This document shows positions 1 to 33,151 of a DNA stretch of 33,151 nt, piece by piece; position 1 is the stretch's first letter; the number at the start of each line of letters is the position of its first letter. The notes below the pieces were generated by a model. It did not search any database and had not been told where the DNA came from. It saw nothing but the letters and a program-made list of their open reading frames with translations. The DNA lies in NCBI GenBank assembly GCA_017464345.1, contig JAFUAH010000029.1, positions 1-33,151 of the forward strand. The letters are read 5' to 3'. Source of the stretch: Bacteroidaceae bacterium (GTDB taxonomy: Bacteria; Bacteroidota; Bacteroidia; Bacteroidales; Bacteroidaceae). A program made the translations under genes and the position numbers.

Positions 1-95
1 GAGAGACCAAGGTCTTGCACAGAGGCCTACGGCGAGGCATAAGGGCGTAGCCTCTCTGTGCAGCATCTTTGATGCCTCTCGCTTAACTCCCAAGA
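1..95 (-). repeat. Inverted partial copy of the ~200-bp upstream repeat
   Basis: The segment around 46-80 is the reverse complement of a block (gaggcatcaaagatgctg and following) that recurs in forward orientation at about 214, 416 and 612. The leftmost bases (gagagacc..ggtct) also mirror the accgtaaggtctctc ends of the forward units. This opposite-facing copy makes the region a large imperfect palindrome. The window edge cuts it, so its full length is unknown. No gene is visible. Confidence 0.7.
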
Positions 96-149
96 AAGTA
101 AAAGCTCTGTGTTAAAAAAAAAGTCCTCTCATAAAATGATAAACCTCTG

Positions 150-800
150 TGTTAAAAAAAAAGAGCAAAAACTAATTTTAACACAGAGATTATATTATTT
201 ATGGAGTTTTACAAGAGGCATCAAAGATGCTGCACAGAGAGGCTGCGCCCTTCTTGCCCGGCAAACGGCATAGCCGATTGGTGCCTCGCCGTAAGGCCTC
301 TGTGAAAGACCGTAAGGTCTCTCTTGTCTCCTCTCATGAAATGATAAACCTCTGTGTTAAAAAAAGCAAAAACTAATTTTAACACAGAGATTATATTATT
401 TATGGAGTTTTACAAGAGGCATCAAAGATGCTGCACAGAGAGGCTGCGCCCTTCTTGTACGGCAAACGGCATAGCCAATTGGTGCCCCGCCGTAAGGCCT
501 CTGTGCAAGGCCTTTGGCCTCTCTTGCGTCCTCTCATGAAATGATAACCTCTGTGTTAAAATTATGTTTTTACTTTTAACACAGAGATGATATTATTTAT
601 GGAGTTTTACAAGAGGCATCAAAGATGCTGCACAGAGAGGCTGCGCCCTTCTTGCCCGGCAAACGGCATAGTCGATTGGTGCCTCGCCGTAAGGCCTCTG
701 TGAAAGACCGTAAGGTCTCTCTTGTCTCCTCTCATAAAATAATAACCTCTGTGTTAAAAAAATGTCCTCCTACAAAATAATAAACCTCGGTGTTGAATAA
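150..800 (+). repeat. Three tandem ~200-bp repeat units with AACACAGAG stem-loops
   Basis: The string ttttaacacagag starts new units at about 178, 379 and 576, giving a spacing of roughly 197-201 bp. Each unit continues with tttatggagttttacaag, a block containing gctgcgcccttcttg, and gccgtaaggcctctgtg. Units are separated by AT-rich spacers in which ctctgtgttaaaa faces ttttaacacagag, a possible 13-bp stem. Units differ by a few substitutions. The short ORF readable at 354-539 is just the repeat read in one frame. No coding gene is supported in 1-840. Confidence 0.8.
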
Positions 801-818
801 AAAAACTGACCGAAACCA

Positions 819-849
819 TTGGCCATGTCAGGGAAAATACGTAACTTTG
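819..849 (+). promoter_or_regulatory. Bacteroidota-type promoter upstream of the DGR target operon
   Basis: A TTG at 819-821 is followed after 20 bp by TAACTTTG at 842-849, matching the -33 and -7 (TAnnTTTG) elements known for Bacteroidota housekeeping promoters. It lies just after the repeat array and about 30 bp before a small possible ORF at 879. It is the best visible promoter for the operon carrying the Gly/Ser-repeat protein and the DGR target lipoprotein. Confidence 0.6.
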
Positions 850-878
850 CAGCCGAAAAGTACAAAATCACGTAGAAA

Positions 879-1031
879 ATGACATACACAGGCATGGCAT
901 ACCGCACGTTCGCTCCGGAGGCACTCGTGGCCCCCCGCGCATCGGTGGCTCATGTGGCTCCCGCCCGCCGCCAGGCCGTGAGTGGAATTTTAACCCCCCC
1001 CCCCCCCGAATTTACAACTAACAGGCTTTAA
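879..1031 (+). CDS. Possible 50-aa leader ORF containing the poly-C tract
   Basis: This ATG-initiated frame begins about 30 bp after the TAACTTTG promoter element and runs 50 codons to a TAA at 1029. It starts MTYTGMAYRTF and is rich in Ala, Arg and Pro. Codons 39-43 are built from the 14-C tract as Thr plus four Pro. I recognise no family. Loss of one C would move translation into a frame open until the stop at 1177-1179, giving 99 residues; gain of one C would stop it within a few codons. It may be a translated phase-variable leader or simply untranslated 5' region. Its position between promoter and target operon is the main reason to list it. Confidence 0.25.
   Translation: MTYTGMAYRTFAPEALVAPRASVAHVAPARRQAVSGILTPPPPEFTTNRL
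994..1007 (+). repeat. 14-C homopolymer tract
   Basis: Fourteen consecutive C residues lie between the promoter at 819-849 and the first clear gene of the operon at 1249. Homopolymers of this length are prone to slipped-strand mispairing. The exact length may also vary from sequencing error. Confidence 0.85.
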
Positions 1032-1248
1032 GCAAGTTAGGGCTGAAAATGAGGCATTGGTCCCCTTCGCTGCGTCAGGCGCGGCGCAAGGGGGCTTTGC
1101 CCGTACCTGTAACCTGCGTCCACGGGCTCCCGTGCGACGTCTCTTCCCGTTTCATGATTTTTCAATTGGAAAAGTGTAAAAGAAAAGTAAGTAGTAGTTT
1201 GAATTAGTACAGTTAGTTCAATCAATTATTTATAATTCCTGAAAGAAA

Positions 1249-1515
1249 ATGAAGAAGAGAAAGTATGAGAGACCCGAGACGCAGGTTTACGAACTGGGCT
1301 CGCAGGAGATTATCGCCTTCTCGGGCGATGCCACCCGCAGCGGCTACGGCAGCGGCAGCATCGACGAGGGCATCAGTGGCTCGCGCAGCGGCTACGGAGG
1401 CGGTTCGTGGTTCGACGGCATCACGGGCGGTCGCAGCGGTTACGGCAGCGGCAGCATCGACGAGGGCGTCAGTGGCTCGCGCAGCGGCTACGGCAGCGGC
1501 AGTCTGGACAACTAA
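1249..1515 (+). CDS. Small Gly/Ser/Tyr-repeat protein upstream of the DGR target
   Basis: This 88-residue protein starts MKKRKYERPETQVYELGS. From about residue 29 it consists of repeats of the type RSGYGSGSIDEG(I/V)SGS, with three to four copies of SGYGSGS or a close variant. There is no signal peptide or membrane segment. The first 25 residues resemble the short basic N-termini (MKKxxYxxPxxxV) of many small Bacteroidales proteins of unknown function. It lies 52 bp upstream of the DGR target lipoprotein on the same strand and probably shares its transcript. The repeat DNA is GC-rich, so several other frames are also open, but only this one has a sensible start (preceded by tcctgaaagaaa) and a regular repeat. 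The function is unknown; a matrix, adhesin-like or modified peptide role is speculative. Confidence 0.65.
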   Translation: MKKRKYERPETQVYELGSQEIIAFSGDATRSGYGSGSIDEGISGSRSGYGGGSWFDGITGGRSGYGSGSIDEGVSGSRSGYGSGSLDN

Positions 1516-1567
1516 CAGAGACAGCAAACATTTTTATTAATACAATCCCTTAAAAAAAGTTACGAAA

Positions 1568-3064
1568 ATGAAAAAGAGTATGAAGACAATCCAGGCCATG
1601 ACCCTGCTTGTGCTGGGCGGCCTGGCGTTCACAGCCTGCTCCAGCGACGAGCAGGAGCCCCAGGCTCCCGAGGCCCAGCAGTGGAGCGTGCGCATCCGGG
1701 CTACGCAGGGCACCGACACGCGTGCCCTCACCGACAACGGCGACGGCACCCTCTTGCCCACCTGGGAGAGCTCGGATCGCGTGGTGGTGAAGAGCGGAAG
1801 CACCACCGTGGGCACCCTAGAGGCCACCGCCAGCAGCACTGCCTCCACCACACTGGTGGGCGACATCAGCGGCACCTACACCGCCAACAGCAGTACGCTG
1901 GAACTTACCTATTACCCGCGGGGCCAACAGCAGGGCGCAACCACGCTTAGCTACGAGAACCAGAATGGTACCCTGGAAGGCGCACAGGAGTACGACTTCG
2001 CCACGGCCACGGTCAAAGTCACACGGGTGGATGCCCAAAACGGTGTGCTGGAGACCGAGGTGGCCAGCTTCACACCGCGGCAGGCCATACTGAAACTGAA
2101 GTTCCAGGACAGCGACGGCAACCAGGTGACGGGCGTCAAGAGCGTCTATGTCAGCAGCACCCACGGAGACGCTTCGGCCGTGCTGTCCAGCGCAACTGAC
2201 GACTACGTCTACATAGCCGTACCGGCAGGCACCGAAGACACCCGACAGACCTTCACCTTCACAGTGAACACCTCCGCCAACAAGACTTACCGGATCAGCC
2301 GCGCCATGACCGTGAAGAACAGCCTCTGCTATACCTCCACGCTCACCGGCTTCAGCCAGTACACCGGCGTGCCTCTCTCCAGCGTCACCAGCGAGCACAT
2401 CGGCTGGGTTATCTGGACCGACGGCAATGTCTATGAACCTTGGGCCTTCGGGGCTTCGGGCACACGTACGGCCATGGTGGCCTATAGTGGCACGGCAGGC
2501 TCGGTGGACAAGAGCAGTGGCACATACCATGGCTTGGCCATAGCCCTGACCGATGCCAGCACCAGTGCAAAATGGTATTCGTCAGACAGCGGTACGCAGC
2601 TTACGGGCTACCAGAACTCGACCTTCGCCACACAAATTAGTGAAGACTATCGCAAGGGTATCGAATTCACATCTACGCTAAATGCCATTGACGGGTGCGC
2701 TGCTGCACAGGCTGCTAATAGTTTTAGCACTGCACGTCCCGCTTCGGGCACGAGTGGTTGGTTCCTGCCCAGTGCGGCTCAGTGGTACCTTGTGCTCACT
2801 CAAGCCGGCCTGAGTTGGTCAGCATGGGGCTATAGTAAAGAAGGTCAGGCTGGTTGGAATACCAACATCAACGGTAGCGACGGCCTCAATGCGAAGCTTA
2901 CTGCTGCTGGTGGAACTGGGTTCAGCGCCGGCTACTACTGGTCCAGCTCTGAGCTCTCCACCACCTACGCCGTGCTCGTGTACTTCCGTGCCGGCGGTGG
3001 CGTGTGCGTGGGCAACAACACTAAGTCCAGCGCGCGCCGGGTGCGTGCGTTCCTCGCTTTTTAA
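1568..3064 (+). CDS. DGR target: surface lipoprotein with variable C-type-lectin-like C-terminus
   Basis: The 498-residue protein has a type II signal peptide with lipobox LAFTAC (Cys24), followed by SSDEQEPQ, so it is an exported lipoprotein. Residues about 35-260 are Thr/Ser-rich and beta-like, resembling fimbrillin-type Bacteroidales lipoproteins. Residues about 270-498 look like the C-type-lectin/formylglycine-generating-enzyme-like fold used by DGR targets: a GWFLPSAAQWYLVL segment, then YYWSSSE and the terminal VRAFLAF. Codons 453-498 are the variable region, which ends at the stop codon. The corresponding template at 3712-3848 differs only at adenines. By analogy with Mtd and TvpA, the protein probably displays a diversified ligand-binding surface outside the cell. 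The ligand cannot be predicted. Confidence 0.93.
   Translation: MKKSMKTIQAMTLLVLGGLAFTACSSDEQEPQAPEAQQWSVRIRATQGTDTRALTDNGDGTLLPTWESSDRVVVKSGSTTVGTLEATASSTASTTLVGDISGTYTANSSTLELTYYPRGQQQGATTLSYENQNGTLEGAQEYDFATATVKVTRVDAQNGVLETEVASFTPRQAILKLKFQDSDGNQVTGVKSVYVSSTHGDASAVLSSATDDYVYIAVPAGTEDTRQTFTFTVNTSANKTYRISRAMTVKNSLCYTSTLTGFSQYTGVPLSSVTSEHIGWVIWTDGNVYEPWAFGASGTRTAMVAYSGTAGSVDKSSGTYHGLAIALTDASTSAKWYSSDSGTQLTGYQNSTFATQISEDYRKGIEFTSTLNAIDGCAAAQAANSFSTARPASGTSGWFLPSAAQWYLVLTQAGLSWSAWGYSKEGQAGWNTNINGSDGLNAKLTAAGGTGFSAGYYWSSSELSTTYAVLVYFRAGGGVCVGNNTKSSARRVRAFLAF
2925..3061 (+). other. DGR variable region (VR)
   Basis: This stretch aligns without gaps to the template at 3712-3848 (offset 787 bp). 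There are 22 mismatches in 137 bp, all at positions where the template has A: G replaces it at 12, and C or T at the other 10. Fifteen amino acids differ, including 12 of the template's 14 Asn codons. The last 25 bp (3037-3061) are identical to the template and form the presumed initiation-of-mutagenic-homology end. Identity stops abruptly at the target's stop codon on the right and at about 2925 on the left. Confidence 0.96.
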
Positions 3065-3711
3065 CTATTTAATTATTTAATAATTTATCTATTTAAAAGC
3101 GAAGCTCTTAGCATTGTCGGTCTGCTGTCCCTCTCCCCCTGTGTCGGTGGAAAATCCTATCTGGGACACACCTCCCCTGGCCAAGCGGCGCGGGACGGCA
3201 GACTGGCAAGCCGGACGAAGACGAAAACAGAGAGAAAACAAAACAGCAAAGTAACCAGAATAAAAAGTAGAAAAAAGGGAAACATGAAAAAGGAAACCGG
3301 CCTCGCTCAGTCTGCACGGATTCGCGCCGCCCACCCCGTAGGGGACGGCGGTGCGCTCCCGACCCGGATGTCCCCCCCGCAGGGGCTCCGCGTGCGGCGG
3401 TGGGGCCGTCGCCGGCGCACTTCGGGTGCGCCAAACGGAGCAAATGCCTCGCTGGCCGGATTGGGTGTGGCCACGACTGCATCCAGAGAGCTGTCTTTTT
3501 TTGAAAAGGACCATCGGCAGACAAGCCTCACGAGTGGCCCTACAGGTGCTTTAAGCCTCTATGCAGAAATGCAAAAGGGCATCAAGGGAAAACAAGGTCC
3601 GCAAAACCGGGAGAACCCACTGCATCCTGTGCTGGGGTAATTGCACGGAATACTCGCCGTGCTCTATGGGGTAGTTCGCAAATGCAAAACAGATGGACTT
3701 AGCTTTGCTGG
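3065..3711 (+). other. Spacer between VR and TR, no supported gene
   Basis: An AT-rich run (3065-3100) directly after the target gene gives way to very GC-rich sequence. A stable hairpin is visible at 3414-3432: GGCGCAC and GTGCGCC around a TTCGG loop. A 118-codon frame (3284-3640, starting MKKETGLAQ) exists, but its composition (Arg, Gly and Pro runs, no domain) is what GC-rich DNA gives by chance, so I do not call it. The region probably holds the promoter and 5' part of the TR-containing RNA, but I cannot place a convincing promoter. Confidence 0.5.
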
Positions 3712-3848
3712 GCGCCGACAACTACTGGTCCAGCTCTGAGAACTCCACCACCAACGCCGTGAACGTGAACTTCAATGCCAGCAATGGCGTGAACGTGAAC
3801 AACAACAATAAGTCCAACACGAACCGGGTGCGTGCGTTCCTCGCTTTT
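3712..3848 (+). ncRNA. DGR template repeat (TR), part of a template RNA
   Basis: This 137-bp segment is the non-variable partner of 2925-3061. It contains 38 adenines, 22 of which are substituted in VR. In the VR reading frame it holds 14 Asn codons of AAC/AAT type. These codons can change at two positions without ever giving a stop, the usual design of DGR templates. In known DGRs the TR is transcribed to a noncoding RNA that the RT-Avd complex copies with adenine-specific errors. A 99-codon frame covers it (3693-3992), but I treat that as incidental because the frame is inherited from the VR coding sequence. The exact RNA ends are not visible. Confidence 0.95.
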
Positions 3849-4189
3849 CCTAAAGAGAATATACAAGACACACATATATACACACATAACCCAAGGAACC
3901 ACCGGGGGCGGCAACGGCCCCACACCGCACGGAGGAGAGAGGCTGAGGGGGAGTCCCTATCATCATCAGCTCTGACGTTACAGTCTCTGTGACAGAGGCG
4001 AAAACGTCTATCCTAACTAATCGAACACATCTCTCCCTTCCCTCTCTCTCCTCCTCGTGTGCAGCCCATCCTCCCCCCCTGTGTGTGCTCCTCACGGTCT
4101 CCCATGTGTGCCTTCCCCCCTGCGCGCCGCAGGCAGCAGGGCACTAGCTCCCCCTTTTTTTTTCGAAAATCCAAAAAGAAACATTTGCC
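3849..4189 (+). other. TR-downstream spacer, probable 3' part of the template RNA
   Basis: These 341 bp separate the TR from the accessory genes and contain no credible ORF. Visible features are an ACAC/ATAT-rich stretch (about 3868-3892), a small perfect hairpin CTCTG-tga-CAGAG at 3985-3997, and a long pyrimidine-rich tract (about 4030-4160). In the Bordetella phage DGR the RNA just 3' of TR is needed for cDNA priming and RT-Avd binding, so this spacer may have the same role. That assignment is inference from position only. Confidence 0.45.
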
Positions 4190-4714
4190 ATGAGCGAAAA
4201 AGAGATACTCCAGCTGCAGGCTGGGCATCCCGGCCGCGGCTATCTGCTGCGCGTGGGCCTCTTCTATCATGCCTACGATGCCTCAGCCTTCGCCCTGGGT
4301 CGCCTGACGGGCTACCGTGTCGTCGAGCGCAGCCGCCGGGGCTACGGAGTGGCCGTGCTGGGTTTCCCCTCGGCCCGGCTGGCCAGTGTGCGCGGCACGC
4401 TGGCTGCCCATGGCATACAACTCTGCCCGGCCGACCCTGAGGGCAACCCCCAGCCAGCGGCCGACACCACGCCAGCGGACACCTCCGCACAGCCTGGCTT
4501 CCTTTGCTTCGAGAGCCCCCTGCTGTTAGAGGCCCCGGAAACTCCGCCAACTCCGCCAACTCCGGCCAATCCGAAAAAAACGGAAAAAACGGAAATTCCG
4601 GCCACTCAGAGTCCTCTGCTCCGCGAGCTCCTCGCCTTCGACCTGGCATCCAGCACTCCGATGGATGCCATGAACTTCCTCAACCGACTGCGCACCACCT
4701 ATGGCCCTCAGTGA
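4190..4714 (+). CDS. MutS-like DGR accessory protein (MSL type)
   Basis: Residues 4-83 of this 174-residue protein follow the mismatch-recognition domain I of MutS. ILQLQAGHPG..LLRVGLFYHAY parallels the MutS stretch around LLFYRMGDFYELF, and VAVLGFPSARLASV parallels the MutS MAGIPYHAVENYL region. The Phe-x-Glu wedge motif of MutS is altered: FYE becomes FYH. A Pro/Thr/Lys linker follows (about 85-140). Residues 148-171 (FDLASSTPMDAMNFLNRLR) resemble the extreme C-terminal helix of MutS (S-L-T-P-x-E-A-L-x-x-L-xx-L). No ATPase domain is present. The gene overlaps avd by 14 bp (avd ATG at 4701, stop at 4712-4714). MutS-like proteins have been noted as accessory genes in some DGRs. Possible roles are binding mismatched cDNA/DNA or blocking repair; neither is demonstrated here. 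Confidence 0.8.
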   Translation: MSEKEILQLQAGHPGRGYLLRVGLFYHAYDASAFALGRLTGYRVVERSRRGYGVAVLGFPSARLASVRGTLAAHGIQLCPADPEGNPQPAADTTPADTSAQPGFLCFESPLLLEAPETPPTPPTPANPKKTEKTEIPATQSPLLRELLAFDLASSTPMDAMNFLNRLRTTYGPQ

Positions 4715-5102
4715 ATCGCTCCCCGTCTACCGCCAGAGCTACGAACTGCTGCAGCACATACTGCTGCTCGTGCCCAAGTTGCCCCGCATCTACCGCTTCA
4801 ACGTGGGACAGCGCCTTATCGACTCTGCCCTGGACGTGCTCAGCCTCATCTACGAGGCCAATGCCTCGCGTGACAAGGTACAGCCCCTGACACGCCTGGC
4901 ACGCCAGTACGAGATGACCACCATGCTCCTGCGCGTCCTCTACGATACCCATGTCATCGGGGCCAAGCAGGCCGCATTCTTCATCCAACTCACCACCGGC
5001 ATAGGCCGCCAGATAACAGCCTGGAAAAACCATTACCTCAGTGTGCCGCACACCAATGACAAAAACCCACGCCGAACAGCCGACGACACCCCCGGCAACT
5101 GA
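4701..5102 (+). CDS. avd: Accessory variability determinant Avd
   Basis: The 133-residue protein is almost entirely helical. It begins LPVYRQSYELLQHILLLVPK and continues with a helix containing FNVGQRLIDSALDVLSLIYEA, then RLARQYEMTTMLLRVLYD and the closing ITAWKNHYL. This is the pattern of the Avd/S23-type four-helix bundle that forms a pentameric, positively charged barrel binding the RT and template RNA in the Bordetella phage DGR. The length matches the family (about 125-130). The start ATG lies inside the end of the MutS-like gene, and the 3' end overlaps the RT gene by about 47 bp, so the three proteins are translationally coupled. Conserved position next to the RT supports the call strongly. 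Confidence 0.93.
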   Translation: MALSESLPVYRQSYELLQHILLLVPKLPRIYRFNVGQRLIDSALDVLSLIYEANASRDKVQPLTRLARQYEMTTMLLRVLYDTHVIGAKQAAFFIQLTTGIGRQITAWKNHYLSVPHTNDKNPRRTADDTPGN

Positions 5103-6357
5103 CACTGCCGCCATACCCCTGGAGGAGTTGGTGGAGGCCTACTACAGCTGTAGGCGACGCAAGCGCAGCACCGCGAATGCCCTGCGCTTCGAACTGAACT
5201 GGGAGGAACAGATCGTCAGCCTGTGGGAGGACATCAACAACCGCACTTACCGCCCCGGGCGCTCCATAGCCTTCATCGTGGAGAAACCCACCAAACGCGA
5301 AATCTTTGCCGCCGACTTCCGCGACCGCGTCGTGCACCACCTCATCGCCGCCAAACTGGTGCCGCTGCTGGAGAAACAGTTCATACCCAACAGCTACAGC
5401 ACACGACCCGGACGCGGCACACACTACGGACTGCGCAGCGTGCAGGAGATGATCCGAGAGTGCTCCCACAACTACACACGCGACTGCTATGTCATGAAAC
5501 TGGACATACAGGGATTCTTCATGGCCATCGAGAAGGAGCGGCTCATGCACTTGGCAGAGCACTTCATCCTGCGCCGCTACAAGGGCAAAGACCGCCAGCT
5601 CCTCATCTGGCTGCTCAAACAGACCCTGATGAACCGCCCCGAGGAGGGGTGCATCTTCCGCAGTCCGCTCGAAAAATGGGTGGGCCTGCCGCAGAGCAAG
5701 ACCCTCATGGGCAAGGACGGGCGACGGGGACTGCCCATCGGCAATCTCACCAGCCAGCTCATGGCGCTGCTCTTCCTGGACGAACTGGACCACCGGGTAG
5801 GCCGCGAATGGCACATCCGCTACTACGGGCGATACGTGGATGACATGGTGCTCGTGCATCCCGACCCGGCCTGGCTCTTGGCCGTCCGCCGTCGCATCGA
5901 CCACTGGCTGACCGCTCACGGACAACGCCTCCATCCCCGCAAATTCTATCTCCAGCACTACGCAAAAGGTGTACTCTTCGTGGGGGGCATGCTCCTGCCC
6001 GGACGCATCCTGCTCAGTCGCCGCACGGCGGGATTCTTCATCGAAGCCCTCCACCCGATGAATGCCATGGCGGAACGGCTTCCCCTGCCCACACCACGGG
6101 AGTCGGATGATCTCTTGGCCTCCGTGCTTTCCCCTGCCGTCTACCATCTGCTGGCCTCCATAAACTCCTATCTGGGACTGCTGAGCCAGTTCCGGGCTTG
6201 GCGCTTCTTCCATCGCATGATACCTCGCCTGTCTCCGGCCTGGTATCACCACGTCTACATCACCTCCAGCAGAGGGCGCATGAAGGCCGTAGCCCATGGC
6301 CCGAAAGTAAATGGCAATAGCCATAATCGTCGCACTCAAGCGAAGGCCATTCGCTGA
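5056..6357 (+). CDS. DGR reverse transcriptase
   Basis: The retron/group-II-like RT has 433 residues from ATG 5056; a GTG at 5041 would add five. Motifs in order are: RPGRSIAFIVEKPTKREIFA and DRVVHHLI (motifs 1-2), MKLDIQGFF with catalytic Asp150 (motif 3), GLPIGNLTSQ at about 225-234, and RYVDDMV with YVDD at 260-263 (motif 5). The (L/I/V)GxxxSQ form in place of the usual QG motif 4 is diagnostic of DGR RTs. A basic C-terminal thumb follows. No protease, RNase H or maturase X/HNH domain is present, and size agrees with DGR RTs. The enzyme copies TR RNA into adenine-mutagenised cDNA that replaces VR. The protein ends just before a hairpin array that may terminate the operon. I chose ATG 5056 because the RT alignment begins downstream of it. 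Confidence 0.96.
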   Translation: MTKTHAEQPTTPPATDTAAIPLEELVEAYYSCRRRKRSTANALRFELNWEEQIVSLWEDINNRTYRPGRSIAFIVEKPTKREIFAADFRDRVVHHLIAAKLVPLLEKQFIPNSYSTRPGRGTHYGLRSVQEMIRECSHNYTRDCYVMKLDIQGFFMAIEKERLMHLAEHFILRRYKGKDRQLLIWLLKQTLMNRPEEGCIFRSPLEKWVGLPQSKTLMGKDGRRGLPIGNLTSQLMALLFLDELDHRVGREWHIRYYGRYVDDMVLVHPDPAWLLAVRRRIDHWLTAHGQRLHPRKFYLQHYAKGVLFVGGMLLPGRILLSRRTAGFFIEALHPMNAMAERLPLPTPRESDDLLASVLSPAVYHLLASINSYLGLLSQFRAWRFFHRMIPRLSPAWYHHVYITSSRGRMKAVAHGPKVNGNSHNRRTQAKAIR

Positions 6358-6860
6358 ATTCGTAAAATTCGCCGTTTCTTTTCTTTTGTCGGCGAATGGT
6401 GCGAATTAAGCGAATAAAGCGTCAGTTATTTTTATTCGCTGAATTCGTAAAATTCGCCGTTCCTTTCTCTTTGTCGGCGAATGGTGCGAATTAAGCGAAT
6501 AAAGCGTGAATTATTTTTATTCGTTCTATTCGTAAAATTCGCCGTTTCTTTTTTCTTTGTCGGCGAATGGTGCGAATTACACGAATAAAGCGTGAGTTAT
6601 TTTTATTCGTTCTATTCGTGAAATTCGCCGTTCCTTCTCTTTGTCGGCGAATGGTGCGAATTAAGCGAATTAAGCGTCAGTTATTTTTATTCGTTCTATT
6701 CGTAAAATTCGCCGTTTCTTTTTTCTTTGTCGGCGAATGGTGCGAATTACACGAATAAAGCGTGAGTTATTTTTATTCGTTCTATTCGTAAAATTCGCCG
6801 TTCCTTCTCTTTGTCGGCGAATGGTGCGAATTAAGCGAATTTAATTCGTGGTAATTCGTG
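6345..6860. repeat. Six-copy ~85-bp hairpin repeat array
   Basis: The core gtcggcgaatggtgcgaatt starts at 6388, 6473, 6559, 6643, 6729 and 6813, a period of 84-86 bp. Each unit is an imperfect palindrome: attcgccg on the left pairs with cggcgaat on the right across a T-rich loop, and outer arms ttcgctgaattcg and cgaattaagcgaa extend it. Units vary in the loop and in the outer arm (aagcgaataaagcg versus acacgaataaagcg). Repeats touch each other directly, so this is not a CRISPR array. It fills the gap between the RT gene and the mmd promoter. It may act as terminator or RNA-stability element, or as an expanded mobile palindrome. Confidence 0.85.
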
Positions 6861-6941
6861 TTTTTTCTTTTAACATATAATTCCCACGAATTGCTGTGAA
6901 AAAAATCTCCGCTTAGCCGATGCCGTGTCAATGAAAAGTGT

Positions 6942-6949
6942 TATCTTTG
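6942..6949 (+). promoter_or_regulatory. Promoter -7 element (TATCTTTG) of the mmd operon
   Basis: TATCTTTG matches the Bacteroidota -7 consensus TAnnTTTG and lies 72 bp before the mmdA start codon. No clear -33 TTTG is present at the usual spacing, so the call rests on one element and on position. Confidence 0.55.
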
Positions 6950-7021
6950 CACGCGGAAACCCGAAACAACCTGACATTGTGCGCTAAAAACAACTTACAA
7001 TATTTTATTCCCAAATAAAAA

Positions 7022-8593
7022 ATGAGTACGCAACAAGACAAAGTAGTGGAGTTGATTGAACTCCGTGCCAAAGCCCGTCTGGGCGGTGGCGAGAAAGCTA
7101 TCGACAAGCAGCACCAAAAGGGCAAGTACACCGCCCGCGAACGCATCGCCATGCTGCTGGACGAGGGCAGTTTCGAAGAGATGGACATGTTTGTCCAGCA
7201 CCGATGCACCAACTTCGGAATGGACAAGAAACACTATCTGGGCGACGGCGTGGTCACCGGCTGCGGCACCATCCAGGGGCGCCTTGTCTATGTCTTCGCA
7301 CAGGACTTCACCGTCTCGGCCGGTTCGCTTTCCGAGATGCTGGCCTCCAAGATTTGCAAAGTGATGGACATCGCCATGAAGGTGGGTGCCCCTGTGATTG
7401 GCCTGAACGACTCCGGCGGTGCACGCCTACAGGAGGGCATCAACGCCCTGGCCGGATACTCCGAAATCTTCCAGCGCAACATCATGGCCTCGGGCGTCGT
7501 GCCCCAGATCAGCGCCATCATGGGCCCCTGCGCCGGCGGTGCAGTATATAGCCCCGCGCTGACGGACTTCACGCTGATGATGGAGAACACCTCGTACATG
7601 TTCCTCACCGGCCCCGCCGTGGTGAAGACCGTGCTGGGCGAGAACGTGACCCAGGAGCAGCTGGGCGGTGCCAGCGTGCATGGCACGAAGTCGGGTGTAT
7701 GCCACTTCACCGCTGCCACGGAGGAAGAGGCCATCGCCATGATCAAGCAGCTCATCTCGTACATCCCCCAGAACAACCTGGAGAAGACCCCGCGCGTGCC
7801 GTGCACCGACCCCATCGACCGCAAGGAGGACTTCCTCAACGAAATAATCCCCACCGACCCCAACCAGGCCTACGACATGTACGAGGTCATCGTCGGCATC
7901 GTGGACAACGGCGAGTTCTTCGAGGTGCAGCCCAACTTTGCCAAGAACATCATCATCGGCTTCGCCCGCTTCAACGGCGAGAGCGTGGGCATCGTGGCCA
8001 ACCAGCCCAAGGTGATGGCCGGTGTGCTGGACAGCAACAGCAGTCGCAAGGCTGCCCGCTTCGTACGTTTCTGCGACGCCTTCAACATCCCCCTGGTGAC
8101 ACTCGTAGACGTGCCCGGATTCCTGCCCGGCACTCAGCAGGAGTACAACGCCGTCATCCTGCACGGCGCCAAGTTGCTCTACGCCTATGGCGAGGCCACG
8201 GTGCCCAAGGTGACCGTAACGCTGCGTAAGAGCTACGGTGGCAGCCACATCGTGATGAGCTGTAAGCAGTTGCGCGGTGACATGAACTACGCTTGGCCCT
8301 CGGCCGAAATCGCCGTCATGGGTGCCGCCGGCGCCGCTTCGGTGCTCTATGCCAAGGAGGCCAAGGCCCTGAAGGACGAAGGCAAGGAGGAAGAGGCAAA
8401 GGCTTTCATCAAGGAGAAGGAGGAAGAGTACAACAAGCTCTTCGCCAACCCCTACAATGCTGCTCGCTACGGCTACATCGACGATGTCATCGAGCCGCGC
8501 AACACGCGTTTCCGCGTCATTCGCGCCCTGACGCAGCTGGAGAACAAGAAACTTCACAACCCCGCCAAGAAGCACGGAAATATACCTCTGTAA
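7022..8593 (+). CDS. mmdA: Methylmalonyl-CoA decarboxylase alpha subunit (carboxyltransferase)
   Basis: The 523-residue protein of the acyl-CoA carboxylase beta / carboxyltransferase family transfers the carboxyl group of methylmalonyl-CoA to the biotin carrier, releasing propionyl-CoA. Family landmarks are [15 protein letters not shown] near the N-terminus, the oxyanion-forming [13 protein letters not shown] and [16 protein letters not shown] regions, and [13 protein letters not shown] with KSYGGSH in the C-terminal half. Length is typical (510-525). It is followed in order by a small membrane anchor, a biotin carrier and a Na+-translocating beta subunit. This context favours the sodium-pumping decarboxylase over soluble propionyl-CoA carboxylase. 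In Bacteroidales this completes the succinate-to-propionate route. Confidence 0.93.
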
Positions 8594-8673
8594 GTTGAAA
8601 ATTGAAAATTGAAAGTTGAAAGTTGAAAGTTGAAAATTGAAAATTGAAAGTTCAAAATTGAAAATTGAAAATT
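8594..8673 (+). repeat. Tandem heptamers (gttgaaa/attgaaa) between mmdA and mmdD
   Basis: About eleven consecutive 7-bp units of gttgaaa, attgaaa and one gttcaaa fill the gap between the mmdA stop and the mmdD ATG at 8674. The same heptamers occur as in-frame insertions within other genes in this window. There is no other feature in the gap. Confidence 0.85.
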
Positions 8674-9009
8674 ATGATACTATTAACAACTGACTGGGGA
8701 CAGGCTTGGACGATGGCGGGCATCAGCGTTGGCGTGGTGTTCTCCATCCTCGTGCTGTTGGTCATTGTTCTTCAGCTTTTCAGTGCCGTAGCCAGTGGCA
8801 ACGGGGCTGCTAAGCCCGCTGTGGCTGCCGCACCTCCCATAAGCGGTGGCGCAAACTCCTCCGCAAAGGGCTCTGCCAATGACGAGGCTGCTGTGGCAAC
8901 TGCCGTTTATCTCTATCTCAACGGTCGTCACGACGAGGAGAGCGGTGTGCTGACAATCAATGTCAATGACCACTCGCTCTGGCACGAGGAACTGAACGAC
9001 AGACTGTAA
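8674..9009 (+). CDS. mmdD: Methylmalonyl-CoA decarboxylase delta/gamma-type membrane anchor (OadG family)
   Basis: This short protein (111 residues from ATG 8674) has one N-terminal membrane helix (about residues 13-38, GISVGVVFSILVLLVIVLQL), an Ala/Ser-rich linker, and a C-terminal charged tail with a helix (DEAAVATAVYLYLNGRHDEESG). This is the architecture of the OadG/MmdD subunits that tether the carboxyltransferase and biotin carrier to the membrane beta subunit. A TTG at 8665 could extend the frame by three residues, but it lies within the heptamer array, so I use the ATG. Sequence in this family is weakly conserved, so the call relies on topology and operon position. Confidence 0.85.
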   Translation: MILLTTDWGQAWTMAGISVGVVFSILVLLVIVLQLFSAVASGNGAAKPAVAAAPPISGGANSSAKGSANDEAAVATAVYLYLNGRHDEESGVLTINVNDHSLWHEELNDRL

Positions 9010-9048
9010 GAAAATTAAAAAAATAAAAAAAATTAAGAATTAAAAGTT

Positions 9049-9483
9049 ATGAACGACTTTAAGTTTAAGATAGACGGCAAAGACTACACGGCCAACGTCG
9101 TGGAGGGGGAGAGTGGCAAACTCAACGTTACCGTCAATGGCAAGAGTTACGAGGTGGAAGTGCCCGGACATGTGGCCGCCAAGCCTACAGTGCATCATAT
9201 CAAGCCCGCAGTGGCTGCCGCTGCACCAGCCGCAGCTCCCGTTGCTGCTCCCCGTAAGGCTTCGGCCGGGGCAAATGCCGTGACGGCTCCGCTGCCTGGC
9301 ACCATCACCAGCATCGAAGTGAAGGTGGGCGACCCAGTGAAGGCTGGCCAGACCGTTATTGTCATGGAGGCCATGAAGATGGCCAACAACATCACCGCAG
9401 AGGTGGACGGTACGGTGAAGAACATCCTCGTACAGCAGGGTGCTCAGGTGCAGACGGGCGACGCACTGATCGAAATCGGCTGA
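9049..9483 (+). CDS. mmdC: Biotin carboxyl carrier subunit of methylmalonyl-CoA decarboxylase
   Basis: The 144-residue protein has an N-terminal segment (1-45), a flexible Ala/Pro linker (about 53-80) and a C-terminal biotinyl domain. The biotinylation motif VMEAMKM places the modified lysine at residue 110, 34 residues before the C-terminus, as is usual for this family. PLPGTITSIEVKVGDPV begins the lipoyl/biotinyl hammerhead fold. The carrier shuttles CO2 from the alpha subunit to the membrane beta subunit. It sits 39 bp after mmdD in the same operon. Confidence 0.93.
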   Translation: MNDFKFKIDGKDYTANVVEGESGKLNVTVNGKSYEVEVPGHVAAKPTVHHIKPAVAAAAPAAAPVAAPRKASAGANAVTAPLPGTITSIEVKVGDPVKAGQTVIVMEAMKMANNITAEVDGTVKNILVQQGAQVQTGDALIEIG

Positions 9484-9552
9484 TTCCGTAATTGACAATT
9501 CTTGATTGAATCAAACGAATAAATTCGAGCGAATAATTGATAATTGACAATT

Positions 9553-10839
9553 ATGAAAAAATTTAAGTTTCTAAGCATTCTGGCCCTGCTCCTGCTGGTG
9601 GCAATGCCCATGATGGCAGCCGGGATAGATGCAGGGGAGGGCATTTCCAAGTTCGTAGAGGAAATGGGCTTCATAGCATTCTTTCAAGGCGAGGGGTGGA
9701 AAAACGCTGTCATGTTGCTGATAGGCTGTATCCTGCTTTGGCTGGCCATCAATAAAAAGTACGAACCCCTGCTGTTGCTACCCATCGCCTTTGGCATGAT
9801 TCTGACTAACTTGCCTGGTGCGGGCATGTTCGACTCTGAGATGTGGAACAACGAGTTTCTGAACCAGAATAGCCCAAACTACCATAGTTACGGCTACATT
9901 ATGGCACATGGCGGTCTGCTCGACATCCTATACATCGGTGTTAAGGCTGGTGTATATCCTTGTCTGATATTCCTCGGTGTGGGTGCCATGACCGACTTCG
10001 GTCCGCTGATTGCCAACCCCAAGAGCCTCTTGCTGGGTGCTGCCGCACAGATAGGTATTTTTGCTACCTTCCTGGTGACGCAGATTGACTGGCCTATCTT
10101 TGGTTTCACTCCCGAACAGGCAGCCTCTATCGGCATCATTGGCGGTGCCGACGGCCCCACGGCTATCTTCCTGACCTCAAAGTTGGCTCCCGAGTTGCTT
10201 GGCCCCATTGCCGTCGCAGCCTACTCGTACATGGCTCTGGTGCCCGTCATCCAGCCCCCCATCATGCGTGTGCTGACGACGAAGAAGGAACGCCAGATTC
10301 GCATGGAGCAGTTGCGTATGGTGTCGAAGAAGGAGAAGATTCTCTTCCCCATCATCGTAGCCATCGTTGTCAGTCTGGTTGTTCCCTCTGCCGGTACGCT
10401 CATCGGCTGCCTCATGCTGGGTAACCTGATGAAGGAGAGTGGGGTAGTGGAGCGCCTGTCGAAAGCCGCTCAGAACGAACTCAACAATATCGTAGTTATC
10501 TGCCTTGGTCTGACTGTCGGTGCCACGGCCACGGCCACTTCCTTCATGAACTTGCAGACGCTGGGTATCCTTGGCGTAGGTATCGTAGCCTTTGGCATTG
10601 GTTCTGCTTCTGGTGTCCTCATGGCCAAGTTGATGAACCTCTTCCTGAAGAAGAAGATTAACCCGCTGATAGGCTCCGCCGGCGTGAGTGCCGTGCCCAT
10701 GGCCGCCCGCGTCAGCCAGGACGAAGGTCAGAAGGCCGACCCGCGCAACTTCCTGCTCATGCACGCTATGGGGCCCAATGTGGCCGGTGTCATCGGTTCG
10801 GCTGTGGCCGCAGGCATCCTGCTCAGTTTCCTCGGATAG
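9553..10839 (+). CDS. mmdB: Na+-translocating decarboxylase beta subunit
   Basis: The 428-residue polytopic membrane protein of the OadB/MmdB family decarboxylates carboxybiotin and exports Na+. A hydrophobic leader ([18 protein letters not shown]) is followed by multiple membrane helices. The family motif [20 protein letters not shown] is present, including the Asp implicated in Na+ binding, as is the helix pair ending [14 protein letters not shown] 9553 is preferred over the TTG at 9544. A strong terminator follows at 10861, so the operon is mmdA-D-C-B. Energy from methylmalonyl-CoA decarboxylation is thus stored as a sodium gradient. Confidence 0.94.
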
Positions 10840-10860
10840 AGATAACTCGCCGTTTATATG

Positions 10861-10888
10861 AAAAGCGCGGAAAAAATCCGCGCTTTTC
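10861..10888 (+). terminator. Intrinsic terminator after the mmd operon
   Basis: AAAAGCGCGG and CCGCGCTTTT form a perfect 10-bp stem around a 7-nt A/T loop, followed by CTTTT. It lies 21 bp after the mmdB stop codon. Confidence 0.9.
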
Positions 10889-10889
10889 T

Positions 10890-10920
10890 TTTGTATTTTA
10901 TCCATAAATGACTATCTTTG
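10890..10920 (+). promoter_or_regulatory. Promoter of the FAS1 lipoprotein gene
   Basis: TTTG at 10890-10893, a 19-bp spacer and TATCTTTG at 10913-10920 fit the Bacteroidota promoter consensus closely. The -33 box overlaps the tail of the preceding terminator. The start codon is 36 bp downstream. Confidence 0.75.
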
Positions 10921-10955
10921 TCCCCATATAACCCGAATTTAATAAAAAAACAGAT

Positions 10956-13109
10956 ATGAAGAACACTTATTATGCCCTGCTGGTAGCAGTACTGGCCGTG
11001 CTGCTGACTGGATGTAAGGAGGATGTGGATATGTCGAACCGCTACACCTTCACTCAGTACACAATCACCAGTTATCTGGAAGAACACGAGAGTACGTACA
11101 GTGAATATCTGAGTCTGCTGAAGGCCGTTTCGGTCAGCCGGCGCTCAGAGAGTACGCTGTATCAGCTGCTCTCGGCACGTGGCAATTACACCGTGTTCGC
11201 TCCCACAAACCAGGCCATCCATGACTATCTGGACAGCCTGGTGGTGCGTGGCATCATCGCAGAGCCCTCGTGGGATGCCTTTACGGATGCTCACAAACTC
11301 GACTCCATCCAGAAAGTCATCGTATTCAACAGTGTCATCGACGGTGGAGACGATGTGCCTGCCTATCAGACATCGACATTTGTCAATACCAGTTCTACCG
11401 AAGGAAACGGCGGCATAGAGATTGCCCTGCCTAACATGTACGACCGCAAATTGCGCGTCTACTACGGAGCTGTGGATCTGGACAGCATCTTCATCAACAA
11501 GACGGCGCTCATCTCGCTCAAAAACCGTGATATCCCGGCCATCAATGGCTACATTCACTCGGTGGAGGGTGTCATCGCTCCGCGCAATGAGACACTGGCC
11601 GATGTCTTCCATACCATGCTGGACGAAGGAAAGGGCGGATTTGTCGTCATGGCCAGGCTGATACAGGCCTGCGGACTGTTGGACACCCTGAGCCGGGAGA
11701 AGGATGAAGTCTATGAGGCACTGTACGAGAACGAGGAGATAGAGAAAACCACGTCGGGCGTGCCCACAGAGAACTGCCCCAGTTATCTGCCCGAGCACCG
11801 CAAGTACGGATTCACCATCTTTGCCGAGACTGACAACTTCTGGGAAGGAGCCATAGGTAAGGAGGCTTCTGCCATCACTGTTCAGGACATACGCAACTAT
11901 ATCCAACGGAATAACCTCTGTCCCGGGGCTGTGGACGACGAGAACTACACCAGCGAGGACAATGCCCTCAATCAGTTTGTGACATACCATCTGCTGCCGA
12001 TGAAACTGGTGCAGAACAAACTGACCATCCACTTTACGGAAAAGGGCTACAACTGGAAAACTTCCACCAGCTACACCATTCCCGTATGGGAAATCTATAC
12101 CACCATGGGCAAGCGTCGTCTGTTGAAAATCTACGAGCCAGGCCCCAGCGGACCGGATGGCTACTACCTGAACCGCTTCCCCAACCTCAACAATGGCCGG
12201 CACGGCAACTATCGTGAAAACGGGTGTGATCCGGACAAGGAGGGCATCCATCTGGACATTCCTGAAGACATGGAGCCCAACACCCTCATCAATGCCGTCA
12301 TCTATCCCATCAACCGAGTGCTGGCATACGACGACGATACGCGTGACAATTTCATGCGTAATCGTATCCGCTTCGACATTACCAGCATCTTCCCCGAATT
12401 CATGAACAACGACATACGGCCTGACTACGTGGGCACGCAGGTGACCAAGCACGTGGCCATACCCACCAATGAGAAGTATCCCTATCTCTCGGAAGTGGAA
12501 ATCGGCTCGAAGAGTATGTTCAATTACCTGTCGGGACGTGGCTCAAACTGGGCCAACTATCAGGGTGACGAACTGAACGTCATCGGCAAGTACGAACTCA
12601 CCTTCCGCCTGCCGCCCGTGCCGCGTCGGGGTACGTACGAGATTCGTTACCTCGTGGGGGCAGGTTCCAGTGCCCGCAGCATGTGTCAGGTATACTTCGG
12701 CACAGACAAGAAAAACATGCCGGCACAGGGCATTCCCCTTGACCTGCGTATGGGTGGCCTCTACCGCCATACGGCCGCAGGCGACCTGCCCAGCATCGTT
12801 GGTTGGGAGCAGGAGCAGGCAGACGATGACGACTACAATGCCGAGGTGGAGAAAAAGATGCGTGCCAACGGCTTCATGAAGGGCCCCAACTACTACAACT
12901 TGCTGACGAACACCAGTTGGACGGCTCGTGACTGTGAGTACACCACACGGCGTATTATCGTTACGGCTACCATGGATCCCGATGTTGTCTATTACCTCCG
13001 CTTCAAGAATGTGCTGGACGATGACTCCAAGCAGTTCTATATGGACTTCCTCGAGTTCTGTCCCAAGGAGGTTTATGACAATCCCTACGAGCCAGAGGAC
13101 ATCTGGTAA
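10956..13109 (+). CDS. FAS1 (fasciclin) domain lipoprotein
   Basis: The 717-residue protein has a lipoprotein signal ending LLTGC (Cys20). A first FAS1 domain (about 40-210) is recognised by STLYQLLSARGNYTVFAPTN and the later HSVEGVIAPRNETLADVF. A second, more divergent FAS1-like domain (about 215-385) contains YGFTIFAETDNFW and NALNQFVTYHLLP. The C-terminal half (about 390-717) is rich in aromatic and beta-prone sequence with no motif I recognise. In Bacteroidales such lipoproteins are often surface proteins tied to SusC/SusD-type or adhesion systems, but no SusC/D gene is seen here. Its own promoter precedes it, and a secreted phosphatase follows 96 bp downstream. Confidence 0.85.
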   Translation: MKNTYYALLVAVLAVLLTGCKEDVDMSNRYTFTQYTITSYLEEHESTYSEYLSLLKAVSVSRRSESTLYQLLSARGNYTVFAPTNQAIHDYLDSLVVRGIIAEPSWDAFTDAHKLDSIQKVIVFNSVIDGGDDVPAYQTSTFVNTSSTEGNGGIEIALPNMYDRKLRVYYGAVDLDSIFINKTALISLKNRDIPAINGYIHSVEGVIAPRNETLADVFHTMLDEGKGGFVVMARLIQACGLLDTLSREKDEVYEALYENEEIEKTTSGVPTENCPSYLPEHRKYGFTIFAETDNFWEGAIGKEASAITVQDIRNYIQRNNLCPGAVDDENYTSEDNALNQFVTYHLLPMKLVQNKLTIHFTEKGYNWKTSTSYTIPVWEIYTTMGKRRLLKIYEPGPSGPDGYYLNRFPNLNNGRHGNYRENGCDPDKEGIHLDIPEDMEPNTLINAVIYPINRVLAYDDDTRDNFMRNRIRFDITSIFPEFMNNDIRPDYVGTQVTKHVAIPTNEKYPYLSEVEIGSKSMFNYLSGRGSNWANYQGDELNVIGKYELTFRLPPVPRRGTYEIRYLVGAGSSARSMCQVYFGTDKKNMPAQGIPLDLRMGGLYRHTAAGDLPSIVGWEQEQADDDDYNAEVEKKMRANGFMKGPNYYNLLTNTSWTARDCEYTTRRIIVTATMDPDVVYYLRFKNVLDDDSKQFYMDFLEFCPKEVYDNPYEPEDIW

Positions 13110-13111
13110 GA

Positions 13112-13170
13112 ATAGGGCGAAGCTGGCTTCGCCTCAGTTCAGAGTGCATAGTTCAGAGTGCATAGTTCTT
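13112..13170. repeat. Small intergenic repeat with hairpin
   Basis: A hairpin formed by ggcgaagc and gcttcgcc lies just after the lipoprotein stop. It is followed by two copies of gttcagagtgcata. The same building blocks occur inside the ABC exporter gene at about 28435-28572. It may serve as a terminator or be a mobile repeat. Confidence 0.6.
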
Positions 13171-13205
13171 CACTGTGCTCAAGCATAAATGCAAAGTAAA
13201 GTTAT

Positions 13206-14486
13206 ATGAAAACGAGATTCATCTTAGCGGCGGCATGTGTGATGTCGTCGCTAATGGTTTTCGCCCAAGGCGATTGGACCAAAGCACGCCAGGAGATTCA
13301 TGACAACCATCTCCTCTCGGCCAGTAACTATGTAGCCTATATTGCTCCCACCGAAGCGCTGACACCTGCGCCCAAAGGCTACGAACCCTTCTATCTGAGC
13401 CACTATGGCCGGCATGGCAGCCGCTGGCTCATCGGAGACTGGGAGTACACCGATGCCATGAAGGTGCTCTCCCGTGCTCACCAATATGGCGTGCTGACGG
13501 AAAGGGGTGAACTGTTGCGTCGCCAGCTCGATGAATTCTATCAGACCACCATCGACCGACGTGGCGACCTGACTACCGTGGGCGAACGCCAGCATCACGG
13601 CATAGGACGGCGCATGACCGAACACTTCCCCGAAATCTTTGGCGCTCGCAACAGTCAGGTGGATGCCCGCTCGACGGTGGTTATCCGTTGCATCCTCTCC
13701 ATGGTGGCTGAGTGTGAGGAAATATGTGCCTTCAATAAGAATCTGACCATCCACAACGATGTGAGTCAGGCTTTCCAGTACTACCTCAACAAGGAGCCTT
13801 GGGACCAGTGGATACGTGATGCCAACCGTGAGAAGAGGAGCCGTGTGGCACTCGATTACAAAAAGGAATACACACATCCCGAACGCTTCTGCAAACAGAT
13901 TTTCTCTGACGATGCTTATGTCAAGTATAGTGTGGATGCCGGCTCGTTCATGCGCCGTGTGTTCGACATTTGTAGCAACATGCAAAGCCACGATAATGCT
14001 CCCAATCTCTATGACATCTTCACCGAGGACGAACTTTACGACCTCTGGCGCATACGTAACATCGACTGGTATCTCGACTACTCTAGCGAAAAAGCTCCTC
14101 ACAGCCAAGACAATCTGTTGCGCAATTTCCTCCAGACGGCGGATACGATTGTCGGTCAGAAGGATTTCCATGGTGCCACGCTGCGTTTTGGTCACGAGGT
14201 CTGTGTCATGCCCTTGGCAGCCCTGATGGAACTGGGAAACTGTTATCCCGAGGTCCCGATGGAGCGTCTTGATACGTTGGATCGTGTTTGGGCTAATTTC
14301 CGTATCTTCCCCATGGCTTCGAATATCCAGCTCGTCTTCTATCGTCCCAAGAAGGGAAAGGAGGGCGACATCCTGGTCAAGGCCATGCTTAACGAGCATG
14401 AACAGTCTCTGCCTCTCCAGACCGACCAGTATCCCTATTATCGCTGGGCCGACGTGAAGGCTTTCTTTGAGAACAAGTTGAAGTAA
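13206..14486 (+). CDS. Secreted histidine acid phosphatase (MINPP/phytase-like)
   Basis: The 426-residue protein has a cleavable signal peptide (hydrophobic stretch FILAAACVMSSLMVFA, then QGDW). The histidine phosphatase signature SHYGRHGSRW is at about 65-74, with RHGSR containing the catalytic His70. The distal proton-donor motif of the branch-2 family is seen as RFGHEV around His330 (HE form rather than HD). This combination and length fit the multiple inositol polyphosphate phosphatase-like enzymes common in gut Bacteroidales. The protein probably releases phosphate from phytate or other phosphate esters in the periplasm or outside the cell. Substrate cannot be decided from sequence. xseA starts only 15 bp later, so the genes may be co-transcribed. 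Confidence 0.87.
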   Translation: MKTRFILAAACVMSSLMVFAQGDWTKARQEIHDNHLLSASNYVAYIAPTEALTPAPKGYEPFYLSHYGRHGSRWLIGDWEYTDAMKVLSRAHQYGVLTERGELLRRQLDEFYQTTIDRRGDLTTVGERQHHGIGRRMTEHFPEIFGARNSQVDARSTVVIRCILSMVAECEEICAFNKNLTIHNDVSQAFQYYLNKEPWDQWIRDANREKRSRVALDYKKEYTHPERFCKQIFSDDAYVKYSVDAGSFMRRVFDICSNMQSHDNAPNLYDIFTEDELYDLWRIRNIDWYLDYSSEKAPHSQDNLLRNFLQTADTIVGQKDFHGATLRFGHEVCVMPLAALMELGNCYPEVPMERLDTLDRVWANFRIFPMASNIQLVFYRPKKGKEGDILVKAMLNEHEQSLPLQTDQYPYYRWADVKAFFENKLK

Positions 14487-14501
14487 CTCGTATCCTCCGT
14501 C

Positions 14502-15761
14502 TTGCAACCGCTGACTTTATACGAACTGAATATGCTGGTCAGGGAGACCTTAGAGCAGGGTCTCCCTGACCGCTATTGGGTGGAGGGCGAACTGAGCGAG
14601 GCCCGAGCGGGGTATGGTGGCCACTTCTACGGCGAATTGGTGCAACGGGCAGAAAGAACTGCGCGACAGCGTGATGGCATTCTGGCTCGGGCACGAGTCA
14701 CCTGTTGGGCCAATACTTATCAGCAAGTGGCACGGGAGTTTGAGCGCGTGACGGGCGAAACCCTTCGGGCTGGTCTCACGGTGATGCTCGAAGTCACCGT
14801 TTCCTTCCATCCGCAGTATGGCTATAGTCTGAACATTACGGATATAGACCCCTCATACACCTTGGGCGATATGGCCCGGCGGAGGCAGGAAATTCTTCGG
14901 CAACTGGAAAGTGACGGCATCTTGCATGACAACCAGACCTTGTCGCTGCCATTGCTCTTACAACGCATAGCCGTGGTCAGTAGCCAGACAGCTGCTGGGT
15001 ATGGCGACTTTTGCGACCAATTGCTTCATAATGACTACGGCTTCCATTTTTCCGTCCGTCTGTTTCCGGCTGTCATGCAGGGCAGTAAAGTGGAAGAGAG
15101 TGTCATCGCTGCCTTGGAGATGATAGCGGAGGAGGCAGACCAGTGGGATGCAGTGGTCATCATTCGTGGTGGTGGCGCCACGAGTGACCTTTCGGACTTC
15201 GACTCCTATCCGCTGGCCGTCTGCATTGCGCAGATGCCTCTGCCTGTCATAACTGGCATCGGACACGAGCGCGATGCGACTGTATTAGACTACGTTGCCC
15301 ACACCCATCTGAAAACACCTACGGCTGTGGCTGCCTTCCTCATCGAGCATCAGGCGGAAGTGGCCGCACGTGTGGAGTCGGTAGCCCAGCGCCTGATTCA
15401 ATCGTCCTCCGTTCGGCTGGCTCGTGAGCAACAGCGCCTCATGCGACTTTCTGCTGTACTCCCCTTGGCCTCCCGCTCACAATGCGAACGCCAGGAATAT
15501 CGATTGCAGCAACTATCGCAGCGATTGCGTGTGGCCTATCAGCAACGACAACAAGGTGAGACTCATCGTCTCGCACTGATGGAACAACGCCTGTCGAGCC
15601 TTGATCCAGAGCTGTTGCTGCGGCGTGGCTACAGCATCACTCTGGCCAATGGGCGTCTGGTATGCGATGTCGGCCAACTACAGTCTGGTCAGGAGATTGT
15701 AACTCGAATACAAAATGGTGAAATAACCTCAACCGTACAATTATGCAAAAGAAAGAATTGA
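14502..15761 (+). CDS. xseA: Exodeoxyribonuclease VII large subunit
   Basis: The 419-residue protein starts LTLYELNMLVRETLEQGLPD and has the N-terminal OB-fold (residues about 1-100), then the nuclease core. Core landmarks are RIAVVSSQTAAGYGDF, WDAVVIIRGGGATSDLSDFD and LPVITGIGHERDATVLDYVAHTHLKTPTAVAAFL, split here across conserved blocks. A Gln-rich coiled-coil C-terminus follows, ending near LRRGYSITLANG. The start appears to be TTG at 14502, because no earlier in-frame ATG exists and the family begins at this point. The enzyme degrades single-stranded DNA with XseB in recombination and repair. The stop overlaps xseB by 19 bp. Confidence 0.95.
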   Translation: MQPLTLYELNMLVRETLEQGLPDRYWVEGELSEARAGYGGHFYGELVQRAERTARQRDGILARARVTCWANTYQQVAREFERVTGETLRAGLTVMLEVTVSFHPQYGYSLNITDIDPSYTLGDMARRRQEILRQLESDGILHDNQTLSLPLLLQRIAVVSSQTAAGYGDFCDQLLHNDYGFHFSVRLFPAVMQGSKVEESVIAALEMIAEEADQWDAVVIIRGGGATSDLSDFDSYPLAVCIAQMPLPVITGIGHERDATVLDYVAHTHLKTPTAVAAFLIEHQAEVAARVESVAQRLIQSSSVRLAREQQRLMRLSAVLPLASRSQCERQEYRLQQLSQRLRVAYQQRQQGETHRLALMEQRLSSLDPELLLRRGYSITLANGRLVCDVGQLQSGQEIVTRIQNGEITSTVQLCKRKN

Positions 15762-15949
15762 CTTACGAACAAGCCTTGGAGCGACTGGAACAACTGGCCA
15801 TGCAAATGGAACAGGCTGAGGTGCCCATAGACGAGATGGCAGACCGCCTGCGCGAGGCACAGCAGCTTCTGCGCTATTGTCGCATGCGACTGACAAGTGC
15901 TGATGATGCGGTAAAAAAAATCCTCGCCAAGGATGGTGAGGAAGGATAG
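15743..15949 (+). CDS. xseB: Exodeoxyribonuclease VII small subunit
   Basis: The 68-residue helical protein contains LTYEQALERLEQLAMQME and VPIDEMADRLREAQQLL, the typical XseB pattern of two heptad-rich helices. It overlaps the end of xseA, which indicates coupled translation of the two exonuclease VII subunits. Length is slightly shorter than the E. coli protein (80) but normal for Bacteroidota. Confidence 0.94.
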   Translation: MQKKELTYEQALERLEQLAMQMEQAEVPIDEMADRLREAQQLLRYCRMRLTSADDAVKKILAKDGEEG

Positions 15950-16074
15950 GGGAGAGCACTCTCCCAACGTGGTTTTTCCCTGAAAAGGCGTTTCCATCGC
16001 TTCTTTTTACTACGATATTGCCCAAGCCGATGCAAAAAAAGGTATATCCTACCGACTACGTCGCAATAATTTGT

Positions 16075-16082
16075 TATCTTTG
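16075..16082 (+). promoter_or_regulatory. Promoter -7 element (TATCTTTG) of ilvE
   Basis: TATCTTTG lies 51 bp upstream of the ilvE ATG in a 183-bp gap. The -33 region is not clear. The same gap holds a short hairpin gggagag..ctctccc just after xseB (about 15950-15964), which may end the preceding transcript. Confidence 0.6.
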
Positions 16083-16132
16083 CAGTCAATTAGCAATTAG
16101 GAAAGTAGTTTCAATATAATATACAAAGGATT

Positions 16133-17155
16133 ATGGAAAAAATAGATTGGGAGAATCTGTCGTTTGGCTACATCCGTACCGACTATAACGTGCGCTGCTA
16201 CTACCGCGACGGCAAATGGGGCGAAGTGGAGGTATGTAGTGAGGAGACCATCCCTCTGCACATGGCGGCCGTATGCCTGCACTATGGTCAGGAAGCCTTT
16301 GAGGGCATGAAGGCCTATCGTTGTCCGGATGGTCACGTGCGTGTATTTCGCACAGAGGAGAATGCTGACCGTATGCAGGCCACTTGCCGCGGGCTGGTGA
16401 TGCCAGAGGTGCCCACGGAGATGTTTAACGCGATGGTAGACCGTGTTGTACGCCTCAACGAACGTTGGATCCCCCCCTATGAAAGCGGTGCCACACTTTA
16501 CATTCGTCCCTTGCTCATCGGAACCTCGGCCCAAGTGGGCGTGCATCCGAGCAAGGAATATCTCTTTGTCATCTTCGTCACCCCTGTGGGACCATATTTC
16601 AAAGGCGGCTTTGCCACGAATCCCTATGTCATCACACGTGACTACGATCGCTCGGCTCCTTTGGGCACCGGCTGCTACAAGGTGGGTGGCAACTATGCCG
16701 CTTCGCTTAAAGCCAACCAGTGGGCTCACGAACAGGGCTATTCCTGTGAATTTTACTTGGATGCTAAGGAAAAGAAATACATCGACGAGTGTGGTGCAGC
16801 CAACTTCTTCGGTATAAAGAATAATACCTACGTTACCCCCCGGAGTACCAGTATCCTGCCTTCTGTGACGAATAAGAGCTTGATGCAACTGGCAGAGGAC
16901 CTGGGCCTGAAGGTGGAGCGCCGCCAGATACCTCTGGAGGAACTGGAAACCTTTGAGGAGGCTGGCGCCTGCGGTACGGCTGCCGTCATCTCGCCCATCG
17001 AACGCATCGACGACCCCGAAACAGGCAAAAGTTACGTTTTCAGCAAGGATGGAAAACCGGGGCCCATCAGCACGAAGCTTTACAACAAACTTATTGCCAT
17101 CCAGTACGGCATCGAACCCGACGTGCACGGCTGGACACGGATTGTAATAGATTGA
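16133..17155 (+). CDS. ilvE: Branched-chain amino acid aminotransferase
   Basis: The 340-residue fold-type IV PLP enzyme catalyses the last transamination in valine, leucine and isoleucine synthesis, with glutamate as amino donor. Landmarks are LHYGQEAFEGMKAYR, the PLP lysine in CYKVGGNYAAS (Lys183), YIDECGAANFF and the closing phosphate-binding loop ACGTAAVISPI. Length and motifs match the class II IlvE type common in Bacteroidota. It is monocistronic: it has its own promoter and a large palindrome follows before the convergent mrp gene. Confidence 0.95.
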   Translation: MEKIDWENLSFGYIRTDYNVRCYYRDGKWGEVEVCSEETIPLHMAAVCLHYGQEAFEGMKAYRCPDGHVRVFRTEENADRMQATCRGLVMPEVPTEMFNAMVDRVVRLNERWIPPYESGATLYIRPLLIGTSAQVGVHPSKEYLFVIFVTPVGPYFKGGFATNPYVITRDYDRSAPLGTGCYKVGGNYAASLKANQWAHEQGYSCEFYLDAKEKKYIDECGAANFFGIKNNTYVTPRSTSILPSVTNKSLMQLAEDLGLKVERRQIPLEELETFEEAGACGTAAVISPIERIDDPETGKSYVFSKDGKPGPISTKLYNKLIAIQYGIEPDVHGWTRIVID

Positions 17156-17157
17156 CA

Positions 17158-17309
17158 AACCACAGATTACGCGGATTTTTTTATTTTTACTGCGAATTAC
17201 ACGAATTATACGAATTAGGCCGTTCGGCGTGACTATAAAGGTCTAATTCGTATAATTCGTGAAATTCGTAGTTAAATCTATTCAGTGTCAATCTATGTAA
17301 TCTGTGGTT
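17158..17309. repeat. Large palindrome between convergent ilvE and mrp
   Basis: The outer arms aaccacagatta (17158-17169) and taatctgtggtt (17298-17309) are perfect complements. Inner arms 17201-17218 and 17243-17260 are an exact 18-bp inverted repeat built on acgaattatacgaatta. The sequence could fold into a long hairpin terminating both genes. Its inner motif (cgaattacacgaatt) also occurs at 6570-6590 and 26920-26935, so it belongs to a dispersed palindrome family. Confidence 0.85.
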
Positions 17310-17316
17310 CTTATGT

Positions 17317-18414
17317 TCACTTTGTGCCGACAATCTCCGTCGGTGGCAGTTCTTGATTGCGGCGGTCGGTTTGTGTGACCACGCGGGCCGCCAGTTGCAG
17401 AAAGGCCTGCCCCTGTGGCGTGCTTGGGTCGAGGGCTACGGGTGTACCTTTGTCGCCCTGTTCGCAGATGTCCTGGACGACGGGGATTTGTCCCAGCAAA
17501 GGAACATTCATTTCTTCGGCAAACTGCTTCACGCCTTCCTTGCCGAAGAGATAGTAACATTCCTCGGGATGCTGTGCAGGTGTGAACCATGCCATATTCT
17601 CCACGAGGCCGAGGATGGGCACGCCCACCTTTTCGTTCTGGTACATGTTGATGCCCTTTCGTGCGTCGGCCAGTGCTACCTGTTGCGGTGTGGAGACGAT
17701 GACGGCCCCCGTGATGGGCAGTGTCTGTACGAGTGTCAGGTGGATGTCGCTGGTGCCCGGCGGTGTGTCGAGGATGAAGTAGTCGAGATCGCCCCATGCG
17801 GCATCGCCGATGAGTTGCTTCAGGGCATTCGAGGCCATGCCTCCGCGCCAGAGCGTAGCCTGTTCGGGTGAGACGAAGAAACCGATGGAGAGCACCTTCA
17901 CGCCGTATTGCTCGACGGGTACGATGAGGTCGCGCCCGTCAATGCGCTCCGAGTAGGGGCGTGCGTCTTCTATCTGGAACATCTTGGGCACCGAGGGGCC
18001 GAAGATGTCGCAGTCGAGCAGGCCCACACGATGACCCAGCCGTGCCAGAGCCACGGCCAGGTTGGCGGCTACTGTTGATTTGCCCACACCGCCCTTGCCG
18101 CTGCTGACGGCAATGATGTTCCGTACGCCCGGCAGGAGGTCGGGAAGGTCGGGGCGCGGAGCCTGTAGCGACTTAGTCTTGATTTCCACCGTCACGTCCT
18201 TCGACACGTAGGCATGTATGGCGGCCTCGCATGCCTTTACGATGCTCTTAGCGAACGGGTCTGTCGGTTTGTCGAAGATGAGCGAAAACGACACGTGCAT
18301 CCCGCTGATGCGCAGGTCGTCCTCCACCATCTTCATCTCTACGACGTTCTTGCCCGTGCCCGGGTAGCGCACCGTGGCCAGTGCATCCATTATCAGTTTA
18401 GGGTATAGTTCCAT
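17317..18414 (-). CDS. apbC: Mrp/ApbC family Fe-S cluster carrier ATPase
   Basis: In this 365-residue protein residues 1-85 form a MIP18/DUF59-type domain. The P-loop NTPase follows with the deviant Walker A SSGKGGVGKST at about 103-113, then LLDCDIFGPSVPKMF, FILDTPPGTSDIHL and ENMAWF. This is the Mrp/Nbp35/ApbC family that loads and delivers iron-sulfur clusters. The usual C-terminal Cys-x-x-Cys of the Nbp35 branch is reduced here: only one Cys is seen (PEECYYLFG), as in many bacterial Mrp proteins with variant motifs. It is transcribed convergently with ilvE from its own promoter. Confidence 0.92.
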   Translation of the reverse strand: MELYPKLIMDALATVRYPGTGKNVVEMKMVEDDLRISGMHVSFSLIFDKPTDPFAKSIVKACEAAIHAYVSKDVTVEIKTKSLQAPRPDLPDLLPGVRNIIAVSSGKGGVGKSTVAANLAVALARLGHRVGLLDCDIFGPSVPKMFQIEDARPYSERIDGRDLIVPVEQYGVKVLSIGFFVSPEQATLWRGGMASNALKQLIGDAAWGDLDYFILDTPPGTSDIHLTLVQTLPITGAVIVSTPQQVALADARKGINMYQNEKVGVPILGLVENMAWFTPAQHPEECYYLFGKEGVKQFAEEMNVPLLGQIPVVQDICEQGDKGTPVALDPSTPQGQAFLQLAARVVTQTDRRNQELPPTEIVGTK

Positions 18415-18450
18415 AGTAAGGGCTTAACAGTTTAAAGGTTTATTGGACTA

Positions 18451-18458
18451 CAAAGATA
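18451..18458 (-). promoter_or_regulatory. Promoter -7 element of mrp/apbC
   Basis: On the minus strand this reads TATCTTTG, 36 bp before the start codon at 18414. The -33 box is not obvious. Confidence 0.55.
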
Positions 18459-18503
18459 CACAAATTTTTGTCATTTAAAGATGTCTTATTTGATTTTTAT
18501 TTG

Positions 18504-18511
18504 TAACTTTG
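18504..18511 (+). promoter_or_regulatory. Promoter -7 element of the DUF3791-DUF3990 cassette
   Basis: TAACTTTG fits TAnnTTTG and lies 21 bp before the ATG at 18533, giving a very short leader. It faces away from the mrp promoter across a ~45-bp AT-rich gap. Confidence 0.55.
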
Positions 18512-18532
18512 TCGTGTCTAATATATCAAAAT

Positions 18533-18748
18533 ATGACTTTCAACCAGTTGGAATTTACTACCTATTGCATTGGAGCCATCGCTGAACGCTTAGGACTAAA
18601 TCAGTCTATAGTATATGACAAATTGCACGAATCGGGCATTTTGTCTGACTATATCGTTCCGGCATACGACGTGCTTCATACTTATAGCGGCAAGTATCTG
18701 ACGGATGATTTGATTGAATATATGAATGAGAAAGGAGTGTTGGAATGA
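18533..18748 (+). CDS. DUF3791-like protein, possible antitoxin
   Basis: From ATG 18533 this is a 71-residue helical protein, MTFNQLEFTTYCIGAIAERL, with the DUF3791-like pattern LHESGILSDYIVPAYDVLHT..YLTDDLIEYMN. The longer frame from TTG 18509 would overlap the promoter element, so the ATG is preferred. Its stop overlaps the next ATG by 4 bp, so translation is coupled to the DUF3990 gene. DUF3791 and DUF3990 genes commonly sit next to each other in Bacteroidales and Firmicutes, and the small partner is presumed to be an antitoxin. That role is inferred. Confidence 0.75.
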   Translation: MTFNQLEFTTYCIGAIAERLGLNQSIVYDKLHESGILSDYIVPAYDVLHTYSGKYLTDDLIEYMNEKGVLE

Positions 18749-19215
18749 AAGTTTACCATGCTTCTCAGGTTGAGGTTGCACATCCCGATGTCTCATTTTC
18801 TCGTGATGCGCTAGACTTTGGAAAAGGCTTTTACGTTACGTGTTTGCGTGAACAAGTTGTAAAGTATGCTGAGAAGTTTCTCTTTCGTGGTAAAAAGGCC
18901 GTTATAAACTCTTACGAATTAGATGAAGGCTGGAGAAAATATAATGTCCGTTGTTTTGATACGTACAATGAAGATTGGATAGATTTTGTTGCTGCTAATC
19001 GGCATGGCGATGAAGTGGAGGCTTTTGATGCCGTTGAGGGCGGTATTGCCAATGACAAAATCTTTCGGACACTTGATTTGTACTTTTCGGGAGACATCAC
19101 TAAAGAAGATGCCTTGAAACGCTTACGATATGAAAAACCAAATCACCAAATATGTTTACTTAGTCAGCAACTAATTGATAAACATTTGAAATTCTTATCT
19201 TCGGAGGTGCTGTAG
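18745..19215 (+). CDS. DUF3990 protein, ADP-ribosyltransferase-like candidate toxin
   Basis: The 156-residue protein begins MKVYHASQVEVAHPDVSFSR and continues ALDFGKGFYVTCLREQV. The YHxS/A...P...R..DFGxGFY pattern is the DUF3990 signature and recalls the N-terminal part of ADP-ribosyltransferase folds. The middle has NSYELDEGWRKYNVRCFDTYNEDW, with VxxF/FD blocks typical of the family. It is markedly more AT-rich than the flanking housekeeping genes, suggesting acquisition. It is sandwiched between two small helical proteins in a coupled operon, the layout of a toxin with antitoxins. NAD+ dependence and target are not shown by the sequence. Confidence 0.75.
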   Translation: MKVYHASQVEVAHPDVSFSRDALDFGKGFYVTCLREQVVKYAEKFLFRGKKAVINSYELDEGWRKYNVRCFDTYNEDWIDFVAANRHGDEVEAFDAVEGGIANDKIFRTLDLYFSGDITKEDALKRLRYEKPNHQICLLSQQLIDKHLKFLSSEVL

Positions 19216-19216
19216 A

Positions 19217-19417
19217 ATGGATGGACGGCAGACGATATTACAGATGAAGTATGCAAGGGTGATAGACGGAATAGCCACACGTCTGGATATTTCGCGCGAA
19301 GAGGCGATGAATCGCTTCTATCATTCTGCTCTTTTTCAAATGCTTCAGCAAGGTATTGCCGACCTGCATTGCCGTAGCGACCGCTATCTTGTTGATGAGT
19401 TCCTACTTGAAGAGTGA
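19217..19417 (+). CDS. Second small DUF3791-like protein
   Basis: The 66-residue helical protein (MDGRQTILQMKYARVIDGIA..) starts one base after the DUF3990 stop, with GGAGG 11 bp upstream. The segment LDISREEAMNRFYHSALFQML..DRYLVDEFLLEE parallels the helix-turn and YLxDE ending of the first small protein, so it looks like a divergent paralogue of it. It probably belongs to the same toxin-antitoxin-like unit. Confidence 0.65.
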   Translation: MDGRQTILQMKYARVIDGIATRLDISREEAMNRFYHSALFQMLQQGIADLHCRSDRYLVDEFLLEE

Positions 19418-19460
19418 AATAGAGACAGGAAAGATGGCGTGATGCCACTTCAGTAAAAGC

Positions 19461-19502
19461 AATGCACCACCGTCATAGAAGTACTATTGGCGGTGGTGCA
19501 TT
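19461..19502. terminator. Bidirectional terminator hairpin
   Basis: aatgcaccaccg (19461-19472) and cggtggtgcatt (19491-19502) are a perfect 12-bp inverted repeat with an 18-nt loop. It lies between the plus-strand cassette and the convergent minus-strand ECF operon. Confidence 0.75.
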
Positions 19503-19526
19503 GACTATCGGTGTTGAGAAAGAGTG

Positions 19527-19952
19527 CTAGTCTGTGAGCCTTGTTTCGTCGGCGGAGGGGGCGTTGCGTTGTTGCAACTGGTACTCGATGATGAAGGACC
19601 AGAGCAGGCCAAGGCCGCAGCCGAAGGCTATCAGAATCCAGAAGTAGATGTCGTGATTTGGCTCCAGTTGCAGGATATAGCAGAGCAGGGCACCGAGGCC
19701 CATGCCGATGAGTACGCATCCCCAGCGCAGAGCAGGGTAGGGATTGCTTCCTTGATTTTTCCTCGGTTCATCAATGAGTTGCTTGGCTGTTTCCAGGTCG
19801 GTGTGGTTCTCGATGATGAGCCTACGGATTTCGCGTTCGTTGTTGCTCTTCTTTACGCTGCTAATAAATCCGGCAATGATGGCCACGATGGGGATGCCTA
19901 AACTTAGTGCTATAGCCAACACGCCTGCTAAATCTTCCATGAAATCTTCCAT
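19527..19952 (-). CDS. DUF6249-type membrane protein of the ECF sigma operon
   Basis: The 141-residue protein has an N-terminal membrane helix (LAGVLAIALSLGIPIVAIIAGF), a charged middle segment (SSVKKSNNEREIRRLIIENH..) and two further helices (CVLIGMGLGALLCYIL and FWILIAFGCGLGLLWSFII). This layout matches the DUF6249 family that accompanies ECF sigma factors in Bacteroidales. A role in sensing or inhibiting the sigma factor is possible but unproven. A candidate promoter matching the one before the sigma gene precedes it (20006-20034). Confidence 0.75.
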   Translation of the reverse strand: MEDFMEDLAGVLAIALSLGIPIVAIIAGFISSVKKSNNEREIRRLIIENHTDLETAKQLIDEPRKNQGSNPYPALRWGCVLIGMGLGALLCYILQLEPNHDIYFWILIAFGCGLGLLWSFIIEYQLQQRNAPSADETRLTD

Positions 19953-20005
19953 AATAAAACTATTTTAGTTGTTAATACTCGGTTTAATTGAACGTCGTTC
20001 GTCTA

Positions 20006-20034
20006 TAAGACCGCGATGTCGGCGGATTATTACA
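20006..20034 (-). promoter_or_regulatory. Candidate ECF-dependent promoter of the DUF6249 gene
   Basis: On the minus strand TGTAAT (20034-20029), a 17-bp spacer and GTCTTA (20011-20006) repeat the arrangement in front of the sigma gene itself (20940-20912). The whole 27-bp block is closely similar in both places. It overlaps the stop codon of the preceding 107-aa gene and lies 54 bp before the DUF6249 ATG. Confidence 0.55.
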
Positions 20035-20353
20035 CGTCGGCGATGGAAAAGTTTTTCATTCCGTGCCATGCCAAGTAACTCATCGTGATGATGGGAATGA
20101 GCAAGACGTAGCGGAACGCCTGGAAACTCTGGAGGCGACTTGCCACATAGATGCCTGCGACGAAGATGAGCAACTGCAAGGGCATTCCGAAGGAGAATAC
20201 CGCGATGCGTGCCCAACGTCGCACCCATTCGTGACATGCCTTTCTGCGCACTTCCTTTACGATGATGCCGTTCAGCGCATCGAGCGTTTCCTTTCGCTCC
20301 AGGGATGCTATGATGAGGTCATCCAAGTCTCTATCGTTTAATTCATAATTCAT
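20030..20353 (-). CDS. Small membrane protein, probable anti-sigma partner
   Basis: The first 50 residues of this 107-residue protein are charged (NDRDLDDLIIASLERKETLDALNG..VRRKACHEW). Two membrane helices follow (about 50-70, FSFGMPLQLLIFVAGIYV, and 75-95, YVLLIPIITMSYLAW). It starts 26 bp after the sigma stop codon. A cytoplasmic N-terminus plus membrane helices next to an ECF sigma gene is the usual shape of anti-sigma factors, but no conserved anti-sigma motif is visible. I do not recognise a named family. Confidence 0.6.
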   Translation of the reverse strand: MNYELNDRDLDDLIIASLERKETLDALNGIIVKEVRRKACHEWVRRWARIAVFSFGMPLQLLIFVAGIYVASRLQSFQAFRYVLLIPIITMSYLAWHGMKNFSIADV

Positions 20354-20379
20354 AATTCACAATGCACAATGCACAATTA

Positions 20380-20904
20380 TCAGTTCGCAGTCTTCAATTC
20401 CTTTCTCAGTTTCTCTCTTATTCGGTGCAGTTTCACCAGTACGTTCTGCTGGCTCAGACCTGTTATCCGTGCGATGTCAGCCGTCTTTTGGTGTTGATAG
20501 TAGTGAAGGTTTATCAGTTCCTGTTCTCCGCTTGGCAATTGTCTGATGGCGGATTCCATGCGCTGTATCATTTCTTCCCGTTCGTTGTCGAAGGTGTCCG
20601 GGATGTCGTCGGCGATGTTATCCACGGGTTGCGCGCGCCTGACACGCTCCTTCTCCAGCAGATGGAGTGCCGTGTGCATGGCAATGGTCACGAGCCAGGG
20701 GCCTATTTGCTGGCCGCGCCAACATCTCAACTGCTCGTATGCCTTGACGAAGGTGGATTGCGTCACCTCGGCGGCCCAGTCATCCTGTCGCACAACGCCC
20801 AAGGCCTTTGAATAGACGATGCCCGAATAGCGCTTCACGAACTCGGCAAACAGTCCGGTGTGCCCCTTCTCTATGATTTCCCTTACGAGTTCTCGGTCTT
20901 CCAT
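20380..20904 (-). CDS. ECF RNA polymerase sigma factor
   Basis: In this 174-residue sigma-70 family protein, region 2 contains FAEFVKRYSGIVYSKALGVV and DWAAEVTQSTFVKAYEQLRCW. Region 4 ends with LPSGEQELINLHYYQHQKTADIA..GLSQQNVLVKLHRIREKL, a helix-turn-helix that reads the -35 box. No region 1.1 or 3 is present, so it is an extracytoplasmic-function type. The genes for a small membrane protein and a DUF6249 protein follow. A candidate autoregulated promoter lies directly before the start codon, close enough for a leaderless or nearly leaderless mRNA. Confidence 0.92.
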   Translation of the reverse strand: MEDRELVREIIEKGHTGLFAEFVKRYSGIVYSKALGVVRQDDWAAEVTQSTFVKAYEQLRCWRGQQIGPWLVTIAMHTALHLLEKERVRRAQPVDNIADDIPDTFDNEREEMIQRMESAIRQLPSGEQELINLHYYQHQKTADIARITGLSQQNVLVKLHRIREKLRKELKTAN

Positions 20905-20911
20905 ACGCCCT

Positions 20912-20940
20912 AAAGACCGTCATGCTGACGGATTATTACA
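20912..20940 (-). promoter_or_regulatory. Candidate autoregulated promoter of the ECF sigma gene
   Basis: On the minus strand TGTAAT (20940-20935), 17 bp, then GTCTTT (20917-20912). The spacer contains the perfect inverted repeat CCGTCA-gca-TGACGG. The same block recurs at 20006-20034. Only 7 bp separate it from the sigma ATG. Confidence 0.55.
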
Positions 20941-20957
20941 TCGGGGAGGGAAGTTTT

Positions 20958-21785
20958 TTATCTTCCTGTCTCGCTGCCGCTGCGTTTCGAACGATTATAC
21001 GAGCGGTATTCGTCGAGGGGAATCTCCACGTCGGGTTCCGTGAGCACACCCTCGTGGGGCAGGCGGAAGCGGAGGTACTTGATGGGGATGCCGCGTTCGC
21101 GCCACATCTGCTCGTAGTAGGTCTGGATGGATAGGTCGAATGAAGAATTAAGAGTGAAGAGTGAAGAATTAGGGTCACCGTATAGGTCTCTTGTGCTACA
21201 CTCCGGTACGATGCCGTTGGCTTTCAGCATCTCTTCGGTGTAGGTGTAGAGGAAATTGCTGTCGGTCTTCAGGTGGATGAGTCCGCCGTCTATACGCCCC
21301 CGGCCTTCGGCCACCCCCTCTACATTAGAGGGGGAACTCAAGAAGCGGCGGTAGCGTTGGAGGAAGTACGTGCTGGTGAGTCGCTTCGTGGCCTTCTTCA
21401 TCTGCGGGTCAGAGAAGGTGAGCCAAATTTCGCTCACCTCGTCGGGAGCGAAGAAACGGTCGATGAACTCTATGTGGGTGCGCAGGAAGGCGACGTTCGT
21501 CAGGCCTTCGTGCAGGGCATCCTGGGCACCCGTCCACATGCGGGCGCCCTTGATGTCCACGCCGATGAAGTTCTTGTCGGGGTAGCGGCGCGCCAGGCCC
21601 ACGGTGTATTCGCCGCGACCGCAGCCGAGTTCCAGGACGATGGGGTTCTGATTATGAAAGAAATCTTCGTGCCAACGGCCACGGAGTTCGAAAACGGTTT
21701 CTTCCTTGATGGTATTGAACGGTTGCTCGATGACCAGCGGATTGGCGGCCATGTCAGCGAACTTTGCTAATTTCCCTTTGCTCAT
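20958..21785 (-). CDS. trmB: tRNA (guanine-N7-)-methyltransferase
   Basis: The 275-residue class I SAM-dependent methyltransferase forms m7G46 in tRNA. Motif I is [16 protein letters not shown] at about 50-65. Further landmarks are [24 protein letters not shown] and [18 protein letters not shown]. The protein is longer than usual because of two in-frame insertions made of intergenic-type repeats: about residues 147-165 ([15 protein letters not shown]) and about 204-216 ([11 protein letters not shown]). Both fall between conserved blocks, so the enzyme is probably still active. The ending [13 protein letters not shown] is typical of the Bacteroidota protein. Confidence 0.93.
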
Positions 21786-21797
21786 ATTGAAATATGT

Positions 21798-21840
21798 TTA
21801 GGAAAGAAATTGGAATTATTCTATTATGCTAATTTCTTTC
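21798..21840. repeat. Degenerate copy of the gaaagaaatt inverted-repeat family
   Basis: ggaaagaaatt and aatttctttc face each other in the gap before trmB. The sequence resembles the exact repeats at 23777, 23853 and 25464 but is diverged in the middle. It may also form the terminator of the transporter gene. Confidence 0.5.
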
Positions 21841-21848
21841 TCGTCTTA

Positions 21849-22772
21849 TTAGATAAAGAATAGTATGGCTCCGCAGACGGCAATGACGGCACCGAATATC
21901 TCCTGTACGGTCACTTTCGACTTAAATATGAGGTACGATGGCCAAATGATGAGTACGGGGGTGAGTGCCATCAGGGTTTGTGCCACGCCCGTGGAGGTAT
22001 ATTGCACGGCCAGGAGACTGAGCGAGACACCGACGGCAGGGCCGAGCATCGTGGCCCAGAAGGCGAAGTGCATGCCCCGACCGTCGTGGACGGCCGTCCT
22101 CAGTTGCCCGACTTTTTTCTTCATGACGAGCAGGAGCAGGAAGCAACCTAAGCCCGTGAGGGCGCGTATCATTGTGCCGCCAATGGGATATGTCAGCGAC
22201 GACATCCCTGCCTGCAGTGGGGCAGTGGCGGTGTAATGCTCCAGTCCGACCTTACTTAGTACCAGCCCGACGCCCTGACCCAGTGCGGCACCGATGCCGA
22301 AGATGACGCCGTGGATGGGAAGTTTGAAGTTGAAAGTTGAACTTTCATCTTTCCCCATGACGCTCATGCCGATGCCCGTGAGGGTGACCGTCATGCCGAT
22401 GAGGGCGAGCCACGTCATGTGCTCGCCCAGCAGGAGCCAGGCCGTGAGAGCGGCAAAGGGGGCGGCCAGGGTCATAAAGAGCTGGCTGAAGCGACTGCCG
22501 ATGAGGTTGTAGCTATTGAACAGGCAGTAGTCACCGAAGCCGAAGCCCATGAGTCCACTCAGCGTCATCCATAGCCACGTCTCGCTGTCGGCCAGATAAG
22601 GGTAGGGATGGCCTGTCATAAACCACAGGGCTGTCCCTAACATCAGTAGGGACAGCACCATGCGGATTACGTTCAGAGGTAGTGCACCGAGTCGTTTGCT
22701 GGCCAGTTCGCCAAAGAGGGCCCCCGTGGTCCAGAGTACCGCTACGACCAGTGCAATGGATTCACCAATCAC
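21849..22772 (-). CDS. EamA/DMT family transporter
   Basis: The 307-residue protein has about ten membrane helices in two repeats, starting [19 protein letters not shown] and ending [16 protein letters not shown], the layout of EamA-type drug/metabolite transporters. Each half keeps the Pro-rich loop before a helix ([35 protein letters not shown]). The link between the halves contains [12 protein letters not shown], encoded by tgaaagttcaactttcaac-type repeat DNA (22321-22350) that looks inserted. Its ATG overlaps the kduI stop by 4 bp, so the two are coupled. Coupling suggests a role with uronate metabolism, but the substrate is unknown. Confidence 0.85.
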
Positions 22773-23761
22773 TTGATATCAATCACAGGAATATTATCCT
22801 TGTCGTTGTAGTAGAGGTTCTCGCCGGCCATGCCCCAGATGAAGGTGTAGTAGTAGGTGCCGGCGGCGGCGTGCATCGACCACTCGGGGGACATGATGGC
22901 CTGCTCGTTGTGGAGCCAGACGACGCGGCTCTCCTGGGGCTCGCCCATGATGTGGGCGATGGTCTGGCCTTCGGGCAGGTTGAAGTAGTAGTAGGCCTCG
23001 ATGCGGCGCCCGTGGGTGTGGGGCGGCATGGTGTTCCAGGCGGCGCCGGGGTTGAGTTGCGTCAGACCCAGTTGCAACTGGCAGGGGCCCTCCTCCAGGA
23101 CATCGTTGACGATGAGTTTATACACCGTGCGGTTGTTGCACTCCTCCAGCGAGCCCACGGGGCCCCATACGGCGGCCTTCAGCGAGCCCTTGCGCCCGTC
23201 GAGGGTTATCCACTGCGTCTTGTAGTGCTGGTGGGCGGTGGCGGAGTTGAGGTAGAACTTGGCGGGCTTCGCGGCATCCTTGGAGCGGAAGAGCACTTCC
23301 TTGTTCACGTCAATCGACTGTCCCTTCTTGTCCTTACCGATGTGACCGCGACCGATGTACAGGGCCTCCTTGGGTGACAGGGCGTACTCCTTGCCGTCGA
23401 CGATGACCCATCCGTCGCCTTCGCCGCAGTTCACCACGCCCAGTTCACGGTTGTAGAGGAAGTACTTGTCCTTGATGGTGGGATCCACGTCGAGGCCGAG
23501 TTCCAGGAAGTTTTCCAACTTCAGGTCGCGGGTGACGGGCATGGCTCCGCCGTAGATGAAGCGGTCGTAGTGCGAGTAGGTGAGGTGGATGTGGTCGGCC
23601 TCCATGACCTTCTCCATGACGAAGCGGTCGCGCAGCGTACGGGTGTCGTAGTGCTTCACGTCCTCGGGGTGGCACGCGGTCTGGAAGTGAACGCTCTGCT
23701 GGGCACTCGACGAAACGAATGCGCTCAACAGAAATAGCATAGAAAGAATTGGCTTTTTCAT
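22769..23761 (-). CDS. kduI: 5-keto 4-deoxyuronate isomerase (KduI) with an N-terminal signal peptide
   Basis: In this 330-residue protein the cupin KduI domain spans about residues 30-330 and aligns throughout with E. coli KduI (278 aa). Landmarks are [45 protein letters not shown], the Zn-binding [19 protein letters not shown] (two His and a Glu) and [18 protein letters not shown]. The enzyme isomerises 5-dehydro-4-deoxyuronate from pectin or glycosaminoglycan breakdown to 3-deoxyglycerohexodiulosonate. The first 21 residues ([19 protein letters not shown], then QQ) form a clear signal peptide, which is unusual for an enzyme normally cytoplasmic. It is translationally coupled to the EamA transporter gene. 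Confidence 0.9.
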
Positions 23762-23776
23762 ATTAGTTAAGTTTTA

Positions 23777-23893
23777 GAAAGAAATTAGCATAATTAGAAT
23801 AATTTTATCCAGAAATTAGAATGAAATAGGTTTATTTGTCGTAGATGTGATGGAAAGAAATTAGCATAATTAGAATAATTTTATCCAGAAATT
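23777..23893. repeat. Two direct copies of a 46-bp AT-rich repeat (left boundary)
   Basis: Copy A spans 23777-23822. Copy B (23853-23893, 41 bp) repeats it with the last bases diverged. Copy A is the exact reverse complement of 25464-25509. Each begins gaaagaaattagcataatta. The rest of the 284-bp gap between kduI and the lipoprotein gene (23894-24045) is AT-rich and shows nothing else. Confidence 0.85.
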
Positions 23894-24045
23894 TTAATAA
23901 TTAAAGTTTATAAAGAACTTTCAGGACTGGAAGTTGATATATTAAGAAGATGCAGTATTCAGTCAGCAACAAAATAGGGCTGGGGATTGTGACGATGGAG
24001 ATTATGTATATATAGTCTTTGAGTATTACAAAACAGACAGAAGGA

Positions 24046-24906
24046 TTAGTTTCCTATAGGCTCCATTGTCACGACAAAATCCCCCGTACTTCCACCAATT
24101 AGCGGACCTGTAATGTGGGTGATATACCCTCGACGGACAGAAATTTTAGGGAACTGGCTGGTGGAGACGGGATTCCCTTTCCAGTCATTTGCCTCACACG
24201 TCAGTTGAATATTATCAATCCCATTGTTCGGGCAAAGAAAGAATGCAGATACACGTTTGCGTTCCATTGTTCCATTGAAGGGACGGAAAGAAAAAATTCC
24301 TGTGCTCGCATTGGTTATATATGCTGCTCCTTCTATAGACATCTCCTGAATTTGTGGCAACCCATGTATATGTGCGTAACTGGTTTCGTTCATTCCAGTT
24401 GCCCCGTAATCCGTTGCAGAAAAAGCGATACAATAACACAAGGACTGGTATTCAACCTTCTGCACGGGCATCAGATATGGCGTAACTACTACTTCTGAAG
24501 ATGCAACCGATATATCTGTACTAAAGGAGGAGTCTGTACTTCGACAACAAATCGTGCGTTTTTCGGGATTGTAATATATATACCCCACCTTATTTCCATC
24601 ACCAAGGGCAGCCCCTGACAACCATACAAGCCGGTGTCTCCCTTGCCGCAAAGTTATCGTTTGCGATGTCTGCGCCGCATTTTCAACCTCTATGGTATCA
24701 GCACCAACATAGTTATTCCCTGCATAATCAAACAGGAAGTGCGTGCCTTTCTTTCCGAGGTTAAAGGTAATCGGTGTAGTTTCTTCTGACAGAAGTTCAT
24801 CAACAGACGGTTCGTCGTCGCCGCACGACGTAAGCCCAATGGTAAACATACAAGTAAGCATGGCCACCACCATGCGGTTTGCGAAACGGAATATCTTTGT
24901 TTTCAT
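24046..24906 (-). CDS. Fimbrillin-like lipoprotein
   Basis: The 286-residue protein has a type II signal peptide ending GLTSCGDD (Cys28), then a mature protein rich in beta-prone sequence. Segments such as TPITFNLGKKGTHFLFDYAG, RHRLVWLSG, FSFRPFNGT and YITHITGPLIGGSTGDFVV resemble Bacteroidales FimB/Mfa-type or fimbrillin-family lipoproteins that form or cap surface pili. The assignment is by general pattern, not a named motif. GC content is clearly lower than in kduI and gatC on either side, and the gene lies inside the segment bounded by exact 46-bp inverted repeats, suggesting acquisition. Confidence 0.6.
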   Translation of the reverse strand: MKTKIFRFANRMVVAMLTCMFTIGLTSCGDDEPSVDELLSEETTPITFNLGKKGTHFLFDYAGNNYVGADTIEVENAAQTSQTITLRQGRHRLVWLSGAALGDGNKVGYIYYNPEKRTICCRSTDSSFSTDISVASSEVVVTPYLMPVQKVEYQSLCYCIAFSATDYGATGMNETSYAHIHGLPQIQEMSIEGAAYITNASTGIFSFRPFNGTMERKRVSAFFLCPNNGIDNIQLTCEANDWKGNPVSTSQFPKISVRRGYITHITGPLIGGSTGDFVVTMEPIGN

Positions 24907-25014
24907 TAATTCATGTTTTTGTTGAATCTATTGACAAAATGAAGGGGAAATCCTATTTTGTTGGGCGTTGGATAGGAATTTATTTTCAATATAAAGGATG
25001 CTGTAATTAGGTGA

Positions 25015-25446
25015 TTAGTTCGTGATGTATAGGCGATAGTTATCTTGTGATAGCAAAACGAAATCGTCCTCAGAGGGGAGGTAGAGGTATCGCTCGGCCC
25101 GTAGGCTGGTTTCACCAAAATTAAGTAAAATCCCCCGATTCTGTTGCGTAATGCGCATATAATTGAATAACTGTGCGCGATGGTCGGAGATGATTTCCTG
25201 AGTTGATTTCAGTTCGACGATTATTCCTTTATAGTAGAAATCAGCATAATAGACTTTGTCCAGTAGAACGTCCTTGTAATGCAGACGCAGTTGCTTTTCT
25301 CGTTCTGCCTGCATCCCGCGTTTACTCATTTCCACAGCAAGGGCTTCTTGGTAGATGGGTTCAGCCATACCGCGACCAAGTGTGTTGAACACTTCCATGG
25401 CAGCCCCAACAACATTGTATATGTCTGTGTACTCTTCCTTAGTCAT
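25015..25446 (-). CDS. GxxExxY protein
   Basis: The 143-residue protein of the GxxExxY family (PD-(D/E)XK nuclease-like fold) carries the naming motif as GRGMAEPIYQEAL at about residues 24-36. The conserved core continues VYYADFYYKGIIVELKSTQEI, where Asp, Glu and Lys fit the D-ExK nuclease pattern, and HRAQLFNYMRITQQNRGILLNFG. These proteins are scattered through Bacteroidetes genomes, often in repeat-rich spots. The function is unknown. It ends in the same AT-rich segment as the lipoprotein gene and starts 18 bp from inverted repeat copy C. Confidence 0.9.
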   Translation of the reverse strand: MTKEEYTDIYNVVGAAMEVFNTLGRGMAEPIYQEALAVEMSKRGMQAEREKQLRLHYKDVLLDKVYYADFYYKGIIVELKSTQEIISDHRAQLFNYMRITQQNRGILLNFGETSLRAERYLYLPSEDDFVLLSQDNYRLYITN

Positions 25447-25463
25447 CTGCCAGAATGATTATT

Positions 25464-25509
25464 ATTCTAATTTCTGGATAAAATTATTCTAATTATGCTA
25501 ATTTCTTTC
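25464..25509. repeat. 46-bp repeat in inverted orientation (right boundary)
   Basis: This is the exact reverse complement of 23777-23822 over all 46 bp, ending ttatgctaatttctttc. It lies between the GxxExxY gene and gatC. Confidence 0.9.
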
Positions 25510-25520
25510 CTTAATATACT

Positions 25521-26888
25521 TTACTTCGCATTCTTTTCTTCGCGGACGATGCGCATGCGGTTCCAGACCAGCATGGCGAGGGTGATGAGCGAGAGGATGG
25601 CCATGCCTATCCATTTCAGATACTTCACGCAGGCGTAGATGACGTAGCCCAGGAGCGAGGAGGCGAAGTCTAGCGCACCGCCCTCGAAGCCGTCGGGGAT
25701 GTGGGCTGCCGAAGCCGTGGGGTCGGCCTTGTAGACCTCGTTGGCGGCCAGCGTGAAGGCAGATGCCATGTCTGTGACAAAATACAGGCCTACGACGAGA
25801 GCTACAAGGCCGATGATGAGGCTCTTCACCACGTTACCCTTTGTGTAGGGGAGGATGAGGGGGAAGAGGTAGAACATGCCGGCCAGCGAAGCCAGAGGCA
25901 GGAACTGGTTGCCCGGGAGGAAGACGGCAATGGCCAGGATGACGGGGATGAGGATGACGGAGCATACGAGCGTCGTGGGGTGACCGATGACCAGTGCGGG
26001 CGACATGCCGATGTAGACCTTCTTTCCGCTGAACTTCTGCTTGGCCACCTCTTGCGTCTTCTCGGCAATGGGACGCAGACCGTCGATGAACAGGCTGGTG
26101 ATGCGCGGAATGAGTTCCATGACGGCACCCATCGTCACGCCGAGGAAGAGCACCTTCTTGATGTCCATCTGTGCGGCCCAGCCAATCAGTGCGCCCACGA
26201 TGACGCCCAGCACGAGCGGCTCGCCCAGTACGCCGAACTTACGCTTCAGCCCCTCGGCATCGATGTCCAGACGGGAGAAGCCAGGAATCTTGTCGAGCAG
26301 CCAGTTGATGCCGATGGCAAACGCCGTGAAACTCTGGCAGAAGGGCTGGGGGATGGAGATGCCCTGCAGGTCGTAGTGCTGCTGGAAACGCTCCGCCGTG
26401 AGGTCGGCCATCACCAGCGTGACGATGTAGCAGACGATGGCGGCGAAGTAGCCCCACAGGAGGCTCCCGCCCATGACGAAGTAGGCCACGGCCCCGATGA
26501 AGGCGAAGTGCCAGTAGTTCCAGAGGTCGATGTTGATGGTGCGCGTCGTCTTGGTGAGCAGCATCAGCAGGTTCACACCCAGGCAGATGGGGATGATGAG
26601 TGCGCCGACGGCCGTACCGTATGCCACGGCAGCGGCGGCGGGCCAGCCCATGTCGAAGACATTCAGTTGCAGATGATAGAGTTCCGAGATGTCCTTCAGC
26701 GGCCCCTCGAAGTTGGAGGTGAGCAGGGCGGTGACAATGCCCAGGCCGACGAAGCCGACGCCCACGTAGAGACCCGACTTCAGCGACTTGCCGAACTTCA
26801 TGCCTATGCACAGGCCGATGATAGTGAACAGGATGGGCATCATGACCGATGCGCCCAGACTGATGATGTAAGAAAATACTTGTTCCAT
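25521..26888 (-). CDS. gatC: PTS galactitol-type IIC permease (orphan)
   Basis: The 455-residue polytopic membrane protein is of the EIIC-GAT family. Landmarks are ISLGASVMMPILFTIIGLCIG, GLYVGVGFVGLGIVTALL, the GPLKDISE loop, FDMGWPAAAAVAYGT, GVNLLMLLTKTTRTINIDLWN and EPLVLGVIVGALIGW. Length agrees with the family (about 450). No IIA or IIB component is encoded nearby, and full PTS systems are rare in Bacteroidales, so this is an orphan that may work as a PTS-independent sugar or polyol carrier. The N-terminus is preceded by a palindrome (26911-26996) rather than a recognisable promoter. Confidence 0.88.
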   Translation of the reverse strand: MEQVFSYIISLGASVMMPILFTIIGLCIGMKFGKSLKSGLYVGVGFVGLGIVTALLTSNFEGPLKDISELYHLQLNVFDMGWPAAAAVAYGTAVGALIIPICLGVNLLMLLTKTTRTINIDLWNYWHFAFIGAVAYFVMGGSLLWGYFAAIVCYIVTLVMADLTAERFQQHYDLQGISIPQPFCQSFTAFAIGINWLLDKIPGFSRLDIDAEGLKRKFGVLGEPLVLGVIVGALIGWAAQMDIKKVLFLGVTMGAVMELIPRITSLFIDGLRPIAEKTQEVAKQKFSGKKVYIGMSPALVIGHPTTLVCSVILIPVILAIAVFLPGNQFLPLASLAGMFYLFPLILPYTKGNVVKSLIIGLVALVVGLYFVTDMASAFTLAANEVYKADPTASAAHIPDGFEGGALDFASSLLGYVIYACVKYLKWIGMAILSLITLAMLVWNRMRIVREEKNAK

Positions 26889-26916
26889 ATTACTACTATT
26901 ATTATTTGTTAATCGA

Positions 26917-26990
26917 CTACGAATTACACGAATTTAACGAATTTTTATCCCATTGCACAGTTTAATTCGTATAATTTGTGTAATTCGTAG
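26917..26990. repeat. Palindrome of the cgaattacacgaatt family
   Basis: ctacgaattacac (26917-26929) and gtgtaattcgtag (26978-26990) are perfect complements, with partial pairing inward. It sits between gatC and the coiled-coil gene and shares its core with 17191-17270 and with the array at 6345-6860. It may act as terminator for the upstream minus-strand gene. Confidence 0.75.
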
Positions 26991-26996
26991 TTAAAG

Positions 26997-27884
26997 TCAT
27001 TCCAGTGTGAACGTAGTGCCTCCGATGCGGTGGCCGTCGGCGAAGATGTCGGCACGGTAGGTGCCCGCAAGTAATGTCTGGTTCACATCCCAGTAAACCG
27101 TTACGCCTTGCTCTTCGCCCGTGTATTCGATGTCTTTGCGAATCGAGTATTCCAACGTGCGGTTCTCATAAGGGAATGTTCCGCCCTGCGTGAGAGCCTC
27201 GCCCGTCGGGGTAGTGATACGTACATAGATGCTCTTCATGCCCGTCTGGGCCGTCACGTTGCGACTGATGGTGAACGAAATCTGGAACTTCTTCACATCC
27301 TTGATTTTCTTGGCGGCCTTGCCCTTCTTGTTCTTTCCGAAGGCCGAAACGCCCGTAGCGTCCAGCTGTGAGGCAATGGCCACCTTGTCTGTCAGTGTTT
27401 CCTTTTCGCTTGTCAGACTAGTGATGTGCTGTTGTGCCTGCTGGTTCTCGGTACGCAAGTTCTCGTTTTCTTGATTCAGTTGTTGGTTCAGCCTGTTCAG
27501 TGAATCAATTTGCATCACGTACTGGCGCAGGATCTCGCGCAGTGTGGCCAGTTCCTTTTTTAGGCGCATGATTTCGGCTGCATCGTTGCTTTTCGTCCGT
27601 CGCAGTTCTTCCTGTAGTTCTTCCACGCGTTGCTGTTCCTTTTCCAGCTGGGCAATGAGAGAGTCATTGTTGATTTGGGTCTGCAGTTCCTGATATTGTC
27701 GGGCGAACTCTTCGTATTCATTCTCCATCTCCAACTTGTCCATCTCTGCCAATTGTTGCAATTCTTGCATTTGCAGGTTTTCATTCTCAACCTTGTTGGT
27801 GCGGTAGGCCAGATAAATCACGATAGCTGCCAGCGCGGCTATGAGCATCGTGGTGATAATGATAATTATGTTCTTATTTTTCAT
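26997..27884 (-). CDS. Membrane-anchored coiled-coil protein
   Basis: In this 295-residue protein one N-terminal membrane helix (about 5-26, IIIIITTMLIAALAAIVIYL) is followed by a long coiled coil (about 30-165) rich in Glu, Gln and Leu heptads. A Lys-rich link (KNKKGKAAKKIKDVKK, around 185-200) leads to a C-terminal beta-rich domain (about 200-295) with FQISFTISRNVTAQTG and YWDVNQTLLAGTYRADIFADG. Similar proteins occur across Bacteroidales without a known function. The topology suggests a periplasm-spanning or cell-envelope scaffold, which is inference. It has its own promoter element. Confidence 0.75.
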   Translation of the reverse strand: MKNKNIIIIITTMLIAALAAIVIYLAYRTNKVENENLQMQELQQLAEMDKLEMENEYEEFARQYQELQTQINNDSLIAQLEKEQQRVEELQEELRRTKSNDAAEIMRLKKELATLREILRQYVMQIDSLNRLNQQLNQENENLRTENQQAQQHITSLTSEKETLTDKVAIASQLDATGVSAFGKNKKGKAAKKIKDVKKFQISFTISRNVTAQTGMKSIYVRITTPTGEALTQGGTFPYENRTLEYSIRKDIEYTGEEQGVTVYWDVNQTLLAGTYRADIFADGHRIGGTTFTLE

Positions 27885-27901
27885 AGCTTAAGTTTATTGT
27901 A

Positions 27902-27909
27902 CAAAGGTA
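27902..27909 (-). promoter_or_regulatory. Promoter -7 element of the coiled-coil gene
   Basis: On the minus strand this reads TACCTTTG, 17 bp before the start codon at 27884. It overlaps nothing else, as the ABC exporter gene ends at 27921. Confidence 0.55.
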
Positions 27910-27920
27910 CGAATTCTATT

Positions 27921-29762
27921 TTATTTTCGGACGCAGTCTAGGCGACTTTCTTTTTTCAGTGTTAAAATACGATGTTCTCTCTCCTGTGTGGAGGGCGTAG
28001 CAGGGAGTTTGTCTAGGTGCAGCACTTGGCCGCAATAGTTCACCACAGCATGACGGTGAGTGACGAAAAGCAACGTCTGCCAAGGACGTTTCCATTGATG
28101 GAGATTCCGCAGCAAACGGGCTTCCGTCTCTGTGTCCAAGGCAGATGTACTTTCATCTAACAGCAAAATGTTTCCATTACGCAATAGGGCACGTGCAATG
28201 CAAATGCGTTGTGCCTGTCCTTGGCTGAGCCCAGTGGCATTCTCCCCAATGGTGCTGTCGATGCCGTCGGGCAGTGAAAGGACAAAGTCGGCACAAGCTG
28301 TTTGCAGGGCCTGTTGCATTTCCTGCTCTGTGGCATCGGGGTTCCCTAAGAGCAGATTGTCGCGGATGCTTCCTGAAAACAACGTGTTGTCCTGCGGTAC
28401 GTAGACGAGGTTACAGCGGGTCAGAGGGCTTACTTCCAGTTCAAAGTTCACAGTGCATAGTTCTGAGTTCAAGGGCTTCGCCAATTCTTCGCGATGCGAA
28501 GCGGCAAATCCGGTTACAGAGTCAGGCTGTGCATCTTCACTTTGAACTTTGAACTTTGAACTCTGAACTGTGGAATACATCTCCACCTTCCCTTCATTTG
28601 GTCTCAGCAGAGCTAGAATAAGACGGATGAGGGTAGTCTTCCCTGCTCCAGTTTCGCCAAGGATGGCAGTACTGCTGCCCGGCGGGAAGTCGTAAGAGAA
28701 GTGCTGGAGGATGTGTCGCTCGTGGTTGTCATAAGCATAAGTTACATCCGAAAGACGCAGACCAGCCCCTTGGGGGAAGAGGATGGGGGAGCCTTCTTGT
28801 TCGGTGGGCACCTCTTCCAGTTCCATCAGACGCTCACCGGCGGTGAAGGCACTGATGATGATGGGCACAAACTTTGTCATGTCGCGGAAGGGGCCTTGTA
28901 TCTGTCCGACCAACTGGATAAAGGCCAGCATCATTCCATATGTGATAGTGCCTTCATGCAGACGGTTGGCACCCCAGAGGAACGTGATGAGGTAGCCCGT
29001 GGCAAACCCTGTACTGAGCAGTGTGCCCGAAATGGAAGAGAATACGGTGCGGTGGCGCACTTGCTGACGCAGGTGGGCTTGAGTTTTTTCAAGGCGCTCC
29101 ACCGTGGTGTCGATACGCTCCAGTGTCTTCAGTATGATACGGTGCTGAATACTCTCTTGCAATAGGCTGTGGATGATGCTGTCAGTATCACGTATTTCTC
29201 TCGTAATCTTTCGCATCTTTCTGATATATAATCTACTTATGAATGCAAAGGCAGGTACGATGACGATAAGTAGGCAGGCTAGTCTTGAATCCATTGAGTA
29301 GAGGAAGATAAAGGCTCCAACAAAGCGTGTGATTACACTGAGTGAGGCAGGCACAGTGTCGGTGATGACATTGGTGACATCGTGTACATCACGTACCAAC
29401 CTGTTCAGAACATCACCGCTATGGCGCATTTCGCGTCCGTGCCATTCGCTCATCAATAGCCGGCGGAAGATGGTTTGTTGCATCCGGTTGCGTGCCTTCA
29501 CACCCAGCAAAGCCCCAATCCAGCGACGGGAAAAGGATATGCTGATTTGACACAGCATGATGATTATGAGTAATATCGAAGCCCAGTGTAATGAACGTTC
29601 GTCGCGACCAGTGGCTATGTCGATGCAAAGTTTTGTAGTCCAAATGAAGGAGAAGTCTAACCCCACTACCAATATGCCGATAATAGCATTCAGCGTAGAC
29701 TGCAGGCGGAAGTGTTTCGACACAGCCCAGAACCAGCGTATGATGCTCCAACTGTTTTTCAA
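27921..29762 (-). CDS. ABC exporter, fused membrane and ATPase domains
   Basis: The membrane part (about 1-320) is a type I exporter fold. The ATPase part has Walker A GETGAGKTT, Q-loop YVPQDNTLFSGSIRDNLLLG, signature LSQGQAQRICIARALL, Walker B ILLLDESTSALD and H-loop THRHA. The start is probably TTG at 29762-29760, because AAAGGAG lies 7 bp upstream and this avoids a 64-bp overlap with nadK. An ATG at 29840 would add 26 residues read from nadK sequence. About 45 residues (roughly 397-442, DNA 28435-28572) between Walker A and the Q-loop are a repeat-derived in-frame insertion. Substrate is unknown. It follows nadK by 14 bp. Confidence 0.88.
   Translation of the reverse strand: MKNSWSIIRWFWAVSKHFRLQSTLNAIIGILVVGLDFSFIWTTKLCIDIATGRDERSLHWASILLIIIMLCQISISFSRRWIGALLGVKARNRMQQTIFRRLLMSEWHGREMRHSGDVLNRLVRDVHDVTNVITDTVPASLSVITRFVGAFIFLYSMDSRLACLLIVIVPAFAFISRLYIRKMRKITREIRDTDSIIHSLLQESIQHRIILKTLERIDTTVERLEKTQAHLRQQVRHRTVFSSISGTLLSTGFATGYLITFLWGANRLHEGTITYGMMLAFIQLVGQIQGPFRDMTKFVPIIISAFTAGERLMELEEVPTEQEGSPILFPQGAGLRLSDVTYAYDNHERHILQHFSYDFPPGSSTAILGETGAGKTTLIRLILALLRPNEGKVEMYSTVQSSKFKVQSEDAQPDSVTGFAASHREELAKPLNSELCTVNFELEVSPLTRCNLVYVPQDNTLFSGSIRDNLLLGNPDATEQEMQQALQTACADFVLSLPDGIDSTIGENATGLSQGQAQRICIARALLRNGNILLLDESTSALDTETEARLLRNLHQWKRPWQTLLFVTHRHAVVNYCGQVLHLDKLPATPSTQEREHRILTLKKESRLDCVRK
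28435..28572. repeat. Repeat element inserted in frame in the ABC exporter gene
   Basis: The segment is bounded by ttcaaagttcacagtgcata on the left and tttgaactttgaactctgaa on the right, which are inverted relatives of each other, with gcgatgcgaagc in between. The same pieces are intergenic at 13112-13170. It encodes QSSKFKVQSE...LNSELCTVNFELE, absent from the family consensus at this site. Confidence 0.75.
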
Positions 29763-29776
29763 TCTTAATCTCCTTT

Positions 29777-30688
29777 TCAGTCTTTCAATGTTTCCACTCT
29801 CACGTCGCTTCCCCACATCAGTTTCTCGCGCAATGTACAAAAGAAGGAACTTTGGGGGCGTTTTAGTATACGTATGCAGTGCGGTGCGCGTCGTATGGAT
29901 AGACTTGTATTCTCACTACAGGATATGCTTCTTCCATCAATGGAAACCAGAAAGTTATGGCTTCGACTTTCTACGCTCATTGATACTTCCATGTTGTCGT
30001 AAATGACTATGGGACGCACATTCAGGCTATGCGGCGCCACAGGGGTGATACCCAGCGTGTGAGCTTCGGGGGCCATGATAGGGCCGCCTACAGAAAGGGC
30101 ATAACCCGTGGAACCCGTTGGGGTGCTGACGATAAGTCCGTCAGCCTGATAGGTGGTCAGATATTCGCCGTTCAGTGCCACTCGTATGCTTATCATGGAC
30201 GAGGAGTCGCGTTTCAGCACGGCCACCTCATTCAATGCGTAGTTTCCACCATCGGGTATGGGTGCGTAGCCCTTTTCATCGTGGAAGTCTACCTGTAGGA
30301 CGCTGCGTTCTTCCACTCGGTATTTTCCCTCGCATATACCTTTGATGGCCGTCTCTATCTCGTCAGCAGATATATCGGCCAGGAACCCCATGCGCCCCAT
30401 GTTCACCCCAATGATGGGTATACCCTTGCAGCCTATGCGGGCCGCCGTATGCAAGAATGTGCCGTCGCCTCCCATGGAGACAGCGTAGTCTGCCGTGAAC
30501 TCGTCGCCGTCGATGAGTCTCTGGTAGGCAATGTCCTCTTGTAGCAGATGGGTCAGATATTCGTGGAAAGGACGGTCGATGAGAATCTCGGCTCCGTGGG
30601 TTTCCAAGCCGTGCAGCAAACGCTTGGCCAGGGCTGACTTTCGGGCTTGGTAGATGTTGCCAAATATTGCAAAACGCACTTTCTGCAT
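29777..30688 (-). CDS. nadK: NAD kinase
   Basis: From ATG 30688 (MQKVRFAIFGNIYQARKS) this is a 303-residue NAD kinase that phosphorylates NAD+ to NADP+. Motifs are VSMGGDGTFLHTA (the GGDG catalytic motif), NMGRMGFLADI, NYALNEVAVLKRD, the nucleotide-binding TYQADGLIVSTPTGSTGYALSVGGP and the closing LVSIDGRS. The frame stays open far upstream to 31444, but that part is only the antisense of pdxJ. A promoter lies 24-56 bp before the start. The ABC exporter gene is downstream and probably co-transcribed. Confidence 0.95.
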   Translation of the reverse strand: MQKVRFAIFGNIYQARKSALAKRLLHGLETHGAEILIDRPFHEYLTHLLQEDIAYQRLIDGDEFTADYAVSMGGDGTFLHTAARIGCKGIPIIGVNMGRMGFLADISADEIETAIKGICEGKYRVEERSVLQVDFHDEKGYAPIPDGGNYALNEVAVLKRDSSSMISIRVALNGEYLTTYQADGLIVSTPTGSTGYALSVGGPIMAPEAHTLGITPVAPHSLNVRPIVIYDNMEVSMSVESRSHNFLVSIDGRSISCSENTSLSIRRAPHCIRILKRPQSSFFCTLREKLMWGSDVRVETLKD

Positions 30689-30711
30689 AACGGAAATGGT
30701 GTATTTACGGA

Positions 30712-30741
30712 CAAAGGTACAAAACAATTGACAATTAGCAA
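30712..30741 (-). promoter_or_regulatory. nadK promoter
   Basis: On the minus strand TTG (30741-30739), 19 bp, then TACCTTTG (30719-30712). The -33 box directly abuts that of the divergent pdxJ promoter. Confidence 0.7.
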
Positions 30742-30771
30742 TTGATAATTGACAATAATTTCTTAACTTTG
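30742..30771 (+). promoter_or_regulatory. pdxJ promoter
   Basis: TTG at 30742-30744, 19 bp, then TAACTTTG at 30764-30771, with the pdxJ ATG 32 bp downstream. Together with the nadK promoter the two -33 boxes form the palindrome CAATTG at 30739-30744. Confidence 0.7.
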
Positions 30772-30802
30772 CCTTGAAATAGTGTTTATTGTACTTGAAA
30801 GT

Positions 30803-31519
30803 ATGACGAAACTGAGTGTAAATATCAATAAGATTGCCACGCTGCGCAATGCGCGCGGTGCTAACAACCCCGATGTTGTCCGCGTGGCTTTGGATTGTGA
30901 GCGCTTCGGTGCTCAGGGTATTACCGTACATCCTCGGCCCGACGAGCGGCATATCCGCAGGCAAGACGTCTTGGATCTTCGTCCACGGATCACTACGGAG
31001 TTTAACATCGAAGGCTATCCCTCGTCTGAGTTTATTGACTTGGTGCGTCTCGTCGTGCCGGCGCAGGTCACCCTCGTGCCCGATGCACCCGGACAACTGA
31101 CCAGTAACCATGGTTGGGACACAAAGACCTACCTTGACTTCCTGACCGAGGTGACAGACCGATTCCATGAAAAGGGCATCCGAGTAAGTATCTTCGTCGA
31201 TGCCGACCCTGAAATGGTAGGGTGTGCTGCCCGCACGGGAGCCGACCGTGTGGAACTCTATACTGAACCTTACGCCTCGATGTACTCGAAGGACCGAGAG
31301 GCGGCTGTCGCTCCTTTCGTCCGTGCCTCCGAGCAAGCTCATCGTCTGGGACTCGGGCTGAACATGGGGCACGACCTGAGCCTCGAGAACCTGCGCTACC
31401 TCCATGAGCGCATACCTTATATAAATGAATGCAGCATAGGCCATGCCCTCATTTGCGATGCCCTCTACCTAGGTCTCGAGGAAACGATAAGGCGGTATCG
31501 TGAGTGCCTTAATCCCTAA
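30803..31519 (+). CDS. pdxJ: Pyridoxine 5'-phosphate synthase
   Basis: From ATG 30803 this 238-residue TIM-barrel enzyme condenses 1-deoxyxylulose 5-phosphate with 3-amino-2-oxopropyl phosphate to pyridoxine 5'-phosphate. The landmarks are [18 protein letters not shown], the substrate-binding [55 protein letters not shown] and [15 protein letters not shown]. Length and order match the family. The upstream frame extension to 30782 is ignored. The last residues (LNP, stop) are formed by the beginning of a heptamer repeat run. Confidence 0.96.
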
Positions 31520-31565
31520 TCTCTAATCCCTAATCCCTAATCTCTAATCCTAAATCCTAAATCCT
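31509..31565 (+). repeat. Tandem ctaatcc-type heptamers between pdxJ and the DJ-1 gene
   Basis: About eight 7-bp units of ccctaat, ctctaat and cctaaat run from the last codons of pdxJ to the next ATG. They supply the pdxJ stop codon. Confidence 0.85.
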
Positions 31566-32126
31566 ATGATTTATACATTTCTTGCCACCGGCTTCGAAGA
31601 CATCGAGGCACTGGCTCCCGTAGACATCATGCGCCGTGCAGGCCTTCAGGTTGAGACCGTCAGCATCACGGGTGACCGAGTCGTAGTGAGTGCCCACGGT
31701 GTGGGTGTAGTGGCCGACCGCCTTATCCAGGACATCGACTTTGCCGATGCACAGCTGCTCTTCCTGCCAGGCGGAATGCCAGGAGCCACGAACCTCGACG
31801 CTTGCGAGTCCTTGCGCGAAGGCCTGCGTCGCCACTATGAGGCTGGTCGCCTGATTGCCGCCATCTGTGCGGCTCCCCTTGTACTTGGTCATCTGGGGCT
31901 GTTGGATGGATGTAAGGCCACTTGCTATCCCGGGTTTGAAACTGAACTGGGTGAGGCCCGCTACACCGCATCCCTCGTGGAGCAGGATGGGCAGTTCCTG
32001 ACCGGCAAAGGCCCCGGTGCAGCCTTCGCCCTCGGTTATGCTATCGTAGAACGTCTGGTGGGTGCTGACGTGGCCGACCAACTGCGCGAAGGCATGATGT
32101 ATAACTTCTTGCTGAAGAATGCCTAA
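31566..32126 (+). CDS. DJ-1/PfpI family protein
   Basis: The 186-residue class I glutamine-amidotransferase-like protein has [22 protein letters not shown] with Glu near residue 15, [14 protein letters not shown], the nucleophile elbow [12 protein letters not shown] with Cys around residue 101, and ATCYPGFE plus [16 protein letters not shown]. These are features of the DJ-1/YajL/ThiJ branch linked to oxidative or glyoxal stress and protein repair. Activity cannot be assigned from sequence. Its stop overlaps the ispD start by 8 bp, so the two are coupled. Confidence 0.92.
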
Positions 32127-32817
32127 TTATGTCATCATAGTGGCCGGAGGCCGAGGCCTCAGAATGGGCGGGGACATCCCTAAACAGTTCCTGCCCGTGG
32201 GTGGATTGCCCATACTGATGCGCACGATTCAGACGTTCCATGATGCCCTTTTCTCCTCCCCCCTTGGGGGTGAAGAGGGGGGCTTAATCCTCGTCCTTCC
32301 GCACGACCAACAGGCATACTGGCGGCAGTTGTGCGACGAATATCATTTTGCAATTCCTCATGAACTGACCGACGGCGGCGAGACGCGCTTTCACAGCGTC
32401 AAGAACGGCCTGGACTTGATTCCCGATGATGCCGACGGTGTAGTTGGTGTGCACGACGGTGTGCGTCCCTTCGTCTCGGCGGAGGTCATCCGTCGTTGCT
32501 ACGATGCCGTACGGGAGCATGGAGCCGTGGTGCCCGTCGTTCCCGTTGTGGAAACCGTTCGGCAGTTGCTTCCCGAGGGTGATAGCCTGACGGTGGACAG
32601 GGAAAGATACCGCCTTGTGCAGACACCCCAGACGTTCCGCATTGCCTTGCTTAAGGAGGCATGCCGCCACCCCTACCAGCCCTCGTTCACCGACGATGCC
32701 TCGGTCGTGGAGGCACTGGGGCACCGCATCATCCTTGTCGAGGGTAACCGCGAAAACATCAAGATAACCACTCCTTCCGACATCCTTTATGCAGAATATT
32801 TGTGCCAAACATTTTAA
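32119..32817 (+). CDS. ispD: 2-C-methyl-D-erythritol 4-phosphate cytidylyltransferase
   Basis: The 232-residue enzyme is the MEP isoprenoid pathway step forming CDP-methylerythritol from MEP and CTP. Its CTP-binding motif is [20 protein letters not shown]. Further landmarks are [34 protein letters not shown] and the C-terminal [16 protein letters not shown]. Between HDAL and ILVLP it has [11 protein letters not shown], encoded by ctccccccttgggggtgaag-type repeat DNA (32248-32284), absent from the usual protein. Start ATG 32119 lies within the end of the DJ-1 gene. Confidence 0.95.
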
Positions 32818-32890
32818 TACTTCCTTTTATTTAATATTGCATACGGATAAATAGGCGTTGCAGCTGATGCTTGTTTCGCTCTTCGTACGA

Positions 32891-32992
32891 GTCCTGCTTG
32901 TGGGTCCATTGTCCGTCAAGCGAAACTTGTATAGCTTTGAGCCTTGACTCGGATAGGTTTTGCTTGACGGACAATGGACCCACAAGCAGGAC
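32891..32992. repeat. 36-bp inverted repeat with 30-nt loop
   Basis: The left arm 32891-32926 and right arm 32957-32992 are complementary at 35 of 36 positions. The arms contain gtcctgcttgtgggtccatt and its complement. A T-run (33004-33011) follows. It lies between ispD and a transposase end. It may be a strong terminator, a MITE-like element or part of an IS end. The rest of 32818-33025 holds no gene. Confidence 0.85.
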
Positions 32993-33025
32993 TTACTATA
33001 ATTCTTTTTTTACCCGTTGGCGGAA

Positions 33026-33151
33026 TTAAATCAGTGCATACTTAATTCTTCCAATCGGTTTGTTGTTAATGTAGTTGATGTATTGTAATGCGGTCAGCGC
33101 ACTGACTTTGCCAATGATTCTGGCAAACAAGCCGCAGTTTTTCTTGGCGTA
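33026..33151 (-). mobile_element. 3' end of an IS transposase gene (IS982-like), cut by the window edge
   Basis: Reading leftward from the window edge, 41 codons end at a TAA (33028-33026): NCGLFARIIGKVSALTALQY, then INYINNKPIGRIKYALI. This matches, from memory, the C-terminus of IS982-family transposases common in Bacteroidales. The catalytic residues and the other IS end lie beyond the window, so family and intactness are uncertain. Confidence 0.65.

Follow-up and report, generated by a model that had tools for sequence, protein, structure and literature searches.

The 33,151-nt stretch of Bacteroidaceae DNA analyzed here (hereafter, the window) carries, all on the + strand, a 498-aa lipoprotein gene (1568..3064; signal peptide, lipobox Cys24) that ends in a variable repeat (VR, 2925..3061), a template repeat (TR, 3712..3848), and genes for a 174-aa MutS-like accessory protein (MSL, 4190..4714), the accessory protein Avd (4701..5102), and a reverse transcriptase (RT, 5041..6357). 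The last three genes overlap mutually. With all the named parts present, the locus is almost certainly what an earlier note had claimed it to be, a complete diversity-generating retroelement (DGR).

Repeats, reverse transcriptase, and cassette order

In a gapless alignment, VR and TR share 115 of 137 positions, and all 22 differences fall at TR adenines: 22 of the 38 adenines, but none of the 99 other bases, are changed in VR (A>G, 11; A>T, 6; A>C, 5). This realignment matched base for base the pattern claimed earlier. The probability that 22 randomly placed differences would all fall on the 38 adenines is 1.5e-15, which, together with the RT and Avd alongside, rules out with near certainty an ordinary duplication followed by random divergence, in favor of which we found nothing. 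Identity is lost immediately beyond both repeat ends. In the reading frame of the target, codon position 3 is free of adenine throughout TR; 12 of the 14 AAY codons of TR are changed in VR, and the codon changes, 15 in number, are all non-synonymous. BLAST of TR against the source genome (61% complete) returned TR and VR only and no second VR.

The RT matches RVT_1 (PF00078, 7.7e-18) and phrog_1423 (1.4e-88); its start may be ATG 5056 instead of GTG 5041, as comparison with the 433-aa database protein P0121 suggests. Because a search with the single RT sequence confirmed no named relative, we searched with an RT alignment and kept the best 80 of 554 matches. In a tree of 105 related RTs (105 of 107, two under 300 aa being left out), the window RT sits in a clade of seven with an SH-aLRT support of 99. 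It also matches 40 phage records, all at less than 60% identity. Avd matches bAvd (PF22296, 8.5e-16; 58.8 bits, cut-off 40) and phrog_3206 (2.9e-19), and scores 55.8 against the NCBIfam Avd model, below the cut-off of 80. These profile matches, and the presence of the motifs GLPIGNLTSQ and YVDD, agree with the earlier identification of Avd and a DGR-type RT. The catalytic residues D155, D267, and D268, on which that reading had been made to depend, are all in place and do not vary across an alignment of 32 sequences that includes the window RT.

Our locus survey comprises 107 loci after removal of shorter duplicates (L001-L003, L005-L008, L089, L090, L095, and L096-L113 except L110), of which 83 have a VR/TR pair and 24 do not. 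A pair passed the scan only when A accounted for 75% or more of its differences; the pooled totals, 1644 of 3964 adenines and 73 of 8015 other bases changed, are therefore biased toward the DGR pattern. The window's order, VR-TR-MSL-avd-RT, occurs in only three of the 83 loci (window included), as against 54 for VR-avd-TR-RT, which bears out the earlier claim of a gene order unlike that of Bordetella phage. The locus resembles the DGR of Bordetella phage BPP-1 in its A-specific TR/VR differences, in a target gene that finishes with VR at its 3′ end, and in its Avd and DGR-type RT. It differs in that the cassette has an MSL, whereas we know of none in BPP-1. Its target is a predicted surface lipoprotein instead of a phage tail protein, and its TR precedes MSL and avd and lies ~1.2 kb from the RT gene, unlike the order mtd-VR, avd, TR, brt given for BPP-1 (PMC6642488).

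From the lack of non-A differences, recent or continuing activity had been proposed. However, 42 of the 83 loci equally have zero non-A differences, and VR/TR pairs with A-only changes occur beside inactivated RTs, as reported in PMC3521204. Since clean pairs are common and can outlast RT inactivation, the A-only pattern indicates recent, but not necessarily continuing, activity, and only the first half of the proposal stands. Judged from its sequence, the DGR was probably active recently. We regard it as unlikely that it worked until recently and is now idle, with VR and TR yet to drift. An idle element would be consistent with those equally clean loci and pairs, as well as with relatives' loci that have MSL and mere fragments of RT or avd, but the RT, Avd, and MSL frames of the window are open, the catalytic residues are in place, and the window's share of changed adenines (22/38) ranks fifth highest among the 83 loci.

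Target gene and post-VR element

In the predicted model, the N-terminal part of the target (residues ~37-264) is fimbrillin-like, and the C-terminal part (~271-498) is a C-type-lectin-like domain that ends in VR. A coding gene that closes with VR and whose product has a predicted lectin-like fold is as expected of a DGR target, and the lipoprotein character, fimbrillin fold, and C-terminal adhesin-like domain predicted for the product are those of a type V pilus tip pilin. The model thus makes it very probable that the target is a type V pilus tip-like surface adhesin and a predicted lipoprotein, and the randomized residues, specified by asparagine codons, are predicted to sit in its C-type-lectin-like domain. 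Type V pilus tip pilins have been reported as targets of diversification by Bacteroides DGRs (Macadangdang et al., cited in PMC12632263). Like these elements, the window has a Bacteroidales-type DGR and a target with a predicted fimbrillin fold and a C-terminal lectin-like domain; unlike them, it has no stalk or anchor pilin gene among the genes scanned with Pfam and NCBIfam (part of the ORFs and 1.5 kb of upstream sequence). Among three proteins that share ~39% identity with the target (P0002-P0004), mutual differences are far denser in the last 45 alignment columns than before them, with 14 differences within these columns and nine before them for P0003/P0004, 15 and 28 for P0002/P0003, and 18 and 27 for P0002/P0004. 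Across 139 genomes of the genus, the target DNA is present in the source genome only, and the database lists the target protein from one contig only.

Directly behind VR lies a candidate target-recognition element (3062..3109, + strand), in which the stop codon is followed by four A/T-rich octamers (3065-3096) and the heptamer GCGAAGC (3099-3105). GCGAAGC occurs at most 130 nt 3′ of VR in 28 of the 83 loci, both with and without MSL, and 3′ of TR in one; ATTTA-like repeats recur at 8-base spacing in the post-VR sequence. Moreover, a strand-specific GNA-loop hairpin is found 3′ of VR in 29 of 82 loci, one of the 83 being left out for want of 110 nt after VR. In the window, the GCGAAGC stem has only three perfect base pairs beside the loop, the mini-hairpin is not predicted by the folding tool, and 24 of 200 shuffles fold at least as well as an 8-bp arm pair that encloses a 33-nt loop. 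An Rfam scan of the window gave no match. The BPP-1 target is described as requiring a DNA hairpin, and phage DGR hairpins as having 7-10 bp stems and 4-nt GRNA loops (PMC3240598), in contrast to the 3-nt GAA loop of the candidate element. A candidate target-site signature of this kind, A/T octamers plus a GNA-loop hairpin, could help locate DGR targets that have no adjacent RT.

A MutS-related accessory protein

The label "MutS-like" given earlier to the MSL product is upheld by profile and fold comparison. MSL matches the mismatch-recognition domain I of MutS (MSL residues ~4-82) and, separately, the last 38 MutS residues (~137-174). Aligned with hhalign to each end of MutS, it scored above all 40 column shuffles each time, and the top 43 of 50 fold-search matches listed are MutS/MSH. 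The window's own MSL has no family match in Pfam, NCBIfam, or PHROGs; a homologue in genome G006 passes Pfam MutS_I (PF01624; 21.4 bits, cut-off 20.6). A search against the sequences of solved structures found no MutS match at E 1; the kinship shows in profile-profile and fold comparison.

MSL shares with bacterial MutS the domain I fold, the Phe of the Phe-X-Glu motif, and the C-terminal end. In E. coli MutS, a C-terminal helix-turn-helix (HTH) region at aa 766-800 is described (PMC3848065). In contrast to MutS, its 174 aa are too short for the connector, lever, clamp, or ATPase domains, MutS_V being absent from the Pfam scan, and the Glu is missing. At the Phe-X-Glu site the window MSL reads Phe-Tyr-His. 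The mismatch-wedging Phe is kept in all 27 MSL proteins of the surveyed loci and the Glu in none (R, 11; H, 8; K, 5; I, 2; N, 1), while all 12 MutS proteins compared have the Glu. Among the best 120 of 187 MSL database matches, 118 gave F and R in a motif search, and the other two carry these residues as well. Changing Glu38 to Gln is described as abolishing mismatch discrimination by MutS (PMC3848065), so that loss of the Glu may mean that MSL has lost mismatch reading. MSL is under purifying selection, as dN/dS values of 0.008/0.44 and 0.19/1.16 in two pairs indicate.

MSL is known as a DGR accessory protein from an earlier survey, which we take to be Wu et al. 2018. It is described as related to PF01624 (PMC10053308, citing that survey), and the window protein, small, MutS_I-related, and encoded in the cassette beside DGR genes, belongs in this family. 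Its match to the MutS C-terminus, the change of Phe-X-Glu mostly to Phe-X-R/H/K, and its frequent place beside the target go beyond the description in the relevant part of that source.

We detected MSL in 27 of the 107 loci and not in the other 80, some of whose contigs end nearby, and MSL thus is not generally needed. Of the 23 loci that have both MSL and a VR/TR pair, 15 have MSL directly 3′ of VR. The median fraction of changed adenines is 0.429 with MSL (23 loci) versus 0.424 without (60 loci; p 0.55); this absence of a link to a larger changed-adenine share speaks against a protective effect of MSL on the mutations. Non-A differences average 0.39 with MSL versus 1.07 without (p 0.016, uncorrected for kinship), and a tree-controlled comparison had only four supported independent pairs, too few for a test. 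Searching 399 genomes with an MSL profile gave matches in 76 at E 0.001; since many of the weak ones were full-length MutS or short frames, we applied a threshold of E 1e-20. RT is on the same contig in 13 of the 18 genomes with such strong matches, and MSL is thus not separate from RT as a rule. One genome (G088, 56% complete) has nine MSL copies, eight of which come after target-like genes, and in it we found no RT at E 0.01 and no TR near the targets; at one of its loci (L150), Mfa2 and FimA genes adjoin the target-MSL pair. Of eight target pairs compared, only L150/L162 had a tail in which third-position differences were far scarcer than in the body. No MSL was found in phage records by single-sequence tblastn, a search of limited sensitivity. 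In the source genome, host MutS_I was found only in a 119-aa frame and MutS_V in one 946-aa frame, and the MutS_III profile had no match.

Possible roles of MSL

By analogy with other DGRs, reverse transcription of TR RNA would introduce errors at A and the mutated cDNA would replace VR, and Avd and RT are predicted to keep overwriting the end of the adhesin gene with adenine-randomized copies. MSL would act at the target site, likely binding cDNA:VR mismatches via its kept Phe wedge; lacking the two MutS features that lead to repair, the Glu and the ATPase, it would hide the mismatches and preserve the A-to-N changes. We consider this account as a whole, a DGR rewriting an adhesin end with MSL likely hiding mismatches, to be probable. 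That MSL in particular serves as a mismatch shield against repair of cDNA:VR is a possibility suggested by its sequence, though short of a probable one.

Alternatively, and somewhat doubtfully, MSL may help target recognition as a MutS-like sensor of DNA bends that binds a hairpin, a cruciform, or the cDNA:VR junction and recruits RT-Avd. Its frequent position next to target genes, including those at loci without RT, would fit such a role, as would the strand-specific hairpin 3′ of VR and the hairpin requirement of the BPP-1 target. However, the GCGAAGC element is found in loci both with and without MSL, and BPP-1, to our knowledge, uses its hairpin without an MSL. It is improbable that MSL is a dominant-negative partner that uses its MutS-like C-terminus to dock on host MutS and inhibit it in trans. 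The match to the last 38 MutS residues and the C-terminal HTH region described for E. coli MutS would fit such a role, but inhibition in trans would increase mutation across the whole genome, and one copy would suffice, whereas G088 repeats MSL next to several of its target genes.

Returning to the mismatch shield, we tentatively propose from these sequences that Bacteroidota DGRs may carry their own anti-repair factor. MSL would combine the MutS mismatch reader with the MutS C-terminal end, have a basic residue in place of the repair-licensing Glu, and cap the mutagenized cDNA:VR heteroduplex at the target gene, such that A-to-N changes reach daughter cells despite mismatch repair; it would go with target genes and could outlive a neighboring RT. 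In a DGR reconstituted in E. coli, an assay based on an 18-nt insertion is described as unaffected by mutS, which was deleted to help preserve substitutions (PMC12875486). DGRs of this type were already known, and the window locus adds another. How DGR mutations survive host mismatch repair is, as far as we know, not settled. For this question MSL, a conserved accessory related to MutS in which the mismatch-reading residue has swapped its charge, offers a concrete, testable protein.

Adenine-only divergence and cassette layout

The gapless alignment of the variable repeat (VR, 2925-3061, 137 bp) with the template repeat (TR, 3712-3848, 137 bp) contains 22 differences. They change 22 of 38 template adenines and none of the 99 other bases, confirming the adenine-only divergence claimed in the earlier note; the probability that 22 randomly placed differences would all hit adenine is 1.5e-15. 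VR/TR identity ends at both repeat boundaries. In the target frame, TR has no adenine at codon position 3, 12 of its 14 AAC/AAT codons are changed, and all 15 altered VR codons are non-synonymous. Changes at the two adenines of AAY codons never yield stops, a known trait of the templates of diversity-generating retroelements (DGRs). Our pair scan detected VR and TR in 83 of 107 loci (the window and its relatives); among these 83, the window ranks fifth by fraction of adenines changed, and 42 loci have no non-adenine differences.

The gene for Avd (accessory variability determinant, 4701-5102) matches PF22296 and PHROG Avd. The reverse transcriptase gene (RT, 5041-6357, perhaps starting at 5056) gives hits to RVT_1 and the PHROG RT family, and an alignment of 32 sequences shows conservation of both its catalytic Asp residues and its GLPIGNLTSQ region. 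An Avd and a DGR-type RT accompany the repeats, and together with the adenine-only differences they uphold the reading as a complete DGR. The element is a new member of the ordinary kind. The gene for the MutS-like protein (MSL, 4190-4714) overlaps avd by 14 bases, and avd overlaps RT by 47 bases (counted from ATG 5056), suggesting a single transcript for all three. Database entries (P0001, P0121) assign this locus's RT to 7 contigs but its target to only 1.

Directly upstream of the target gene, an 88-aa Gly/Ser/Tyr-rich ORF (1249-1515, +) contains 48-base repeats; it has no family match and no second copy in the source genome assembly. Farther upstream of both lies a 14-C run (994-1007), possibly a slippage-prone switch. 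Tandem arrays occur on either side of the cassette (124-762, 201-base unit x3.2; 6358-6841, 86-base unit x5.7).

Sequences downstream of VR

In 28 of 83 loci, the 130 nt after VR contain GCGAAGC; after TR this holds for 1 of 83, with about one expected. Sense-strand GNA-loop hairpins of at least 5 bp follow VR in 29 of 82 loci and TR in 1 of 82, where random windows predict 1.7; their antisense counterparts occur in 2 of 82. ATTTA-like repeats average 1.90 per 60 nt after VR versus 0.26 after TR, and 52 of 107 intervals between them show 8-base spacing. A/T-rich octamers plus a GNA-loop hairpin form a candidate target-site signature, strand-specific and nearly missing after TR. The hairpins of phage DGRs differ in having 4-nt GRNA loops (PMC3240598). 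In the window, four octamers and GCGAAGC follow VR; the GCGAAGC stem is short and no stable fold is predicted.

Gene order and retention of MSL

In a tree of 105 RTs, the window falls in a seven-locus clade (SH-aLRT 99) with L009, L010, L011, L012, L015 and L115; five loci are from Bacteroidaceae or Prevotella and the remaining two from genomes of one family. As the earlier note proposed, the window order differs from that of the Bordetella phage: VR-TR-MSL-avd-RT occurs in 3 of 83 loci (window, L009, L010), versus 54 for the commonest, VR-avd-TR-RT. VR-MSL-avd-TR-RT accounts for 10 loci, VR-MSL-TR-RT for 3, and every other order for one or two. Three members of the clade have the order TR-MSL-avd, and L115 has avd-MSL-TR. 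MSL comes after RT in L011 and L015 and precedes avd in L012, for which the scan found no VR/TR pair. Because its position shifts yet it is present in all seven, MSL appears to be retained for its function.

MSL across the family

Among 399 genomes of the family, 18 have an MSL match at E 1e-20 or better, 13 of them with an RT match on the same contig, no more than a few kilobases away (a fragment in G276). The other five are G131, G190, G237, G262 and G088. MSL adjoins a gene whose tail, judged by eye, resembles a lectin-like variable tail in G190 (with a fragmentary avd remnant), G237 (with a fragmentary RT remnant) and G262 (where MSL lacks its C-terminus); in G131 a broken MSL follows a similar gene.

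G088 (loci L149-L155 and L162) carries nine MSL matches, one a fragment; eight of the nine come after a target-like gene. No RT was detected in this genome, possibly through absence from the assembly only, since it is 56% complete. All seven tested targets contain DUF4906, four also a FimA-type domain. The L150 and L162 targets differ at the third position in 266 of 519 codons of the body versus 4 of 46 in the tail, as though both tails had come from one template not long ago; low tail divergence of this kind is absent from the seven other target pairs compared. In five G088 MSL pairs dN is well below dS.

Elsewhere in the source genome, a phage-like (by eye) 195-kb contig encodes a short MutS domain I protein (L135, G000:C10:78597-78953; 119-aa frame, GDFYETY intact) that shares 76% identity with the N-terminal end of a MutS from the genus.

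The name MSL reportedly comes from Wu et al. 2018. In the parts of the literature considered, reports of MSL or MutS with DGRs are sparse and give no MSL function. Carrying MSL was not associated with a higher fraction of changed adenines (p 0.55), and kinship-respecting tests of MSL association have low power. MSL may shield mutations. As a protein borne by DGRs that possibly binds mismatches, MSL is the lead worth pursuing.
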